64,000 bases of DNA from Arcticibacter pallidicorallinus. GTDB taxonomy: Bacteria > Bacteroidota > Bacteroidia > Sphingobacteriales > Sphingobacteriaceae. The DNA lies in NCBI RefSeq assembly GCF_003002875.1, contig NZ_PVTH01000004.1, positions 62,001 to 126,000 on the forward strand, given 5' to 3'. The notes beneath the pieces are model-generated. The model was not told the DNA's origin. It did no database searches and saw only the letters and a program-made list of their open reading frames with translations. Each line of letters begins with the position of its first letter. The first letter of the stretch is position 1. A program made the translations under genes and the position numbers. Of the stretch, positions 1 through 64,000 are shown piece after piece.

Positions 1-1622
1 TCAGGAACCTATACCGCTATACCATCGCCACTAAGCAGGTGGAGCAGCTTACGGATTATTTCACGGGGATCAGCGGTATCACGGAGTATTCCCCAGCCTT
101 GAGCGTATCAAGGAACGACGATGTTCTCTACTCCTACTACCGTTCTCAAAAATACACGATCTATAATGCCAGGGTAAGTGATTTTACGGCTCAGCCCGTA
201 GACCCTAAGGCGATCAACTTCGATGCAGCCACGCTCCCGCCCTTAAAGCAAACAGGTGTAGACCTGATCAATGCAAACCTTGCCAACTTCGAGCGTTTCG
301 AGTTGCTCGGATCAGAACAGATAACGGATGAAAAATACAGGCCACAGTTCAAGCTGGATTATCTGGCAAGTAATGGAGTCGGTGCTTCTGTAGGGCGTTT
401 CGGTACGGGCCTCTCCAGCGGAGTGCAGGGAATATTCAGCGATATCCTGGGACGCAATCAAATCTTTGCCACTGCGGCTGTTAATGGAGAAGTTCAGGAC
501 TTCGGTGCGCAGCTGGCATACATCAATCAGCAAGGACGTATAAACTTTGGTACTTCAATCTCCCATATTCCTTATTTGTCAGGCTTCTATGTCAGCCAGA
601 TAGAGGAAGGTGACAATCCGCTTAAAACAGGTTATAATTATGTTGAGGGGACTGACCTGATGCGTACTTTTGAAGATCAGGTCCAGCTGTTTGGAATATA
701 TCCCTTCTCCCGGATTTTCCGTTTTGAGGTAGGGCTAGGTGCTGCTTATTACAGCTATCGAATTGATCGTTTAGCTAATTACTATGCCGCAACCGTAAAT
801 CCTAACGGCCAGGTTACTGGCATTGACCGTTATCCGTTCGACTCAGACCGTCGGAAATTAAAAGGAGAAAGCCTTGAGCGTGCCTATCCGGGATACAGCT
901 TCAACGCCTTTACCATCTATCAAACGAATGCAGCCTTCGTGGGAGACAACTCATTCTCCGGTGTAACGTCGCCCTTAAGCGGCTTCCGCTTCCGCATAGG
1001 GATCGAAAGCTATGTAGGTGATTACACGTTCAACGCCTTCAGTGCGGATCTTCGCAGATACGTCAGAATTAAGCCAGTGACATTTGCAGGCCGTTTTTAC
1101 AGCTATACACGCTTTGGAAAAGATCAAACAGGACTATATCCCCTCTTCATCGGATATCCGTATCTGATCAGAGGTTATGAATCAAGCTCACTTTATGCGA
1201 ACAATGGAGTAAATAATGCGGGTATTTCATTTGATCAACTATCCGGTTCCAAAATTGCAGTAGCTAACTTTGAAGTGCGCCTGCCTTTTACCGGTCCTGA
1301 GAAGCTTGCAGCTCTGGAGTCAAAGTTTCTGTTTAGTGATCTTAACCTGTTTTTTGATATCGGTATCGCGTATAACCAAAATTCCAAGTTAAGATGGAAA
1401 GCCTCTGATGGCGGCCAGGTAATTGACATCCCTTCTACCGATCCTACGTACAACAACTCAAACAGGTCGGTCATCGAGCGGATACCAGCCATGAGTGCGG
1501 GTATTTCACTCAGGGTAAATATGTTCGGTTATTTTGTATTGGAGCCTTACTATGCGTTTCCTTTCCAACGCAAAGACATCAAGGCCGGAGTATTTGGTCT
1601 GACATTCGCCCCGGGCTGGTAA
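1..1622 (+). CDS. Beta-propeller/beta-barrel outer-membrane surface protein, 3' part
   Basis: Partial gene: the frame is open at the left edge (first full codon at base 3), so the true start lies outside the window. The first ~50 visible residues (RNLYRYTIATKQVEQLTDYF, then TEYSPALSVSRNDDVLYSY) read as a blade of a TolB/WD40-like propeller (PD40 type). After a linker of ~50 residues the remaining ~420 residues are rich in aromatic, alternating strands and end FGLTFAPGW, as outer-membrane barrels of the Omp85/surface-antigen type do. A role at the outer membrane is inferred; substrate unknown. A perfect 14-bp stem-loop follows the stop codon. Confidence 0.7.
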   Translation, partial: RNLYRYTIATKQVEQLTDYFTGISGITEYSPALSVSRNDDVLYSYYRSQKYTIYNARVSDFTAQPVDPKAINFDAATLPPLKQTGVDLINANLANFERFELLGSEQITDEKYRPQFKLDYLASNGVGASVGRFGTGLSSGVQGIFSDILGRNQIFATAAVNGEVQDFGAQLAYINQQGRINFGTSISHIPYLSGFYVSQIEEGDNPLKTGYNYVEGTDLMRTFEDQVQLFGIYPFSRIFRFEVGLGAAYYSYRIDRLANYYAATVNPNGQVTGIDRYPFDSDRRKLKGESLERAYPGYSFNAFTIYQTNAAFVGDNSFSGVTSPLSGFRFRIGIESYVGDYTFNAFSADLRRYVRIKPVTFAGRFYSYTRFGKDQTGLYPLFIGYPYLIRGYESSSLYANNGVNNAGISFDQLSGSKIAVANFEVRLPFTGPEKLAALESKFLFSDLNLFFDIGIAYNQNSKLRWKASDGGQVIDIPSTDPTYNNSNRSVIERIPAMSAGISLRVNMFGYFVLEPYYAFPFQRKDIKAGVFGLTFAPGW

Positions 1623-1651
1623 GCATACCAGTCATCCATATAGGAACGAAT

Positions 1652-1689
1652 AATAAGAAAAGCGGTTAATTTAGGCCGCTTTTCTTATT
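1652..1689. terminator. Bidirectional terminator
   Basis: A perfect 14-bp stem (AATAAGAAAAGCGG / CCGCTTTTCTTATT) with a 10-base loop, flanked by A and T runs, sits between two convergent genes. The stop codon of the minus-strand GIY-YIG gene (1671-1673) lies inside the loop, so the terminator overlaps that gene's last codons. Confidence 0.85.
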
Positions 1690-2015
1690 CTGAGAAGCGA
1701 TGAGATATCTGCCTTCATAGCTTGCTCCTCATATTCTAAACCAATTGCAAGATCAATCCAATCCGGATTAACATCACGAACCAGTTTCTCTTTTTGAGCT
1801 CTTGTATATTTGCAGATCTCGTTGAAACGCTGTAAAGCGTCCTCTTCATTTAAAAGCTCCTCGAAATAGATCAGTCTGCTAAGTTGGCTGGCATTATCGA
1901 AAAACAAGTTCGGCATCTCCTTATAAAAACTGATCGTCTTTAACAAATCGGAGCTCATGCCCACATGAAGGGATGTACGGTTTCTGTCTGTAATTACATA
2001 AACAAATCTTTTCAT
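1671..2015 (-). CDS. GIY-YIG nuclease family protein, divergent motif
   Basis: A 114-residue protein with the layout of a single-domain GIY-YIG protein: FVYVITD at the N-terminus in place of GIY, LHVGMSSDL in place of YIG, then a SRLIYFEELLNEEDALQRFNEI helix like the conserved LVYYE segment of UPF0213-type members. The canonical glycine and tyrosines are largely replaced, so nuclease activity is uncertain. It is divergent from a LexA-like repressor gene with 89 bases between start codons. A promoter on this strand (TTTG, 18 bases, TATATTTA) would span the palindrome at 2070-2084, so control by the neighbour is plausible. Confidence 0.65.
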   Translation of the reverse strand: MKRFVYVITDRNRTSLHVGMSSDLLKTISFYKEMPNLFFDNASQLSRLIYFEELLNEEDALQRFNEICKYTRAQKEKLVRDVNPDWIDLAIGLEYEEQAMKADISSLLRIRKAA

Positions 2016-2069
2016 GACTTTTCGCCTTTATATATTAGAATTATTTGCTAATTTTATTGGCATAAATAT

Positions 2070-2084
2070 ACTAACAATATTAGT
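2070..2084. promoter_or_regulatory. Candidate operator palindrome between divergent genes
   Basis: ACTAACAATATTAGT is a 15-base palindrome with 5-base arms ACTAA/TTAGT. It lies between the -33-like TTTG (minus strand) and the -7-like TATATTTA of the minus-strand gene and about 20 bases upstream of the repressor start codon. A looser TTAG...CTAA pair (2035-2051) lies nearby. Binding by the LexA-like protein encoded next door is inferred from position only. Confidence 0.45.
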
Positions 2085-2104
2085 AATTCAAAATTTATTT
2101 TAAA

Positions 2105-2881
2105 ATGCGGAACATTTCTAACAATCTACGATACCTACGGAAAAACAAAGGCCTTACACAGCAGCAATTTGCTGATAATATGGAGATTAAGAGATCTCTG
2201 GTCGGAGCCTATGAAGAAGACCGCGCGGAGCCCAGATATGATTTGCTAAAAAAATTCGCAGAGTTTTACGAACTGAGCATGGATGAGCTCATCAACGAAA
2301 CGATCAATGATAAGTGGAAACCTAAGCCAAAAGTTGATCCTTCGGGCGTTCGCGTGCTTAGCATTTCAGTAGATTCAGAAGATCGCGAGAATATCGAACT
2401 TGTTCCGGTGAAAGCGAGTGCGGGTTATCTTAACGGTTATGCAGACCCTGAATATATCAGTGAGCTTCCTAAATTCAGGCTCCCCTTCCTCCCGCAGGGT
2501 ACGTTTCGCGCATTCGAGCTGAAGGGGGATTCGATGCTTCCTCTGCAGCCAGGCACACTCATCATTGGAGAATATATTGAAAACTGGACGGATGTGAAAG
2601 TTGGCGAAACCTATGTTTTTATTACTAAATCTGATGGCATTGTATACAAACGTGCAGGTAACAGGTACCGCGAAAATAAAACGATAAAGCTGATCTCAGA
2701 CAATCCTGTTTACGATCCTTATCCGGTTCAGGCAGAAGACATACTGGAAGTATGGAAGGCTAAGGCCTATATATCGACGACATTCCCAGACCCTGCCCCC
2801 GAACCAACGATGGAAAGTCTCACTGCTATGATGGCTCAGATGCAAAAGTCCATTGCCCAGATCAACCAGTCGAAAAACTAA
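2105..2881 (+). CDS. LexA-like XRE/S24 transcriptional repressor
   Basis: 258 residues: an XRE helix-turn-helix at ~5-62 (LRKNKGLTQQQFADN ... SLVGAYEEDRAEPRYDLL) joined to a C-terminal S24 peptidase-like domain. The self-cleavage parts are all present: an Ala106-Gly107 bond in KASAGY, Ser143 in KGDSMLP and Lys182 in IVYKRA. The family (LexA, CI-like repressors) loses DNA binding when RecA-stimulated autoproteolysis splits the two domains, so this is probably a stress-responsive repressor. It is divergent from the GIY-YIG gene and may control both. Its target set cannot be seen here; it may also be a phage-derived repressor, although no phage genes are nearby. Confidence 0.85.
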   Translation: MRNISNNLRYLRKNKGLTQQQFADNMEIKRSLVGAYEEDRAEPRYDLLKKFAEFYELSMDELINETINDKWKPKPKVDPSGVRVLSISVDSEDRENIELVPVKASAGYLNGYADPEYISELPKFRLPFLPQGTFRAFELKGDSMLPLQPGTLIIGEYIENWTDVKVGETYVFITKSDGIVYKRAGNRYRENKTIKLISDNPVYDPYPVQAEDILEVWKAKAYISTTFPDPAPEPTMESLTAMMAQMQKSIAQINQSKN

Positions 2882-2953
2882 GAGATAAAAATTTGTTTTC
2901 CAGCGATTAAACCAGTTGGGCGGTCATGAGTCTATATAAACAAAAGAACCATT

Positions 2954-3352
2954 ATGAAACAGAATCTTTTGTTAATCGCTCTTCTGGCGGGAACGATTTC
3001 ACTTAGTCAGGCCCAGCAACGGCCGCAGTTTAACCCCGAAGAGATGGCAAAACGCAACCTCGAGATGATCGATAAGCGACTATCGCTTACGGACGACCAG
3101 AAGGCAAAGGTATCGGCTATCCTCCTTTCGCAAAGTAAATCGATTGACAGCCTCAGGAATGCAACGGGCGCTGAAGGCGACCGACAGGCAATGCGCAGCA
3201 AGATGCAGTCGCTCCAGCAGGAGAACCAGCAAAAAATAAAGGGAGTACTTACGGATGTACAGAAAGAAAGCTACGAGACTCTTCTAACTGAGCAACGCAA
3301 CAGAATGGGCAATGGCGGCCAACGCCGTGTCCGCGAAACACCAGCCAACTAG
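2954..3352 (+). CDS. Periplasmic Spy/CpxP-like LTxxQ protein
   Basis: 132 residues with a clear signal peptide (MKQNLLLIALLAGTISLSQAQ, cut after AQA-like residues). The mature part is charged and helical, with two LTxxQ motifs, LTDDQ (~46) and LTDVQ (~99), which define the Spy/CpxP envelope-stress superfamily. A spheroplast-protein-like chaperone or metal-stress role is known for relatives; here it is inferred. The Gln- and Arg-rich tail (NGGQRRVRETPAN) is low complexity. It lies 72 bases after the repressor gene and may be read separately. Confidence 0.65.
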   Translation: MKQNLLLIALLAGTISLSQAQQRPQFNPEEMAKRNLEMIDKRLSLTDDQKAKVSAILLSQSKSIDSLRNATGAEGDRQAMRSKMQSLQQENQQKIKGVLTDVQKESYETLLTEQRNRMGNGGQRRVRETPAN

Positions 3353-3489
3353 GTTGAAGAATCGAAAATAATCAAAAAACTATATTTTTAAGTAAACCCA
3401 ATAGTCCGGATAAGAGATCCTATATCCCCCGGATTATTGAGTTTCTATTAATCTGATACCGCCTGGTGATAAGCCGGTAGGCAGCTGGT

Positions 3490-3617
3490 GATCTGCTAGT
3501 GGGTGTAGCCGCATTGTAGCCAGAGTGAGGCCACAGTGAGGCCACGTTTTATCAGGAAATGGTGGCATCAACGTGGCCTCACTGTGGCTTCACTCTGGCA
3601 TCACCCACCAGCAGATC
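3490..3617. repeat. Large imperfect inverted repeat (possible REP/MITE-like element)
   Basis: Left arm 3490-3548 begins GATCTGCTAGTGGGTG and ends GAGGCCACGTT; right arm 3570-3617 begins AACGTGGCCTCACTGTGG and ends CACCCACCAGCAGATC. Read as reverse complements the arms agree almost throughout, apart from about a dozen extra bases in the left arm (GCCGCATTGTA region) and two or three substitutions. The loop is ~21 bases. The left arm also holds a tandem AGTGAGGCCAC duplication. It is much too long for a terminator and has no U-tract. Confidence 0.75.
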
Positions 3618-3749
3618 CTAAGCTTATCTAGATAAGACCAAAACGTGATAAAGGTTGTAGGCAAGGCATTCATAAACGGCAAGGAGCGAAAAGGTACTAA
3701 CCACAGGTGTTTCTTTATAATCAGCCCTACCATTAAACCACAATTAATA

Positions 3750-3757
3750 TATATTTG
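3750..3757 (+). promoter_or_regulatory. Bacteroidota -7 element of the aminotransferase gene
   Basis: TATATTTG matches the TAnnTTTG consensus exactly and ends only 4 bases before the ATG at 3762. Transcription would then begin at or within a few bases of the start codon, giving a leaderless or near-leaderless message. No good -33 TTTG is seen at the usual spacing, so this stays tentative. Confidence 0.45.
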
Positions 3758-3761
3758 TGGT

Positions 3762-4958
3762 ATGAGTATCTTATCTAACCGCATTAACAATCTCGACGAG
3801 TCGGCAACTATAAAAATGGCCAAACTCGGTCGTGAACTGGCAGCAAAAGGGGTTGACGTAATCAGCCTTAGTCTTGGGGAAACAGACTTTTACACACCTG
3901 ACTTTGTAAAAGATGCAGCGAAAAAAGCAATCGACGACAACTTTTCTTATTACACTCCCGTACCCGGATATCCGGAGCTGAGGAAGGCTATTGCAGAAAA
4001 GTTGAAGCGGGAAAACAATCTGGATTACAACTTCGATCAGATCGTGGTTTCGACAGGAGCAAAACAATCGCTCACAAATGCGATCCTTTGCCTTGTTAAT
4101 CCTGGCGATGAGGTTATCATCCCGACACCTTACTGGGTATCTTACTCCGAGTTGGTTAAGTTAGGGGAGGGAACTTCGGTATTTATCGATACTACATTAG
4201 AGAGTGATTTTAAGATCACACCTGAAGAGCTGGAAGCCGCGATTACTCCAAAGAGCAAACTTTTCATGTTCTCTTCTCCAAATAATCCAACCGGTACCGT
4301 TTATACAAGAGATGAGCTGGCGGCTCTGGTTAAGGTATTCGAAAAATATCCGGATATCTATATTATCTCAGACGAGATCTACGAACACATCAATTTCCTT
4401 GATGCGCACGTTTCGATAGCCGAGTTCGAGAGCATCAAAGACCGTGTGATCATTATCAACGGATTGTCAAAAGCTTATGCGATGACAGGTTGGAGACTGG
4501 GATTCTCTGCAAGCAGCAAGGAAATTGCCAATGCATGTGACAAACTTCAGAGTCAGATGACATCAGGAACGTGCTCGATCACTCAAAAAGCCGGAATCGC
4601 AGCTTATAACGGCAGCCTTGACAGCGTTAAAGAGATGCAGGTTGTTTTTGAGAAACGCCGTAACCTGGTTTACGATCTGTTAAAGGATATCCCGGGACTA
4701 AAGGTGAATCTTCCTGGAGGCGCGTTCTACTTCTTCCCGGATGTAAGCTCATTCTTCGGAAAGACTACTGAGGATGGCGAAGTGATAAATACCTCAGACG
4801 AGCTGGCATTACACATCCTGAACAAGGGACATGTTGCGGTAGTAAGCGGGGATGCTTTCGGCGACAAGAACTCCATTAGAATTTCATACGCGGCGTCTGA
4901 AGACAAACTAAAAGAAGCTTGCTTACGCATTAAAAATACATTAGCGAAATTAAAATGA
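3762..4958 (+). CDS. aspC: Class I pyridoxal-phosphate aminotransferase (aspartate type)
   Basis: 398 residues from ATG 3762 (MSILSNRINNLDESATIKM), the usual family N-terminus; the frame stays open upstream to 3645 but those codons cross the repeat region. Fold-type I motifs are present: SLGETDFYTP, GAKQSL, SSPNNPTGTVY, SDEIYEHI and the Schiff-base Lys237 in NGLSKAYAMTGWRLGF, followed by Arg-containing RISYAASE near the end. It transfers amino groups between aspartate (or related amino acids) and 2-oxoglutarate. The stop codon overlaps the next start (ATGA), so it is cotranslated with the heptose kinase gene. Confidence 0.9.
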   Translation: MSILSNRINNLDESATIKMAKLGRELAAKGVDVISLSLGETDFYTPDFVKDAAKKAIDDNFSYYTPVPGYPELRKAIAEKLKRENNLDYNFDQIVVSTGAKQSLTNAILCLVNPGDEVIIPTPYWVSYSELVKLGEGTSVFIDTTLESDFKITPEELEAAITPKSKLFMFSSPNNPTGTVYTRDELAALVKVFEKYPDIYIISDEIYEHINFLDAHVSIAEFESIKDRVIIINGLSKAYAMTGWRLGFSASSKEIANACDKLQSQMTSGTCSITQKAGIAAYNGSLDSVKEMQVVFEKRRNLVYDLLKDIPGLKVNLPGGAFYFFPDVSSFFGKTTEDGEVINTSDELALHILNKGHVAVVSGDAFGDKNSIRISYAASEDKLKEACLRIKNTLAKLK

Positions 4959-5929
4959 CAGACATATTCAGAAAATTCGACACACTGAATATTCTGATCA
5001 TCGGAGACGTCATGATGGATTCATACCTTTGGGGAGCTGTAGAACGCATCTCCCCGGAGGCTCCTGTACCCGTAGTTTCGGTCAGGAAAAGGGAAAACCG
5101 TCTGGGTGGCGCGGCTAACGTTGCCCTCAATGTTCAGTCTCTCGGTGCTAAACCCATAATTTGTTCTGTAATCGGCAACGACGCAGAAGGTATAACGTTT
5201 CTTCAGCTGCTGAAGGAGCACGATCTTTCGGCCGAGGGCATGATTTCCGTGGCAGACCGACCTACCACGGTGAAAACCCGTGTCATCGGTCAGAATCAGC
5301 AGATGCTTCGTATTGATGAGGAGACAGATGCGCCGCTTGATCCAGAGCACAGCGAACAACTGCTTTCGAAAATCAGACAAGTTCTTTCCAGTACTGAAAT
5401 ACATGCGATTATCTTCGAAGATTACGATAAAGGTGTCATCAGCGATGATTTGATTGCGACAGTTGTTGCAGAAGCAAAAGCAAGGCAGATCATCACCGTT
5501 GTTGATCCAAAGAAACGAAATTTCCTAAGCTATTCGGGTGTTACTTTATTTAAACCCAACCTGAAGGAACTGCGTGAGGGGCTTAAGATCGAAATCGATA
5601 TGCGTAAGAATAGTGATATGGAATCGGCCGCCAATGAGATCAAAAGCCGTCTGCAGGCAGATTATATCATGGTTACGCTCTCTGAACGGGGAGTTTTCTT
5701 GCAGTCAAACGATCACAAGCAACTGATTCCCGCACACGTTCGCAAGATTGCCGATGTTTCCGGTGCCGGAGACACCGTGATTGCGACTGCCGCGGTATGT
5801 TTGGCCAGCGGGATGGAGCCCTTTAAAACGGCTGCGGTAGCAAATCTGGCAGGAGGCTTGGTTTGTGAGCATGTAGGTGTTGTGTCGATTTGCAGAGAGC
5901 AACTCCTCCGAGAAGCACTAAAACTTTAA
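4955..5929 (+). CDS. hldA: D-glycero-beta-D-manno-heptose 7-phosphate kinase
   Basis: 324 residues of the PfkB/ribokinase family, matching the kinase half of HldE/RfaE. N-terminal IGDVMMDSYLWG and ISPEAPVPVV, the GGAANVALN glycine motif, and near the end the anion-hole/catalytic DVSGAGDTV (Asp273 the likely base). The adenylyltransferase half of the E. coli bifunctional protein is absent, so a separate nucleotidyltransferase is expected elsewhere. It makes heptose 1,7-bisphosphate for lipopolysaccharide inner core, consistent with kdsB in the same window. The start overlaps the aminotransferase stop. Confidence 0.88.
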   Translation: MTDIFRKFDTLNILIIGDVMMDSYLWGAVERISPEAPVPVVSVRKRENRLGGAANVALNVQSLGAKPIICSVIGNDAEGITFLQLLKEHDLSAEGMISVADRPTTVKTRVIGQNQQMLRIDEETDAPLDPEHSEQLLSKIRQVLSSTEIHAIIFEDYDKGVISDDLIATVVAEAKARQIITVVDPKKRNFLSYSGVTLFKPNLKELREGLKIEIDMRKNSDMESAANEIKSRLQADYIMVTLSERGVFLQSNDHKQLIPAHVRKIADVSGAGDTVIATAAVCLASGMEPFKTAAVANLAGGLVCEHVGVVSICREQLLREALKL

Positions 5930-5936
5930 CACAATA

Positions 5937-5967
5937 AAGTAAGAGCATCTCCTTACTGCTCTTACTT
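5937..5967. terminator. Bidirectional terminator between convergent genes
   Basis: AAGTAAGAGCA pairs with TGCTCTTACTT around a 9-base loop, just after the hldA stop and overlapping the stop codon of the minus-strand permease gene. Confidence 0.75.
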
Positions 5968-7209
5968 GCTTCTTATCGCTTCCACAGGGTCCAATCTGGA
6001 GGCCATAAACGCAGGAATGATTCCGGAAATAAGACCGATGGCTGTGGACAGGATAAACATCAGCACTACCTTGCTGATGTCTACAATGATATCTACGTCT
6101 GCGACCAAATGCAGCACAAACGCCAGAAGATAGACGATGGCGAGTCCGATAAGCCCGCCCATCAAACACAATACAACCGCCTCAATCAGGAACTGCAACA
6201 GAATAAAGTAATTCTTCGCTCCAAGCGACTTCTGGATACCAATGATATTAGTCCGCTCTTTTACAGAAACGAACATAATGTTTGCAATTCCAAATCCACC
6301 CACTAATATCGAGAAGATTCCGATCACGCCGCCCGCCAGGTTCACCACTGCGAACATACTATCCAGCTGCGCTGTGAGTATGGTTGATTTATTGAGCGCA
6401 AAGCTATCGTCTTGCAGGGGACTGAGGCGATGAACGGAACGCATTATTCCACGCAGTTCGCTTTCCAACTCCTCTACAGGAACACCAGGTTTGCCACGTA
6501 CCGATATTTCAGGCCCGTATTGTTCACTTTGAATATCGATAACATTACGCGCGAAGTTTAAAGGCAGCAACACGGTCTTATCTGCGGAAGTACCAAGCAT
6601 ATCTTCGCCCTCTTCTGCGAAAACACCAATTACCACCAATTTACGACCCAAAACATTGATTACTTTGCCCACCGCCCTCTGACCCGGAAACAAGCCCTCC
6701 GCTACAGAGTAACCTATGAGAGTAACGGGACTGCCGGCTTTGGATTCTGCTTCGGAAAAGTAACGTCCATCGTCCAGGTCAAAGTTCCAGGTCATATAGA
6801 AGTCATGTGTCACCGCCGATATTTGTGCGCCCTCCACGCTGCTGCTCTTATACTTAATGGTGCGATTTCCTGCCCATACGTTATAAGACACAGCCTCGGC
6901 ATTCGTTATCCGCTCCTTTACCTTTTCGAAATCACGGAGTGTTGGACTTGGCCTGTTCATGTATTTCCACCACTGGTAGTCGCCACCGAACTCCCAGGGC
7001 CACTTTTGAATATAAATCGTATTGCTGCCAAGCTTATCGACACTACTCTGGAGATTGTTCCGAAGTGTATCAACGGCAGAAAAAACACCGATGATCGTCA
7101 TAATCCCTATCGTGATTCCGATCAGGGATAAAAATGTGCGAAGCTTATTCTCCTTCAGCGAAGAAAAAGCAAAGTTAAAACTCTCCAGTATCAGCTTTAA
7201 GACGATCAT
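5962..7209 (-). CDS. MacB/FtsX-family ABC transporter permease
   Basis: 415 residues with the four-helix MacB plan: one helix near the N-terminus (TFLSLIGITIGIMTIIGVFSA), a ~220-residue periplasmic MacB_PCD domain with QKWPWEFGGDYQWW and SAVTHDFY segments, then three C-terminal helices in an FtsX domain (NIMFVSVKERTNIIGIQKSLGA ...). Such permeases work in mechanotransmission or lipoprotein/peptide export rather than classic import. The nearest ATPase gene of the matching class is 10413-11174 on the same strand, 3.2 kb away; pairing is possible but unproved. Confidence 0.85.
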   Translation of the reverse strand: MIVLKLILESFNFAFSSLKENKLRTFLSLIGITIGIMTIIGVFSAVDTLRNNLQSSVDKLGSNTIYIQKWPWEFGGDYQWWKYMNRPSPTLRDFEKVKERITNAEAVSYNVWAGNRTIKYKSSSVEGAQISAVTHDFYMTWNFDLDDGRYFSEAESKAGSPVTLIGYSVAEGLFPGQRAVGKVINVLGRKLVVIGVFAEEGEDMLGTSADKTVLLPLNFARNVIDIQSEQYGPEISVRGKPGVPVEELESELRGIMRSVHRLSPLQDDSFALNKSTILTAQLDSMFAVVNLAGGVIGIFSILVGGFGIANIMFVSVKERTNIIGIQKSLGAKNYFILLQFLIEAVVLCLMGGLIGLAIVYLLAFVLHLVADVDIIVDISKVVLMFILSTAIGLISGIIPAFMASRLDPVEAIRSK

Positions 7210-7374
7210 ACGTGAATTTAGACAAAGCTTCGATCAATTAGTTACATTACTTCAACTAAAATTGCGAGGTCTTTTCCGGGCCGGTACTCCTGAACGGATA
7301 CCATCTTAATCTCATATTCATGGGCTTAAACAGCTTAGGCTTACAAAATATTCATGTTTGACTTTATTTTTCAC

Positions 7375-7382
7375 TAACTTTG
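7375..7382 (+). promoter_or_regulatory. -7 element upstream of queA
   Basis: TAACTTTG matches TAnnTTTG exactly, 23 bases before the queA ATG. A TTTG lies at 7357-7360 but only 14 bases away, shorter than the usual ~19. Confidence 0.45.
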
Positions 7383-7405
7383 CGCCCTAAATTGAGTATA
7401 CGTAT

Positions 7406-8455
7406 ATGAAATTATCCCAGTTCAAATTCAATCTACCTGATTCTTTAATAGCACATAATCCTTCGGATCAGCGGGATGAGGCACGTTTAATGGTACTTGA
7501 CCGCAATACTGGAGCGATAGAGCACAAGATCTTTAAAGACGTCATCAATTACTTCGAAGAAAAAGACGTAATGATTCTGAATAACACCAAAGTTTTCCCT
7601 GCACGTATGTACGGCAACAAGGAAAAAACCGGTGCGACTATTGAAGTATTTTTACTACGTGAGCTGAACAAAGAATTGCGTTTATGGGATGTTCTAGTGG
7701 ACCCTGCACGTAAGATCCGGGTGGGAAATAAGCTATATTTTGGTGAGAATGACCTTCTGGTTGCCGAAGTGGTAGATAACACGACATCACGTGGGCGTAC
7801 AATTCGCTTCCTTTTCGATGGAACGGATGAAGAGTTCAGACGCAATATCGAGATCCTTGGAGAGACGCCTCTACCTAAATACATCAAGCGTAAAGCTACA
7901 GCAGAAGATAAAGAGCGTTATCAGACCATTTTTGCGAAGAATGAAGGTGCCGTTGCTGCTCCTACTGCAGGCTTGCACTTCAGTCGTGAGTTAATGAAGC
8001 GACTTGAGCTTAAAGGTGTTGACTTCGCTGAAGTAACCCTCCATGTTGGATTAGGTACCTTCAGACCTGTTGAGGTTGAAGATCTGACCAAGCATAAAAT
8101 GGATTCAGAGCAGATCATTATCGAGCCAAAGACAGCCGATCTTGTAAACAAAGCTATCGACGAAAAACGCCGTATCTGTGCTGTGGGCACAACGAGCATG
8201 CGTACTATCGAGTCAGCCGTCTCTGCGAACAAGAGATTGAAAGCGACGAATGACTGGACCAGCAAGTTCATCTTCCCTCCTTACGAGTTCAGCATTGCCA
8301 ATACAATGATCACCAACTTCCACACCCCTGAATCTACATTATTAATGATGATTTCGGCCTTTGGAGGATACGAGAATGTGATGAATGCCTACGAAGTGGC
8401 TGTAAAGGAGAAATATCGCTTCTACAGTTACGGCGATGCGATGCTGATTATCTAA
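7406..8455 (+). CDS. queA: S-adenosylmethionine:tRNA ribosyltransferase-isomerase
   Basis: 349 residues, full length for QueA, which moves the ribosyl group of SAM onto 7-aminomethyl-7-deazaguanine at tRNA wobble position 34 to form epoxyqueuosine. Family landmarks: the start [34 protein letters not shown], the [10 protein letters not shown] loop, [10 protein letters not shown], the [13 protein letters not shown] stretch and [12 protein letters not shown] near the end. It is followed after 7 bases by ispD on the same strand, so both are probably one transcript. Confidence 0.95.
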
Positions 8456-8462
8456 GCTAAAA

Positions 8463-9137
8463 TTGGACTGCTACGTAATAATAGTTGCCGCAGGCTCGGG
8501 AAAGCGTATGAACGCAGACCTGCCTAAGCAATTTCATTTATTGCAGGGGAAACCTGTTTTGATGCACAGCATCGAAGCTTTTGCCGGCTCTGCCATGAGT
8601 CCTGAAATTATAATTGTGCTGAATGCAGATTTTCATTCCTACTGGAAGGAACTATGCGTTCAGCACAATTTTTTTATACCCCACCAACTCATTGCGGGCG
8701 GTACAGAGCGTTTTCATTCAGTAAAAAATGCATTGGATTGTATAAGCCCCGGCGAGTCACTTATTGCAGTGCATGACGCGGTAAGACCGGTGATAACCGA
8801 CGAACTGATTACCCGCTGTTATAACGAAGCAGAAGTAAAGGGTTCAGTGATTCCGGTAACTGAAAGTCGCGACTCCCTGCGAATTATCCGTGGATCGGGT
8901 ACTGAAGCATTGTCCAGGGCTGATATTTTGATTGTACAAACCCCTCAGGTATTCAGAGGTGATGTCCTGAAAGAAGCCTATCAGCAGACCTTTTCTTCCG
9001 TATTTACAGATGATGCATCTGTCGTTGAAAAAGCAGGCTTTAGGATATCAACTACCGCCGGCGCACCGTCGAATATCAAGATAACCTACCCGGAAGACCT
9101 GGCGATAGCAACGCTATACCTTGGCATGAAAGCATAA
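8463..9137 (+). CDS. ispD: 2-C-methyl-D-erythritol 4-phosphate cytidylyltransferase (TTG start)
   Basis: 224 residues. The nucleotide-binding loop VAAGSGKRMNADLPKQF, the VHDAVRPV motif and the TPQVF/DDASVVEKAG segments identify IspD, which makes CDP-methylerythritol in the non-mevalonate isoprenoid pathway. The start must be TTG at 8463: an in-frame TGA lies at 8445-8447, no ATG or GTG lies between, and the first internal ATG (8509) falls inside the essential GSGKRM loop. It begins 7 bases after the queA stop. Isoprenoid precursors from this route would also feed the UbiA-type enzyme at 36973. Confidence 0.92.
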   Translation: MDCYVIIVAAGSGKRMNADLPKQFHLLQGKPVLMHSIEAFAGSAMSPEIIIVLNADFHSYWKELCVQHNFFIPHQLIAGGTERFHSVKNALDCISPGESLIAVHDAVRPVITDELITRCYNEAEVKGSVIPVTESRDSLRIIRGSGTEALSRADILIVQTPQVFRGDVLKEAYQQTFSSVFTDDASVVEKAGFRISTTAGAPSNIKITYPEDLAIATLYLGMKA

Positions 9138-9169
9138 AAAAAGACCTGCCTATGAAAGCAGATCTTTTT
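9138..9169. terminator. Bidirectional terminator after ispD
   Basis: AAAAAGACCTGC pairs with GCAGATCTTTTT (one internal mismatch) around an 8-base loop, directly after the ispD stop and before the convergent small membrane protein gene. Confidence 0.7.
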
Positions 9170-9187
9170 AGTACTATTAGTGTGTGT

Positions 9188-9340
9188 CTACGCCGCTCCC
9201 CTGATAACCCGTAATAAAACTGCAACGATTGCAATAACTAGTAAAATGTGGATGATACCACCAGTTGCGTATCCGCCTAAGAAACTCACCGCCCAAATTA
9301 TAACCAAAATGACCGCGATGACATAAAGTAGATTTCCCAT
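9188..9340 (-). CDS. Small lmo0937-family membrane protein
   Basis: A 50-codon gene, short enough to be missed by length cut-offs. The protein starts MGNLLYVIAVILVIIWAVSF and continues with GGYATGGIIHIL, a second hydrophobic run and the basic end LRVIRGAA. Two membrane helices joined by a glycine-rich turn with IIHILLVIA match the lmo0937 family of small membrane proteins, often stress-induced in Bacteroidota. Function unknown. It is monocistronic, convergent with ispD across a terminator. Confidence 0.8.
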   Translation of the reverse strand: MGNLLYVIAVILVIIWAVSFLGGYATGGIIHILLVIAIVAVLLRVIRGAA

Positions 9341-9533
9341 AGTATTGTAGTTTTCGTGATAGATAATTAATTATACCATAAGAATGTAAAAAACGGATCT
9401 TTGTTTAGTTTTTTTTACAAAAAATATTTGGATTAGTGGTTAAAACGTTTTTAAATTATTAAAAGGACACTATAATAAACCCTATACTTCCTGATTATCA
9501 GGCCATTTTCGGCTGAGAACGCCGGCGCACAAA

Positions 9534-9561
9534 AAAAGCCCTGCTGGAGGGCAAGGCTTTT
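9534..9561 (-). terminator. Terminator of the DUF2795 gene
   Basis: AAAAGCC and GGCTTTT form the outer stem around a GC-rich inner part that includes GCCCT/AGGGC. On the minus strand it ends in a run of seven Ts. It overlaps the stop codon at 9560-9562. Confidence 0.7.
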
Positions 9562-9781
9562 AATACTCGTCTTCGTTAAAGAAGAAATCGTCTTTAGTCG
9601 GATAGTCCGGCCATATCTCTTCAATATTTTCATAAGGCTCACCATCATCCTCTAGCGCCTGCAAGTTTTCGATTACTTCTACAGGTGCTCCTGAACGGAT
9701 CCCGTAGTCGATTAATTCATCCTTAGTCGCTGGCCAGGGGGCGTCTTCAAGGTGAGATGCTAATTCTAACGTCCAATACAT
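9560..9781 (-). CDS. DUF2795 domain-containing protein
   Basis: 73 residues, strongly acidic: MYWTLELASHLEDAPWPATK, a DELIDYGIRSGAPVEVIENL helix, then EEIWPDYPTKDDFFFNEDEY at the end. This is a very conserved short protein of Bacteroidota with no assigned biochemical role. It is probably cytoplasmic, with no signal or membrane segment. A good promoter precedes it (TTG, then TATTTTTG at 9812-9819), so it is likely transcribed alone. Confidence 0.85.
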   Translation of the reverse strand: MYWTLELASHLEDAPWPATKDELIDYGIRSGAPVEVIENLQALEDDGEPYENIEEIWPDYPTKDDFFFNEDEY

Positions 9782-9811
9782 ATTTCTTAGAGTTTAAGAT
9801 TTACTTTTTCG

Positions 9812-9843
9812 CAAAAATATAATAAAAATATTAAGTTTGTCAA
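9812..9843 (-). promoter_or_regulatory. Promoter of the DUF2795 gene
   Basis: On the minus strand TTG (9841-9843) is followed, after 21 bases, by TATTTTTG (9812-9819), an exact TAnnTTTG match, about 30 bases upstream of the start codon. Confidence 0.5.
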
Positions 9844-9861
9844 GTATTTTTTATAAGCCCT

Positions 9862-10410
9862 CTATCCTCTTGGTAACCAGATGGTTTCCTCTATTTGATT
9901 ATCATGAGCTACCTTTCTTGAGAGCACAAACAGGTAGTCACTCAAACGGTTTAAATAGATTATAATTATGTCTTCAACGAAACTTTCTTCCTTTAGGTGC
10001 ACGGTTATACGCTCAGCCCGGCGACATACACATCTCGCGATGTGACAATGCGATACAGCCTTCGATCCACCTGGTAAAATGAAATGGCGTAGTGGACTTA
10101 ATATATCCTGCATGGCGTCAATCTCTTGTTCGAGCAAGTCTATATCTTCCGGGAGCACCTGCGGTAATTTCATTTTGGACTTGCCGGGCGCTGCCGCTAG
10201 ATTTGACCCAATGATAAATAGATGGTCTTGAACCTGTCTGAGTATCTGCTTTTGATGATCCGAAATATTCTCGTCCCGGATCAGTCCTATATATGCGTTT
10301 AGTTCATCGACAGTTCCGTAGGCCTCTATGCGGATGTCATATTTAGGCACACGCAGTCCGCCGATAAGCATGGTGCTTCCTGCATCACCTGTTTTCGTAT
10401 AAATTTTCAT
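9862..10410 (-). CDS. Cob(I)yrinic acid a,c-diamide adenosyltransferase, PduO type
   Basis: 182 residues. The N-terminal ATP motif MKIYTKTGDAGSTMLIGG, the EAYGTVDELNAYIG segment and the C-terminal RAERITVHL ... YLNRLSDYLFVLSR helix are the signatures of PduO-type ATP:cob(I)alamin adenosyltransferases, which form adenosylcobalamin. It begins 2 bases after the ABC ATPase gene stop, so the two are cotranscribed. No cobalamin riboswitch is visible. Confidence 0.9.
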   Translation of the reverse strand: MKIYTKTGDAGSTMLIGGLRVPKYDIRIEAYGTVDELNAYIGLIRDENISDHQKQILRQVQDHLFIIGSNLAAAPGKSKMKLPQVLPEDIDLLEQEIDAMQDILSPLRHFILPGGSKAVSHCHIARCVCRRAERITVHLKEESFVEDIIIIYLNRLSDYLFVLSRKVAHDNQIEETIWLPRG

Positions 10411-10412
10411 CT

Positions 10413-11174
10413 TTAGTTGATTTGTTCGAAGTCGACCCCTTTATCTTTCATATCCTGCAAGCGTGGCGAAACAGATTTAATATTTTCATTTGGGTAGTCA
10501 TTCTCAATAAGCCCGTCGCGCATACGTACAATGCGATGCGCATGTTGCGCGATGTCTTCTTCATGCGTTACCAGAATGATGGTATTTCCTTTGGAGTGTA
10601 TCTCTTCCAGTAGTCCCATAATCTCCACAGAAGTACGGGTATCGAGATTTCCGGTTGGCTCATCTGCCAGGATAATGGAGGGATCGTTAATAAGGGCCCT
10701 CGCCACCGCGACACGCTGACGCTGTCCCCCTGAAAGCTCGTTAGGCTTATGCTCCACACGATTTCCAAGACCTACGTTCTCCAGCGCTTTGAATGCGCGT
10801 TCGTTACGCTCGATTTTTGAAACGCCTGCATATACCAGGGGAAGAGCGACGTTGTCGAGAGAACTGGCTCTCGGCAGCAGGTTGAAGGTTTGAAAAACGA
10901 AGCCTATTTCTTTGTTTCGTACTTCTGCAAGCTCGTTCTCGCTCATTTCGCTAACATGGATGCCATTCAGGATATACTCGCCTTTAGTTGGCGTGTCCAG
11001 GCAGCCGAGTATGTTCATCAGCGTTGACTTGCCCGAACCTGAAGGACCCATTAAAGCAACAAACTCACCTTTTTCTATGCTTAAGGTAACAGATTTCAGC
11101 GCATGAATGATTTCTGCACCGATAACGTACTTTCTTCCAACGTCTTTAATACTGATTAGTGGCTCGTTTTGCAT
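10413..11174 (-). CDS. ABC transporter ATP-binding protein, MacB/LolD class
   Basis: 253 residues with Walker [10 protein letters not shown] (~42-50), Q-loop [11 protein letters not shown], signature LSGGQRQRV, Walker [13 protein letters not shown] and the H-loop [31 protein letters not shown] is typical of ATPases serving MacB/FtsX/LolCE permeases. The permease may be the MacB-like gene at 5962-7209. It sits in a minus-strand series plsC - gatC - this gene - adenosyltransferase with short gaps. The C-terminus has a ~30-residue charged extension ([19 protein letters not shown]). Confidence 0.9.
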
Positions 11175-11210
11175 AAACGTTAGATTATCAGACAGGGCGA
11201 TTGTTACAGC

Positions 11211-11504
11211 CTAAGCCTTTTCAATCACCTTGGCTATCTTAAAATAGGAATCGTCATGGTGAGGTGCATTCTGCAGGGCATCAGCAGGCCGGATGTCTAT
11301 TGAAGCACGATCTTCGCGGAAGACATTTAACTCATCGGTAAGATAAATCAGGGGCTCTACCCCACTCGTGTCCAGCTCGTTAAGTTTTTCCATAAAGCTC
11401 AGGATGTTCTCCATATCTTTCAATAAAGACACCTTATCTTCTTCATTTACTTCAAGTCTGGCTAAATGAGCCATCCGCTCTATAGTCTGATTATCTAATT
11501 TCAT
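11211..11504 (-). CDS. gatC: Asp-tRNA(Asn)/Glu-tRNA(Gln) amidotransferase subunit C
   Basis: 97 residues, the full GatC length: MKLDNQTIERMAHLARLEV, a KLNELDTSGVEPLIYLTDE core and a FREDRASIDIRPADALQNAP tail that wraps around GatA/GatB. It stabilises the complex that amidates misacylated Asp-tRNA(Asn) or Glu-tRNA(Gln). gatA and gatB are not in the window, which is common in Bacteroidota. It is followed 36 bases later by the ABC ATPase gene. Confidence 0.92.
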   Translation of the reverse strand: MKLDNQTIERMAHLARLEVNEEDKVSLLKDMENILSFMEKLNELDTSGVEPLIYLTDELNVFREDRASIDIRPADALQNAPHHDDSYFKIAKVIEKA

Positions 11505-11551
11505 TTTTTATTGCTGCTTTTCAACTACCGGATCTTAATTCGGCCGTTTTG

Positions 11552-12277
11552 TTATGCTAATTTACTATTTATTATATTATATACCGTGTTTCGCAGGATC
11601 TCCGCGTCTCCCGGATCGAGTGCATCGGTAAATACAGGAGCATGTACGTAAATATGCGAAATTCCGGGACGGGTTCCATACCTTGATCCGTCATCCCACA
11701 TTTTTTCATGGTTATCGGGAATGCTGACGGGGATGATAGGCACGTTCTGCTCGATAGCCAGCCGAAACGGGCCTATCTTAAAGGGAGCCAGTTGCGGAGG
11801 ATAGGCATCGGAAATGCCTCCTTCCGGAAAAATCACCAGTGATCTGCCCTGACGAAGATAGTCGCCCGCCCGCTTGAATGCCCGGAATGCCGACATCTTA
11901 CTATCGCGGTTAAGCGGTATATCGATCGTCTTGAAGAACAGACCGGTAACGGGATTGCCGAGCAGCTCATCTTTTCCCATAAACGAAAAGTCACCTTTGA
12001 CGAGGTAAGATACTGACGGAATATCCAGGTTGGAGGTATGATTTGCGCATATAATGTAATGTTTTGTCCAATCGATGGGCGCCTCAAAATGGTAACGAAA
12101 GAAAAACCCTGCGGTGACGGACGTTATGTGCGAATAAAATCTCCTCCATTTGTTCAACTGCGGATAGCGTTGGGGCTTGCGCGAAAAGTAATACAGGAAA
12201 GGATAAAGTACGGTGAGAAAAAAAATCACTATCAAATGATAGAGAAACCGATGTACTTGCTTAAGAAATCGCTTCAT
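11552..12277 (-). CDS. plsC: 1-acyl-sn-glycerol-3-phosphate acyltransferase
   Basis: 241 residues from ATG 12277 (MKRFLKQVHRFLYHLIV); a TTG 9 bases upstream is the only other option. An N-terminal membrane helix is followed by the catalytic NHTSNLD (HX4D) block, DIPLNRDSKMSAF and the FPEGGISD glycerol-phosphate-binding motif, then VPIIPVSIPD. It acylates lysophosphatidate to phosphatidate at the inner membrane. It heads the minus-strand series with gatC and is divergent from trpS. Confidence 0.9.
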   Translation of the reverse strand: MKRFLKQVHRFLYHLIVIFFLTVLYPFLYYFSRKPQRYPQLNKWRRFYSHITSVTAGFFFRYHFEAPIDWTKHYIICANHTSNLDIPSVSYLVKGDFSFMGKDELLGNPVTGLFFKTIDIPLNRDSKMSAFRAFKRAGDYLRQGRSLVIFPEGGISDAYPPQLAPFKIGPFRLAIEQNVPIIPVSIPDNHEKMWDDGSRYGTRPGISHIYVHAPVFTDALDPGDAEILRNTVYNIINSKLA

Positions 12278-12399
12278 TCTTTCCAAACATAGATAAATTC
12301 AGGAATATCCGAAAATCACCTGCATTCCATGCCTGATTTTTTATCTTCAGGGTAACACTTCCAATGGCAGTTTTATCGAAGGAAAATATAAAAAATCGT

Positions 12400-12407
12400 T
12401 ACTTTCG
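12400..12407 (+). promoter_or_regulatory. -7-like element upstream of trpS
   Basis: TACTTTCG differs from TAnnTTTG at one position and lies 8 bases before the ATG at 12415, implying a very short leader and supporting that start over the in-frame ATG at 12364. Confidence 0.35.
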
Positions 12408-12414
12408 CCGAGTT

Positions 12415-13410
12415 ATGGAAACAGTTGTAAGCGGAATACGCAGTACCGGAAATCTTCACTTGGGCAATTATTACGGAGCGGTAAAGAACTTCGTGAAAAT
12501 GCAGAATGAATATAATTGCTTTTTTTTTATTGCAGACTATCACTCTCTAACCACACATCCTACTCCTGCTAACCTTCATGGCAATGTAAAGCAGGTGTTG
12601 GTTGAATACCTCGCCTCGGGCATTGATCCGGAAAAGGCAACGATCTATGTTCAATCGGATGTCCCTGAAGTGACCGAATTGTATCTCTACCTGAATATGA
12701 ACGCCTATATGGGTGAGCTTGAAAGAAGCACCTCGTTTAAAGATAAAGTGCGGGCACATCCGGATAATGTGAATGCGGGTTTGCTAACTTATCCCGTTCT
12801 GATGGCTGCCGATATTATCATCCACAAGGCAACGAAGGTTCCTGTGGGCAAGGATCAGGAGCAGCATCTGGAGATGGCACGTACTTTTGGAAACCGCTTT
12901 AATCGTTTATATAACGTTGATTATTTTCCTGAAGCATACGCGTTTACGTTTTCAGAAAATCTGGTAAAGATTCCCGGCTTAGATGGAAAAGGTAAAATGG
13001 GCAAATCCGAGGGCGAGGCTAATGCGGTATACTTGTCAGACTCTCCGGAACTGATCAAAAAGAAAGTTATGCGGGCAGTGACGGATGGTGGTCCCACTGA
13101 AATGAACCAGGAGAAGCCGGAGGTAATTCAAAACCTCTTCAGTCTGCTTCAGGTGGTTTCGAGCGAAGACACTTACCGCCATTTTGATGACCTGTATAAC
13201 AGCTGTCAGATCAGGTATGGCGACTTAAAGAAACAACTGGCTGAAGACATGATCCTCTCTACCGCTCCTATCCGGGAGAGAATAAATGACATATCCGCTG
13301 ACACAGAATATCTGAGAAAAGTATCAAAGCTCGGTGCGGAAAAAGCACGTGAAAGCGCAGGCAAGACGGTGAGGGAAGTTCGGGAAATCATTGGTTTCAA
13401 ATCCTTTTAA
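12415..13410 (+). CDS. trpS: Tryptophanyl-tRNA synthetase
   Basis: 331 residues from ATG 12415 (METVVSGIRSTGNLHLGNYY), the usual bacterial N-terminus; an in-frame ATG at 12364 would add 17 residues with no family match. Class Ic signatures: HLGNYYG (HIGH), ADYHSLT, the KVPVGKDQEQHLE block and KMGKSEG (KMSKS). It charges tRNA-Trp. The next gene, a deoxynucleoside kinase, starts 18 bases after the stop. Confidence 0.95.
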   Translation: METVVSGIRSTGNLHLGNYYGAVKNFVKMQNEYNCFFFIADYHSLTTHPTPANLHGNVKQVLVEYLASGIDPEKATIYVQSDVPEVTELYLYLNMNAYMGELERSTSFKDKVRAHPDNVNAGLLTYPVLMAADIIIHKATKVPVGKDQEQHLEMARTFGNRFNRLYNVDYFPEAYAFTFSENLVKIPGLDGKGKMGKSEGEANAVYLSDSPELIKKKVMRAVTDGGPTEMNQEKPEVIQNLFSLLQVVSSEDTYRHFDDLYNSCQIRYGDLKKQLAEDMILSTAPIRERINDISADTEYLRKVSKLGAEKARESAGKTVREVREIIGFKSF

Positions 13411-13428
13411 AGCAGAGCTCAGGAAATC

Positions 13429-14043
13429 ATGCATATAGCAATTGTTGGCAACATCGGCGCCGGGAAGACTACACTTACAGAGCTACTCTCAAAACATCTG
13501 GGTTGGGAGGCGCATTACGAAGCTGTGGATAATAACCCCTATCTGGAAGACTTTTACAACGATATGAAGCGATGGAGCTTCAATCTTCAGATATACTTTC
13601 TCAACAGTCGGTTCAACCAGATTAAGGAAATCCAGGCGCTTCAGCATAACGTGATTCAAGACCGAACTATTTACGAGGATGCATACATCTTTGCAGAGAA
13701 CCTCAATGAGATGGGTCTTATGACTGCCCGGGATTACGAGAATTACAGGTCTATTTTTGACAATATGACCTCCTTTATCAGACCTCCCGATCTGCTGATC
13801 TATCTCAAAGCTTCCATACCTACGCTTGTGAACAATATACAGCGCAGAGGCCGCGATTATGAAGCAGGAATACGACTGGATTATCTGTCGAAATTAAACG
13901 ACAAGTATCAGAAGTGGATAGACGGATATAAAGAAGGCAAGCTACTTATTCTGGATAAAGACAATCTTGATTTCTCAAATAATCCTGAAGACCTCGGCTT
14001 CATTATTCAAAGTATTGAGCGTGAGATCCACGGTCTATTTTAA
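13429..14043 (+). CDS. Deoxynucleoside kinase
   Basis: 204 residues of the dNK/dGK family: P-loop GNIGAGKTTL (7-16), the NPYLEDFYNDMKRWSFNLQ segment that contacts the nucleoside, QDRTIYEDAYIF with the ERS-like base/acid residues replaced by DRTIYED, and the LID-like RRGRDYEAGI. It phosphorylates a salvaged deoxynucleoside; which one (dA, dG or broader) cannot be told from sequence. It lies between trpS and kdsB in a compact plus-strand group. Confidence 0.88.
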   Translation: MHIAIVGNIGAGKTTLTELLSKHLGWEAHYEAVDNNPYLEDFYNDMKRWSFNLQIYFLNSRFNQIKEIQALQHNVIQDRTIYEDAYIFAENLNEMGLMTARDYENYRSIFDNMTSFIRPPDLLIYLKASIPTLVNNIQRRGRDYEAGIRLDYLSKLNDKYQKWIDGYKEGKLLILDKDNLDFSNNPEDLGFIIQSIEREIHGLF

Positions 14044-14071
14044 CGAACTAACCTAATAAAACCAGCAAACA

Positions 14072-14833
14072 ATGTCTCTAAGCTCAGCAACTCCTGTACG
14101 CATTCTTGGTCTGATACCAGCCCGATATGCCTCTACGCGTTTTCCGGGAAAACCGTTAATCGACATTCACGGAAAGAGCATGATCCAACGGGTCTATGAA
14201 CAAGCATCTACGTCGGCAACCTTAAGTGAAGTAGCCGTAGCAACCGATGATGAGCGGATAAGGGCGCATGTTGAAGGATTTGGGGGCAAGGTTATCATGA
14301 CTGCTAATACGCATCAAAGTGGCACCGACCGCTGTGCGGAAGCTGCACGTCAGCTACCAGGCTTTGATGTAGTCATCAACATCCAGGGCGATGAACCGTA
14401 TATCGACAGCCGGCAGATAGATTTGCTCGGTCAGTGTTTCAGCGACCCTAAGACAGAACTGGCAACTCTCGTTAAGATTATAAACTCCACTGAAGAGCTT
14501 CACAACGTAAACTCTCCGAAGGTCATTCTCAACACACTTTCGGAAGCGTTATATTTCAGCCGCACTCCTATTCCTTATCTGCGGGATAAAGAGGGCGACG
14601 CCTGGCTATCTGAGCATACCTTCTATAAGCATATTGGCGTTTACGGCTACAGAGCTGATATTCTGGAGGCAATCACCAAATTGCCGGTCTCGCTTCTCGA
14701 AAAGGCAGAATCGCTAGAACAGCTTCGCTGGCTTGAGAATGGCTATAAAATCAAGGTCGCCGTTACTGATATAGAAACTAAAGCTATAGATACTCCTGAA
14801 GATCTAAAAGCAGTATTAAAACAAAACAAATAA
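14072..14833 (+). CDS. kdsB: 3-deoxy-manno-octulosonate cytidylyltransferase
   Basis: 253 residues. N-terminal LIPARYASTRFPGKPL, VATDDERI, INIQGDEPYI and the Y-FSRTPIPYLRD segment identify CMP-Kdo synthetase, which activates Kdo for the lipopolysaccharide inner core. With hldA at 4955 this indicates a Kdo/heptose core. It starts 28 bases after the deoxynucleoside kinase stop; a hairpin at 14922-14953 follows. Confidence 0.94.
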   Translation: MSLSSATPVRILGLIPARYASTRFPGKPLIDIHGKSMIQRVYEQASTSATLSEVAVATDDERIRAHVEGFGGKVIMTANTHQSGTDRCAEAARQLPGFDVVINIQGDEPYIDSRQIDLLGQCFSDPKTELATLVKIINSTEELHNVNSPKVILNTLSEALYFSRTPIPYLRDKEGDAWLSEHTFYKHIGVYGYRADILEAITKLPVSLLEKAESLEQLRWLENGYKIKVAVTDIETKAIDTPEDLKAVLKQNK

Positions 14834-14921
14834 CATACGTCGCTGGGAGTATAGTCCACGAACTAAATCGTGACATTGTTTTCGGTACTAAACCAAAAGA
14901 CTTTTTCAATTAGACCCTGTT

Positions 14922-14953
14922 GAGCTCCCGAATCAAAAAAGACTCGGGAGCTC
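14922..14953 (+). terminator. Terminator after kdsB
   Basis: A perfect 10-bp stem GAGCTCCCGA/TCGGGAGCTC with a 12-base A-rich loop, followed by TCATTTT; the U-tract is weak. Confidence 0.6.
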
Positions 14954-15003
14954 TCATTTTCAGGTAAAGCCAACAATATTTCCCTCGGAGGTGTTATCAG
15001 GCA

Positions 15004-16326
15004 ATGCTACCATTATTCAGAAAGACGTATTTGCTTTGGCTATTGGTCCTCAGCTCATGCAGCCAGAACGGCCCTGCAGGATTATTCAAAAAGGTGAGTC
15101 CGCACGAGCAGTATGCGGCCAACCTGCGTGACGCTGGATTGCTACAGACAGCATTGGGCCGGGACTGGCTTGCGGCGGCAGAGAAAAGCTTACAAAGCCC
15201 ACTTACGGTGAGTATTCCGTATAAGGAAACCGGCTACTTCCCTGCCAGTCAGGCGATGGCTACTGCCTTTCGCTTTCAGGCTGCAAGAGGCTCGAAGATC
15301 AGCATTGACTTCAGCAAGAAACCGTCGAAGGATTTTACCGTTTACATCGATCTTTGGGAGGATCAGGAGGGCCATGATAAGCGACTTCTTGCTTACGCAG
15401 ACACCAACGGCACCCCCTTCCACCACGAAGTAGATGATGACACTTTTTATATTCTGCGCCTGCAGCCAGAACTTTTGAGTGCGGGGGAGTATACACTTAC
15501 GATCACCAGCGGGCCCTCACTTGCTTTTCCGGTTGCAGGGGGGAAAATGCAGAGCTTTTGGGGTGCCGCCAGAGATGCGGGGGCACGTCAGCATGAAGGA
15601 ATTGACATCTTCGCCCCTAAAGGCACGCCCACCCTGGCAGTAGCAGACGGCTTGGTCAGACGGGTAGGCACTAATAACCTGGGTGGAAAAGTGGTTTTTC
15701 TTAGACCGGAGAAAAAAGACGTTAGCATCTACTATGCGCATTTGGATACGCAGCTGGTAGCTGTCGGACAAACTGTCAAGACCGGTGACACTCTAGGTTT
15801 GGTAGGTAATACCGGTAACGCACGCGGAGGCAATCCTCACCTTCATTTCGGAATCTATGGAAATGGCGGAGCACTAGATCCTTTTCATTTCATCAATCCG
15901 GCGGTAAAAAAGCCGGCAGAAGTTAGCAGCCAGCTCGGTGCGTTGGGAAAAGCATATCGCACAAGTTCTGCCGGGAAATTGCTCGTTAGCCCGTCCAGAT
16001 CAGCTGCTTCCGTGGCTACACTTGACGCAAATACCTTTGTACGCATCTTGTCTGCCAGTTCATCCTGGTACAAGGTCGCACTGCCCGATGGACTGACGGG
16101 CTATATTGGCTCAGGCAATGTCAGAGCACTGAATAAATCTTTAAATAATTACAGGGTGACAGCCGAAAGCCGGCTTTTAGATGACCCCGACGACTCCAGG
16201 GGAAGTAAGAAAAAACTGTTGCCGGGCGACAACCTGCAAATCCTCGCAAGGTTTCAGGGCTATATGTACGTAAGGTCTGGTGAGCTTGACGGATGGGTAA
16301 ATACGACAAAAGCCGCTGGTTTATAG
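15004..16326 (+). CDS. M23 metallopeptidase lipoprotein with SH3-like tail
   Basis: 440 residues. The N-terminus is a lipoprotein signal with lipobox LSSC (Cys19). After a ~150-residue beta-rich domain comes a peptidase M23 (LytM) domain with all zinc ligands: His197 and Asp201 in HEGIDIF, His246 in YYAHLD and His279/His281 in NPHLHF. The C-terminal ~110 residues hold two SH3-like repeats (VATLDANTFVRILSASSSWYKV; LLPGDNLQILARFQGYMYV). It is probably an envelope-bound peptidoglycan endopeptidase. Its last codons form the left arm of a terminator. Confidence 0.87.
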   Translation: MLPLFRKTYLLWLLVLSSCSQNGPAGLFKKVSPHEQYAANLRDAGLLQTALGRDWLAAAEKSLQSPLTVSIPYKETGYFPASQAMATAFRFQAARGSKISIDFSKKPSKDFTVYIDLWEDQEGHDKRLLAYADTNGTPFHHEVDDDTFYILRLQPELLSAGEYTLTITSGPSLAFPVAGGKMQSFWGAARDAGARQHEGIDIFAPKGTPTLAVADGLVRRVGTNNLGGKVVFLRPEKKDVSIYYAHLDTQLVAVGQTVKTGDTLGLVGNTGNARGGNPHLHFGIYGNGGALDPFHFINPAVKKPAEVSSQLGALGKAYRTSSAGKLLVSPSRSAASVATLDANTFVRILSASSSWYKVALPDGLTGYIGSGNVRALNKSLNNYRVTAESRLLDDPDDSRGSKKKLLPGDNLQILARFQGYMYVRSGELDGWVNTTKAAGL

Positions 16327-16335
16327 CGGCTTTTG
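16306..16335. terminator. Terminator overlapping the end of the M23 gene
   Basis: ACAAAAGCCGCT (16306-16317) pairs perfectly with AGCGGCTTTTGT (16324-16335). The left arm encodes the last residues (Thr-Lys-Ala-Ala) and the stop lies in or next to the loop. It can also serve the convergent gene at 16355. Confidence 0.8.
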
Positions 16336-16354
16336 TAAGAAAATAGTAGGTAAA

Positions 16355-16693
16355 TTATAGGATCAGGATCAAAAGTAAAATGATGATGATGATAGCACCT
16401 ACTGAAAGATAAACACCACCGGCACCAATAGCATTGGCTTGTTTCTTCATCTCACGCACTTCCTTTTTTAATTCCTTGCGCTCTTGTTTAGAAAGATGAG
16501 ACTTGTCCATCGCCTTAATCTCTTCCACCCTTTGTTTGATCTGTCTGATTTTTGCTTCTTTCTGCTCTGCAGTCATGGTCTCTTCGAGCTTTGCCGGATC
16601 TTTAGCGACTTCTGTTGCTGCGTTTGCGGATGAAGAAAACAGAGCCAGTGTCATGGCAACTGTAAGTGATAAGCTGTAAATTAATTTTTTCAT
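16355..16693 (-). CDS. Small exported helical protein with C-terminal membrane anchor
   Basis: 112 residues from ATG 16693 (MKKLIYSLSLTVAMTLALFS, signal peptide ending SANA); the open frame extends further upstream but without family-like sequence. The mature part is a highly charged helix (AEQKEAKIRQIKQRVEEI, KQERKELKKEVREMKKQ) followed by GAGGVYLSVG and a very hydrophobic end (IIIIILLLILIL). Known only as a conserved type of hypothetical protein in Bacteroidota; function unknown. Confidence 0.7.
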   Translation of the reverse strand: MKKLIYSLSLTVAMTLALFSSSANAATEVAKDPAKLEETMTAEQKEAKIRQIKQRVEEIKAMDKSHLSKQERKELKKEVREMKKQANAIGAGGVYLSVGAIIIIILLLILIL

Positions 16694-16771
16694 ATCTATT
16701 GTATTAAGATTTAAACTGTAACAACACATTCGATACAAGTGTTTGTAGTTTTACCTATATTTTGTTCATAA

Positions 16772-16801
16772 TTTGGAAATAAAACTGTTTTACTATCTTC
16801 G
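16772..16801 (+). promoter_or_regulatory. Promoter of purU
   Basis: TTTG (16772-16775), 18 bases, TATCTTCG (16794-16801; one mismatch to TAnnTTTG). It ends 3 bases before the purU ATG, so the message would have almost no leader. Confidence 0.5.
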
Positions 16802-16804
16802 AAA

Positions 16805-17644
16805 ATGAATAAAAATCTGATACTCATTCAGTGCAATGATAAGGTGGGACTGGTTGCGTTAATTGCACGGGTGCTTACAAACCATAATTTAAACATCACG
16901 GCGATGCGTGAGTTTGTGGATGAAGTTGAAAATCAGTTCTTCGCCCGAATCGAGTGCATAGGTTCATCCTTTAATGAAAACAACCTTCTTGCTGAACTAA
17001 GTTCAGACCTACCGGATAGCGCCAGGATTTCTATAAATCCAAAAAGTTCTAAGCGAATAGCCGTTTTAGTGACCAAGGAATATCATTGCTTAGGAGACGC
17101 ATTGATCAGGAATCATTTCCGCACCCTGGATGCAGAAATCTGCTGCGTTGCCGGAAATTACGATACCCTGAAAGATATTACTACGCGTTTCGACATCCCA
17201 TTCTATCACGTTTCACACGAAAACAAGACCAAGCAGGAGTTTGAAACTGAGCTTAAAGAAGTTTTAAACAAAAAAAATCCCGATTATATCGTCCTGGCGA
17301 AATTCATGCGCATTCTTTCACCCGAGTTTATAGCTGATTTCGAGGGAAAAATCATCAATATTCACCACTCATTTCTACCCGCATTTATCGGTGCCAGCCC
17401 GTACCGCCGGGCATTTGAACGGGGGGTAAAGCTTATCGGTGCTACTGCTCATTTTGTTACCAATGATTTGGATGAGGGTCCTATTATCGTGCAACAAACG
17501 ATTCCGGTAAATCATACGTTCAGCGTGTCTGACATGGTTGTAGCGGGTAAAGAAATCGAAAAATCAGTGTTGAGCAAAGCCATGCAGCTGGTGTTTCAAG
17601 ACCGGGTTTTCAGAAGCGGAAACAAGACGATCATTTTTGAATAA
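16805..17644 (+). CDS. purU: Formyltetrahydrofolate deformylase
   Basis: 279 residues: an N-terminal ACT domain (LILIQCNDKVGLVALIARVL, NITAMREFVDE) and a C-terminal formyltransferase-fold domain with NIHHSFLPAFIGASPYRRAF and GATAHFVTNDLDEGPII, which carry the catalytic His and Asp of PurU. It hydrolyses 10-formyl-THF to formate and THF, balancing one-carbon units. It is followed 6 bases later by pncB. Confidence 0.93.
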   Translation: MNKNLILIQCNDKVGLVALIARVLTNHNLNITAMREFVDEVENQFFARIECIGSSFNENNLLAELSSDLPDSARISINPKSSKRIAVLVTKEYHCLGDALIRNHFRTLDAEICCVAGNYDTLKDITTRFDIPFYHVSHENKTKQEFETELKEVLNKKNPDYIVLAKFMRILSPEFIADFEGKIINIHHSFLPAFIGASPYRRAFERGVKLIGATAHFVTNDLDEGPIIVQQTIPVNHTFSVSDMVVAGKEIEKSVLSKAMQLVFQDRVFRSGNKTIIFE

Positions 17645-17650
17645 ACGCAT

Positions 17651-18838
17651 ATGATAACTGATCAAACGCCTTATTTAACCTCTCTACTTGATAATGACTT
17701 TTACAAGATCACAATGCAGCAGGGGGTTATCAAGTTGTTCCCGCAGTCTATGGCGAGATATGAGTTTATCAACCGGGGCAAACATGAGTTCCCGGAAGGT
17801 TTTGCAGAAATACTGAGGAGAGCTGTAGACAAAATGGCTGAGCTCCGTCTCAGCGATCAGGAAAAGAAATACCTGGCCAGGGCCTGCCCCTATCTGGAGC
17901 CTACCTACCTGGATTTCCTCCAGGGCTATAGTTATGACCCTTCAGAAGTGAAGATCGAACAAGATGGTGGAGATTTAAAAGTGAGCATCGAAGGCTATTG
18001 GTACCGTACGATCTTATGGGAAGTGCCCATTATGGCGCTGATTTGTGAGCTGTATTATTATGTAACAGACACTGAGCCAATCACGCCAGAACTGGTGAAC
18101 GCCGTTAACAAACAGAAGATCGAAAAATATGAACGACTGGGTGTGACCATTGCAGAGTTCGGTACGCGCAGGCGGCATTCCTATGCTGTGCACGATAAGG
18201 TGGTGCAGGCGCTTAGTGAGTTCGGCGCAGGTACCTTCGTCGGAACAAGCAACGTTCATTTTGCCATGCTGCACAATACCAAACCGATTGGCACTCACGC
18301 ACACGAATGGTTTATGTTCCATGCAGCCAAATACGGCTTCAAAATGTCAAATTCCCTGGGACTCGAGCACTGGACTTCCGTCTACCGCGGAGATCTGGGA
18401 ATTGCGCTGGCGGACACTTATACGACGGAGATATTTTTCGAACAGTTTGACAAAAAATTCTCTAAACTTTTCGATGGTGTGAGGCATGATAGCGGCGACG
18501 CAATTGAGTTTGCGGAGAAAACGATCAGTCACTACAAGCGATTAGGTATCGATCCGCTATCAAAAACCATTATTTTTTCGGATGCGCTTAACTATGACAA
18601 AGTTGAAAGGATTGCCAATTTTTGCAGAGGTAAGATTGGAATGTCTTTCGGGATCGGGACAAACTTCACAAACGATGTGGGACTAAAACCCTTAAACATC
18701 GTTATCAAGATGACGGAGACCATGCCGGAGAACCAAACCTGGATATCCGTGGTAAAGCTATCGGACGAAAAAGGCAAGTATACCGGAGATCCCAAAATGA
18801 TCCGTCTCGCAAAAGAAATTCTGGGAATTGAGCAATAG
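17651..18838 (+). CDS. pncB: Nicotinate phosphoribosyltransferase
   Basis: 395 residues. LLDNDFYKITMQQGVIKLFP at the N-terminus, EFGTRRRHSYAVHD, the GTSNVHFA loop, PIGTHAHEWFMFH with the phosphorylated-His region, and VRHDSGDAIEFA identify PncB. It converts nicotinate, PRPP and ATP to nicotinate mononucleotide in NAD salvage. It starts 6 bases after purU and ends before a strong hairpin, so the two genes form an operon. Confidence 0.95.
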   Translation: MITDQTPYLTSLLDNDFYKITMQQGVIKLFPQSMARYEFINRGKHEFPEGFAEILRRAVDKMAELRLSDQEKKYLARACPYLEPTYLDFLQGYSYDPSEVKIEQDGGDLKVSIEGYWYRTILWEVPIMALICELYYYVTDTEPITPELVNAVNKQKIEKYERLGVTIAEFGTRRRHSYAVHDKVVQALSEFGAGTFVGTSNVHFAMLHNTKPIGTHAHEWFMFHAAKYGFKMSNSLGLEHWTSVYRGDLGIALADTYTTEIFFEQFDKKFSKLFDGVRHDSGDAIEFAEKTISHYKRLGIDPLSKTIIFSDALNYDKVERIANFCRGKIGMSFGIGTNFTNDVGLKPLNIVIKMTETMPENQTWISVVKLSDEKGKYTGDPKMIRLAKEILGIEQ

Positions 18839-18874
18839 CTCCTGAAACTATAGTTCAAGTATTGTTTATACATA

Positions 18875-18908
18875 AAAAGCTCCCGGAAATGAATCTCTGG
18901 GAGCTTTT
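18875..18908. terminator. Bidirectional terminator after pncB
   Basis: AAAAGCTCCC pairs with GGGAGCTTTT (10 bp perfect, extendable with a mismatch) around a 14-base loop, between convergent pncB and the TerC gene. Confidence 0.85.
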
Positions 18909-18927
18909 CTTTTGTAGATACGTTGTA

Positions 18928-19929
18928 TTAATCCTTAGGCTCCGTCTTCACCGGGAACCAGATAGAGGCTAACACCGAACCGATCAGTACCCCTACCACT
19001 ACCATAAGTGAATGCGAAGATTCTATATGATAAAACGGACCGATCACCATTTTGAAACCGATAAAGGCAAGAATAATAGCCAATCCGTAGCTCAGACGAC
19101 TGAACATATACATGAAGTTTGCCAAAAGGAAATAGAGTGATCTTAGACCGAGGATAGCAAAAATGTTAGACGTATAGAGAATAAACGGATCGTCAGGCGC
19201 AATAGCGAATATCGCCGGGATAGAGTCTACCGCAAAGAGCAGGTCAGAGAACTCGATAACGGTAACGACCACGAGTAGTGGCGTCGCCATTTTCACACCA
19301 TTCTGTACGGTGAAAAATTTGTCGCCGTCAAAGTTCTTGCTCACTTTGAAGAAACGGTGGATCAAACGAGCACCGGGACTTTGGCTGTAATCTTTATCCT
19401 CGTCGTCGTGGCCGCCTCCGCCCCATGACTTGATACCGGCGTATAAAAGGAATATACCGAATATGAAAAGAACGATGTTGATATCATATTTAAAGCCTTC
19501 CCGCCCAAAATAATTTAAAATTTTATTTAGATACGTAGCTTCGATCAGGGCAACACCCGCGAAAATGAATATGGCACGAAAGAATAACGCGCCCAGTATT
19601 CCCCAGAAAAGCACTTTATGCTGAACCTCCCGCGGAACTCGGAAGAAAGAAAACACGAGGATAAATACAAAGAGGTTATCTACGGAAAGTGCCTTTTCAA
19701 TCCAATAGGCAGACTGGTATTGAGTGAATTTCTCAAACCCTGCAAACTGATAAATAGCACCACTGAAAGCCATCGAAAGACCGATCCAGGCAATAGACCA
19801 CCACATGGCCTCTTTGCTCGAAATGACATGGCTTTTCTTGTTAAAAACCCCCAGATCAAGCGCCAACATGATCAACACCAATACGCCGAAACTGGCAATG
19901 AGTCCGGGGTGATATAATAAATTATCCAT
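18928..19929 (-). CDS. TerC/Alx family membrane protein
   Basis: 333 residues with about nine membrane helices. ALDLGVFNKKSH, YWIEKALSVDNLFVFILVF and FSDLLFAVDSIPAIFAI are the two acidic repeats that define TerC proteins; members such as Alx and MntX-like proteins export manganese or help metalate exported proteins. A His/Asp-rich loop (GGGGHDDEDKDYSQ, ~170) may touch metal. No yybP-ykoY riboswitch was recognised upstream. Monocistronic. Confidence 0.88.
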   Translation of the reverse strand: MDNLLYHPGLIASFGVLVLIMLALDLGVFNKKSHVISSKEAMWWSIAWIGLSMAFSGAIYQFAGFEKFTQYQSAYWIEKALSVDNLFVFILVFSFFRVPREVQHKVLFWGILGALFFRAIFIFAGVALIEATYLNKILNYFGREGFKYDINIVLFIFGIFLLYAGIKSWGGGGHDDEDKDYSQSPGARLIHRFFKVSKNFDGDKFFTVQNGVKMATPLLVVVTVIEFSDLLFAVDSIPAIFAIAPDDPFILYTSNIFAILGLRSLYFLLANFMYMFSRLSYGLAIILAFIGFKMVIGPFYHIESSHSLMVVVGVLIGSVLASIWFPVKTEPKD

Positions 19930-20106
19930 TTATTGAACTTTTTGTCGCAAACCTAATAACTAAAAATGATATTATTAATCCTCAGGACGCATATTGCGCA
20001 CTTTCAGCTAAATAATTACATCTGGCAGCAGCAGGGAAACCAGCTTTACAACAGATTGCTGGTGATATTGTATTATCTTGGCGATTTATATCACAAACGA
20101 TTCATT

Positions 20107-20655
20107 ATGCCTATCCTACATAAGTTCAGAGACCATCAGATTGCAGCAGATACAGAGATTCTCATATTGGGCACCTTTAGCGGCGACACCGAAGAGGGAA
20201 CTGATTTTTTTTACGGACGGTCCCGCAACTTTCTATGGCATCTGCTGCCTCAGTGCTGGGGAAAGGAACCGCTGAAGGAAACCGGCCTCGCTGAGAAAAG
20301 GCGGTTTATGGCAGAATATAAATTAGACTTTGCCGACCTTATACACGCAATCGATGTTCCCGAAGGAGAAGAAAAAAATGTGGATGACGCTTTCATAGAC
20401 GCCCACGCGATAGAATGGAAAGACATCATACAGATAATGGAATCACTTTCTAAACTGAAAGCCGTTTATTTCACAAGAAAGACTTTCAACGGAATTCCGA
20501 ATGCAAAAAAGCACCTGATTCCTATTGTTGAATATTGCAGACAAAAAAATATCAGAGTTTGTAAGTTGGAGACGCCTGCTAAATTCTATAGTCCTGAAAA
20601 GCTGCAGCAATGGAAGGACACGATAGTCTCGAAGAAAACCTGCTTAAAGCCATAG
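20107..20655 (+). CDS. UDG-superfamily DNA glycosylase (hypoxanthine/uracil type)
   Basis: 182 residues from ATG 20107 (MPILHKFRDHQIAADTEILI); the frame is open upstream to 19966 but that part is not family-like. ILILGTFSGD followed by FFYGRSRNFLWHLLP matches the LG(S/T)-x-P-G and YY-x-RN-x-F/LW motifs of family 6 (hypoxanthine) and MUG-type glycosylases. It would remove deaminated bases from DNA. The exact substrate is uncertain, and the C-terminus (KFYSPEKLQQWKDTI) is unusual. It stands alone. Confidence 0.6.
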   Translation: MPILHKFRDHQIAADTEILILGTFSGDTEEGTDFFYGRSRNFLWHLLPQCWGKEPLKETGLAEKRRFMAEYKLDFADLIHAIDVPEGEEKNVDDAFIDAHAIEWKDIIQIMESLSKLKAVYFTRKTFNGIPNAKKHLIPIVEYCRQKNIRVCKLETPAKFYSPEKLQQWKDTIVSKKTCLKP

Positions 20656-20768
20656 CAGCCGATGCCTTTTACAGGCTTATTTGAACGAAAGCCTGCCGTT
20701 AAAAAATCAAACATTGCCCATTTTGGTCTTGAACATATTAACTTAAAATAACCGCGCTCAAACATAAC

Positions 20769-21827
20769 ATGAATATTTTTCTGGCAGTCTCCTCCTCTCT
20801 ACTCCTGTGTTTCACCGCACTATCGCTCATCAGACATGACTACTGGACTTTCAGAGTGTTCGACTACCCCAGACTTCAAAAACTGGTGCTATCCATTGCG
20901 TGCATGGTTTTACTTTTGATCTATTTCGATGGTTCAAGCACGCTCAGTTGGGTACTGAGCTTACTGATTGCAATTAACATCGTCTATCTGAGCACACAAA
21001 TTATCCCATTTACTCGTCTCGGTAAGATACAGGTTAAAAAAGCGACAAAAGGAATAGACGAACAAAGCATTTGCGTCATGACAGCCAATGTTTTTCAGGA
21101 CAACCGTAACACACGCGGCTGTTTGGATGAGATAAGGAAACATAATCCGGATGTGGTGGTCCTTCTGGAAACCGACTCCTTTTGGGAAAAAGAAACCCTG
21201 GAACTGGAAAAAGACTATCCTCATTATGTGCGTGTCCCTCTTTCGAATACATATGGAATGCTACTTTACTCCAGGCTTGAGCTACAAGACCCGCAGGTAA
21301 AGTATATGGTTGAAGAAGACGTTCCTTCTATACATACGGGCATCGTTTTAAAAGATGGAACATTAATCAGGCTTTATGCGGTCCATCCTACTCCTCCAGT
21401 ACCAAATGAAAATCCGCGGGCTACAGAAAGAGATAAAGAATTGTTGCTTATTGCCGAACATGCGAAGGCTTCAAAAGCGCCTGTTATTGTTGTTGGAGAC
21501 CTTAATGATGTAGCATGGAGTTTTACTACCGAGCTGTTCCTCAAGATGAGCGGACTTCTGGATCCTCGAAGAGGCAGAGGTTTTTTCAACTCTTTCCATG
21601 CCCACTACCCCTTCCTTCGCTTTCCGCTTGATCATGCATTCATTTCGGAGCATTTCAAGCTAAAGCAGATGAAGCGCCTGTCGAATTTCAACTCAGACCA
21701 CTTTCCTATTTTTATTTATGTGCAGTATGAACCGGATGGTTCAGGCGCGGATGAAGCGCTTCAGCCCGACGCAGACGACATCAAGTTGGCCGAAGAGAAG
21801 AAGAATGCCCCTACTAATAACAACTAA
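20769..21827 (+). CDS. Membrane endonuclease/exonuclease/phosphatase family protein
   Basis: 352 residues: two or three N-terminal membrane helices (LAVSSSLLLCFTALSLI; LVLSIACMVLLLIYF; WVLSLLIAINIVYLS) and a cytosol- or periplasm-facing EEP domain. Catalytic motifs: MTANVFQDN, VVLLETDSFWE, VVGDLNDVAWSF, PLDHAFIS and NSDHFPIF. Related proteins act on nucleic acids or phospholipids; substrate here unknown. The acidic tail (DGSGADEALQPDADD) is low complexity. Convergent with the ROK kinase gene. Confidence 0.85.
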   Translation: MNIFLAVSSSLLLCFTALSLIRHDYWTFRVFDYPRLQKLVLSIACMVLLLIYFDGSSTLSWVLSLLIAINIVYLSTQIIPFTRLGKIQVKKATKGIDEQSICVMTANVFQDNRNTRGCLDEIRKHNPDVVVLLETDSFWEKETLELEKDYPHYVRVPLSNTYGMLLYSRLELQDPQVKYMVEEDVPSIHTGIVLKDGTLIRLYAVHPTPPVPNENPRATERDKELLLIAEHAKASKAPVIVVGDLNDVAWSFTTELFLKMSGLLDPRRGRGFFNSFHAHYPFLRFPLDHAFISEHFKLKQMKRLSNFNSDHFPIFIYVQYEPDGSGADEALQPDADDIKLAEEKKNAPTNNN

Positions 21828-21832
21828 GAAGC

Positions 21833-22582
21833 TTAAGATCGAACATTCTCCACGCGCAATGCGTCTTCACGGTGCAACTGCCAGAGGCGGGCTCCGCCCT
21901 TGATGCCATCCTTGTTAGTGATAATCTCGATATTGTCGTCAAGCTTAAAATCAAGCTCATCCGCATTGCCGCCGCCGATGTACAAGCGGTCATAATTGAA
22001 CACCACTTTTAACACCTTAAGAACCTGCTTCATCCGTCGGTTCCATCTCTTTCTGCCTATCTGAATGTAAGCCTTGTCTCCGATAAATCCGTCGTAAGTA
22101 CGCTTCTTGCTGATAGGATGATGGGCGAGCTCAAGATGAGGCAGCAAAGCACCGTCCATCAATATCGCCGTTCCAAATCCGGTACCCAGGGTGATAACCA
22201 GCTCAAGGCCAGCCCCCCTGACAACACCCAAGCCATGGAGGTCCGCATCGTTGGCAACCCGTATCGGTTTTTGCAGATGATTTCCAAGACGTGAAGCCAA
22301 ATCAAACCCCCTCCATAGATCCGTTCCAAGATTCGGAGCAGTGCAGGTGACTCCATTCTTTATATATCCCGGAAAACCGACGGAGACCTTATCATAGGCT
22401 TGAAAGTTCTCTATTAAGGTGCTGATGGCCTTCAAAACAGCATCTGGCGTTGCGGGCTTTGGAGTCTTTACCTTCTTGTATTCCTGAATAAGCTCCCCCT
22501 CCTCACTAAGGATTGTCGCTTTGATCGTTGATCCTCCGATATCGATCGATAAAATTCTGGCACCTGGTGATGTTGCTCCCAT
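21833..22582 (-). CDS. ROK-family polyphosphate glucokinase-like kinase
   Basis: 249 residues. ILSIDIGGSTIKATIL (phosphate 1), VGFPGYIKNG, NDADLHGLGV and VITLGTGFGTAIL match the short ROK kinases annotated as polyphosphate/ATP glucokinase. The usual zinc-binding ROK motif is absent, as in PPGK. It would phosphorylate glucose with polyphosphate or ATP; the donor is not provable from sequence. It follows the flavin oxidoreductase gene by 17 bases on the same strand, suggesting cotranscription. Confidence 0.82.
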   Translation of the reverse strand: MGATSPGARILSIDIGGSTIKATILSEEGELIQEYKKVKTPKPATPDAVLKAISTLIENFQAYDKVSVGFPGYIKNGVTCTAPNLGTDLWRGFDLASRLGNHLQKPIRVANDADLHGLGVVRGAGLELVITLGTGFGTAILMDGALLPHLELAHHPISKKRTYDGFIGDKAYIQIGRKRWNRRMKQVLKVLKVVFNYDRLYIGGGNADELDFKLDDNIEIITNKDGIKGGARLWQLHREDALRVENVRS

Positions 22583-22599
22583 AAAAATAAGTTTTACGA

Positions 22600-23604
22600 T
22601 TAGCTGAATACCTCTGAGAAGATTTCATAAGAATGCAGACGCGCCTGGTGGTCGAATATGTGGGAGGTTGCCATTATCTCATTTACTCCGGTTTTTTCAA
22701 CAAAGGAAAGCACCTCGCTCCTGAGCTTCTCAGGACCACCAACAAACGAATAAGTGAGCATTTGGTTAACGGCCTGCTCTTCATAAATGTTCCAGATATC
22801 CTCCATATTATCTACCGGGGGTTGTAGCAAACTTCTCCTTCCGGTAACGATACCCATAAAGAGCTGCTTAATTGAAGTAGAAAGCCTTTCTGCCTCACTA
22901 TCCGTATCTGCCGCAATAACGTTCACACAAGCCAAAACATAAGGCTCCTGAAGGTCTTTAGAGGGTTGGAAGTTCTCTCGGTATAGTTTTATCGCTTCCA
23001 TGAAATACGTGGGAGCGAAATGGCTGGCAAAAGCGTATGGCAAACCCATCGCAGCAGCCACGCGGGCACTGTCGGTACTTGAACCTAAAACCCAAATCGG
23101 GATATCCAAGCCTTCGCCCGGTATCGCTCTAACTTTACTGTCAAAGTTATCTTCTGAAAAAAACTGCTGCAACCTTTTGATATCAGTTGGAAAATGATGC
23201 GCCCCGTGCATATTCTCGCCACGAATGGCCATTGCAGTCAACTGATCGGTTCCCGGAGCGCGTCCAAGCCCTAAATCGATGCGGTCAGGATACAAGGAAG
23301 CGAGTGTCCCGAATTGTTCAGCTACAATAAGCGGCGCATGATTGGGAAGCATAATTCCGCCGGAACCAACACGGATTGTCCTTGTACCGCCTGCAATGAA
23401 GCCAATCAAGACTGATGTTGCAGAACTGGCCACGCTCGGCATATTGTGATGTTCGGCCAACCAGTACCTCTTGTACCCTAGTTCTTCCACTTTTCGGGCC
23501 AAGTCCAGGCTATGTCGAAAAGAATTGGCAGGAGTCTGTCCCTCTACTACTGTGGCCAGATCTAAAACAGAATATGGAATATCTTGAAGTTTCTTTGTAT
23601 TCAT
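22600..23604 (-). CDS. LLM-class flavin-dependent oxidoreductase
   Basis: 334 residues of the luciferase-like monooxygenase family, YhbW/MsnO8 type. [19 protein letters not shown] at the N-terminus, [34 protein letters not shown] and [11 protein letters not shown] are typical, and the C-terminus ends in [13 protein letters not shown]. It binds FMN and oxidises an unknown substrate. Probable operon with the downstream ROK kinase. Confidence 0.9.
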
Positions 23605-23809
23605 TATTTGTTAATCCTAAATGTATTTAACATTCAAACTCTAAAAATAGTTGTTCTGATATGTTTTCTTTCTGGAGAACTCATTAAATGACTTTGCCCG
23701 TACACACTGTTCGTTTTCGAAGAGGGTGTATTTTTTTTCGCATTACCACAATCTCCTTTCAGAAAAACTCCTGTTTGATAACTAATTAAATAGTTATAAC
23801 TTTATTAAC

Positions 23810-24229
23810 ATGAAAATCAAACCTTTACATCTGATCGTCTTGTGTCTTCTGACAGCATCATGCCGAACAAACCAGTTTAAGGACAATCTACGTCATGGCA
23901 GATGGGTCTACAAAGATTCAACATCGAATGATTTATTAATATCAAAAGGCAGGTACCGCGGCGGAAATGAAATCGGTAAGTGGAAGCATTATAACAATGG
24001 AGTCCTTTTCCGTCTGGAGAAATTCAAAGGTGACAGGGCCAAGGTCGTTAACTACTATCCTGATCAAACGGTTGAATCCCTCGGCACAACCGGTCTAGAT
24101 AGATCTGCCGAGATGATTCATTGGTACTATGACGGAAAATGGAAGTTTTATTCTGAGGATGGAAAACTCGATTCCATTAAAATCTTCAATAAAGGAGAAT
24201 TAGTCAGTGCCGCGCGAGCGGTAGAGTAA
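23810..24229 (+). CDS. Lipoprotein with MORN/YwqK-like repeats
   Basis: 139 residues: lipoprotein signal with lipobox TASC (Cys ~18), then repeats of the form HGRWVYKD, GKWKHYNNGVLFRLEKF, DGKWKFYSEDGKLDSIKIF. Such G-x-W-x-x-Y units are found in MORN/YwqK-type proteins. Function unknown; exported to the outer membrane or periplasm by inference. Confidence 0.65.
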   Translation: MKIKPLHLIVLCLLTASCRTNQFKDNLRHGRWVYKDSTSNDLLISKGRYRGGNEIGKWKHYNNGVLFRLEKFKGDRAKVVNYYPDQTVESLGTTGLDRSAEMIHWYYDGKWKFYSEDGKLDSIKIFNKGELVSAARAVE

Positions 24230-24343
24230 CCAAATCATTTCAAGGCTAAAAACGTATCTACTTGGATTCTAACTAATTTAAAAAAAAATAATGTGTTTCA
24301 AGAAGGTGGCACCAGATAATTTCAAGAATATTCCACAAAAACC

Positions 24344-24373
24344 TTTTCATTTTTAGAGAATATTCTATATTTG
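24344..24373 (+). promoter_or_regulatory. Promoter of tRNA-Ala
   Basis: TTTT (24344-24347), 18 bases, then an exact TATATTTG (24366-24373), 14 bases before the mature tRNA. Confidence 0.65.
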
Positions 24374-24387
24374 CGACGCAGTTGAAC

Positions 24388-24461
<74 letters not shown>

Positions 24462-24470
24462 CCCCTTCCT

Positions 24471-24496
24471 AAGCGGCCTAAAAGCCGCTTTTTTTA
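24471..24496 (+). terminator. Terminator after tRNA-Ala
   Basis: AAGCGGC / GCCGCTT with loop CTAAAA, followed by a run of Ts. Confidence 0.85.
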
Positions 24497-24614
24497 TGCT
24501 TAAGCACCCGCTCCCGGTGTGTCATCTCTTTATCAGTCCTCCAATCGAAACTTCAGATTCTTTTACAATCGTGTGAAATGTTACAATTGCCGATGACGTA
24601 TAATTGCAAAAATT

Positions 24615-25835
24615 ATGGCTCCACAATCTACCTCTACGAAACGCCTTAAAGACAGCAATCAACGAATATCGACGATACTTGCCTTTGCACTCATCCCTTT
24701 GTCGGGTTTTGCAACAGACATCTACCTGCCATCGCTGCCCTCGATGTCGGCGGTTTTAAACGTTAGCAGCACAAGAATTCAGCTAACGCTGACATTGTTC
24801 CTGATTACCTATGGTATCTCGCAATTATTTATCGGCAGTATTGTCGACAGCTTCGGACGATACAAGATCAGCCTTATCTGTCTCATCGTATTCGCCCTAT
24901 CCTGCATCGTCATTTCGACCACAAGCAATATCTATATCATTTACCTGATGCGGATCATACATGGATTCACCGTAGCCGCAGTTATCGTGGCGAAGCGGGC
25001 TTTCTTTGTGGATGTATATGAAGGCGAAAAGCTGAAGCATTATCTGAGTCTGTTCTCCATCATCTGGTCAACCGGACCGATCATTGCGCCGTTCGTTGGG
25101 GGCTACCTTCAAAATGCCTTTGGCTGGGAGTCTAACTTCTATTTTCTCGCAGGCATGGCATCGATCCTGGCTATTCTGGAGTTTATTTATAGCGGCGAGA
25201 CGCTTAAAAACTTCAGCAAGTTCAGCGTCAGTAAGATGGTTGGCGTATACGGTGATATGCTTAAAACGCCCAGCTTCAGCCTGGGCTTGATTATGCTTGG
25301 CCTCGCCTATTGTATGGTAATGGTATTTAATATGACTGGGCCCTTCATCATTGAACACCATTTTAACGGCACGCCTATTATCGCTGGTTATAGCTCATTG
25401 ATTCTCGGTTTCGCCTGGATGACAGGAGGGTTTATAGGAAAAGCAACAATCAACCGCCCTTTTGTCAAAAAAATGGTTGTCAATATCGGTCTGCAGTTAC
25501 TCTTCGTGGCCACTATGCTGTTGAGTATTCCAATCGTGTCCAATCTTTACAGCATGATCTTCTTTGCCTTTATTATTCACGTAACCGCGGGCTATATCTT
25601 CAATAATTATTTCACCTATTGCCTGGGAAGGTTCCCCAATAACGCAGGAATCGCCAGTGGACTTACCGGAGGAATCACCTATGTCATCGTTTCCTTCCTA
25701 AGCTACGGAGTCGTTAGCTTGCTTCCGGCTAAAGACGAACTCAACCTTGGATATAGTTACCTTCTGGTAACCGTACTATCGGTGTTTGTTATGTGGATGG
25801 TTTACAAGAGCTCGCGACGGGAAGTTACAGTCTGA
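24615..25835 (+). CDS. Bcr/CflA-type MFS multidrug exporter
   Basis: 406 residues with 12 predicted helices. FATDIYLPSLPSM at the end of helix 1 and GSIVDSFGRYKI (MFS motif A between helices 2 and 3) match the Bcr/CflA (DHA1) family, proton antiporters for drugs such as bicyclomycin or chloramphenicol in characterised members. Substrate here unknown. The stop is separated from the convergent MscS gene by ~50 bases without a clear terminator. Confidence 0.88.
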   Translation: MAPQSTSTKRLKDSNQRISTILAFALIPLSGFATDIYLPSLPSMSAVLNVSSTRIQLTLTLFLITYGISQLFIGSIVDSFGRYKISLICLIVFALSCIVISTTSNIYIIYLMRIIHGFTVAAVIVAKRAFFVDVYEGEKLKHYLSLFSIIWSTGPIIAPFVGGYLQNAFGWESNFYFLAGMASILAILEFIYSGETLKNFSKFSVSKMVGVYGDMLKTPSFSLGLIMLGLAYCMVMVFNMTGPFIIEHHFNGTPIIAGYSSLILGFAWMTGGFIGKATINRPFVKKMVVNIGLQLLFVATMLLSIPIVSNLYSMIFFAFIIHVTAGYIFNNYFTYCLGRFPNNAGIASGLTGGITYVIVSFLSYGVVSLLPAKDELNLGYSYLLVTVLSVFVMWMVYKSSRREVTV

Positions 25836-25887
25836 TCTGGCAGGAAAGAAAGAACAAACGGCTACCGCTAGGCAGTCCTTTAGCCAT

Positions 25888-27687
25888 CTAGATATCCTTT
25901 TGTTCGTTCTTGTACACACTGGAACCTTCCGGCGGATACACGATCTTATTTTGCAAGTCTTTGATATATTCAGGATCAAAGGCCGGGATTTGCAGGTCTC
26001 CATCTTCGACCCACTTCCTGACCTTTTCGTGTGCTTCTGCGGCCTTCTCCTCAGACGGCTGTTTTTCCTTTGCCAGATAAACAGTCTGGGACGATAATGC
26101 AAAGCCCGTACCGCTGGATGCTACAACATCCATCATCCGGAGATAGATATCCTCTTGGATTTCAAGAAAACGATCAAAGTCAGCTGCCAGTATGTATGAA
26201 AATACTTCCAGTTTAAAGGCATCGGTACCTATCTCAATAAAACGAACTCGGGCTGAGGATGGATCGACCTTCGGATGTGCATAAAGTATGGCACGCAACT
26301 CGACCAGAAGGTAGCGAATCTGATCGGGTGTAGCGTCGAAACGTATCCTGAATACCGGATGGAACCAAAAGCGATCACGATGAAAGAAGTTCTCAATCTT
26401 TAAAGAAGAAAATTCGCCGTTGGGAATGGTAACGACAGTCCGGTCGTTCGTCCGGATCTGTGTAGAGCGCATTCCGATCTGCTCCACCGTGCCCACCACA
26501 TCTCCAACCTTACAAAAGTCGCCGACCCTAACCGGTTGATCAGCAATCAGCGTAACACTGCCTACAAAGTTTTCTACTGTCTTCTGTGCACCGAGAGCCA
26601 ACGCGATACCACCAATACCCAACGCAGCAATACCCGTTGTAACATCGAAACCAAAAGTTCCCAGCACCATAATAATGCCGACAAAAACAAGCGCGATCTT
26701 TGCTGCGCGTCGTAAGAAAAGAACGGCTGAAACGGCTGCCTGGTTGCGCTTCTTCCCCATCCGTTTCTCGACATACCGGGTCGAGGTATTAAGTAACTGC
26801 CATAGAAGAAGCAACAGGGCCACTAAGCCAACCACCACCGTCAGATTGCTGAAACGCTGCCTGACGATGATGGATATGCCTGCTTCCTGACTACAAACTA
26901 CAAAAAATACGACCGTTAGATATATCTGGATAGGCAGCGAGAACGCCTTTATGATCCCCGCATGAGGATCGTTGCGAGCTCTTCTCCAGACCAGAGGAAT
27001 AAAAAACAGCACTGCTTTCGTAATTGCCCAGGCCAGCAGATAGGCAAGGAGGACTAAAAATATCAGTCCGAACCAGTGCCCTGCCGGCACTCCGCCCCAT
27101 TTGCTTGCATTCAACGCGTCCGGCATCACTCTCTCTATTAACGGCGCAATGGGTGCCGCCTCAACCTGCGTGGGTAAACGCTGTATGGTCTCTGAAGAAA
27201 ACAACCAGATGACCTCACCATTTTTGCCGTTGGTGCTTTCCAATAATATGTCAAATGGTTCATTATTGACTGTTGCTGTACCGATCCGCTCCAGGTTTGG
27301 ACCCAAGTTATCATCCGTTTTCCCTGCTGGGTCATTGCTCATCAGTGAGTACGGAAATACTGTTCCATCATTCAATAAACTTTCAAGGGCCTTGGCGAGC
27401 CTTACCTTATCACGATTTTTCTTTAGAACCTTATCGAGCCGCAAATACATGGCAGCCTTTTCATAGTTTTCGCCGGCGACCGCACTGATAAACGCCTCGA
27501 CGGTTCCTCTGGGTGTGCTTCTTCCCAGTGAATCAGGCGGCAATACCGGAACAACTGCCGTTGTTGTATCCTTACTAAAACCTAGGTCTTGTGCCTGGCC
27601 CGTATTGATACCAGAACTAAAGAAAAAGAGTGAATAGAATAAAATATATGTGTAATGTTTCTCGAGAAGACGAAAGTTGAAAATCAT
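25888..27687 (-). CDS. MscS-family mechanosensitive channel with periplasmic N-terminal domain
   Basis: 599 residues. A signal peptide ending TGQAQD is followed by a ~140-residue periplasmic domain (TVEAFISAVAGENYEKAAMYL, a DUF3828/NTF2-like helix), several membrane helices, then the conserved MscS core: ALGIGGIALALGAQKTVENFVGSV pore helix region, DQPVRVGDFCKVGDVVGTVEQIGMRSTQIRT beta domain and the C-terminal alpha/beta domain. It is longer than E. coli MscS (~286), as MscK/YnaI-type members are. It relieves turgor on osmotic downshock. Monocistronic. Confidence 0.9.
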   Translation of the reverse strand: MIFNFRLLEKHYTYILFYSLFFFSSGINTGQAQDLGFSKDTTTAVVPVLPPDSLGRSTPRGTVEAFISAVAGENYEKAAMYLRLDKVLKKNRDKVRLAKALESLLNDGTVFPYSLMSNDPAGKTDDNLGPNLERIGTATVNNEPFDILLESTNGKNGEVIWLFSSETIQRLPTQVEAAPIAPLIERVMPDALNASKWGGVPAGHWFGLIFLVLLAYLLAWAITKAVLFFIPLVWRRARNDPHAGIIKAFSLPIQIYLTVVFFVVCSQEAGISIIVRQRFSNLTVVVGLVALLLLLWQLLNTSTRYVEKRMGKKRNQAAVSAVLFLRRAAKIALVFVGIIMVLGTFGFDVTTGIAALGIGGIALALGAQKTVENFVGSVTLIADQPVRVGDFCKVGDVVGTVEQIGMRSTQIRTNDRTVVTIPNGEFSSLKIENFFHRDRFWFHPVFRIRFDATPDQIRYLLVELRAILYAHPKVDPSSARVRFIEIGTDAFKLEVFSYILAADFDRFLEIQEDIYLRMMDVVASSGTGFALSSQTVYLAKEKQPSEEKAAEAHEKVRKWVEDGDLQIPAFDPEYIKDLQNKIVYPPEGSSVYKNEQKDI

Positions 27688-27850
27688 AAAAATCTATCGA
27701 TTTGCAAGTTATATGCGAACGGCGTCCGACTTTTCGTAAACACAGTAGAAAGTCTATTGTTTCAGTAACACCCTTCAGAAAGTGAACAGAAAGTAATAGA
27801 TACCTCAGCTTAGCGGATAATTCTCTACTTTTATCGCCAAAAGTCCGGAG

Positions 27851-28411
27851 ATGGAATTAATCAGTTACTTAAAAGAGCAAATGAAGCTTGATCCGGGTTT
27901 GGAGCGAAAACTGGAACAGGCTTTCCGCCGCGACTATTACTCCAAAGGCCATAAAATAACTGAGCCCGGCACGCTTTCAAACAAGGTGTACTTTGTCGAA
28001 AAAGGCTTGGTAAGAACCTATTACATCAAGAACGGAAAAGAGATTACCCACCATTTCTTCGCTGAGGATAAGTTCACGATGCCCATAGAAAGCATCTTCT
28101 ATAACGGCAGGTCACCTTATGGTATCGAGGTACTCGAAAGCAGTATCATCCGTTCTGTTAGATTTCCTGGCCTGGAAGAACTTATAGACGGCTCTACGGC
28201 ACTTGAAAAATTCATTCGGATGTTGCTTATAGATGTGCTCAAGACTTTTTCAGATCGCCTGTCAGCGCTGCAGTTTCAGTCGGCCCATGAACGCTATCAG
28301 ACGATGCTTGAGCAAAACCCAAACATACTGTTGCGTGCACCGCTCGGACATATCGCTTCATACCTTGGAATAACGCAACAAACTCTCAGCGTTATCCGTG
28401 CTCAAAAATAA
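27851..28411 (+). CDS. Crp/Fnr-family transcriptional regulator
   Basis: 186 residues: N-terminal cyclic-nucleotide-binding-like barrel (KGHKITEPGTLSNKVYFVEKGLVRTYY) without the Arg/Ser cAMP contacts of Crp, a dimer helix, and a short C-terminal wing helix (LGHIASYLGITQQTLSVIRAQ). No Fe-S cysteines. Typical Bacteroidota regulators of this type lie next to exporters; here the RND operon starts 102 bases downstream in the same direction, so local control of efflux is plausible. Confidence 0.85.
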   Translation: MELISYLKEQMKLDPGLERKLEQAFRRDYYSKGHKITEPGTLSNKVYFVEKGLVRTYYIKNGKEITHHFFAEDKFTMPIESIFYNGRSPYGIEVLESSIIRSVRFPGLEELIDGSTALEKFIRMLLIDVLKTFSDRLSALQFQSAHERYQTMLEQNPNILLRAPLGHIASYLGITQQTLSVIRAQK

Positions 28412-28513
28412 TCGCGCATTGATACCAGACGGTTACGGTATTCTTTTTTAAGATAGATTAAAAAGGCCTGAAGCTTATTTGATGAATTTTGTAGTCATAT
28501 CAAATAAGCGATC

Positions 28514-29551
28514 ATGAAGCCAAAACCATACATAGCTGTGCTAACGCTCAGCCTAGCATTCGCCTCCTGCCAGCCGAAGGGAAAAGAATCTTTAAGAGTT
28601 TCCGACGCACCAATACCGGTCATTGCGCATCAGGTTTCGAGCACTGAAGGCACTTCCACCCTGCCACTTAGCGGCAACGTCGAAGGATACACAACAGTCC
28701 GTCTCGGTTTTATGGTGGCCGGCAAAATCAACTTCATCTCCAATCAGGAGGGTCAAAAAGTCGAAAAGGGGCAGTTGCTTTCAAGTCTTGACCCAACAAG
28801 TTATCAAATTGCAAAGGCGCAGGCCGACATACAGGTCAACCAAATCAAGGATGAATATCAGCGGATTAAGCTCATGTTTGAGCGCAATAGCGTAAGTCAG
28901 AGCGACTTTAATAAGGTAAATTTCAACCTTCAGCAGGCTATGCAGCAACAACGGATGCAGGCGAAAAACCTGGCGGATACTCGCCTATATTCGCCCATTG
29001 CAGGTGTTTTATTAAAGAAAATGGCCGAAACAGGCGAAATCGTTGGAGTGGGAAATCCATTGTTCGTCGTATCAGATATCAGTCGCGTAAAAGTAAGTGC
29101 GTTCATCCCTGAGACGGAACTAAACAAGGTCAGGTTGGGTGAAGAGGCTAAAGTCTATATCTCATCGCTCGACAAAACCTATACAGGGAAAGTTACGGAG
29201 ATCGGTTCAGCAGCAGACGCTACCTCCCGGGCATTCACCCTGAAGGTAGACCTGGATAATCCCGGACTGCAAATAAGGCCCGGCATGATAGCTGAAGTTC
29301 TTTTCGAGAGCCGGTCAACAAATCAGATGCTGACTCTGCCCGCAGAAGCGATACTTCATGACACAGACAACCAAGCCTATGTTTTTGTCACCGACAGCGT
29401 CGGCCAAAAGGCCTACAAAAGAAACGTAACAGTCGGTCAGCTGGTCAATAATCAGGTTGAAGTGACCTCTGGAATCCAGAAAGGAGAACTGGTGGTTACC
29501 GGCGGTCAACAGAAACTATCAGAAGGCATAGCCATATCCCTGAACAAATAG
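28514..29551 (+). CDS. RND efflux periplasmic adaptor lipoprotein
   Basis: 345 residues. Lipobox FASC (Cys ~19); lipoyl-like halves LGFMVAGKINFISNQEGQKVEKGQLL and RLYSPIAGVLLKKMAETGEIVGVGN flank a short helical hairpin (QADIQVNQIKDEYQRIKLMF), followed by barrel and membrane-proximal domains. This is the membrane fusion protein linking pump and outer-membrane channel. First gene of a three-gene operon; the pump gene starts 7 bases after its stop. Confidence 0.93.
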   Translation: MKPKPYIAVLTLSLAFASCQPKGKESLRVSDAPIPVIAHQVSSTEGTSTLPLSGNVEGYTTVRLGFMVAGKINFISNQEGQKVEKGQLLSSLDPTSYQIAKAQADIQVNQIKDEYQRIKLMFERNSVSQSDFNKVNFNLQQAMQQQRMQAKNLADTRLYSPIAGVLLKKMAETGEIVGVGNPLFVVSDISRVKVSAFIPETELNKVRLGEEAKVYISSLDKTYTGKVTEIGSAADATSRAFTLKVDLDNPGLQIRPGMIAEVLFESRSTNQMLTLPAEAILHDTDNQAYVFVTDSVGQKAYKRNVTVGQLVNNQVEVTSGIQKGELVVTGGQQKLSEGIAISLNK

Positions 29552-29558
29552 AGAACTC

Positions 29559-32500
29559 ATGAACTTTATTGAAGCATCACTTAAATACAAGCAGGTAACT
29601 CTCTCTGTTCTATTGCTATTATTTGCAGTCGGCATTAATTCACTGCTTAATATGCCCCGGCGCGAAGACCCCAGGATCACTGTCAGACAGGGTCTGGTAA
29701 TTGCGTACTACCCCGGAGCTAATGCAGCGCAGGTTGAAGATCAGGTTACCAGAAAACTGGAGCAATACCTTTTCCAGTTTGAAGAGGTCCGCAAAGACAA
29801 AACCTATTCTACCACGCAGGACGGAATGGTCGTCGTAAATGTGGAACTTGGCGAGAAAGTTCGTGAGCCGGATGTATTCTGGAGCAAACTGCGCCATCAG
29901 CTCCTTCTGGCGCGGCAAATTGATTTGCCCCCCGGCGTCAAAGGTCCGATAGTAAACTCCGATTTCGGAGATACCGAAGCTCTGGTCATTGGCATTGAGA
30001 GCAATACCGCTACCTATTCGGAACTGAAAAACTATGCGGAAAAAGTGGAAGATTATATCAGGAGCGTTAAATCCGTATCCAAGATAAAACGCCTCGGCGA
30101 ACAGAAAGAACAGATTCAGGTAACCTCCGGATCTGAAAAGCTATCCCAATATGGCGTCAGTCTCCAGCAAGTTGTTAAGGTACTGCAATCTCAGAACACC
30201 ATCAGTGCGACGGGCGACATAAAAACGGAAAACAACAATACACCGCTATATACACGTGGGTATTACAATACCGAACAGGAAATACGCAATCAAATCGTGG
30301 GCACTTCCAGATCAGGAGCCGTGTTACGCCTGGGGGATCTGACCACGGTAAAGAGAGCTTACGCGGAGCCGAGCTCCAGGACCACCGTCAACGGCAACAA
30401 AGCGCTGATTCTTACCGTCCAGATGCTGGAGGGGAACAACATCGTAAAGTTTGGTGAAGCGGTGAATGCTAAACTGTCCGAAGCCTCCGCACTGCTGCCC
30501 CCCGACGTGAAGCTTACCACGATTATCAACCAACCTCAGCTGGTTAACGAGAATATATCCCACTTCATAAAGGAGTTCTTTCTTGCTATCGTAGCCGTAG
30601 TGATCGTGGTCATTCTCCTGCTCCCATTCCGCATTGCCACTGTTGCAGCCATGGCTATCCCCATGACTATCGCCATCACTTTTGCGCTGATGCACGCTTT
30701 CGGTATAGAACTCCATCAGGTTTCGCTGGCAGCACTTATTGTCGTCCTGGGGATGGTTGTTGATGATGCTATCGTAATTGCCGATAACTATGTGGAGCTG
30801 CTGGACGAGGGCGTTGACCGCTGGACTGCCGCCTGGCGTAGCGCGACTGATCTCCTGATCCCGGTGCTTGCCGCCACCGTTACCATTATCGCTGCATTCC
30901 TCCCAATGGTTCTGCTAACGGGTGCGGTCGGCGAATTTATACAGGCGCTGCCACTTACCGTTGCTATCGCCCTTGCTTCATCGTTCCTTGTTGCCATGGT
31001 GCTTACCCCACTCTTATGCTACGTTTTTATCAAAAAGGGCCTCCATGACCACTCAGAAGTGCGGGACGAGACAAAGAAAGAATCTCTTCTCGATAAGATG
31101 CAGGAAGCCTACGATGCAGCACTTGATTGGTGCGCCAGGCGCCCTAAGTTCAGCATTTGGATGAGTATGCTCACCATACCGCTGGCGGGACTGCTCTACT
31201 TCGGTGTTATAAAACAGAAGTTCTTCCCTGCCGCAGAGCGGAATCAATTCGTTGTAGAGCTCTGGATGCCTACCGGCACAAAGCTGGAGAAAACCGAACA
31301 GGCCATCATGAAAGTGCAGCGTCTCGTCGAAAAGGATGATCGGGTCACCTCTTTCGCCACCTTCAGCGGAACCAGCGCCCCTCGGTTCTATTATAATTTC
31401 TCGCCGGAAGTACCTGTGGGTAACTATGCGCAGATTTTGATCAACACGACCACAGAGGAGACAACCGAATCGCTGTCAGCGGAACTTCAGCCACTTATCG
31501 AGCGACTTATCCCCGAAGGTATGCCGCAGGTAAAGCTCATGCAACAAGGCCAGCCATTGAAAGCGCCTGTTGAAGTGCGCATTAGTGGCGATGACCTCAA
31601 TACACTCAAGAAACTGGGTAATCAAGTGCAGGACATTCTCAAAAATGCCCCCGGAAGCGCGATGGTAAGAAGCGATTTTCATGAAGACCATTATGGTATC
31701 AGCATCAAGCTTCGCAGTGAGGCCGGCCGGCTTGGCTTCACTACCGAAAGTATATCTAAAATGGTCTACACCGGCTTTTCCGGGGCCCCCGTTTCTACCA
31801 TGTACGAAGGCAGTAATCCCTTGGAGATCGTTCTACGTCTGGAAGAAGATGAGCGCAGAAACTTTACAGATCTTCAGAACATCTATCTGGAATCACCTGT
31901 AACCGGAGCACGCATCCCTTTAAGGCAAATAGCGGATATAAGTCCGGAATGGCAGACTGGTAAACTGATGAGAAGAAACGGGGTCAGAACCCTCACGGTC
32001 CAAAGTGAAACACAACACGATGTACTTCCCTCAGAACTACTGAACAGCGTAAAGACAGAGATCAACAACCTACAGCTTCCCGTTGGATATCAAATTGATT
32101 ATGGTGGCGAGTTTGCTAATAAGCAGGAGACTTTCAGTCAGATGATTATTGTGCTGCTGGTCAGTCTTGTTCTGATCTTCTTTATTCTGCTTATACAGTT
32201 CAGAAACCTCAAAGAAGCAGGTATCATTATGTTAACCATACCTATGAGCTTGTTTGGAGCATTATTCGGTTTGTTTATTACAGGCAACACTTTTGGATTT
32301 ACCGCTTTTGTGGGGCTCATCAGTTTATCAGGGATAGTAGTGCGCAACGCCATTATACTCATCGATCACACCAACGATCTTTTGCATAGCGGCCTGGACA
32401 TTCGCAATGCTGCCCTGTTGTCAGGAAAGCGCCGCCTTCGTCCGATATTCCTTACAGCCATGGCCGCAGCAATCGGAGTTCTGCCGATGATTATATCCGG

Positions 32501-32663
32501 CTCGCCTATGTGGAGCCCCCTGGCCAGCGTTATTTCTGTTGGGGTGATCTGGAGCATGGTCATGGCGCTCCTTACTGTTCCGGTGATGTATATCAGCTGG
32601 ATTAAACCTGAAGACAAGTTCGACGCAATCAGTCTGAAAAAGGAAGAACAACATGAAAAGTAA
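29559..32663 (+). CDS. RND efflux inner-membrane pump
   Basis: 1034 residues, full AcrB/CzcA-superfamily length. First helix QVTLSVLLLLFAVGINSLLNM, PRREDPRITVRQGLV, two large periplasmic loops, and helix 4 with GMVVDDAIVIADNYVELLDEG carrying the proton-relay aspartates, mirrored in the second half by SGIVVRNAIILIDH. Hydrophobe/multidrug (HAE-3-like) class is more likely than metal class, as no metal-binding methionine cluster is evident. Substrate unknown. The end overlaps the TolC gene by 11 bases. Confidence 0.94.
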   Translation: MNFIEASLKYKQVTLSVLLLLFAVGINSLLNMPRREDPRITVRQGLVIAYYPGANAAQVEDQVTRKLEQYLFQFEEVRKDKTYSTTQDGMVVVNVELGEKVREPDVFWSKLRHQLLLARQIDLPPGVKGPIVNSDFGDTEALVIGIESNTATYSELKNYAEKVEDYIRSVKSVSKIKRLGEQKEQIQVTSGSEKLSQYGVSLQQVVKVLQSQNTISATGDIKTENNNTPLYTRGYYNTEQEIRNQIVGTSRSGAVLRLGDLTTVKRAYAEPSSRTTVNGNKALILTVQMLEGNNIVKFGEAVNAKLSEASALLPPDVKLTTIINQPQLVNENISHFIKEFFLAIVAVVIVVILLLPFRIATVAAMAIPMTIAITFALMHAFGIELHQVSLAALIVVLGMVVDDAIVIADNYVELLDEGVDRWTAAWRSATDLLIPVLAATVTIIAAFLPMVLLTGAVGEFIQALPLTVAIALASSFLVAMVLTPLLCYVFIKKGLHDHSEVRDETKKESLLDKMQEAYDAALDWCARRPKFSIWMSMLTIPLAGLLYFGVIKQKFFPAAERNQFVVELWMPTGTKLEKTEQAIMKVQRLVEKDDRVTSFATFSGTSAPRFYYNFSPEVPVGNYAQILINTTTEETTESLSAELQPLIERLIPEGMPQVKLMQQGQPLKAPVEVRISGDDLNTLKKLGNQVQDILKNAPGSAMVRSDFHEDHYGISIKLRSEAGRLGFTTESISKMVYTGFSGAPVSTMYEGSNPLEIVLRLEEDERRNFTDLQNIYLESPVTGARIPLRQIADISPEWQTGKLMRRNGVRTLTVQSETQHDVLPSELLNSVKTEINNLQLPVGYQIDYGGEFANKQETFSQMIIVLLVSLVLIFFILLIQFRNLKEAGIIMLTIPMSLFGALFGLFITGNTFGFTAFVGLISLSGIVVRNAIILIDHTNDLLHSGLDIRNAALLSGKRRLRPIFLTAMAAAIGVLPMIISGSPMWSPLASVISVGVIWSMVMALLTVPVMYISWIKPEDKFDAISLKKEEQHEK

Positions 32664-34011
32664 GCACATCATACATTGCATCGCGGCACTATTGCTGGTT
32701 ACGCTTTCAGAAAGACCGGCCCTGGCCCAGCAGCAGACATTGACACTTCAGCAAGCGGTTGACGCTGCGCTGGCGAATAATCATCTGCTCAAAGCCAAAT
32801 CACTACAGATTGAAGAGAAGAAAGCAAAGGTCAAAGAAGATGCAATCAAAAAATATCCGGCCGTTACCCTGAACTCTACATGGCAGTATAACGCCAACAT
32901 TGGTGAGCTGGTCATTCCCCGGGGCTCCTTTGCCGCACTGCCTCTTAATGCCAGCACGGTTATACAACTTCCCGACGCGGACAGGTCTTTCGAGCTTGGT
33001 AGACATCAAAACTTTAATGCCGGGGCTACGATTTATCAGCCGCTCACCCATCAGCCAAAGATCCAAACCGGCCTGGAAGTTGGCAAAACAGATATTCTGA
33101 TTGCAGCCCAGGAAAAAAGGAAAGCTGCACTGCAAATTGAGCAGGCTGTAGAAAAGCTTTACTTTGGAATACTGATAAACAGCAGGAAAGAAGATGAACT
33201 TAAAGCGAAACTTGAGCTGTCAAAGTTGCGACTGTATGATGTAGAAAGTGCTCTATTATCAGGAAAAGCCATCCATCTCAGCAAAGAAGGACTGCAGGCA
33301 AGCCGGGCAGATGAGGAGCAGGAATTACTGAAGCTGATCATCCAGCGCGAAGACTATGCTGCAGACCTAAGGCGTCTTACGGGGATCGATGTATTGAAGT
33401 TTAACCTGAATCCGATTGATATCAACCCGAGCCAGCCTGAGGAAATGCCCGACTACCAGTCCTCAGCACTTTCAGCAAATGCCGACCTTAGTATAGCAGA
33501 ACTCACAGTAAACAAAACGAGACTTGCCTTAAAAGCCGCCAGGCAGAATTATCTGCCCGAGGTAGGAATAATCGCAGGCTATACTTATCAGCAAGGAAAT
33601 ATCCTATACCCTACCAATAATCCTTTTGCAGGACTCAACTTTAAATGGAACATTCAGGATCTCTTTGCTAATAAACAGGTGCTCAACCAGCGCTCACTAC
33701 AACTGCAGCAGGCAAAAGAAAACGAAGCAAATGCGCTCGAGCAACTACAGGCTGATGTGGAGAAAGCGGTAAGAAAAATCAGCCAGGCCGAGGCGCTGGT
33801 TAACGCCGCACAAAAAGTATTGAATTTCAGAAGGCAAGAGCTGAAAGTCCAGCTCGATAAACAAGCTGCCGGCTTAAACGTTCTTGCTGACGTATTGAGT
33901 ACCCGCTCTACCGTGGCTAAGGCCGAAGCTGATCTTTACGGGGCACTGCTAAACTACAGGCTTGCTCAGTCGGAACTTAATACGTTAACCAAAGGAGAGA
34001 CTCTGCGGTAA
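32653..34011 (+). CDS. TolC-family outer-membrane efflux channel
   Basis: 452 residues: signal peptide ending ALAQQ, two tandem outer-membrane-factor repeats of long helices (LTLQQAVDAALANNHLLKAKSLQ; LSIAELTVNKTRLALKAARQNYLPEVGIIAGYTYQ). It completes the tripartite pump; start overlaps the pump gene end (11 bases), showing translational coupling. It is convergent with the FAD oxidoreductase gene, only 5 bases apart and with no terminator seen between them. Confidence 0.93.
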   Translation: MKSKHIIHCIAALLLVTLSERPALAQQQTLTLQQAVDAALANNHLLKAKSLQIEEKKAKVKEDAIKKYPAVTLNSTWQYNANIGELVIPRGSFAALPLNASTVIQLPDADRSFELGRHQNFNAGATIYQPLTHQPKIQTGLEVGKTDILIAAQEKRKAALQIEQAVEKLYFGILINSRKEDELKAKLELSKLRLYDVESALLSGKAIHLSKEGLQASRADEEQELLKLIIQREDYAADLRRLTGIDVLKFNLNPIDINPSQPEEMPDYQSSALSANADLSIAELTVNKTRLALKAARQNYLPEVGIIAGYTYQQGNILYPTNNPFAGLNFKWNIQDLFANKQVLNQRSLQLQQAKENEANALEQLQADVEKAVRKISQAEALVNAAQKVLNFRRQELKVQLDKQAAGLNVLADVLSTRSTVAKAEADLYGALLNYRLAQSELNTLTKGETLR

Positions 34012-34016
34012 AGTAA

Positions 34017-35144
34017 TCAGAACGGCCTGCCATGTGTCCTGGACATTAAGGCTGGAATCGCTGAGGGAACGCCAGCCATGGCGCCCAGCACGAGCTCAGA
34101 GAGCAGAGGTCTTCCAAACAAACGCTGAATACCTCTGCCCACTTTCAAACGAAAAGCGAATTCCTGGCGCCAGCTATCCATGTACTCGTGCTCGAGCTGC
34201 ACCCGGATCTTCTCGTTTATTCCATCCTTACACAGGCGTATAATATGACCCGACAAAATCTTTGCCGAATGAAAGGCTATGGCCATACCGTTGCCGCAAA
34301 GCGGAGCAATCATCCCAGCCGTATCACCACACATCAGGATATGTCTGTCTACGAGTGTCTTCCGTTCAAAGGCAATTTCGTTAATACTCTCCGGCCTGTC
34401 CCAAACAAACTCTGCGCGTTCAAAAATCCTCTTCAGAACAGGATTCTTCATCAAGACCTCCTGCTCCATCGCCGGAATGGAACCATAGGTTCGAAGATGT
34501 CTGTTCTCGGTTAGATAACAGAGGCAAAAAAGATCTTCCTCGATCTTGTTGAAGCCACAGTACCCGCCGTCGAAATTGTCCAGATGAATGGTATCGTGTG
34601 AAAAGTCACCCCTCACGAAATATTTTACAGCCATATAAGGGCTACGCCTATAAAAAAACGGGCGCATCAACTTCTGGTCGAGGTTCGAACGCTTACCAAA
34701 GGAGCCGATCACGAGATCTGCCTCAAGCTCGCCTGCGGCGATCGTGATCTTAATCTTCCCCCCACTATAGAGCACATCATTAACTTTCTCACCTTCAACA
34801 ATATGAACACCATCAATTAAAGCCATCTTGTATAAAGTATGATCCAGTCGAAATCTACTCAGTCCGAATCCGCCCAGATCAAGCGCAGCACTTAGTGTCC
34901 TTCCACTCGGCGAACTCAGCGCCAGTTTACTGATACGGGAAGACCCCAGTTGTTCCGGAACAATACCCAGCGCCTTGAGAAAAGGCAGCACTTCGTTACT
35001 TACATACTCTCCACAAACCTTATGAAAGGGATAAGTTTTCCGCTCGATCAGCGTGACTGGAAAACCCGAACGAGCCAGCAGTATGGCGTTGGTCAGCCCC
35101 GCCAAACCACCTCCTATGATACAGATAGAGGGCTTTTGTTTCAT
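34017..35144 (-). CDS. FAD-dependent oxidoreductase of the type III PKS cluster
   Basis: 375 residues from ATG 35144 (MKQKPSICIIGGGLAGLTNA); this ATG overlaps the upstream TGA as ATGA. FAD motifs: GGGLAG (11-16), VTLIERKTYPFHKVCGEYVS (31-49) as in geranylgeranyl-reductase and aromatic hydroxylase relatives, and MCGDTAGMIAPLCGNGMA (271-288). In the Streptomyces srs pathway a flavoprotein (SrsC) hydroxylates methylated alkylresorcinol to a quinone; a similar step, or reduction of a prenyl chain, is inferred here. Third gene of the minus-strand operon. Confidence 0.82.
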   Translation of the reverse strand: MKQKPSICIIGGGLAGLTNAILLARSGFPVTLIERKTYPFHKVCGEYVSNEVLPFLKALGIVPEQLGSSRISKLALSSPSGRTLSAALDLGGFGLSRFRLDHTLYKMALIDGVHIVEGEKVNDVLYSGGKIKITIAAGELEADLVIGSFGKRSNLDQKLMRPFFYRRSPYMAVKYFVRGDFSHDTIHLDNFDGGYCGFNKIEEDLFCLCYLTENRHLRTYGSIPAMEQEVLMKNPVLKRIFERAEFVWDRPESINEIAFERKTLVDRHILMCGDTAGMIAPLCGNGMAIAFHSAKILSGHIIRLCKDGINEKIRVQLEHEYMDSWRQEFAFRLKVGRGIQRLFGRPLLSELVLGAMAGVPSAIPALMSRTHGRPF

Positions 35145-35797
35145 TTGTAAATGATTACCTGCCACCTGAAAGCCCACATCCATTTGATTGTAAAGAGACT
35201 GAAACCTGCGCGCCTAATCAGATTCTCCAGCTCAGCCCTTCTGAAGCTGCGCAAAACGGATATTTTGCTATCATGTTTCACCATGGGAGATTTGGAAAAC
35301 AGTCCTGTCAGCACCCCTATAGCATGATAGGCGAACCAATGCCGGTGCAGATCGTTGATGATGACGGCTTTCTTTGCAGAATGAACCATCTTCCTGATCA
35401 GAACAATCCATTGTTCATCATCGAAATGATGGGTGAACAGACTGCTGATCACGACATCAAACTCAGCATCGTCGAATTCATGTTCCAGCACATCGGCATG
35501 CCGGAATTCCATATTTTTAAATGCACTATTTCGCTTGGTGGCGAATTCCACTGCGGCGGCGGTAGCGTCTATGCCGATAAGCCGCAAGTCAAGGCTCTGG
35601 CGCCTGAAATATCCTTGTAAGACCCTCAAGCTGTCGCCTCCACCACAACCCCAGTCGCTGACCGTGTCGCCGTTCTGTAGCTTCAGCTGCCTAAAGGCGT
35701 CATAAAATACGCTGAAACCACCCAGAAGTTTATTGATTACTTCCAATTCCTTCAACACCGGGTCAAGCTCCCGATGGTCGAGGGCAAAATTATCCAT
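35141..35797 (-). CDS. SAM-dependent methyltransferase of the type III PKS cluster
   Basis: 218 residues from ATG 35797 (MDNFALDHRELDPVLKELEV). This start has a perfect AAGGAGG Shine-Dalgarno sequence 7 bases upstream, rare in this genome; an ATG at 35836 would add 13 residues and overlap the PKS gene. Class I methyltransferase motifs: VSDWGCGGGDSL (~46-57), LIGIDATAAAVEFA, ADVLEHEFDDAEFDVV; then NDLHRHWFAYHAIG. It probably methylates the polyketide product on O or C. It is unlike SrsB, which belongs to the membrane ICMT family. Confidence 0.82.
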   Translation of the reverse strand: MDNFALDHRELDPVLKELEVINKLLGGFSVFYDAFRQLKLQNGDTVSDWGCGGGDSLRVLQGYFRRQSLDLRLIGIDATAAAVEFATKRNSAFKNMEFRHADVLEHEFDDAEFDVVISSLFTHHFDDEQWIVLIRKMVHSAKKAVIINDLHRHWFAYHAIGVLTGLFSKSPMVKHDSKISVLRSFRRAELENLIRRAGFSLFTIKWMWAFRWQVIIYK

Positions 35798-35803
35798 AAT
35801 TTC

Positions 35804-35810
35804 CACCTCC
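35804..35810 (-). promoter_or_regulatory. Strong Shine-Dalgarno sequence deciding the methyltransferase start
   Basis: On the minus strand AAGGAGG is followed by TGGAAATT-type spacing and the ATG at 35797. Such perfect sites are uncommon in Bacteroidota, and it supports the shorter start. Confidence 0.6.
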
Positions 35811-35828
35811 TTGCTTCGCCGACTGAAA

Positions 35829-36932
35829 TCAGGCATAGCTTAACACCATACTTTCAAAGGTTAAACCCGGACCGAAAGCGAAGCTCAGCACCTGTTGCTC
35901 GCGTTTTTCTGCTTTTAGCTTTCTACTCAACTCATCCAAAACGAACAGAACTGTTGTAGAAGACATATTGCCAAAATCACGTAATACCTTATAAGCGTGC
36001 GCATTCTGCTCTGCATTTAAACTAAAGACTTCGTCACAGACCTCCAATATCCTCCTGCCACCGGGGTGGATGGCAAACTGGCTGATGTCATCGAACGCTA
36101 TGTTTGCTTTCTTGAGAAGCTTGTCTGCAACGTCGCGGATACCCGACTTGATCTGCTTGGCAACCTGATTCGTGAGCTGCATCTCATAACCGAAATCACC
36201 AATTTTCCAGGCCATTTCCTTTCTGGCCTTGGTAATAACCTCCGTATAAAACGATTTGATCTTAAAAAGCTGCACATCTGTGGCATCTTCGTGCTGAACC
36301 AGAACTGCCGAGGCCCCATCAGCAAAAAGGGAATTTGCCAGCCAGTTGTCCAGCGTATTCTCTTTCTGGAAATGAAGTGTACAAAGTTCTACATCCACAA
36401 TCAACACCTTTGCATCCGGCTGAGCCCTGCAGATATAGTCGGCAACTTTTAACGCATTAAACGCACCGTAGCAGCCCATAAAATTGATACAGGTGCGCTC
36501 AACATGAGGGTTAAGCCGCAGGCTTTCTACGATCTCAATATCAAGTCCGGGAGCATACATGCCTGTACAGCTTACGGTTATCAAGTGGGTGATATCCTGC
36601 GCATTAAATAAAATTGAACCCAGGCAACTATCTACTGCACGCAGACACAGGTTGAGTGCGGTGCTTTCATAAAGATCACTTCTCTTAGAGGTGGTCGGGA
36701 ATGGCATCAACCCATCCTCATTACCGAAAAACTCGTATTGTCCCCTATCCTTCCCGAAATCGTCAATCACGGAGTGCCGGTAGTCGATCCCCGAGACGTG
36801 GTATAACTTCTCCAAACGTCGGGAGTTATGCTCATCCAACTCATGTGCATCAATCATGAACTGGAGGATGCGATCCTGACGAAATTTGTTTACCGGATTA
36901 CTTGTGCCTATGGCCGAAATGATGCTGTTCAT
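35829..36932 (-). CDS. Type III polyketide synthase (chalcone/alkylresorcinol synthase-like)
   Basis: 367 residues from ATG 36932 (MNSIISAIGTSNPVNKF); a TTG two codons earlier is less likely. The catalytic triad is complete: Cys154 in NFMGCYGAFNAL, His289 in FAIHPGG and Asn322 in FGNMSS; the C-terminal FGPGLTFE loop matches the family's GFGPG. A homodimeric ketosynthase of this kind extends an acyl-CoA with malonyl-CoA and cyclises it to a resorcinol, pyrone or similar ring. Starter and ring type are not readable from sequence. First gene of a three-gene operon and divergent from the UbiA-type gene. Confidence 0.92.
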   Translation of the reverse strand: MNSIISAIGTSNPVNKFRQDRILQFMIDAHELDEHNSRRLEKLYHVSGIDYRHSVIDDFGKDRGQYEFFGNEDGLMPFPTTSKRSDLYESTALNLCLRAVDSCLGSILFNAQDITHLITVSCTGMYAPGLDIEIVESLRLNPHVERTCINFMGCYGAFNALKVADYICRAQPDAKVLIVDVELCTLHFQKENTLDNWLANSLFADGASAVLVQHEDATDVQLFKIKSFYTEVITKARKEMAWKIGDFGYEMQLTNQVAKQIKSGIRDVADKLLKKANIAFDDISQFAIHPGGRRILEVCDEVFSLNAEQNAHAYKVLRDFGNMSSTTVLFVLDELSRKLKAEKREQQVLSFAFGPGLTFESMVLSYA

Positions 36933-36947
36933 CTGCAATTGTTTTTT

Positions 36948-36955
36948 TAAATTTA
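36948..36955. promoter_or_regulatory. Palindromic -7-like element between divergent PKS and UbiA genes
   Basis: TAAATTTA reads the same on both strands and is one base off the TAnnTTTG consensus in each direction. It lies mid-way in the 40-base gap between the two ATG codons. Any promoter for one gene must overlap the other gene's control region or coding start. Confidence 0.35.
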
Positions 36956-36972
36956 TCTACACAGGCAGCATC

Positions 36973-37842
36973 ATGGCGGAATTACATATCAGGTCAACCC
37001 TAACGCATTTGCGACTTCCTTTCTCCCTGCTGTTACTCCCTGTGTATCTGTTTGCCCTGAGCGAAGTACCTAATCCTAACACTTACCATGCCCTGGTAGT
37101 TTTTATCGTATTGCATTTGTTCATTTACCCGGCGAGTAACGGTTTCAACAGCTTCTTTGATAAGGACGATGGCAGCATCGGATTGCTGAAAAATCCGCCG
37201 AAAGTCAACAGCAATCTATTTTACACTTCAATTATCCTAGAGTGGACCGGCGTGCTGCTTGCCTTGCTGGTCAGCATGGAGTTTGCTCTTTGCGCCATCA
37301 TCTACAATTCGTTCTCCAAAGCCTACAGCCATCCTTCGGTCAGGATAAAGAAATATCCCTTGCTGAGCTTCTTCATTGTCTTCGTGTTTCAGGGGCTTTT
37401 TATCTACTACAGCTGTTATCGGGCACTGGCTCCGGAGGGTACACCCGAAACACATTCCGTCTGGATAGCAGGGCTTGTCTGCTCGTGTCTGATCGGAGCC
37501 TCCTACCCGCTAACGCAGATCTATCAGCATGACGAAGATGCACGACGGGGAGATCGTACCCTGAGCATGCTGCTGGGGGTACGCGGTTCGTTTATATTCG
37601 CAGGGATTCTTTTCCTGTTAGGCAGTGCCCTCCTGTACTACTATTGGTTTAGCTGCAAGCTGTCGGAAAATTTCGGAGTCTATCTCATCTGTCTGACACC
37701 CGCGCTGATCTATTTTTTCCACTGGTTCTATAACTGCGTTAGAGATCCTGCCAAGGCTTCCTTCGGCCGTGCAACAGTAATGACGCTTGTTAGCGGCCTG
37801 TTCATGCTGGTATATTTCGGCTGGCTTCTGCTTTTTCGTTAA
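36973..37842 (+). CDS. UbiA-family membrane prenyltransferase-like protein
   Basis: 289 residues from ATG 36973 (MAELHIRSTLTHLRLPFSLL); about eight or nine helices. The first Asp-rich motif is altered to NGFNSFFDKD (Asn56, Asn59, Asp63; the family has NDxxDxxxD), while the second is intact in spirit: YQHDEDARRGDRT. UbiA enzymes attach a prenyl chain to an aromatic acceptor with Mg2+-diphosphate chemistry. Divergent from the type III PKS operon, so it probably prenylates or otherwise processes that product. A non-prenylating UbiA homologue is possible because of the changed motif. Confidence 0.75.
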   Translation: MAELHIRSTLTHLRLPFSLLLLPVYLFALSEVPNPNTYHALVVFIVLHLFIYPASNGFNSFFDKDDGSIGLLKNPPKVNSNLFYTSIILEWTGVLLALLVSMEFALCAIIYNSFSKAYSHPSVRIKKYPLLSFFIVFVFQGLFIYYSCYRALAPEGTPETHSVWIAGLVCSCLIGASYPLTQIYQHDEDARRGDRTLSMLLGVRGSFIFAGILFLLGSALLYYYWFSCKLSENFGVYLICLTPALIYFFHWFYNCVRDPAKASFGRATVMTLVSGLFMLVYFGWLLLFR

Positions 37843-37844
37843 GC

Positions 37845-37881
37845 AAAAAAAGCCGGCTGGCAACTTACGCTGCCACCGGCT
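37845..37881 (-). terminator. Terminator between UbiA-type and metallophosphoesterase genes
   Basis: AGCCGGCTGGCA pairs with TGCCACCGGCT (one bulge/mismatch) around an 8-base loop; the minus strand ends in seven Ts, so it mainly serves the minus-strand gene. Confidence 0.8.
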
Positions 37882-37902
37882 ACATATTTAGAATTGGAGC
37901 GC

Positions 37903-39474
37903 TTATTTTTTAACAATCTTATAGCTACTCCGCTGGATATAGCTTTTGCCGAACATATCGGTAGCTTTAACTTCTATGACATGCTCACCAGGGGCAAGTT
38001 TAAAGGGGATTGGCGCCTTCCATAGGTGTTTTGAGGTCGATGGTGCGCTCGGACGCTTTCCATCCAGGAGGTTCTCTGTATGATCGAACTTGTGCAATAC
38101 GTCCAGAAATCCCGGATCATACTCTTCAACATAAGTCATTTTATTCCACTCTCCGTTATCTACCCGGAAACGTACGTCATCTTTCGCTGATCCCATGAAG
38201 AAGTTGGCGTAAATAGCGGCTGAGGTCTTTTTATCGTGCTCAATTACTTTCGGCGCAGAAATTTCGATCTGATAATCCTTCGCTTTTCCCGCAACTTTAT
38301 AGTCCACGTCATACTGATTACCCTTGAAGTTGATAAATGCATAACCCTTTGGCGTACCATCGCTCATCGTCGATACCGGAACTCCAAGCTCATTGAGCTC
38401 CCCGGAGTACCAGTTACCTGATGTGGTACCCACATTATAATGATGATGCGCTTTCTCTTGCTTCCATCCATCTTTTTCGGTGAAGAACAACTGCTTTTGG
38501 TTATGGGTATGTGCAGACAGCGACAGCGTGTGAGGAAAGTCAGACAACAATTCAAACAAGGCTATTCTATCCTGCTCCCTGAATCCTTCATCATTGCCCG
38601 CCTCTCCGAGGGGAATATGGAACGCCAGTACAACAAGCTTATCCTTATTCACATGCTTCAGGTCATTGGCTACAAACTCCAGCTGGTCTTTTCTTAGTCC
38701 GCCCCAATAAGACTTTCCATCTCGCGGATCCGGATATAAGATATCATCCAATACGATGAAATGCACGTTGCCATAGTTGAAAGCGTAATTTGCTGGACCG
38801 AAATGCGCTTCATATGACTCATCAGACAGTTCGTCTTCTGTTACATCAAAATTAATATCATGATTTCCCATGAGGTTATACCAGGGGATACCAATCTTTT
38901 TGATGGCCTTGGTATAGGGACTAAAAAGTTCCGGATCATTCCCGACAAGGTCGCCCATACTCAATCCAAACGCTACGTTCCTTATATTTGCCACCTCGAC
39001 AACAACGCCCTTATCAAAATAATCTACCTCCTGAAGCGTATACGGCTGGGGATCGCCAAAAACAAGTGCCGTGAAATTCGGATCTTCCTTTGAAGGACTC
39101 AGAGGAAAATCTACTGACTTCGGCAAAGCACCGGTAGGTGGCACCCCCTTGTACTTCAATCTGGGCGAGCCAGCTGGTTTATGATTGTAGAAGAACTGCG
39201 GCAGATTATCCTCGTTAACCGGCACCTTATAGCCCGTAGGCTTGATGACAGAAATAATCTGATCATTATTCAGCGGGAGTTCATAGTAGCCTTTTTTATC
39301 CGTCAGTACTACTTCTCTACCGTTCGTCACCGCAACAGCGCCAATTCCTTTTTCGTTTCTTTCTTGTTTCCGATTCGCGTTTATATCGGCATAAACATAA
39401 CCTCTCACCGTGTTCTGGGCCAGTAAAACTGTTGAGAGTAAAAGCCCCGCTGTAACCAAATAAATTCTTCTCAT
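37903..39474 (-). CDS. Secreted calcineurin-like metallophosphoesterase
   Basis: 523 residues. Signal peptide (MRRIYLVTAGLLLSTVLLAQ), an SdrD-like/MetallophosN domain (RGYVYADINANRKQERNEKGIGAV ... LTDKKGYYELPL), a calcineurin-like core with the metal motifs FGDPQP, GDLVGND, GNHDINFD, AFHIPLG and SAHTHNQ, and a MetallophosC domain. Three-domain proteins of this type are common secreted phosphoesterases of Bacteroidota; substrate (phosphodiester, phosphonate or nucleotide) unknown. Monocistronic. Confidence 0.9.
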   Translation of the reverse strand: MRRIYLVTAGLLLSTVLLAQNTVRGYVYADINANRKQERNEKGIGAVAVTNGREVVLTDKKGYYELPLNNDQIISVIKPTGYKVPVNEDNLPQFFYNHKPAGSPRLKYKGVPPTGALPKSVDFPLSPSKEDPNFTALVFGDPQPYTLQEVDYFDKGVVVEVANIRNVAFGLSMGDLVGNDPELFSPYTKAIKKIGIPWYNLMGNHDINFDVTEDELSDESYEAHFGPANYAFNYGNVHFIVLDDILYPDPRDGKSYWGGLRKDQLEFVANDLKHVNKDKLVVLAFHIPLGEAGNDEGFREQDRIALFELLSDFPHTLSLSAHTHNQKQLFFTEKDGWKQEKAHHHYNVGTTSGNWYSGELNELGVPVSTMSDGTPKGYAFINFKGNQYDVDYKVAGKAKDYQIEISAPKVIEHDKKTSAAIYANFFMGSAKDDVRFRVDNGEWNKMTYVEEYDPGFLDVLHKFDHTENLLDGKRPSAPSTSKHLWKAPIPFKLAPGEHVIEVKATDMFGKSYIQRSSYKIVKK

Positions 39475-39966
39475 ATAAATCTGTATGAGCGCATCAACAT
39501 GTTGCGCTATTCTCAGCGAAACTAGCCCAGCAATGTTTCGATAACGTTAACAAATATTTAAACTTAATCATTTTCGGACAGGCGGCATGAACATACGTTT
39601 TCCTGTGCATCGAAAGTTCGTGGTCGACGAGATCACCAAACAGAGCGGAGTTTCGGGACTTTAGTGGCTCTCTCGCCGTCGCAGGGACAAGTTCCTCTGC
39701 TAATCAACAGCCTCTTCGGGGTTTATGGAGTTCAATCTCGTGACTAGCCGCAGGCCTGCGAAAGCAGCGATAAACCATATACTGGAACATAGGTCCATGT
39801 TTTATTGAGCAAACCTGGACTCGGGATAGACGCACGTTGGATGGAATAAGGGGACGATCCTTCTCTGATCACAAGAAAATATCTCCCAACCAACAGTGTT
39901 AAGGAAATCTCTTGGATAAAAGAGGAAAGGCTACGCCCAGTTTTTAGGAAATTCTACGCCCAATTT
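39475..39966. other. Gene-free 492-base stretch with hairpins and a direct repeat
   Basis: No credible gene on either strand; frames are broken every 20-30 codons. Three stem-loops can be drawn between ~39679 and 39820: GCAGGGAC with GTTCCTCTGC (one bulge), GGTTTAT (39720-39726) with ATAAACC (39770-39776) enclosing the palindrome CGCAGGCCTGCG, and GTCCATGTTT (39793-39802) with AAACCTGGAC (39811-39820). The base composition is higher in GC than most gaps here. It may hold an unlisted structured RNA or the remains of a lost gene or element. Confidence 0.5.
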
Positions 39967-39970
39967 TTAG
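39931..39970. repeat. 17-base direct repeat crossing the end of a gene
   Basis: CTACGCCCAGTTTTTAG (39931-39947) and CTACGCCCAATTTTTAG (39954-39970) differ at one base and are separated by GAAATT. The second copy contains the stop codon of the minus-strand gene at 39967. Confidence 0.85.
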
Positions 39971-40251
39971 CTCTGAGAAACGGCAACTTTGATTTTGTCT
40001 GTCTCAGGAAGACTGTAAAGTTCTCTTTCTAATCTAACATACTCATAATTAAGGGCTACGTAGTCTTTATACTTCATGGCCTGCTCATAAGACATGTCAA
40101 GATCGCCGTACATTTTGCAAGTATGTGATACATCAATGAGTTCTGCATTGATTTCTTCAAGGCGCTGGATAATAGCTCTCCTTTTCTTCTTTTCCACGAA
40201 AGAAGGCCTGATAAAGTTGATCAACCGCTGAAGAAAATTGGTATTTTTCAC
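39967..40251 (-). CDS. Small unknown protein, charged helical
   Basis: 94 residues if translation starts at GTG 40251 (next in-frame choice is TTG 40257; a stop codon precedes it). The protein is basic at the N-terminus (KNTNFLQRLINFIRPSFVEKKKRR) and helical after that (AIIQRLEEINAELIDVSHTC, YEQAMKYKDYVALNYEYVRLERELY). No signal, membrane helix or recognised domain. The weak start and the duplicated 3' end make its reality less certain than its neighbours. Confidence 0.5.
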   Translation of the reverse strand: MKNTNFLQRLINFIRPSFVEKKKRRAIIQRLEEINAELIDVSHTCKMYGDLDMSYEQAMKYKDYVALNYEYVRLERELYSLPETDKIKVAVSQS

Positions 40252-40410
40252 AATCAATTAGGACTAAAGTTTGATGTACTCGTTCTGACGTATCTATATC
40301 CTTATACCATGAATGGAATAAAAAGGTTCTGTATATTTTGCATTTCTGTGAAATTATGAGAAAATAACGAAAATGCTGCTTTTTTTATCACAAAGGATGT
40401 GGCAAAATGA

Positions 40411-40441
40411 AAAAACCGGATAAGAATTAACTTATCCGGTT
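40411..40441 (-). terminator. Terminator of the FMN reductase/YceI operon
   Basis: A perfect 11-bp stem AACCGGATAAG/CTTATCCGGTT with loop AATTAA; the minus strand continues in six Ts. Confidence 0.85.
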
Positions 40442-40470
40442 GATTGACTTATTCTAAAAGACAAGACGAC

Positions 40471-41040
40471 CTACTGATCCTCTTTGATAATTTTTAGACC
40501 TTTAGTCCACCGAACGATGGATTTAAGCATAGCATCTGCTGCTTTAAGGGAGACATCGTTTGCGTTGAATACGCTTTCATCGACGATGAACTGGGTAAAC
40601 ATGGGAATGTTTACCTGCTCACTTAAAGGCACAACCTTCATCGTTAAAAGATCACGTTTAAGGTCGTTGGTTGCCCGGGTACCCGCCGAAATGCCCCCAT
40701 AACTTACCAGTCCGGCAGCTTTATAAGCCCACTCGTGTACAAGATATTCTATGGCATTGCGTAAGGCCGCAGGATAACCATGGTCATATTCGGCCGTTAC
40801 AAAAATGAAAGCATCAGCTTCCTCGATTTTAGCAGACCACTGCTTGGTATGCTCATGCTCATACTGCCTCATCACCGGATGCTTAGGCTCATTCATCAAG
40901 GGAAGGTTTATCTCGCCCAGATCGAGTACTTCGACTTCGAACTTTCCGCTATTTTTCGCCAATTCAGCCACCCACGACGCAATTATAGGGCCTTTCCTTC
41001 CTGGTCTTACAGTGGAGTTTATGATCTTAAGTTTGTACAT
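40471..41040 (-). CDS. NADPH-dependent FMN reductase
   Basis: 189 residues of the flavodoxin-like NADPH-dependent FMN reductase/quinone reductase family: INSTVRPGRKGPIIASWV binds the FMN phosphate, EADAFIFVTAEYDHGYPAALRNAIEYL and GLVSYGGISAGTRA are further flavin contacts. It probably reduces quinones, azo dyes or chromate-like acceptors. It begins 7 bases after the YceI gene stop, so both form an operon. Confidence 0.88.
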   Translation of the reverse strand: MYKLKIINSTVRPGRKGPIIASWVAELAKNSGKFEVEVLDLGEINLPLMNEPKHPVMRQYEHEHTKQWSAKIEEADAFIFVTAEYDHGYPAALRNAIEYLVHEWAYKAAGLVSYGGISAGTRATNDLKRDLLTMKVVPLSEQVNIPMFTQFIVDESVFNANDVSLKAADAMLKSIVRWTKGLKIIKEDQ

Positions 41041-41047
41041 TGATTAT

Positions 41048-41626
41048 TTATTTAGATTTTCCGAATTCGCCGTCAGCCTGTATCCATACTTCATCACTAA
41101 TCATCGGAGCTGGAAACTTGGCGCCTATGCCGAAGTCTGAACGCTTAATGCTTCCTGTCGCCTGGAACCCTGCTACTTCTGCGTTGTTGGCTGCCGGGTT
41201 TTTTCCGACTCCCCTAAACAGCATATCCATAGTAACCGGTTTCGTTACGCCGTGGAGCGTAAGGTCGCCGGTAACTTTAAATTTGTCTTTACCGGCAGAT
41301 TTTATCGATGTGCTTTTGAAAGTTAGCTTTGGATACTGAGCCGCATCAAAGAAATCTGCACTCTTCAGGTGATTGTCTCTCATCTCTACGGCGGTATTGA
41401 TGGAATTCACGTCGGCACTAAGGGTTATTACCGCGTCGGACATGTCGGGCTTTGAATAAGATACCGTGGCATCAAACTTGTCAAAGGCACCGCTAATGTC
41501 AGAGATACCCAGGTGCGTCACCTTAAATCCGAGCCGGGAGTGCATGGGATCTGACTTCCAGTTCATTTGAGCGAAACTTGTCGCAGATGCTGCTATCATA
41601 AACAGCAACAGGATCATTTTTTTCAT
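41048..41626 (-). CDS. YceI family periplasmic protein
   Basis: 192 residues: signal peptide (MKKMILLLFMIAASATSFAQ) then a lipocalin-like YceI barrel with WKSDPMHSRLGFKVTHLGIS, a long FDATVSYSKPDMSDAVITLS strand pair, FDAAQYPKLTFKSTSI and DLTLHGVTKPVTMDM. Members bind polyisoprenoid chains such as octaprenyl phenols. It lies directly upstream of the FMN reductase gene. A link to the quinone-like pathway 4 kb away is only a thought, not shown. Confidence 0.92.
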   Translation of the reverse strand: MKKMILLLFMIAASATSFAQMNWKSDPMHSRLGFKVTHLGISDISGAFDKFDATVSYSKPDMSDAVITLSADVNSINTAVEMRDNHLKSADFFDAAQYPKLTFKSTSIKSAGKDKFKVTGDLTLHGVTKPVTMDMLFRGVGKNPAANNAEVAGFQATGSIKRSDFGIGAKFPAPMISDEVWIQADGEFGKSK

Positions 41627-41914
41627 TGTTTTTTGTTTTATGAGTTTAAAAGATGTTAAATAACAGATAATTTAAATTGTTAAAGACGAATGCTGGCAGC
41701 CAGCTTCAATTTGATGCAGCTCATATACCTAAAGCTACGATCTTCTCCTTTCCAGTAAACCAGCAAAACAAACATGACGCACAAAAGACTTCTTCATCTG
41801 CCGAATACATGTTTAAACATCTTCGCAATTTATAAAGAAAAAATGGACAATAATGTTTTACTTCGCTTTAAAGACCCTCTTCAAAAAACAACCGCAAATA
41901 ATTAGTCACCAATC

Positions 41915-43231
41915 ATGACGTTAACCACCATTGGAAAATTGCCGAGATGGATCCTGATGATATGCACCACATCGATTGCGATAGGTTGCATGGTGGGTCT
42001 TTTTCTCGTGCTCTTGTCGACTGCAACGGAAATCCGCTTTCGCTATGACTGGCTGCTGTATTTGCTGCCGTTGGCTGGGCTGTTGATACATTTCATTTAC
42101 AAATCCATAGGCAAATCGTCCGAAAAAGGAAACATACTGATTATAGAAGAAATACATAAACCAGGGGCAGGTGTCCCTTCTCAGATGGGGCCGATCATCA
42201 TACTAACTACGGTAATTACTCACCTTTTCGGAGGTTCTGCCGGACGTGAAGGTACGGCAGTGCAAGTCGGCGGAAGCATATCGGCTGCATTCTGCAGGGT
42301 ATTTAAGTTGCCCGAGCAAGAGCGCCATATCTTACTTACGGCAGGCATAGCTGCGGGATTTGGTGCGGTCTTTGGCACACCACTTACCGGCGCCCTCTTT
42401 GCCGTGGAAGTGCTAACATTCAAACGACTGAAAATAAACCTCCTTCTGCCAGCCTTGCTCGCCAGCGTGGTGGCCGATCAAACGGTATTGCTATTGGGGA
42501 TCTCACATACACATTACCAGATCGGTCAGCTTCCGTCATTCGACGACATGGATGAGCTTTATCTTGTGGCTAAGGTGATTCTGGCATCGGTTGGCTTCGG
42601 ATTTGCCAGCTATGGGTTTCTGCTTTTCTCGAGGACCGTTAAAGAGGTGACCCTAAAAATGGCTCCGCAAAAATGGATGATTCCCCTCGCAGGAGGCACT
42701 GCAATTATTTTGCTGACGATATTAAACGGAAAGCCCGATTATCTCGGTCTTGGGGTACAAGCGCAGTATCTTGGCGCAGTAACCATACCTTCCAGCTTTG
42801 TGACTGGTGGTGCAGATACCTGGAGCTGGCTCTGGAAAACCATCTATACCGGAATAACTCTGGGAACGGGCTTCAAAGGCGGCGAGGTTACCCCTTTGTT
42901 CTTCATTGGCTCTACTCTGGGCAACACCCTGTCGGAACTTATGAATGCGCCCGCCGGATTGTTTGCTGCTCTGGGCTTTTTGGCTGTCTTCTCAGGAGCT
43001 ACGAACACACCTTTTGCATGCACTATTATGGGAGCTGAGCTATTTGGACCGGAGTATCTATTCTATTTTGCTATTGCGTGTTTTGTTGCCTACTTAAGCA
43101 GTGGTGACTCAGGCATATATATGGAAGATGAAAAAAGCTCTGCAGCTGATAACGATTCAAGAAAGAAGTATCTGTCGCGTAAGTCCTCCCGCTACATCTG
43201 GCCCATACCAAAAAGATCGCCGAAGACTTAA
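41915..43231 (+). CDS. ClC-family anion channel or antiporter
   Basis: 438 residues, 10-12 helices. The selectivity/gate region reads HKPGAGVPSQMGP in place of GSGIPE, and GGSAGREGTAVQVGGSI with the gating glutamate, then GIAAGFGAVFGTPLTGALFAVE. The GREGT variant and altered first motif differ from E. coli ClcA (GREGP, GSGIP); variants like this occur in non-classical branches including fluoride transporters, so the ion is uncertain. Its stop overlaps the convergent sensor kinase stop by 4 bases (43228-43231). Confidence 0.85.
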   Translation: MTLTTIGKLPRWILMICTTSIAIGCMVGLFLVLLSTATEIRFRYDWLLYLLPLAGLLIHFIYKSIGKSSEKGNILIIEEIHKPGAGVPSQMGPIIILTTVITHLFGGSAGREGTAVQVGGSISAAFCRVFKLPEQERHILLTAGIAAGFGAVFGTPLTGALFAVEVLTFKRLKINLLLPALLASVVADQTVLLLGISHTHYQIGQLPSFDDMDELYLVAKVILASVGFGFASYGFLLFSRTVKEVTLKMAPQKWMIPLAGGTAIILLTILNGKPDYLGLGVQAQYLGAVTIPSSFVTGGADTWSWLWKTIYTGITLGTGFKGGEVTPLFFIGSTLGNTLSELMNAPAGLFAALGFLAVFSGATNTPFACTIMGAELFGPEYLFYFAIACFVAYLSSGDSGIYMEDEKSSAADNDSRKKYLSRKSSRYIWPIPKRSPKT

Positions 43232-44613
43232 TCTTCTTCTGAGGCAAGTGGCAGACGAAACCAAAAAACTGAACCTTGATTTTCTACGCTGTCGACACCC
43301 ATTTTTCCGTGATGTTGTTCAATGATTTGATTGGATATGTATAACCCGAGTCCCAGTCCCTGATAAGCCTCCCGCACACTGCTGACGCGGTAAAAGCGAC
43401 TAAACAGATTCTTAACCTCGAGCTGGGATATGCCTATACCAAAATCTTTAACATATACCGTCACCGCATTATCGATAATAGCTGTCCGAACGATCAGCTT
43501 ATCGCTGCCCGGCGAATACTTAATTCCGTTCGTAACAAGGTTGACAAGCACCTGATTAATCCTTGCGCGATCTCCCCGGAGGGCAATGTTCTCGTCAAGA
43601 TCTAAGTCAATCCGGTGGCTATGATGTACGTTGGCGAGATTCTCGGCGACTTCAGATACCAGATCGTTGATCTGAAAAGTCTCCTTTTTGAGATACATAA
43701 TACCCGATTGCAGCTTCGTTACATCAAGCAAGTCAAAGATCATAGCGATAACTCTGTTGATCTGTTTGTCCATCTTGTTAACCAGCTGGATGGTGTTGGT
43801 ATTTTTTTCAGCTTTCAGACGCATTTCAAGTACCTGCGTATAAGCTTTGAGGCTCGTCAGCGGGGTTTTTAGCTCATGCGAGGCGATTCCCAGAAAATCA
43901 CCCATCTCCTGCTCGTGGTTGATACGGGCGGTAACATCCTTGAAATTCATAACGACGGCCTGGATAGACTTATTTTCAAGATGGTTGGCAATAGTATTCT
44001 CGACCCAGATGACAGTGCCGTCTGCTTTTTTCATACGGTGTTGTATTGTGACTGCAGAACCAGCATGGGAAGCTACTTTGAAATAGTGTTCTTTAACCGT
44101 AATTAGGTCATCATCTTTAATCAAGCTCCAGATCGATATCCGCTTCAATTCATCCTGATGATAGCCCGTGATCCGATCGACAGCCTGATTATGATAGTGA
44201 ATGGAACCATTGAGCTTGACAAGCATGAAGCCCTCGGAGCTTTCTTCGATGAGTGTTTTAAACCGTTTTTCTTTCAAAAGCCCTTCTTCCGTTTGCTTAA
44301 TATAGGAGTCAATGATGTATATGATCATTGCATTTTCCAGAACGAAGAGGAGCAATTTCAGAAAGTCTGAAAGTGCCCACTCAAACTCCCCATCTCTTAT
44401 TAGAAGCGCGTTAAACGAAAAGATGACCGAGACGACAAGGGCGAAGATGGCGGGTCCTTTGCCTAAAAAGCGGAAGGACAAAATGATAACACCCGTAAAC
44501 AAGAGCAATGACGGGGTAGCAAACCTGCTACCGAGAATGAGCGTTTCCAGATAACTGGCACACAAGATCGAGATAAAGCTACTAACATATTTCAATACGG
44601 CTGACTTATCCAT
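43228..44613 (-). CDS. Membrane PAS sensor histidine kinase
   Basis: 461 residues from ATG 44613 (MDKSAVLKYVSSFISILC); TTG 44628 is the alternative. Four N-terminal helices resemble a DUF4118/KdpD sensor region, followed by a PAS domain (FKTLIEESSEGFMLVKLNGSI, GYHQDELKRISIWSLIKDDD), HisKA with the phospho-His in ASHELKTPLTSLKAY, and HATPase with INQVLVNLVTNGIKYS (N box) and VKDFGIGIS / GLGLGLYIS (G boxes). The stimulus is unknown and no response regulator gene lies beside it, so it is an orphan kinase. Confidence 0.88.
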   Translation of the reverse strand: MDKSAVLKYVSSFISILCASYLETLILGSRFATPSLLLFTGVIILSFRFLGKGPAIFALVVSVIFSFNALLIRDGEFEWALSDFLKLLLFVLENAMIIYIIDSYIKQTEEGLLKEKRFKTLIEESSEGFMLVKLNGSIHYHNQAVDRITGYHQDELKRISIWSLIKDDDLITVKEHYFKVASHAGSAVTIQHRMKKADGTVIWVENTIANHLENKSIQAVVMNFKDVTARINHEQEMGDFLGIASHELKTPLTSLKAYTQVLEMRLKAEKNTNTIQLVNKMDKQINRVIAMIFDLLDVTKLQSGIMYLKKETFQINDLVSEVAENLANVHHSHRIDLDLDENIALRGDRARINQVLVNLVTNGIKYSPGSDKLIVRTAIIDNAVTVYVKDFGIGISQLEVKNLFSRFYRVSSVREAYQGLGLGLYISNQIIEQHHGKMGVDSVENQGSVFWFRLPLASEED

Positions 44614-44686
44614 ATCAATACCTAACAATGATTATCGAAGGCGCTGGAGCGCATAATTGGCTTGTTAATTCTAATCTATATAAAAA

Positions 44687-44722
44687 AAGCGAGATCCCGC
44701 TGTAAACAGCAGGATCTCGCTT
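44687..44722 (-). terminator. Terminator after the YtxH gene
   Basis: AAGCGAGATCCCGCTGT pairs with ACAGCAGGATCTCGCTT (16 of 17 bp) around a 2-base gap, with A/T runs on both sides. A strong stem of this length terminates the minus-strand YtxH gene. Confidence 0.85.
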
Positions 44723-44746
44723 CAAAAACTTATATTTCAGTTTAAC

Positions 44747-44998
44747 TTAAACGCCCAAAGCGCTTTCAGCATGATCGATGTTACTTTCTGCAGAGTCTTT
44801 AGAAGACTTAACGGCATTCATACCCTTCTCAGCCAGGTCACTCGTTTTTTCTTTGGAAAGATCATACACATCTTTAAACCATCCGGCTATGCCGTCCCGG
44901 GTTTCTTCACCTTTGTCTGGAGAAAATAAAAGACCTACTACAGCCCCCACGGCAACTCCCGCCAGCAATGCAGCTATTATTTTTGATTGATTATTCAT
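44747..44998 (-). CDS. YtxH domain-containing small membrane protein
   Basis: 83 residues. AALLAGVAVGAVVGLLFSPDKGEETR is the YtxH hydrophobic/glycine segment with its SPxxG-ET-R end; the remainder is a charged amphipathic helix (DVYDLSKEKTSDLAEKGMNAV ... SNIDHAESALGV). Members are general-stress proteins with unknown mechanism. Monocistronic, bounded by a terminator. Confidence 0.85.
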   Translation of the reverse strand: MNNQSKIIAALLAGVAVGAVVGLLFSPDKGEETRDGIAGWFKDVYDLSKEKTSDLAEKGMNAVKSSKDSAESNIDHAESALGV

Positions 44999-45152
44999 AG
45001 ACCATACATTAATTTATCGTTCCGAATTGTAAGTATAACAAAAAGAATGCTGAAGTGTTGAGGCCTTTTGAAAGATTGAGCCGATGTTTTTTTTAATATA
45101 CTAGGAATCAATTATTTCAATATATAGCTAAGGAAGTACCGGCACTTTTGAA

Positions 45153-45197
45153 ACGGCCAAAGGATGAATGCATGATTTTGAATTCATCTTTGGCCGT
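45153..45197. terminator. Long stem-loop downstream of the iron-sulfur repair gene
   Basis: ACGGCCAAAGGATGAAT (45153-45169) pairs with ATTCATCTTTGGCCGT (45182-45197) with one bulged G. T-runs are short, so it may be a terminator or an RNA stabiliser for the minus-strand gene that stops at 45214. Confidence 0.55.
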
Positions 45198-45213
45198 TCC
45201 TTAGAAGCAGGTT

Positions 45214-46176
45214 TTAGTTATTCCATGTTTTCTCTAACTCTACCGCTTTAGAGAACAAGATATTGTTTTCGAGATGAATATGCTGATGAAGATCGCTTTC
45301 AAACTCCTGCAACATTTTATACAATATGCGATAAGAGGTACATGCGTCGTCAGGTGCGGTAAAGTTGTTGGTAACGGTTCGGATTTCTGACATATCTTCT
45401 CCTGCATGTTCGTGTTCGGCTTCCATCATCTGGATCGGATTCGATACTTCGCCGAACGGTGCCTGAGGTAGGGCGGAATTCTCGCGCTTCGCTGCTACCA
45501 GTTGTTTAATGTAGGGGAAAAGGACTTTTTCCTCTTTAAGCAAGTGAGCGCTGAGATCTGCGGCTACTCCTGCAAAGGCATTGGCAGCGACAACTACCTC
45601 GGGGTGCGAATAGCCGTGAACACGGGCCACTTTAGCGGAAATCTCAGATAAGAATGGAAGAGTATCTTTGACGTACCTGTGGTGGGTAGACACGATATAG
45701 TCGCATAAGAAATCAAGCTCCCAGCTTTGATAGTTTTGAGAAGGACTCCCCTGATCGCCATCCATTGCAGCAAGTTGTTGTTTTACTTCGGAAATATCGA
45801 TTCCCTTTCTGTTACACACTTCACTTACCGTTTTCTTTCCTCCACAACAAAAGTCTATTCCGAATTTCTTGAAGACCTGGGCCTTGCGGTAGTCACTTGC
45901 GACGATCTCTCCTATGGTAGCTTCAGCCTCTTCGGGTTTTGTACGTTCTATCTTAACCTGCCAGTTTTCCGGGCCGCTCGCCAGATATTCCCAGCTGAAA
46001 ATATTTCCCCGCTCTGCAATCAATTGATAGTAAAGTGGCTTGGGATCGTGATCAATAGAGATGATAAAGCTGTCTCCTGCTTCGAGGGAGTCGAATTGTT
46101 CGAATATTATAGGATGTCTGAAACGAGGCTCAATTTCAGTAACGTTAAGAGTGGTTATAGTTTCCATACTGTTCAT
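45214..46176 (-). CDS. ric: Iron-sulfur cluster repair di-iron protein with N-terminal DUF2249 domain
   Basis: 320 residues in three domains. Residues ~15-80 are DUF2249 (FRHPIIFEQFDSLEAGDSF, DHDPKPLYYQL, FSWEYLASGPENWQV). ~85-140 are the ScdA_N/DUF542 domain with the FGIDFCCGGKKTVSEVC cysteine pair. The rest is a hemerythrin-like four-helix domain with di-iron ligands in STHHRYV, HLLKEEKVLFPYI, EHEHAG and HQHIHLENNILF. Ric/YtfE/ScdA proteins repair Fe-S clusters after nitrosative or oxidative damage. Start ATG 46176 follows a textbook promoter; ATG 46167 is also possible. Confidence 0.92.
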   Translation of the reverse strand: MNSMETITTLNVTEIEPRFRHPIIFEQFDSLEAGDSFIISIDHDPKPLYYQLIAERGNIFSWEYLASGPENWQVKIERTKPEEAEATIGEIVASDYRKAQVFKKFGIDFCCGGKKTVSEVCNRKGIDISEVKQQLAAMDGDQGSPSQNYQSWELDFLCDYIVSTHHRYVKDTLPFLSEISAKVARVHGYSHPEVVVAANAFAGVAADLSAHLLKEEKVLFPYIKQLVAAKRENSALPQAPFGEVSNPIQMMEAEHEHAGEDMSEIRTVTNNFTAPDDACTSYRILYKMLQEFESDLHQHIHLENNILFSKAVELEKTWNN

Positions 46177-46190
46177 AATTCAATAGAAGA

Positions 46191-46221
46191 CAAATGTATC
46201 TCTTAATAACCCGCTAACAAA
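46191..46221 (-). promoter_or_regulatory. Textbook Bacteroidota promoter of the ric gene
   Basis: Minus strand: TTTG (46218-46221), exactly 19 bases, TACATTTG (46191-46198). Both elements match consensus fully and the -7 element lies ~15 bases upstream of the start codon. Confidence 0.75.
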
Positions 46222-46263
46222 TGACCTTCATCATAATTGTTAAATTGGCAGGGATAATTTTGA

Positions 46264-46596
46264 TTACCGTCCTAGCTGCTTGAGTCCCTCTTCGGTAATT
46301 TTCTCGTAAGTCCATTGCGGCTCCCACACAAGCTCTACATGGACTTCCGAACCTGGAAAGTCTGTTTCAATACGGTTCTGTACCGATTTAAGAATCGCTT
46401 CTCCCATCGGACAATGAGATGAAGATAAGGTCATTTGGATTTTTATGCTATCGCTTTGTGGATTCGCGTCGATATGATATATCAACCCCATATCGATAAC
46501 GTTTATCTGCAATTCAGGATCAAGCACGGTCCTAAGAGACTCGATGATTTGAAGTTCCTTAAATGAGGATTGGTTGGTAATGTTAAATTCTTTCAT
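46264..46596 (-). CDS. DUF59/SufT-like metal-sulfur cluster assembly factor
   Basis: 110 residues: RTVLDPELQINVIDMGLIYHI and QMTLSSSHCPMGEAILKSVQNRI are the MIP18/DUF59 core with its reactive cysteine, followed by HVELVWEPQWTYEKITEEG. PaaD/SufT relatives mature Fe-S proteins, which fits a cluster for repair of such proteins after NO exposure. Start overlaps the upstream membrane-protein stop as ATGA, so translation is coupled. Last gene of a three-gene operon. Confidence 0.88.
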   Translation of the reverse strand: MKEFNITNQSSFKELQIIESLRTVLDPELQINVIDMGLIYHIDANPQSDSIKIQMTLSSSHCPMGEAILKSVQNRIETDFPGSEVHVELVWEPQWTYEKITEEGLKQLGR

Positions 46597-47876
46597 AGTT
46601 GGATAGTGGTTTTGTGAGTAAGAAGAATGATTACGTTCCCAAGGTAGGAGAACGCTGCAATGACTATACTGACAGCTCCGACGATTATCAATACGTTGTT
46701 TGAAAGCAGGAATCCTGCGAAAAAAAACGCGCAGAAGGAAATGTATGCGAAGTACTGAACTTTTAACAACCAGGTGTGATAAAGGTCTGCCGGCATCGGG
46801 ATTCTGGCTTTGCCACTAAGGTGTTCATATTTCTTCACCCAGATGATAAATGGAAGTGTTTTAAAAGTTTGTCCCATGATGAGCGCGGTAATCCAGCCCA
46901 TAAAGATCAGCATACCGTAGAGGCTGGATAGCTTGACCGCCCAGGCACTTTGTTGAACCGAAAGCTGGACAATGAGAGGAAGTAGTAAGACCGACAATGA
47001 AAGGAATACAATGGAAAGGACGGTTTTTGTGATAGGTATGTCAAGCTTTTTTTTGAGTCTTGACTGGAAACACTTTCGTATATAAAGTAAATATAAGGTC
47101 AGTCCGCATAACATCATTGCCACGACCAGATGTGTTTTCAAATTCAGTCCATGAATATATCCATCGACCATAAACAGCAGAAGCGAGATGTTGATCAGGT
47201 AAAAACTCCAGGAAAGGAGCTTAGAGGGTTGACTCCGGGATACCAGAAACATCGGTATGAGCTTGGCGCTTACGCCAATGATCAGCATCAGAAACCACCC
47301 GGCAATACCCATATGTGCATGAAGTCGGAGAAAATGAAGGTGGTCCTTGGGCAGAAAAGCATATTTAAAATTGAATACCATTAAGGTGCCCAGGACAGCG
47401 GTGGCTGCGAGCCATATACAGGAAGTCAGGATAAAGTCTTTGTGAGCGGAAGCAATCGTGCTTTTGGCTGCTGTCTTGAAGACAATCACACAAAAGAGAA
47501 TGACGGACGAGGTAAGAAGTACTCCTGCAGCCTGCATGTGAATACCGGGGTCGAATACCCAAAAGGAATAAACAAGACAAAACAGACCGGGCAAGAACAA
47601 ACTCAATACGACCCAAGGTAACCTGTTGCTATACAGATCGCATTCGAGCAACACAGGCAGCAGCTGGTAGCAAGCTCCGAAGATGATCAAAGTACCCCAT
47701 CCGAGGGCAGCGAGATGCGTGATGGCCAGAGTGCCTGGCGCAAAATAGTGGCTGGGAAAGTTTCCGCTCAGAACCAGCAGTAGCAAGGCGAGCATGGCAA
47801 AACATATCCCGGAAATCAGGTAATGCGTTACGATGAGACGGTACATACCCGGCGTATTCTTTGGCAGAGGATTCAT
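46593..47876 (-). CDS. NnrS/heme-copper-oxidase-like 12-helix membrane protein
   Basis: 427 residues, about 12 helices. Histidines in helices resemble heme-copper oxidase subunit I and NnrS: ITHLAALGWGTLIIFGACYQLLPV and LRLHAHMGIAGWFLMLIIGVSAKLIPMFL, both followed by loops with Arg/Ser. NnrS is a haem and copper membrane protein that protects cells from nitric oxide. The usual CuB ligand pattern of a true oxidase is not evident, so NO reductase activity is not claimed. It is joined by ATGA overlaps to both its neighbours. Confidence 0.75.
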   Translation of the reverse strand: MNPLPKNTPGMYRLIVTHYLISGICFAMLALLLLVLSGNFPSHYFAPGTLAITHLAALGWGTLIIFGACYQLLPVLLECDLYSNRLPWVVLSLFLPGLFCLVYSFWVFDPGIHMQAAGVLLTSSVILFCVIVFKTAAKSTIASAHKDFILTSCIWLAATAVLGTLMVFNFKYAFLPKDHLHFLRLHAHMGIAGWFLMLIIGVSAKLIPMFLVSRSQPSKLLSWSFYLINISLLLFMVDGYIHGLNLKTHLVVAMMLCGLTLYLLYIRKCFQSRLKKKLDIPITKTVLSIVFLSLSVLLLPLIVQLSVQQSAWAVKLSSLYGMLIFMGWITALIMGQTFKTLPFIIWVKKYEHLSGKARIPMPADLYHTWLLKVQYFAYISFCAFFFAGFLLSNNVLIIVGAVSIVIAAFSYLGNVIILLTHKTTIQL

Positions 47877-48679
47877 GGCTTGTAGATAATCAAGTTCATT
47901 TTCCCGTCTTCCGTAGGCTGTGTACTATGTTCATAACCTCTCTCCTGAAGATGTGGGAGCAAATAAACGGGCAGCTTTTTATGGTAAACAAATAGCGCTT
48001 CGTCATCCGGCATTTGCTGGAGGTTTTCTAGGATCATGATCATGGGTTGAGGCATCTCGAGGTTGCGGACGTCGATGGTACGCAACCGATCTTTATATTT
48101 TAACGCCAGGCTTTCGAAATCTGCTCCCCTTGGTTTAGTCTGCGTATCAGAGGGCGTCGCCTGCGATTTGGCGGCGTTCGGATCTTTCCAGAAGTAGGTA
48201 ATAAAGCTTCCTTCCTCCTGCTGGACTGAATGAGCATAGCCTTTCCCGCTTAGCATGTGAATGAGAGGAATGGGTTCGAAGGGAGCGATAAGCTTAAGCG
48301 TATGTTCATCGCTAAGTGAGTGGATGGTTTGCAGGATAAGTTTAATAGGGTCCTCTTTCTGCGCTAAGATGGGACGCACGTCCAGCTCCCGATGAAATAG
48401 TCTGCCTGCAGAGGTGGCCTGTGGTCGGATTTGAACGGTATCTGTCGCCTGATCCTGAACAACAAAGCCTATGTGTTTCATTGCGTCCAGAAAGGCGGCG
48501 ATCTCACAGCCTGCCATATTACAGGCAGATTCGATGTTCACCATTCTAGCAAGGGTATTTCGGAGGAGCGGATTCTTAAGTCGGGCAAAATTGGGATTAA
48601 GTTCCACCAGTTGCCGGATCACGGCATCTTTATCTACTTTTAACAGTTCGGCGATAGGCGTCTTTCGGGTGATTACCAT
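47873..48679 (-). CDS. DUF1858 and double DUF2249 protein
   Basis: 268 residues. N-terminal DUF1858-like part (TPIAELLKVDKDAVIRQLVELNPNF, with CNMAGCEIAAFLDAM), then two DUF2249 repeats, one around LDVRPILAQKEDPIKLILQTI and one around IDVRNLEMPQPMIMILENLQQM. DUF2249 proteins keep company with nitric oxide and denitrification genes. The exact job is unknown. First gene of the operon with the NnrS-like and DUF59 genes; a -7 element TAAATTTG lies at 48699-48706. Confidence 0.85.
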   Translation of the reverse strand: MVITRKTPIAELLKVDKDAVIRQLVELNPNFARLKNPLLRNTLARMVNIESACNMAGCEIAAFLDAMKHIGFVVQDQATDTVQIRPQATSAGRLFHRELDVRPILAQKEDPIKLILQTIHSLSDEHTLKLIAPFEPIPLIHMLSGKGYAHSVQQEEGSFITYFWKDPNAAKSQATPSDTQTKPRGADFESLALKYKDRLRTIDVRNLEMPQPMIMILENLQQMPDDEALFVYHKKLPVYLLPHLQERGYEHSTQPTEDGKMNLIIYKP

Positions 48680-48698
48680 GTCTGTTGGTTTTATATCC

Positions 48699-48706
48699 CA
48701 AATTTA
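48699..48706 (-). promoter_or_regulatory. -7 element of the DUF2249-NnrS-DUF59 operon
   Basis: On the minus strand TAAATTTG is an exact TAnnTTTG match 19 bases before the start codon. No convincing -33 TTTG at normal spacing, which suits a promoter that needs an activator. Confidence 0.5.
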
Positions 48707-48787
48707 GCAAATAAAAGACACTAAGATCTTTTATAGAATAAGGTGTGACGAGGATCATATTCGCTGAAAAGGACAGAAAACAAAAAA

Positions 48788-48806
48788 GGCCGCCCCAGGG
48801 GCAGCC
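48788..48806 (-). terminator. Terminator of the Hc1-like gene
   Basis: GGCCGCCCC pairs with GGGGCAGCC (one mismatch) around a tiny loop; the minus strand ends in six Ts. Confidence 0.75.
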
Positions 48807-48828
48807 TCAAATGTATTTATAAGCTGAA

Positions 48829-49008
48829 CTATGCTTCTTTGTTTTTAATTTCAGTTACTTCATTGCGAATTTCCTGAGCCAATGTCTTGATCTCCTGCAA
48901 TGCTTTGCGAACACGTGTTCCAGCAGCACCGCTACCTTTAGTGTAAAATTTGTCAGCGTCAACTTCCATAGAAGCAACAAGCTCTTTCAATTTTGTGAAT
49001 TTTTCCAT
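48829..49008 (-). CDS. Histone H1-like (Hc1) DNA-binding protein
   Basis: 59 residues from ATG 49008 (MEKFTKLKELVASMEVDADK). The middle FYTKGSGAAGTRVRKALQEIK and end AQEIRNEVTEIKNKEA match the Hc1-like proteins found in most Bacteroidota. A role in nucleoid organisation is assumed from the Chlamydia protein. The upstream ATG at 49044 lies beyond the promoter element and is rejected. Monocistronic. Confidence 0.85.
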   Translation of the reverse strand: MEKFTKLKELVASMEVDADKFYTKGSGAAGTRVRKALQEIKTLAQEIRNEVTEIKNKEA

Positions 49009-49026
49009 AATAATATTCTTTTGCAG

Positions 49027-49034
49027 CAAATATA
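49027..49034 (-). promoter_or_regulatory. -7 element of the Hc1-like gene
   Basis: On the minus strand TATATTTG, an exact match, ends 18 bases before the ATG at 49008; T-rich sequence (TTCTTTTTT) lies at -33. Confidence 0.55.
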
Positions 49035-49078
49035 TATTTTTCAAGGAAAAAAGAACTGAAAAAGGATTTTTATTAAAC

Positions 49079-50785
49079 TTATTTTATGCCCTTGAACGCT
49101 TCTAAACCGCTTTTTAGATATTCGAGATAACTGTCGATATTATAATCAGCTCCAATCGGGTCTACCAAGATTTTCTCTTCAGGACTAAGCAGTACATAGA
49201 ACGGCTGTGAGTTGGCGTTAAAACGGGTCGTCTGGAAATCGCTCCATTTGTTACCAACAGTCTTTATTTTTTTACCTCTCGAAGAAGTAAAACGCTCGTT
49301 TTCTGGCAAGGCTGTTTTATCATCAACATATAACTGTATAAGTACATAATCGTTTTGGATCGTTTCAAGCACCCGTTTGTCGGGCCATACAGAACTCTCC
49401 ATTTTGCGACAATTAACGCAGGCATGGCCGGTAAAATCGATAAGCACGGGCTTATCTACCTTCCGGGCGTAGGCAAGCCCCTCTTCGTAATCGAAGAATG
49501 CAGTAAGCCCCAGAGGTGCCTCAAAAAGATCTGTATATTTTTTTGGTTCTCCCCGATCAGATGGCGCGCCGGCGTTATGTTCAGCCCTTAGCGATGATGT
49601 GTACATATCGAAGTCTTGCGTATGCTGAGGTGGCAGAAATGCGGATATAGAGCTCAACGGAGCCCCCCATAGGCCCGGCACCATGTAGACGGTGAAAGAC
49701 AGCACAATAATCGCCAGAAACAGTCGCGGCACCGAAAGAAACTTTAGGGGAGAATCGTGGGAAAAGGTGAGTTTACCGAGCAGATACAGACCCATTAAAC
49801 CAAATATCACTATCCATAGACTCAGGAACACCTCTCTGTCCAACCATCCCCAATGATAAGCGAGATCAACATTAGAAAGAAATTTCAGAGCAAGTGCAAG
49901 CTCCAGAAATCCTAGAACAACCTTGACGCTGTTTAGCCAACCACCAGACTTAGGCAGCGACTGCATCAGTGAGGGGAACATCGCAAATAGGGCAAAAGGT
50001 ATGGCGAGGGCTAAAGAGAAGCCAAACATACCTACCGCGGGACCCAATAGAGCGCCCATCGTAGCCGCTTCTACCAACAAATAACCAATAATAGGGCCAG
50101 TGCAGGAAAAAGATACCAGGGCCAGTGTGGCCGCCATAAAGAATATGCCCACAAAACCTTTATTGTCTGATTTTGCGTCTGCCTTGTTCACCCATGAAGA
50201 AGGAAGCGTCAATTCAAAAGCACCTAAGAATGAGGCTGCAAAAGCAACCAGCATCAAGAAAAACAAGAAGTTAAAAACACCGTTAGTAGAGAGTCTATTG
50301 AGTGCGTCTGCACCAAAGATAACGGTTACAATGAGACCGAGTATGACATATATGACGATGATAGAAAAGCCGTAAACTAAAGCCTTACTTACTGCTCCAG
50401 ACTTACTTGCTGCACTCTTAGTGAAATAGCTGACCGTTAGCGGAAGCATCGGGAAGATACATGGCATGATCAAGGCTGCGATCCCACCGAGAAAGCCGGC
50501 GAGAAAGATGGCCCATAGTGAACGGTTATTATCCTGCCGGGTGACAGATGCCCCATCAACTACAGGTGCTGCTCCGGAAGATGCGGAAGACCCGGAATCG
50601 AGAGATTCGCCCACCTGCTCGGCATTAGATACTATCGGACTGTCTACAACAGCACCCTGTTCGATATCAGTAAATTCGATGTCACTAAAGTCTATGGCTT
50701 TGGCGCTATCCTGTGCCTGAACCCGGACAGAAAAGAGGACTACAAGAAATAAAAAAAGAACACTTAATTGTCTTAATCTCATCAT
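49079..50785 (-). CDS. DsbD-like thiol:disulfide interchange protein (beta-gamma part)
   Basis: 568 residues: signal peptide ending VQAQD, a ~60-residue linker low in complexity (GESLDSGSSASSGAAPVVDG), an eight-helix CcdA/DsbD-beta region with the redox cysteines in IMPCIFPML and FSCTGPI, and a C-terminal thioredoxin domain with Cys456 and Cys459 in FTGHACVNCRKME. The N-terminal DsbD-alpha domain is missing and is encoded by the neighbouring gene at 50799. It passes electrons from cytoplasmic thioredoxin to periplasmic proteins. Confidence 0.92.
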   Translation of the reverse strand: MMRLRQLSVLFLFLVVLFSVRVQAQDSAKAIDFSDIEFTDIEQGAVVDSPIVSNAEQVGESLDSGSSASSGAAPVVDGASVTRQDNNRSLWAIFLAGFLGGIAALIMPCIFPMLPLTVSYFTKSAASKSGAVSKALVYGFSIIVIYVILGLIVTVIFGADALNRLSTNGVFNFLFFLMLVAFAASFLGAFELTLPSSWVNKADAKSDNKGFVGIFFMAATLALVSFSCTGPIIGYLLVEAATMGALLGPAVGMFGFSLALAIPFALFAMFPSLMQSLPKSGGWLNSVKVVLGFLELALALKFLSNVDLAYHWGWLDREVFLSLWIVIFGLMGLYLLGKLTFSHDSPLKFLSVPRLFLAIIVLSFTVYMVPGLWGAPLSSISAFLPPQHTQDFDMYTSSLRAEHNAGAPSDRGEPKKYTDLFEAPLGLTAFFDYEEGLAYARKVDKPVLIDFTGHACVNCRKMESSVWPDKRVLETIQNDYVLIQLYVDDKTALPENERFTSSRGKKIKTVGNKWSDFQTTRFNANSQPFYVLLSPEEKILVDPIGADYNIDSYLEYLKSGLEAFKGIK

Positions 50786-50798
50786 TAGAAGGGAAATA

Positions 50799-51245
50799 CT
50801 ATTTTACCGGAATACTGAAGCTGACTTCATCTGGAGGAAGACACTTTTCATCATTACAGGCCATGAACTCTAATGTTCCCTTTACTACCGGTTGTCCGGC
50901 CTTGATCTTAATTCTCTGCTGGAAAACAACAGAATTATCGAAGTAGCTTACGTTCATTTTGAAAGCTTTCTCATACTTAGCTACCGGCTTGGGCTCAATA
51001 GTCTTACCAACAAGTGAATAAGCCTTTGATGGGGCGAAGGAGAAGGATGTAGCAACGGGGCCCCCGTCTGCAACGTTCTGTGAATAAATATGCCAACCCT
51101 TATCCAGCGTCGCTTTGATTAACACAACTGCTTCAGTGCTACTGATACGTTTTGACGCATAAGACCATTTTACCGGTTCCAGAACCTGTGCCTGAGTAAC
51201 TCCTGCTATAAGCACTGTGAGGAGAACGAGAATATATTTTTTCAT
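50799..51245 (-). CDS. Separate DsbD-alpha domain protein
   Basis: 148 residues from ATG 51245 (MKKYILVLLTVLIAGVTQAQ, a signal peptide); the frame extends 10 codons further upstream without family support. LEPVKWSYASKRISSTEAVVLI starts an immunoglobulin-like DsbDN fold ending with ACNDEKCLPPDE, where the two cysteines match the reactive pair of DsbD-alpha. It should take electrons from the thioredoxin part encoded 13 bases downstream. Split DsbD is common in Bacteroidota. Confidence 0.85.
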   Translation of the reverse strand: MKKYILVLLTVLIAGVTQAQVLEPVKWSYASKRISSTEAVVLIKATLDKGWHIYSQNVADGGPVATSFSFAPSKAYSLVGKTIEPKPVAKYEKAFKMNVSYFDNSVVFQQRIKIKAGQPVVKGTLEFMACNDEKCLPPDEVSFSIPVK

Positions 51246-51406
51246 AATTTTTATTCGGAATTTGTAAAGATTCAAATATCCTGCTTTTACGCTTGTTATT
51301 AAAGTAATAAAGGAATATTATAGCTTTTATTACGCTTGGCTAACAAAATGAAGCCATGTTCAGAACGAAACTAGTTATTTTTTATATTCGTAGGTGTAAC
51401 ATCGTT

Positions 51407-51856
51407 ATGAATAATCTCCCGGAGGATGATTTAAGTGTGAAGCAATCTATTGTAAACATGTTAGTCTGTATGGATATCGATCAGTTAAGAGAAGGCAATA
51501 TCATCGTTGTCTACCCCAGAGAAAACCAGGAAGGCATTTTATCTATAAGAGAAATGCATCAGAAGAGCGTTATTTGCGATATGCTGAGTCCGAGGGCCGG
51601 ATATCAATTCAGGATTCTATTGAATGAAATCAACCCGATCAGATTGTCGAATGATTGGTTGGTGAAGGCGTCGTTCAGACAGGATCCGGATGAGATGGAT
51701 AGATGGCTGGGGCCGGACGATTTGCTACCCTTTCGCTTTTTGGGTCGGTCTGGAATACTGGGACACGTTGATGAACGCAAAGTAGAATACCTGCATCAGC
51801 TGCAGAACACCTATTTTGAATTAACAGGTAAAAAGCTACATGTGTCTATAAACTAA
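51407..51856 (+). CDS. Unknown conserved-looking protein, 149 residues
   Basis: Starts at ATG 51407 (MNNLPEDDLSVKQSIVNMLV); a TATATTCG near-match to the -7 consensus at 51383-51390 excludes the open frame's earlier ATG. Contains NIIVVYPRENQEGILSIREM, SPRAGYQFRILLNEINPIRLS and FRQDPDEMDRWLGPDDLLPF. No signal, membrane helix or known motif; probably cytosolic. It is followed after 6 bases by the SelW-like gene, so the two are cotranscribed. Function not recognised. Confidence 0.7.
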   Translation: MNNLPEDDLSVKQSIVNMLVCMDIDQLREGNIIVVYPRENQEGILSIREMHQKSVICDMLSPRAGYQFRILLNEINPIRLSNDWLVKASFRQDPDEMDRWLGPDDLLPFRFLGRSGILGHVDERKVEYLHQLQNTYFELTGKKLHVSIN

Positions 51857-51862
51857 AATCTT

Positions 51863-52162
51863 ATGACGGAAACTTTGATCACAGAAACTAAGCGCACTGT
51901 GAGTATTGAATATTGCCCCAAGTGTGGCTGGCTGTTAAGGTCGGCTTACATGTCCCAAGAGTTGCTGACGACATTTTCAACCGATTTGGAGGGAGTTCTG
52001 TTAAAACCCTCTGAAACGAGCGGAACCTTTTCCGTACGTCTGGACGACGAGGTAATCTTCGACCGAAAGAGAGAAGGTCGCTTTCCTGAGATCAAAGAGT
52101 TGAAGCAGCTGATTCGCGACCGCGTTAACCCAGGTAAAAGCCTCGGACATTCTGACCGTTAG
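51863..52162 (+). CDS. SelT/SelW/SelH family redox protein
   Basis: 99 residues of the Rdx family. The redox motif EYCPKCGW (Cys18, Cys21) sits after the first strand, as in cysteine forms of selenoprotein W; no UGA selenocysteine is used. GTFSVRLDDEVIFDRKREGRFPEIKELKQLI is the typical second half. It is thought to act in thiol redox or glutathione-linked reactions. Probable operon with the unknown gene before it. Confidence 0.88.
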   Translation: MTETLITETKRTVSIEYCPKCGWLLRSAYMSQELLTTFSTDLEGVLLKPSETSGTFSVRLDDEVIFDRKREGRFPEIKELKQLIRDRVNPGKSLGHSDR

Positions 52163-52240
52163 GTTCAGACAATATAAATTTCTTTAAACAAAATCGGCTG
52201 GAAAGTCTTGTTATTTATATCATTATAAAAACAAGCACCT

Positions 52241-52774
52241 ATGACACAACTTACAGGAAACACCGTTAAAGAACAGCTTGACGAGATCGAATATATCAAA
52301 AAGGCCCGCGAGCTGTCGTCCAAGATTGCGGACATCAAGATTGCGATGCTGACAACGATAGAACCAGATGGCGGTATAGATAGCAGGCCCATGTACACCT
52401 TTAAAGTTGAGGACGATGGCCTGATCTGGATGTTCGCGAGAAAGAGTTCGAGGAAAACTACAGAGATTGAGCTGAACCCTAAGGTTGTACTCAATTACAG
52501 CGACCCTGCGAACGATTTATATGTCACCGTTAAAGGTACGGCGAGCATTACCAGCGATCCTCTGAAAATCGATGAGCTGTGGAATGACCGCTATAAAACC
52601 TGGTTCCCATATGGAAAAGAAGATCCGGAATTATGTCTTTTAAGGGTGCAGCCAGAAAAGGCTGAGTACTGGGATACACCCGACCTCCTCCTTGCACAGA
52701 TCGTTTCGCTGGTGAAGAACACCATCCAGGGCAAGGCGAATGAAGAAGGTGAACACAAGGAAATAGACTTTTAA
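52241..52774 (+). CDS. Pyridoxamine 5'-phosphate oxidase family (general stress) protein
   Basis: 177 residues with a flavin-binding split barrel: IAMLTTIEPDGGIDSRPMYTF, GLIWMFARKSSRKTTEIELN, YVTVKGTASITSD and RYKTWFPYGKEDPELCLLRVQP match the general stress protein 26 branch. It binds FMN or F420-like cofactors in relatives; reaction unknown. Convergent with mutS2, whose stop lies 1 base away. Confidence 0.88.
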   Translation: MTQLTGNTVKEQLDEIEYIKKARELSSKIADIKIAMLTTIEPDGGIDSRPMYTFKVEDDGLIWMFARKSSRKTTEIELNPKVVLNYSDPANDLYVTVKGTASITSDPLKIDELWNDRYKTWFPYGKEDPELCLLRVQPEKAEYWDTPDLLLAQIVSLVKNTIQGKANEEGEHKEIDF

Positions 52775-52775
52775 A

Positions 52776-55142
52776 TCAGCTTAAATATACATAAGTGATG
52801 CCGTCGCCGCCCCGATCGGCATGCTCATCTTCCATCCGCGATACCTGGGAATATTTACTCAGGTATCCGCGGATCAATTTCCTGAGGATACCATCGCCTT
52901 TTCCGTGAATAATTTTAAGACTTGACATGCCCATCATCAGTGCCCTGTCGAGGTATTTCTCAATTTCCTGTACCGCGTCTTCTCCCCTCATTCCCCGTAT
53001 GTCAATCTCCGGACTAAAAGACGCGTAAGTATCTGTTAATTGGGAGGAGTAAGACTTTCGTATTTCCTTTGGCACCTCTTTCTTCGTTATACGTTCAACC
53101 CTTTTTCTCTTGACAACTGAACGAAGTTCCCCAATGGCAAGGATAACATTATCTTTCGTCACGTCGATAACCTGCCCTACAGTTTCGGAATCCGTTAGCT
53201 TAACCCAGTCACCGTGTTTCAGCTCTTCGTCGGCTTTTGAAACCTGCTTAGGAGCTTCTTTGGCGATCTGGTGTTTTTTCAGCTCCTGCTGAAGATTCTG
53301 GCGAAGCTTCGCCGTACCTTCCTTTTCAGCTTTGGTTTCCTTAATTTCAGATATCGTATTCTCTATTAGCTTATTGGCATTCAGGATGATATTTTGAGCC
53401 TCTTTCTTAGCTTCTTTCAAAATGGCTTTCTTATTCTCATCAAGATACTCTTTCAGCTGTTCATTTTCACGAAGCAGTACATCGACGCGACGTTGCTGCT
53501 TGTCAAGCACAACCTTCTTTTCAAGCAGTTCTTTCTTATCCCGTTCAAGATCTACCAATAGGGTGTCAACTTTCTTCTGATGGGTTCCGATTTTATTTTT
53601 AGCGGCGTTAAGTACCTGCTCGGGCAGACCGATCTTTTGAGCAATTTCAAAAGCATAAGAACTACCAGGCTTGCCCATCTCTAGGATATACATGGGTTGC
53701 ATCTCCAGGTTATTGAACATCATGGAGGCGTTCTCCAGTCCCTCTGTTGCATTGGCGAACAGCTTGAGGTTCGAATAGTGAGTGGTAACAACGCCGCGGA
53801 TTTTCTTCCTGTTGAGGGCATCAAGAACCGCCTCAGCGATAGGTCCGCCAAATTGAGGATCTGTCCCTGTACCAAACTCATCAATGAGCACAAGCGTTTT
53901 ACCGCCGGCATTTTCGACGAAATATTTCATCTTGGATAGATGGGCACTGTAGGTACTCAGGTCGCTTTCTATTGACTGATCATCACCGATATCTGCAAAT
54001 ACCTGCTTAAAAACACCGAAGACGGAATGTTCGTCAACAGGCACAAGCAGACCTGCCTGTACCATGATTTGTAGCAATCCTACAGTCTTCATACAGACCG
54101 ACTTCCCTCCGGCATTAGGTCCTGACACGACGACGACTCTTTGCTTTTCATCTATGTTGATGTTGAGAGGCACGACGGTTTGTTTCTCCTTACGAAGCGC
54201 AAGCAACAGTAAGGGGTGCCGGGCATTGACGAGGCTGAGCTCTGCTTTATTGACAAGCACGGGCATCTCCGATTCGGTTTCGATAGCGAACAGTGCCTTG
54301 GCTCTGACGAAATCGAGCTTTGTAAGCAGACCGTGATAGGCCATGAACAAAGGAACATAAGGTCGTAGGTCATTGCTAAGCGCAACCAGGATACGAATAA
54401 TCTCCCTTCGCTTATCAAACTCGAGATCCCTGACCTTGTTATTTAACTGGAATACCTCTTCAGGCTCCAGATAAACAGTTTGTCCGGATGCAGACTCATC
54501 ATGAACGAAGCCTTTTACTTTTCTTTTGTTTTCCGCCAGAAGGGGAATACAAAGTCGGCCATCCCGAATGGTGAGGGATCCGTCGGCTGTATATCCGCTG
54601 TTTTGCGCTGTTTTGAAAATATGGTCGATCTTTTTCCTTGCCTCCTGTTCAGCCCGAGCGATACCTGCCACTATTTCCTGCAGCTCCCGGGAAGCATTTG
54701 CCCTGATCTTTCCTTTTTCATCGATTACAGATTCAATGCTCTTCAAAATCTTTTTCTCGATCGGCAAATGCTCGAAAAGGGCTTCTAAAGTAGGGTACCT
54801 GCTCTCCCTCTCATTGAAATAGCTAATAACGGAGAAAACGGTTTGCAGCGACAGCAAAACCTGATGGAGCTCTGCTTCAGTGAGGAATGCACCCTCCACG
54901 CGGATCTTCTCGGCCAGCGACTTGATATCGAACAAGTGGCGAATAGGCAGTGGGGAGTCGTTCTCGAGTATCTCCTTAAACTCCCGCGTCTGCCGAAGGA
55001 ACTTATAGATGTTATCATAATTCGACATCATCTGAATTTTATCGACCATTTGACGACCCATATCACTCAGACAAAGCGATTGTATATGTATTTTTACGTC
55101 TGTAAACCCTAGTTTATCAGCAGCATTATTGGGGTAGATCAT
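52776..55142 (-). CDS. mutS2: MutS2 endonuclease/ribosome-rescue ATPase
   Basis: 788 residues, full MutS2 length. Lever and clamp region, ATPase with VVVSGPNAGGKSVCMKTVG (Walker A), LVLIDEFGTGTDPQFGG (Walker B) and TTHYSNLKLF; a long coiled coil (~520-630) with many Lys/Glu; a KOW-like segment (HGDWVKLTDSETVGQVIDV) and C-terminal Smr nuclease domain (DIRGMRGEDAVQEIEKYLD, IIHGKGDGILRKLI). Relatives suppress recombination or split collided ribosomes. Its ATG overlaps the upstream lipoprotein TGA. Confidence 0.94.
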   Translation of the reverse strand: MIYPNNAADKLGFTDVKIHIQSLCLSDMGRQMVDKIQMMSNYDNIYKFLRQTREFKEILENDSPLPIRHLFDIKSLAEKIRVEGAFLTEAELHQVLLSLQTVFSVISYFNERESRYPTLEALFEHLPIEKKILKSIESVIDEKGKIRANASRELQEIVAGIARAEQEARKKIDHIFKTAQNSGYTADGSLTIRDGRLCIPLLAENKRKVKGFVHDESASGQTVYLEPEEVFQLNNKVRDLEFDKRREIIRILVALSNDLRPYVPLFMAYHGLLTKLDFVRAKALFAIETESEMPVLVNKAELSLVNARHPLLLLALRKEKQTVVPLNINIDEKQRVVVVSGPNAGGKSVCMKTVGLLQIMVQAGLLVPVDEHSVFGVFKQVFADIGDDQSIESDLSTYSAHLSKMKYFVENAGGKTLVLIDEFGTGTDPQFGGPIAEAVLDALNRKKIRGVVTTHYSNLKLFANATEGLENASMMFNNLEMQPMYILEMGKPGSSYAFEIAQKIGLPEQVLNAAKNKIGTHQKKVDTLLVDLERDKKELLEKKVVLDKQQRRVDVLLRENEQLKEYLDENKKAILKEAKKEAQNIILNANKLIENTISEIKETKAEKEGTAKLRQNLQQELKKHQIAKEAPKQVSKADEELKHGDWVKLTDSETVGQVIDVTKDNVILAIGELRSVVKRKRVERITKKEVPKEIRKSYSSQLTDTYASFSPEIDIRGMRGEDAVQEIEKYLDRALMMGMSSLKIIHGKGDGILRKLIRGYLSKYSQVSRMEDEHADRGGDGITYVYLS

Positions 55143-55720
55143 TTTTTAACTCTCGTTTTCATCAATGAGTCCCGTCTCAGGGAATCCTGTTTCTTCCAAT
55201 TTTCTCTCTCCAGCAGTCCCTGAAACGTCCATTTCTTCATCGGAATAACCTTAAACGTATCGATCTTAATATATTGTTTATTCAGTGAATCATTTCGCAA
55301 AGAGTCGTTCTTCAACTTCAGTTTTTGTGCTATAAGTTGCTGTTCCCTATTGTACTTATCCTGCTGTTCCTGCTGTTTTTTCTCTTCCATCAAACGCTGT
55401 TCCTTTTCGAGATTCTCCAGGTTTTTGATGATCGTTTCGTACATGGTTTTCAATTCCGCAGGATTTCGGGAATAATATTCCAGACTCTTCCGGATACCGG
55501 CAGAATCAGTATCATGTTTCTTATATATGGCGCCATATAAAGTCGCAATCTTATTTCTGTTGCTGTCTGCGTAAAGTGAGCTTGCATAGCCATCTGCCAG
55601 GTGCACACTGGTGAGCACATCGATCATCTCCTCTTTGCCCATTATGCCCTCAGGACGATCACCAGATTTACAGGCGCTAAGAAAAATGATTATAAAAAAC
55701 AGTAACAATAAACGCTTCAT
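55139..55720 (-). CDS. DUF4296 domain lipoprotein
   Basis: 193 residues. Lipobox LSAC (Cys ~17), then GIMGKEEMIDVLTSVHLADGYASSL and a long charged coiled coil (LENLEKEQRLMEEKKQQEQQDKYNREQQL). It matches DUF4296 lipoproteins of Bacteroidota, whose role is unknown. It is translationally coupled to mutS2 (ATGA overlap at 55139-55142) and divergent from the YggS gene. Confidence 0.85.
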   Translation of the reverse strand: MKRLLLLFFIIIFLSACKSGDRPEGIMGKEEMIDVLTSVHLADGYASSLYADSNRNKIATLYGAIYKKHDTDSAGIRKSLEYYSRNPAELKTMYETIIKNLENLEKEQRLMEEKKQQEQQDKYNREQQLIAQKLKLKNDSLRNDSLNKQYIKIDTFKVIPMKKWTFQGLLERENWKKQDSLRRDSLMKTRVKK

Positions 55721-55760
55721 TTAGTAATTTAGCCAGATTAGGGGTTAAAAATACACATAA

Positions 55761-56504
55761 ATGAGCATTGCAGCCAACTTGACGAAATTAAAGAATGAAG
55801 TGAGCTCTTCGGCGGTGAAGCTGATCGCGGTTTCAAAGACCAAGCCGGTAGCCGATATCCTGGAGGCTTACGAGGCTGGACAGCGAATTTTCGGGGAGAA
55901 TCAAGTGCAGGAACTGGTAGAAAAGCACGAGCAGCTTCCGCATGATATTGAATGGCACTTGCTCGGGCACCTGCAAACGAATAAAGTAAAATATATCGCT
56001 CCCTTCATCAGCCTGATCCATTCTGTGGATAGCTTGAAGCTTCTCAAGGAAATTGACAAGCAGGGGGAAAAGAACAAGCGGATTATTGACTGCCTGATTC
56101 AAATTTACATTGCGGATGAGGAAACGAAGTTTGGACTTGGTTTCGATGAAGCAATTGAGCTTCTGCGGTCTGAAGAGTTTTCGGCTATGAAACATGTGCG
56201 TATTGTAGGTGTTATGGGGATAGCTACCAATACAGACCAGGAAAAGCAGATAAGAGACGAATTCAATGAACTGAAGGTACTGTTTGACGGACTAAAGGCG
56301 TCGTTTTTCCGTAAAACGGATTCTTTTAAAGAGATATCCATGGGAATGTCGTCAGATTACAAGATTGCTATAGAGCAGGGAAGCACCATGATTCGTGTGG
56401 GGAGCTCTATCTTCGGTAAGCGTGTTATTCCGCATTGGAAAAACAAGGATAGCTCCGATGCGACCACTCCCCTTTCTGATAGTTCCGACGCAACATCAAA
56501 CTAA
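55761..56504 (+). CDS. YggS/PLPBP family pyridoxal-phosphate homeostasis protein
   Basis: 247 residues: LIAVSKTKPVADILEAYEAG carries the PLP lysine, then FGENQVQELVEKHEQL, WHLLGHLQTNKVKYI, SVDSLKLLKEI and the phosphate loop SMGMSSDYKIAIEQGSTMIRVGSSIFG. It binds PLP and buffers its supply, with no known catalysis. The C-terminus has a small Ser/Asp repeat (KDSSDATTPLSDSSDATSN) not typical of the family. The stop is followed at once by the GNAT start. Confidence 0.93.
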   Translation: MSIAANLTKLKNEVSSSAVKLIAVSKTKPVADILEAYEAGQRIFGENQVQELVEKHEQLPHDIEWHLLGHLQTNKVKYIAPFISLIHSVDSLKLLKEIDKQGEKNKRIIDCLIQIYIADEETKFGLGFDEAIELLRSEEFSAMKHVRIVGVMGIATNTDQEKQIRDEFNELKVLFDGLKASFFRKTDSFKEISMGMSSDYKIAIEQGSTMIRVGSSIFGKRVIPHWKNKDSSDATTPLSDSSDATSN

Positions 56505-56996
56505 ATGGATATAGCTATTCGCCGTGCCCGCAGGGATGATTGCGGGCATCTACTTGAAATGGTTAAAGGGCTTGCTCTGTATGAAAAGGCTCCGCAGGAA
56601 GTAACCGTAACGTTAGAAGAGTTTACTGATTCAGGCTTTGGGACAGATCCGGTATGGACTGCCTTCGTTGCTGAGGTAGATGGCCGCCTGGAAGGCTTCG
56701 CCTTGTACTATGTGCGCTTCTCGACCTGGAAAGGCTGCAGGATGTATCTGGAAGATTTTTATGTAAATGAAAGTCTGAGAGGAAATGGAGTCGGCACTTT
56801 GCTGTTTGAGCGCATCTTGCAGGAGGCCAGGGAGAAGAAATTTAATGGCATAAGCTGGCAGGTACTCGACTGGAATGAGCCTGCTATCAACTTTTATAAA
56901 AAATACAATGCGCGTTTTGAAGGCGAATGGATCAATGTTTCGTTAAGCAGTGATCAGCTTTCCGAATGCCTCGTTACACCACCGCTACATGATTGA
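56505..56996 (+). CDS. GNAT family N-acetyltransferase
   Basis: 163 residues: IRRARRDDCGHLLEMVKGLALYEKAP at the N-terminus, MYLEDFYVNESLRGNGVGTLLFERI with the acetyl-CoA R/QxxGxG/A motif, and ISWQVLDWNEPAINFYKKYNA. It resembles diamine (spermidine/spermine) acetyltransferases, especially YLEDFYV and WQVLDWN. It begins at the base after the YggS stop codon and overlaps the aspartate kinase start by 8 bases. Confidence 0.88.
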   Translation: MDIAIRRARRDDCGHLLEMVKGLALYEKAPQEVTVTLEEFTDSGFGTDPVWTAFVAEVDGRLEGFALYYVRFSTWKGCRMYLEDFYVNESLRGNGVGTLLFERILQEAREKKFNGISWQVLDWNEPAINFYKKYNARFEGEWINVSLSSDQLSECLVTPPLHD

Positions 56997-58248
56997 AGTA
57001 TATAAATTTGGAGGAGCATCATCCAAAGATGCAGAAGGCATCAAAAACATAGCCTATATATTGTCATTAAAACCCGAGCTCCAGCTACTTATTGTGGTCT
57101 CAGCTATCGGAAAGACTACGAACGCATTGGAAGAGCTCCTGAACGCCTATGTCGACCGGAAGGATAATACCATAGATATTCTGGACGCGATCAAAGTGTA
57201 CCACGAAAAGATTATTGATGACTTATTTGATGACAAAGCTCATCCTGTCTATGACGATGTCGCTAATGCTTTCGTGGAGATCGAGTGGATTCTGGAAGAG
57301 GAACCGTATGACAGTTACGATTACCTGTACGATCAGATCGTATCTGTTGGTGAACTGGTATCTTCCAAAATTGTGAGTCACTATCTGAACAGCTCCGGAA
57401 TGGCAAATCAATGGACCGATGCACGCAGTTATATTCAGACTGACAATACCTACCGCCGAGGAAAGGTAGACTGGGAGAAAACCTCTGACAGGATAAAAGA
57501 ACAGCTCATCCCAGTGCTGCGGAACCAATATATTGTAACGCAGGGCTTCATTGGTGGAACTTCAGAAAATTTCACTACCACGCTTGGTCGGGAAGGTTCT
57601 GACTATTCGGCAGCCATATTTGCTACAGGTCTGGGTGCTCGGGCAGTTACGATATGGAAAGATGTCCCCGGAGTTCTCAATGCGGATCCAAAGCTATTCA
57701 CTAACACGAAAAAGTATGAGGAGCTTTCTTACCGCGAGGCCATTGAAATGACCTATTACGGGGCAACGGTCATTCATCCCAAAACAATCAAGCCGCTCCA
57801 GAATAAAGATATTCCGCTGTACGTAAAACCTTTTAATGCCCCTGAGGAAAGTGGTACTCGCATTACGAATACTGATCTTAAAATCACAGAGCCTGCGGTC
57901 ATCATTAAGAATAATCAGATCCTTATTTCGCTTACAACAAAGGATCTATCGTTCATCACAGAAGAGCACATCAGTATGATATACAGAAGCTTTGCTGATT
58001 TTGCGATTAAAATGAACGTAGTGCAGGTTTCGGCAACCAGCTTATCAGGATGTATTGATAGTGATCAACGTACGTTTACCCGACTGATTGCTTTACTTGA
58101 GGAGAAGTTTATTGTAAAATACAACGGGGATCTCCAGCTTGTAACGATGAGGCATTATGAGAGGGATCTTTTACATGAATTCACTCAGGGCAGAACGATT
58201 ATGCTCGAACAAAGCAGCCGCGTAACTGCCCAGGTGGTTTTAAAATAA
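56989..58248 (+). CDS. lysC: Aspartate kinase
   Basis: 420 residues from ATG 56989 (MIEVYKFGGASSKDAEGI); the frame's earlier ATG lies inside the GNAT gene. Amino-acid kinase motifs: VYKFGGASSKD, IVVSAIGKTTNAL, VTQGFIGGT, LGREGSDYSAAIFA and VIHPKTIKPLQNKDIPLYV, then a C-terminal ACT pair (LISLTTKDLSFITEEHI). It makes aspartyl phosphate for Lys, Met and Thr; monofunctional, as the homoserine dehydrogenase half is absent. Overlaps the GNAT gene by 8 bases. Confidence 0.9.
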   Translation: MIEVYKFGGASSKDAEGIKNIAYILSLKPELQLLIVVSAIGKTTNALEELLNAYVDRKDNTIDILDAIKVYHEKIIDDLFDDKAHPVYDDVANAFVEIEWILEEEPYDSYDYLYDQIVSVGELVSSKIVSHYLNSSGMANQWTDARSYIQTDNTYRRGKVDWEKTSDRIKEQLIPVLRNQYIVTQGFIGGTSENFTTTLGREGSDYSAAIFATGLGARAVTIWKDVPGVLNADPKLFTNTKKYEELSYREAIEMTYYGATVIHPKTIKPLQNKDIPLYVKPFNAPEESGTRITNTDLKITEPAVIIKNNQILISLTTKDLSFITEEHISMIYRSFADFAIKMNVVQVSATSLSGCIDSDQRTFTRLIALLEEKFIVKYNGDLQLVTMRHYERDLLHEFTQGRTIMLEQSSRVTAQVVLK

Positions 58249-58255
58249 GTATGAA

Positions 58256-59437
58256 ATGAATGCTGCCCTCCTTAGTCCTGCCGTTCAGAAATATATTGCA
58301 GACAATCTCCATGCTGACGTTCACAAAGTCATGCTGGGTAAGAGCCCGTTCGATGGAATAAGCGCACGGGAACTAGCCGAGCAGATTGACAGCAAGAGGC
58401 GGTCGGAGAAAAAGCTACCTACCTGGTTTGTAAACGAAGGGATTTATTACCCCCCAAAACTTTCGATAGAGCAAACTTCATCAGAAACGACAGCTGCTTA
58501 TAAAGCCAGATTACTGAAAGGTTCACATGCTATCGATCTAACAGGTGGATTTGGTGTTGACAGCTATTATTTTTCTCAAGCCACTGATCACCTGATTCAT
58601 GTAGAACGAAATAAAGACTTGTCGGAGATAGCAAAACACAATCTCCAGGTTTTAGGCAGAACTAACATCTCTTTCCTAACCGAGGATTCCCTATCCTTCC
58701 TTGAACGATATCCCGGGCGATTTGATACCATTTATGTCGACCCTTCCAGGCGAGTTGAAAACAAGAAGGTTTTTCTGCTTGAAGACACAGAACCGAACGT
58801 TGTAAGCAGTCTGCCTCTTTTTTTCAACATGGCGGACAGGGTTGTAGTGAAGACATCCCCTATGTTGGACATACAGGCCGGTTTGAAGGCTTTTGGAGGC
58901 ACGACAGAAGAATTGCACGTTATGAGTGTAAAAAACGATTGCAAGGAATTACTTTGGGTCTTGTCTGCAGGAAACACTCAGGAGCCAAGGATCATTTGCT
59001 CTGTGCTGGGCGGAGAGCAAATGATCGAATTTGTATTTACACTATCTGATGAACGCAGCGAAGTCATTAGCAAATATACCACCCCTATGAGTTATTTGTA
59101 TGAACCTGATGTCGCTGTCTTGAAGGCGGGTGCCTTCAAGACGATTGCTGCGCGGTTCGACTTGCTCAAGTTAGATGTCAATACCCATCTGTATACTTCC
59201 GGAACTCTTAAAGAGGCTTTCCCCGGGAAAATCTTCAAAATTATTTCCTCGGATTCTTATAGTGAGTTTTCCCGCCAAAAGATCTCAGGCAACTTTAATA
59301 TAGTGAGCCGGAATTTTCCATTATCGCCCGACCAGCTTAAAAAAAAACATAAGCTTAGTGACGGCGGAAGCGACTTCCTAATATTCACGAGGTCAAATAA
59401 TCAACTGGTGACCGTCAGAGCTGAACGGACTTTTTAA
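58256..59437 (+). CDS. THUMP-like domain SAM-dependent methyltransferase
   Basis: 393 residues: a helical start (LLSPAVQKYIADNLHADVHK), a Rossmann methyltransferase core with AIDLTGGFGVDSYYFS (motif I), TIYVDPSRRVENKKVFLLED (motif IV-like DPSRR) and VVKTSPMLDI, and a C-terminal THUMP-like/RNA-binding region. It probably methylates tRNA or rRNA; target unknown. It follows aspartate kinase by 7 bases and ends the YggS-GNAT-kinase operon before the cspA terminator. Confidence 0.85.
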   Translation: MNAALLSPAVQKYIADNLHADVHKVMLGKSPFDGISARELAEQIDSKRRSEKKLPTWFVNEGIYYPPKLSIEQTSSETTAAYKARLLKGSHAIDLTGGFGVDSYYFSQATDHLIHVERNKDLSEIAKHNLQVLGRTNISFLTEDSLSFLERYPGRFDTIYVDPSRRVENKKVFLLEDTEPNVVSSLPLFFNMADRVVVKTSPMLDIQAGLKAFGGTTEELHVMSVKNDCKELLWVLSAGNTQEPRIICSVLGGEQMIEFVFTLSDERSEVISKYTTPMSYLYEPDVAVLKAGAFKTIAARFDLLKLDVNTHLYTSGTLKEAFPGKIFKIISSDSYSEFSRQKISGNFNIVSRNFPLSPDQLKKKHKLSDGGSDFLIFTRSNNQLVTVRAERTF

Positions 59438-59446
59438 TAACAAAAA

Positions 59447-59466
59447 AAGCCCCATGGCTGGGGCTT
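59447..59466 (-). terminator. Terminator of cspA
   Basis: AAGCCCC/GGGGCTT stem with 6-base loop; the minus strand ends in seven Ts. It may also stop transcription from the plus-strand operon. Confidence 0.8.
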
Positions 59467-59497
59467 ACTAATTAGTATAAAAGGATACAATAAAAAA

Positions 59498-59695
59498 TTA
59501 AGCTTTCTTTACGTCAACTGCTTGTAGGCCTTTTTTACCTTCCGCAACTTCATATTCGACCGAATCATTTTCTCCAAGAGCATTCACTCCGCCTTCAACA
59601 TCCTTGAAGTGAACAAAAACTTCTTTACCGTCGTCCCCTACGATAAAACCATAACCTTTTTCGGCATTAAACCATTTAACTTTTCCAGTTTTCAT
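59498..59695 (-). CDS. cspA: Cold-shock domain protein
   Basis: 65 residues: KTGKVKWFNAEKGYGFIVGD with RNP1 (KGYGFI) and KEVFVHF (RNP2), a single-stranded nucleic acid chaperone of the CspA type. A leader of 60 or more bases upstream is AT-rich with no exact -7 match close by, so a long 5' leader as in other csp genes is possible. The upstream neighbour on the same strand is the peroxiredoxin gene. Confidence 0.95.
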   Translation of the reverse strand: MKTGKVKWFNAEKGYGFIVGDDGKEVFVHFKDVEGGVNALGENDSVEYEVAEGKKGLQAVDVKKA

Positions 59696-59839
59696 AATAA
59701 TAAGATTTGTTTAGGTACTGATAATGTGCAACTACTGAAAAAGAAATATTCATTAATTTATCAAGATGTATGGCACAAAACTCTTAACCAAATGTATAAA
59801 TTTAGAGTAAGATATGCAATTCTATCAAGTAGTCAAAAG

Positions 59840-60478
59840 CTATTCGCTGTCAGGCTGTGGAGTGAACCTCAGATATGGCTTTACTATACGATGGCCTTTC
59901 GGAAATTTCTCAGGAATATCTTCTGTCTTAATGGAGTTAGCAACGACAACATCTTCTCCCTGCTGCCAGTCAGCCGGCGTAGCGACGCTATGTTTAGCAG
60001 TAAGTTGCAGCGAGTCAATTACTCGAAGAATCTCTTGAAAGTTCCTACCGGTAGACGCAGGATAAGAAATGATCAACTTTACCTTTTTATCAGGGGCGAT
60101 CACGAATAATGATCTGACCGTCAGCGTATCAGACGCATTCGGATGAATCATACCATACGCGTTTGAGATCTCTTTACTCTCATCGGCTATCAAAGGGAAA
60201 TTTACTTCCACTCCCTGAGTCTCATTTATATCCTGAATCCAGCCTTCATGTTTTCCTACCGGATCAACGCTCAAAGCTATAACCTTAACATTACGCTTGG
60301 CGAACTCATCACTTAAGGAAGCTGTTTTCCCTAATTCTGTTGTACACACAGGAGTGTAGTCTGCTGGATGCGAAAATAAAACAACCCAACTATCTCCTAC
60401 GTAATCATAGAAGTTAATTTCGCCTTGTGATGTTTGGGCAGTAAAATTTGGTGCTGTGTCTCCTAGTCTTAAGCTCAT
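59840..60478 (-). CDS. 1-Cys peroxiredoxin (Prx6 type)
   Basis: 212 residues. FSHPADYTPVCTTELG holds peroxidatic Cys45 with the PxxxTxxC motif, followed by DVIALSVDPVGKHEGWIQDI-type active-site helix and the C-terminal half of Prx6 (SLFVIAPDKKVKLIISYPAST, RNFQEILRVIDSLQLT). No resolving cysteine, so it relies on an external reductant. It detoxifies hydrogen and organic peroxides. Monocistronic. Confidence 0.93.
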   Translation of the reverse strand: MSLRLGDTAPNFTAQTSQGEINFYDYVGDSWVVLFSHPADYTPVCTTELGKTASLSDEFAKRNVKVIALSVDPVGKHEGWIQDINETQGVEVNFPLIADESKEISNAYGMIHPNASDTLTVRSLFVIAPDKKVKLIISYPASTGRNFQEILRVIDSLQLTAKHSVATPADWQQGEDVVVANSIKTEDIPEKFPKGHRIVKPYLRFTPQPDSE

Positions 60479-60587
60479 AGTAATTGATATTAGCGTTTCG
60501 TTTTAAGTCTACTAATTTAATAGATTTCAAACAAGAAAAAGAAAATTAGTGTCTGTTTAACATCATGTTTTCTCCTGACGGCCCGTC

Positions 60588-61508
60588 TCAGAATCCCAAG
60601 TTCGTTTGCTTGTTCAGAAGCATTGGCCTGGCTAGCTTCGTACCCAGAACCTCATTCCAGCGCCTGACTGTATAGTCAGCCAATATCGGTGTATCCTTTT
60701 CATCGTGTTGGTGCAAAAAGAAATAAGCAGACTGAAGCCCCTGCTCTTTCCACGATCTGATGCGCTCGATCCAGTCATCTACCCTGCTAAAATCGCTTTC
60801 GTGCAGACCGTTACCGACAAAGCGAATGAAGGCATGCGGCGTTGGTAGCTCCATGTGCAGGCAATCGCGACGACCGCTGGCATCTGTTATTACCGCACCA
60901 ACGTGGTTCTGTCTCAATATCTGAAACAAAGCAGATCTTGCTTCCGGGTCAGCAAACCATGCCTGATGCCGCACCTCAAGAAAGAGATTGAAGTCCTTTG
61001 GTAAAGACTCCAAATAATCAGACAAAACCGACAAGTTCGCCGGTCCGAAATTATCACCAAGCTGAAGAAAGCATGGGCCTAAATATGGACCAAACTCCAT
61101 AATACTTTCCAGGTACTGCGAGGTGGTATCCTCAGCGTTTTTTAACCTTTTTATATGACTGATGGTTCGAGTAATTTTTGGACAGAATTTAAAATCCAGC
61201 CTCTCTGCTTCCGCTTTTTGTCTCCAGGTTACTATTTGCTGTTTTTCAGGCATTTTATAGAATACCGCATTAAGCTCAATAGCATTAAAATGCTTAACAT
61301 ATTCGTCCAGAAATATGCTCTCTTTGGTTTTGGGCGGATAAATTAACCCCTTCCATTCCTTTCTACCCCATTTAGCGCAGCCGACGTAAGACAGCAGTTC
61401 ATTGACACGCGTTTGCTCTTTAAGCACATCACCCGTTAATATACCATCCTTAGGTAAGCTAAAATCAATAGTCGGCAATTCTTGTTCAGGTACTTTACCA
61501 AAATCCAT
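60588..61508 (-). CDS. DUF72 domain-containing protein
   Basis: 306 residues from ATG 61508 (MDFGKVPEQELPTIDFSLP). YVGCAKWGRKEWKGLIYPP, KHFNAIELNAVFYKMP, FLQLGDNFGPANL, LFLEVRHQAWF and FIRFVGNGL are the DUF72 TIM-barrel motifs. The longer open frame upstream crosses the rplT terminator and is rejected. Function unknown; relatives have been suggested as endonuclease IV-like barrels. Confidence 0.9.
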   Translation of the reverse strand: MDFGKVPEQELPTIDFSLPKDGILTGDVLKEQTRVNELLSYVGCAKWGRKEWKGLIYPPKTKESIFLDEYVKHFNAIELNAVFYKMPEKQQIVTWRQKAEAERLDFKFCPKITRTISHIKRLKNAEDTTSQYLESIMEFGPYLGPCFLQLGDNFGPANLSVLSDYLESLPKDFNLFLEVRHQAWFADPEARSALFQILRQNHVGAVITDASGRRDCLHMELPTPHAFIRFVGNGLHESDFSRVDDWIERIRSWKEQGLQSAYFFLHQHDEKDTPILADYTVRRWNEVLGTKLARPMLLNKQTNLGF

Positions 61509-61523
61509 ATTATATAAAACGAG

Positions 61524-61552
61524 AAAAGGGAGCCATTGTGTGACTCCCTTTC
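61524..61552 (-). terminator. Terminator of the thrS-infC-rpmI-rplT operon
   Basis: AAAGGGAG/CTCCCTTT stem with an 11-base loop, 22 bases after the rplT stop on the minus strand; the strand then continues CTTTTCTCGTTTTATA. Confidence 0.75.
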
Positions 61553-61573
61553 CAATTTGTAATAAAAACAATA

Positions 61574-61918
61574 TTATTTCACAGCATCAATTATAGCTTT
61601 GAATGCAGCTGGCTCGTTCATTGCAAGATCAGCTAGAACTTTACGGTTCAAACCGATTTCTTTCGCTGACAATTTACCGATCAACTGAGAATACGAAATT
61701 CCGTGTTGACGTGCACCTGCATTGATACGCTGAATCCAAAGAGCTCTAAACTCTCTTTTCTTGGTCTTACGGTCACGGTATGCATACTGTAAACCTTTTT
61801 CTACTGTGTTTTTAGCAACAGTATAGACCTTGCTGCGTGATCCGTAATAGCCTTTGGCTAAATTTAAGATCTTTTTTCTTCTTCTTCTTGACGCTACTGC
61901 GTTTACCGAACGTGGCAT
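61574..61918 (-). CDS. rplT: Ribosomal protein bL20
   Basis: 114 residues, full length: [31 protein letters not shown], the [27 protein letters not shown] core and the [15 protein letters not shown] end. An early 50S assembly protein that also represses its own operon in other bacteria by binding a leader structure. It is the last gene of thrS-infC-rpmI-rplT. Confidence 0.97.
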
Positions 61919-61988
61919 GTTGTTTGATTTTTGACAGCGGTGTTGCTAATGCAATCTTAGGTACCGGGTGTCTGGTTACTTAATTAAA

Positions 61989-62189
61989 TTACTTTCCGAT
62001 GCAAAGCATTCTTTTCACGTTTCCTAAGTCAGCTTCAGAAACTAAGCTTGTCTGACTCAAGTTACGCTTACGCTTAGTAGACATCTTGGTTAAGATGTGG
62101 CTCATAAACGCATTCTTCCTTGCAATTTTACCTGTTCCAGTAAGCTTGAAGCGCTTTTTAGCACTGGAATTGGTTTTCATTTTTGGCAT
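61989..62189 (-). CDS. rpmI: Ribosomal protein bL35
   Basis: 66 residues: [40 protein letters not shown] and [11 protein letters not shown], the full bL35. It lies 70 bases before rplT and 20 bases after infC on the minus strand in the standard order. Confidence 0.97.
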
Positions 62190-62209
62190 AACTCTATTTA
62201 TTAATTGTT

Positions 62210-62785
62210 TTATTTTTTTGCTTTCGGGCCAACGATTAAAAACATACGTTTTCCCTCTAGTTTTGGTAATTGCTCTACTTTACCCACTTCTTCTAAAGCC
62301 TGAGCAAATCTAAGCAACAGAATTTCCCCCTGCTCTTTATAAACGATAGCTCTACCTTTGAAGTGAACATAAGCACGAACCTTCTCTCCCGCTTCCAGGA
62401 AGCCAATGGCATGTTTCAACTTGAACTGAAAGTCATGCTCGTTGGTGTTCGGCCCAAAACGAATTTCTTTAATAACCGTCTGCTTTGCGTTGGCCTTTAT
62501 CTCCTTAAGCTTTTTCTTCTGCTCATAGATAAATTTATTGTAGTCTATTACTCTACAAACGGGAGGATCAGCATTAGGAGATATTTCGACTAGATCCAGC
62601 TCTTGCTCTTCAGCAATTTTTCTGGCTTCAGCCAAAGACATGATACCCTGTTCAACATTGTCACCAACAAGACGTACTTGTTGAGCTCTGATATACTCAT
62701 TAATGTTGTGCTCAGCCTCTTTTTTCTTAAACGGAGGTCTCGGTCCGCGTGGACCCTTATTAAAACCTGGTCTTCCTAATGCCAA
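62210..62785 (-). CDS. infC: Translation initiation factor IF-3 (TTG start)
   Basis: 191 residues: basic N-terminal extension ([21 protein letters not shown]), IF3-N with [19 protein letters not shown], a linker, and IF3-C with [21 protein letters not shown] and [12 protein letters not shown]. The start is forced: an in-frame TAA lies two codons before TTG 62785 and no ATG follows until ~residue 49, inside the N-domain. A non-AUG start on infC is a known device for IF3 autoregulation. It starts 14 bases after the thrS stop. Confidence 0.94.
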
Positions 62786-62799
62786 ATGTTATTCTTTAT

Positions 62800-64000
62800 T
62801 TAAACTGTTACTTCTGTAATTAATTGTTTTTCAAATGCTTCTGCCGTCATGCTTCCTAAATCGCCTTCACCATGCTTACGAACAGAGACCAAATTCTCGT
62901 TCATTTCCTTCTCACCGATTATTAACATGTACGGAATCTTTTTGATTTCCGCATCCCTGATTTTTCTACCGATTTTCTCGTCGCGTAAGTCAATCAAGCC
63001 GCGAATATCGGAATTATTAAGAGATTCTAAAACTTTTTTTGCGTAATCTTCATATTTTTCCGATATGGGAAGCACGATAAACTGGTCTGGTGTCAACCAA
63101 AGCGGGAAATTGCCTGCGCAATGTTCGATAAGCACCGCAACAAACCTCTCCAGCGATCCAAATGGCGCTCTGTGAATCATTACAGGACGGTGTTTAAGGT
63201 TATCGCTTCCTGTATATTCCAGTTCAAAACGCTCAGGTAAATTGTAGTCAACCTGTATAGTGCCGAGCTGCCACCTGCGACCAAGAGCATCCTTGACCAT
63301 GAAGTCCAGCTTCGGTCCGTAAAACGCAGCCTCGCCTAATTCAACCACCGTAGGCAAACCTTTCTCTTCTGCAGCTTCAATGATAGCAGCCTCTGCAAGA
63401 GCCCAGTTTTCGTCTGAACCGATGTACTTCGTTTTGTTCTCCGGATCGCGAAGAGATACCTGTGCGGTATAATCATTGAATCCTAAAGCATTGAACACAT
63501 AAAGGACCAGATCGATCACTTTCTTAAACTCTTCTTTTACCTGATCGGGGCGACAGAATAAGTGTGCATCATCTTGAGTGAAGCCTCTTACCCTGGTAAG
63601 ACCGTGGAGCTCTCCGCTTTGCTCGTAACGATAAACCGTACCGAACTCTGCAAATCGAACCGGTAGATCTTTATAGGAGCGCGGTTTAAATTTATATAGC
63701 TCACAATGATGCGGGCAATTCATCGGCTTCAGGAAGAACTCCTCTCCCTCCTGTGGCGTCTTGATTGGCTGAAACGAGTCGGCTCCATATTTCTCGTAAT
63801 GCCCGGATGTTACGTACAGATTCTTATGACCGATATGCGGAGTTATAACCTGCTCATAACCGGACTTCATCTGAGCTCTTTGCAAGAATTGCACCAACTT
63901 CTCACGTAATGCAGCTCCTTTGGGCAACCACATAGGAAGACCCATTCCTACCTTCTCTGAAAAAGTAAATAACTCCAGTTCCTTACCCAGCTTTCTGTGA
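62800..64000 (-). CDS. thrS: Threonyl-tRNA synthetase, C-terminal part (gene runs off the window)
   Basis: The right edge cuts the gene; about 400 C-terminal residues are seen and the frame stays open to base 64000 ([18 protein letters not shown] before [19 protein letters not shown]). Class II core with the zinc-site [45 protein letters not shown], and [21 protein letters not shown], then the anticodon-binding domain ([21 protein letters not shown]). It charges tRNA-Thr and heads the visible part of the thrS-infC-rpmI-rplT operon. Confidence 0.97.

Follow-up and report, generated by a model that had tools for sequence, protein, structure and literature searches.

A four-gene locus in the window (the whole 64,000-nucleotide stretch of Arcticibacter pallidicorallinus DNA that was analyzed) probably encodes, with a likelihood that we put at roughly 0.6, a pathway to a membrane phenolic lipid, in which an alkylresorcinol would be oxidized, methylated and prenylated, as in the agq system. 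The locus, at positions 34017-37842, comprises genes for a type III polyketide synthase (PKS), a SAM methyltransferase, an FAD enzyme and a divergent UbiA protein (Table 1). From their relatives, we infer an alkylresorcinol as the first product, together with its oxidation and methylation; prenylation is suggested by the UbiA fold and by agq. The PKS would load a long-chain fatty acyl thioester, extend it with malonyl units and close the ring to give a 5-alkylresorcinol, the FAD enzyme would hydroxylate the ring to a hydroquinone-type nucleus, the methyltransferase would methylate this nucleus at O or C, and the membrane-bound UbiA would add an isoprenoid chain to the ring or to an oxygen. The end product would be a prenylated alkyl(hydro)quinone with two tails and potential redox activity; the steps need not occur in the order listed.

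Table 1. Features of the locus and its surroundings (window coordinates).
Feature	Position	Strand	Description
FAD enzyme	34017..35144	-	375 aa; flavin monooxygenase/halogenase/GGR-like fold
Class I SAM methyltransferase	35141..35836	-	231 aa; Pfam Methyltransf_25
Type III polyketide synthase	35829..36932	-	367 aa; C154/H289/N322
UbiA-superfamily membrane transferase	36973..37842	+	289 aa; divergent from PKS; PF01040
Divergent intergenic region	36933..36972		40 bases, between PKS and UbiA starts
YceI-family protein gene	41048..41626	-	PF04264, 169 bits

The PKS, methyltransferase and FAD genes are adjacent and co-directional, as in the operon type known from the hid cluster and from planctomycete alkylresorcinol biosynthesis. 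The last eight bases of the PKS gene overlap the methyltransferase start, and the methyltransferase stop runs into the ATG of the FAD gene, the two sharing an ATGA. An alternative in-frame ATG at 35183 would yield a 388-aa FAD enzyme, but the ATGA start is favored, because the corresponding open reading frames in two other loci (L037 and L057) are also 375 aa long. The gap between the PKS and UbiA genes presumably carries a promoter for each direction. An earlier note on this DNA had described a complete Cys-His-Asn triad in the PKS, a SAM methyltransferase, the ATGA-overlapped start and a divergent UbiA-type membrane protein 40 bases away, all of which agree with the gene calls and with the alignments and profile matches given below.

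The PKS scored above the Pfam cut-offs for Chal_sti_synt_N (80.4 bits) and Chal_sti_synt_C (84.2 bits), and is the sole PF00195 match in the genome at E ≤ 0.001. The triad, which is intact, was placed by alignment to Pks18 (1TED) and Steely1 (2H84); H289 and N322 are identical in 157/157 aligned PKS proteins, and the FMGC motif is at least 95% conserved in the family. The best PDB sequence match is Pks18 (1TED, 1.9e-44), which we take to be an alkylpyrone synthase, and the enzyme could by this token yield alkyl α-pyrones instead of resorcinols, making the pathway product a decorated pyrone. However, Pks18 is a remote match that gives no guide to which ring is formed, and the characterized PKSs of methyltransferase/FAD operons gave resorcinols, according to the available part of PMC10896814. 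The FAD, methyltransferase and UbiA partners also suit a phenol, and we regard the pyrone as improbable. By comparison with these relatives, the window PKS is probably a 5-alkylresorcinol synthase. Met251, found in 151/157 proteins, was tentatively mapped by eye to the Phe265 site of CHS. A Met at this position is reported for the HidC clade (PMC8086630, available part).

The PKS of a Psychrobacter plasmid falls inside the same clade of the PKS tree as the window PKS. A planctomycete PKS (L112) lies beyond the Bacteroidia clade, at the end of a long branch (1.52), and the PKSs of family f42 (1e-67 to 1e-84), which occur without this UbiA subfamily, form a separate clade. PKS and UbiA trees were concordant on the window and on Arcticibacter, with some weak forks; both derive from quick searches with SH-aLRT support only, and several long branches were flagged.

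The methyltransferase matched Methyltransf_25 at 54.0 bits, above the Pfam cut-off, and NF004851/PRK06202 at 160 bits, below the cut-off of 243 for that model. For the FAD enzyme, Trp_halogenase (34.7 bits) and FAD_binding_3 (31.8 bits) were above their Pfam cut-offs. Its AlphaFold2 model (mean pLDDT 90.2) gave VIA-align Z scores of 34.8-35.4 against PltA, ChlB4 and 3-hydroxybenzoate 6-hydroxylase, the last ranking alongside the flavin halogenases by fold. The protein has the class A flavin monooxygenase fold with GxGxxG and GD motifs; this fold is also common to halogenases and GGR-like proteins. The DG fingerprint, a feature of class A flavin monooxygenases, is absent from the enzyme, which has GSFGKRS at that site. 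Assignment as a tryptophan-type halogenase was rejected, since the WxWxIP motif of that type is absent in 133/133 aligned FAD proteins.

The replaced fingerprint would also fit an enzyme of the geranylgeranyl-reductase type that saturates the prenyl tail and leaves the ring alone. TIGR02032 (GG-red-SF) is indeed the top NCBIfam match, and the agq products, going by their name in the available parts of the sources, contain a dihydrogeranyl group. However, the score of 86.6 bits is far below the curated cut-off of 158.8, and halogenases and hydroxylases outrank the GGR-like protein 3OZ2 by fold (Z 35 versus 31.4). Moreover, PKS, methyltransferase and FAD genes occur together without this UbiA in loci L199-L207, L212 and L213, from which it follows that the FAD step is independent of this UbiA. 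We consider the reductase unlikely, and the FAD enzyme, by analogy with its relatives, is probably a ring hydroxylase.

The grouping of the four genes is far beyond chance. In the phylum-wide sample, a methyltransferase gene was found near the PKS in 58/70 loci and both methyltransferase and FAD genes in 54/70; both were also present in 9/15 annotated plasmid regions (from 16 hand-picked among 182 records). In the class sample of 294 other genomes, 52 had both PKS and UbiA, one had only the PKS, two had only the UbiA and 239 had neither (one-sided Fisher p = 3e-54, ignoring shared ancestry). In the PKS-only genome the UbiA is in pieces, and the two UbiA-only genomes are incomplete assemblies. 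The PKS is thus present in 18% of the sampled Bacteroidia genomes (53/294), nearly always with the UbiA, and the two co-occur even where the genes are unlinked. The same 20/59 other genomes in the relatives sample had the PKS (E ≤ 1e-70) and the UbiA (E ≤ 1e-60), as did the same 18/197 in the phylum sample (E ≤ 1e-85 and 1e-50); these cut-offs were chosen after viewing the match lists, and the samples partly overlap in genomes. The phylum-sample PKS cut-off is not valid for the class sample, in which PKSs down to 7e-53 pair with the UbiA. The earlier note had asked whether homologues are routinely found without these neighbors. Within the class they are not, the UbiA lying within 2 kb of the PKS in 48/53 PKS genomes; across the phylum, loci that retain the methyltransferase and FAD genes often lack the UbiA. 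The conserved linkage and co-occurrence support one functional unit with a likely lipidic phenol product, in which the UbiA is a real partner.

The loci named individually are the best 80 of 163 relatives, among which close relatives are over-represented and some loci stop at contig ends. No match to this UbiA (E ≤ 1e-5) was found in 5/80 of these PKS genomes (L030, L037, L043, L057 and L058), all Mucilaginibacter; two are MAGs, and genome completeness was not given. The pathway can therefore stop before the UbiA step, which is probably late and dispensable. The UbiA also had zero matches in 72,556 plasmid records, including the Psychrobacter plasmid that carries the PKS. In G012 and G036, the UbiA gene lies downstream in one operon. 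Directly upstream of the PKS, 26/80 named loci carry a YceI gene, which in 21 cases stands between the UbiA and PKS genes; it is a possible but unproven associate of the locus. Other recurrent neighbors are a histidine kinase gene, a PhoU_div (DUF47) gene and one further gene family (the latter two in about 50 loci each), which we read as synteny, and a MATE-type gene recurs in 27 loci. The calcineurin-like neighbor has good matches in congeners G002 and G004 (59% and 51% identity), while the TolC neighbor had no match at E ≤ 1e-30 in five congeners, so that no congener offered a site at which an insertion could be judged.

The UbiA protein matched PF01040 at 62.6 bits, above the cut-off, and its AlphaFold2 model (mean pLDDT 94.6) superimposed on A. 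fulgidus UbiA (4TQ4) with a TM score of 0.68-0.70. The UbiA profile had no match among PDB sequences at E ≤ 1; a single-sequence search gave two zinc-transporter matches (E 0.006), which we take as chance. The canonical Asp motifs of UbiA enzymes are NDxxDxxxD and DxxxD (PMC7839719, available part). Both are altered in the window protein, which has NSFFDKDDG and QHDED at these sites, as located by alignment to the UbiA paralogues of the same genome. Among the 45 family members counted, the last Asp position of the first motif is occupied by G in 30, K in 6, E in 4, D in 4 and N in 1, the first Asp of DxxxD is replaced by Gln in all, and N59, S60, D63, D65, S68, T181, Q182, Y184, Q185, E188 and D189 are invariant.

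With such changes in its metal-binding motifs, prenyl diphosphate is not certain as the donor of this UbiA. The same core might work with a UbiA that uses a non-prenyl donor, like its phosphoribosyl-transferring relatives, or a non-polyketide acceptor in the same process. The conservation of the altered motifs in 45/45 proteins and the presence of the membrane phosphoribosyltransferases 8J8J/8J8K at fold ranks 15-16 are consistent with this reading; however, the prenyltransferases 6M31, 7BPU, 4TQ4 and UBIAD1 rank higher, and the tight coupling to an enzyme that makes phenols suggests that the acceptor is aromatic. We find this variant rather unlikely, and the fold suggests that the UbiA is probably a prenyltransferase whose Asp motifs are altered.

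UbiA proteins are very common (found in 14/14 control genomes), and a menaquinone or other housekeeping enzyme could lie beside a PKS by accident. This is very unlikely indeed: the subfamily is absent from 239/241 class genomes without this PKS, the protein had no MenA, UbiA-equivalog or EboC (NF035940) match at E ≤ 0.01, and the genome has separate genes for heme O synthase (TIGR01473, 231 bits) and a UbiA-like polyprenyltransferase (TIGR01475, 257 bits), both above cut-off. Assignment as a menaquinone or heme O enzyme was rejected on the basis of the PKS-tied occurrence and these other genes, and identity with EboC/Ubi-297 was not supported by the NF035940 search.

The earlier note had pointed to Streptomyces srs as a precedent, by its account a type III PKS accompanied by a membrane methyltransferase and a flavin hydroxylase, with no UbiA; this is a comparison by gene description. 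The alkylresorcinols of SrsA become alkylquinones (PMC10896814, available part). Nearer than srs are hid (hierridin, cyanobacteria) and the planctomycete operon, which hold a type III PKS, a methyltransferase and an FAD oxidoreductase, as here; the likeness is one of gene content. Judged by this content, the PKS-methyltransferase-FAD core is the already published alkylresorcinol cassette, although the order is MT-FAD-PKS there and PKS-MT-FAD or PKS-FAD-MT in the Bacteroidia loci. A Paludisphaera MT-FAD-PKS operon (L112) was recovered as a relative by the same three profiles (177, 221 and 387 bits). As far as the available text of PMC10896814 goes, C15/C17 alkylresorcinols were the products of planctomycete PKSs from such operons, one methyl was added when the G. 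maris methyltransferase and FAD genes were co-expressed, and the authors left the role of the FAD gene open. A UbiA is present here and is no part of these operons as described in the available parts of PMC8086630 and PMC10896814; one Raphidiopsis hid-like cluster is reported there with a prenyltransferase (PMC8086630 / PMC10896814).

The agq cluster of Actinoplanes missouriensis, in another phylum, matches the window locus in composition only, with PKS, methyltransferase, FAD and UbiA-type genes together. The UbiA-type prenyltransferase, methyltransferase and monooxygenase are agqB, C and D. The clustered genes agqA-D yield alkyl-O-dihydrogeranyl-methoxyhydroquinones, in which a type III PKS alkylresorcinol is prenylated and hydroxylated (PMC10896814, PMC7692728 and PMC4044012, available parts), so that a prenylated, hydroxylated product of this enzyme class is already known. 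Ubi-297/EboC of marine Flavobacteria is another UbiA-like enzyme in a conserved Bacteroidota operon, and farnesylates aromatic acceptors in vitro; it sits in the ebo operon, for which the available part of PMC9235831 names no type III PKS.

Of the two marks of novelty proposed earlier, the soluble methyltransferase is not one, because the hid/planctomycete operons already hold all three core genes, and the UbiA stands in a narrower form: what is new is the subfamily with its altered motifs, together with its pairing with the PKS across the class. The literature searched yielded no product or function for the PKS-UbiA pair. It is conceivable, but quite doubtful, that the products form a new class of membrane quinones, with a polyketide ring made without chorismate and both alkyl and isoprenoid tails, which a large share of Bacteroidia would retain alongside their usual quinone for redox or envelope functions and which would be made with a UbiA whose changed metal site holds its donor. 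The class-wide retention suggests a physiological lipid, and not only a strain-specific antibiotic. With four small genes in several cultivable genera, the locus offers a clean genetic test for polyketide-derived prenylated quinones in Bacteroidia, and the UbiA subfamily, with its altered catalytic motifs, provides material for mechanistic work.

The ends of the type III polyketide synthase (PKS), SAM methyltransferase (MT) and FAD genes overlap. The divergent UbiA gene is separated from them by the 40-base gap that the earlier note had described. The Cys-His-Asn triad that it had read in the PKS is likewise complete (C154, H289 and N322). The FAD gene lies tail to tail with a TolC-type gene, which to judge by its neighbours closes an RND-type operon. 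On the other flank, the gene after UbiA is calcineurin-like. Adaptor- and RND-pump-type genes (both assigned by eye) and the TolC-type gene occupy positions 28514–34011 of the window. The TolC-type gene had no match in 111 relative loci and none at E ≤ 1e-30 in five congeners, and a calcineurin profile run over the relative loci found two ORFs only, both of them in copies of this genome's own locus.

Genes of the cassette and the YceI-family gene of the same window
Feature	Position	Strand	Remarks
Type III PKS	35829-36932	-	Pfam over cut-off; first in transcription order
Class I SAM methyltransferase	35141-35836	-	Pfam over cut-off; second in transcription order
FAD enzyme	34017-35144	-	Pfam over cut-off; third in transcription order
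UbiA-superfamily membrane protein	36973-37842	+	Pfam over cut-off; divergent from PKS
YceI-family gene	41048-41626		3.2 kb from UbiA, not adjacent to cassette

The PKS–MT–FAD core is an already known kind of operon. It is of the type found in planctomycetes, whose PKSs made pentadecyl- and heptadecylresorcinols (PMC10896814), and the cyanobacterial hid operon combines the same activities (PMC8086630). PMC10896814 also reports that the MT and FAD pair of G. maris added a single further methyl group, which probably sits on carbon; that work left the role of the FAD enzyme open. The agqA-D genes are also clustered, and the alkylresorcinol there is prenylated and hydroxylated (PMC7692728 and PMC10896814); UbiA and methyltransferase genes are also listed for the Micromonospora losA region (PMC7587189). 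Published surveys already describe type III PKS clusters as common in Bacteroidota: PMC9100364 ranks them as one of the four most frequent types of cluster, and PMC12565237 and PMC8448689 each list one in a genome. A word search of the available text of these three papers found no mention of UbiA, nor of prenylation in the first two, and that of a Pedobacter survey (PMC12181424) mentioned neither type III PKS (T3PKS), UbiA, prenyl nor resorcinol. Among the papers listed by our searches of open-access literature, none dealt with the PKS–UbiA pair.

Among the named GTDB loci (the best 80 of 163 relatives, fetched with up to 6 kb on each side), the MT was present in 77 and both MT and FAD in 69. 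In the phylum sample of 198 genomes, including this one, a PKS was called at E ≤ 1e-40 in 70. The gene-order comparison proposed in the earlier note placed MT and FAD near the PKS in 54 of the 70 loci from the 69 other genomes, and neither in 11; the remainder had MT alone (4) or FAD alone (1). In many loci of Sphingobacteriaceae, the genes next after the cassette encode a histidine kinase and a PhoU_div (DUF47) protein (e.g., L006:10476-12263 and L027:8945-10728); the DUF47 family occurs in 52 loci.

Sixteen plasmid regions were picked by hand from 182 matching records, one of them a Streptomyces region without annotation. A PKS match with an MT and a FAD- or NAD-binding protein close by was found in nine of the 15 annotated regions (Paludisphaera, Psychrobacter, two Deinococcus, Roseomonas, Microvirga, Methylobacterium, Paracoccus and Microbacterium, the last with the PKS itself unannotated). 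In the Novosphingobium region the PKS adjoins the FAD gene and a nearby MT has the opposite orientation, and the trio was absent from the Rhizobium, Tsukamurella and three Streptomyces regions among the 15. The Psychrobacter urativorans plasmid (NZ_CP012711.1, locus L113) is gammaproteobacterial and carries a Bacteroidia-clade PKS (46% identity), with FAD and MT genes beside it in the opposite direction and recombinase and transposase-related genes close.

Against this known core, UbiA is the less expected part of the set. Among the 294 other genomes of the class sample (cut-offs E ≤ 1e-50 for PKS and E ≤ 1e-45 for UbiA), 53 had the PKS, 54 had UbiA, 52 had both and 239 had neither. The sole PKS-only genome (G276) has UbiA beside the PKS, in pieces with stops; the two UbiA-only genomes are G431, in which the PKS beside UbiA is cut by the contig end (L256), and G479, which is 61% complete. 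UbiA was upstream in the same direction in 32 of the 53 PKS genomes (gap of 8–430 bases), divergent in 13, downstream in three and unlinked in five. All of the 18 class genomes with distant PKS-like matches (4e-32 to 4e-45) lacked this UbiA except G479. Five other genomes of the sample had weak UbiA matches alone (E 6e-35 to 6e-17) with no PKS match. Among the 59 other genomes of the relatives sample, PKS and UbiA occur in the same 20, including two Arcticibacter genomes (G001 and G005) with UbiA on a different contig from the PKS; four had PKS-like matches (1e-31 to 1e-45) without this UbiA, and G046 a weak UbiA match alone. In the phylum sample, 17 of the 25 PKS genomes of family f42 (e.g., L163-L178) also list a distant UbiA (E 1e-8 to 1e-30) elsewhere; outside f42, the sole match this weak was in an f36 genome without a listed PKS.

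Eleven of the named loci (best 80 of 163) had no UbiA nearby. It was elsewhere in the genome in six and missing genome-wide in five, all Mucilaginibacter (L030, L037, L043, L057 and L058), which keep YceI–PKS–FAD–MT. Thus, PKS and UbiA are coupled, yet UbiA can be lost, and its loss while the PKS stays fits a late pathway step. In L037 and L057, a 5′-nucleotidase-like gene (by eye) lies between FAD and MT.

The AlphaFold2 model of UbiA (mean pLDDT 94.6) best matched lipid synthases of the UbiA type from archaea, together with the UbiA of A. fulgidus (TM 0.62–0.70). Its motifs are N59-S-F-F-D63-K-D65-D-G67-S and Q185-H-D-E188-D189; when aligned with this genome's own heme O synthase and UbiA-like polyprenyltransferase, it differs at two sites, the final Asp position in motif 1 and the initial one in motif 2. 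The altered motif is not uniform at position 67 (G 30, K 6, E 4, D 4 and N 1; n = 45), position 185 is Gln in 45/45, and the QH(x)ED stretch varies slightly in a wider 62-row set.

The FAD enzyme model (mean pLDDT 90.2) gave Z scores of 35 to the PltA and ChlB4 halogenases and 3-hydroxybenzoate 6-hydroxylase and 31.4 to a GGR-like protein, rows within 1 of each other being treated as tied. Its DG fingerprint is replaced by GSFGKRS. By motif, 68 of 69 FAD proteins from the named loci (best 80 of 163) and all 15 from L145-L161, L212 and L213 were CGE-type. The GDAAH-type monooxygenases comprised 29 of the 30 proteins from L162-L198 and the two from Deinococcus, and the nine from L199-L207 matched neither pattern. 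Beside PKS and MT, the slot is thus filled by the GDAAH type in f42, f40 and the Deinococcus plasmids, by the CGE type in Bacteroidia and by neither in a third group. The presence of two FAD subfamilies in one cassette slot suggests a common ring-oxidation step.

YceI proteins bind isoprenoids and lipids. In 26 of the named loci (best 80 of 163; L027-L062, e.g., L027:5392-5925), the gene immediately upstream of the PKS belongs to the YceI family. It separates UbiA from the PKS in 21 of these, and the remaining five are the UbiA-less Mucilaginibacter loci. In G479, a YceI gene adjoins UbiA. A lipid/isoprenoid-binding gene is reported among the five genes that make up the PKS operon in 'S. ferox' (PMC10896814). 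It is possible that the YceI protein acts as a carrier of the cassette's lipid product.

In a quick-search PKS tree of 123 rows, with SH-aLRT support only, the window PKS fell in an 11-row group (100) with Pedobacter and other Sphingobacteriales, nested in a clade of 56 rows (98) that unites Bacteroidota with the plasmid copy from Psychrobacter; the Arcticibacter rows grouped with Mucilaginibacter at weak support (82–88). The UbiA tree agrees on both placements, joining the window to Pedobacter (8-row set, 95) and the unlinked Arcticibacter UbiA to Mucilaginibacter (7 rows, 100). This PKS is absent from three of the five congeners. The simple reading is that the gene set has been exchanged within the family.
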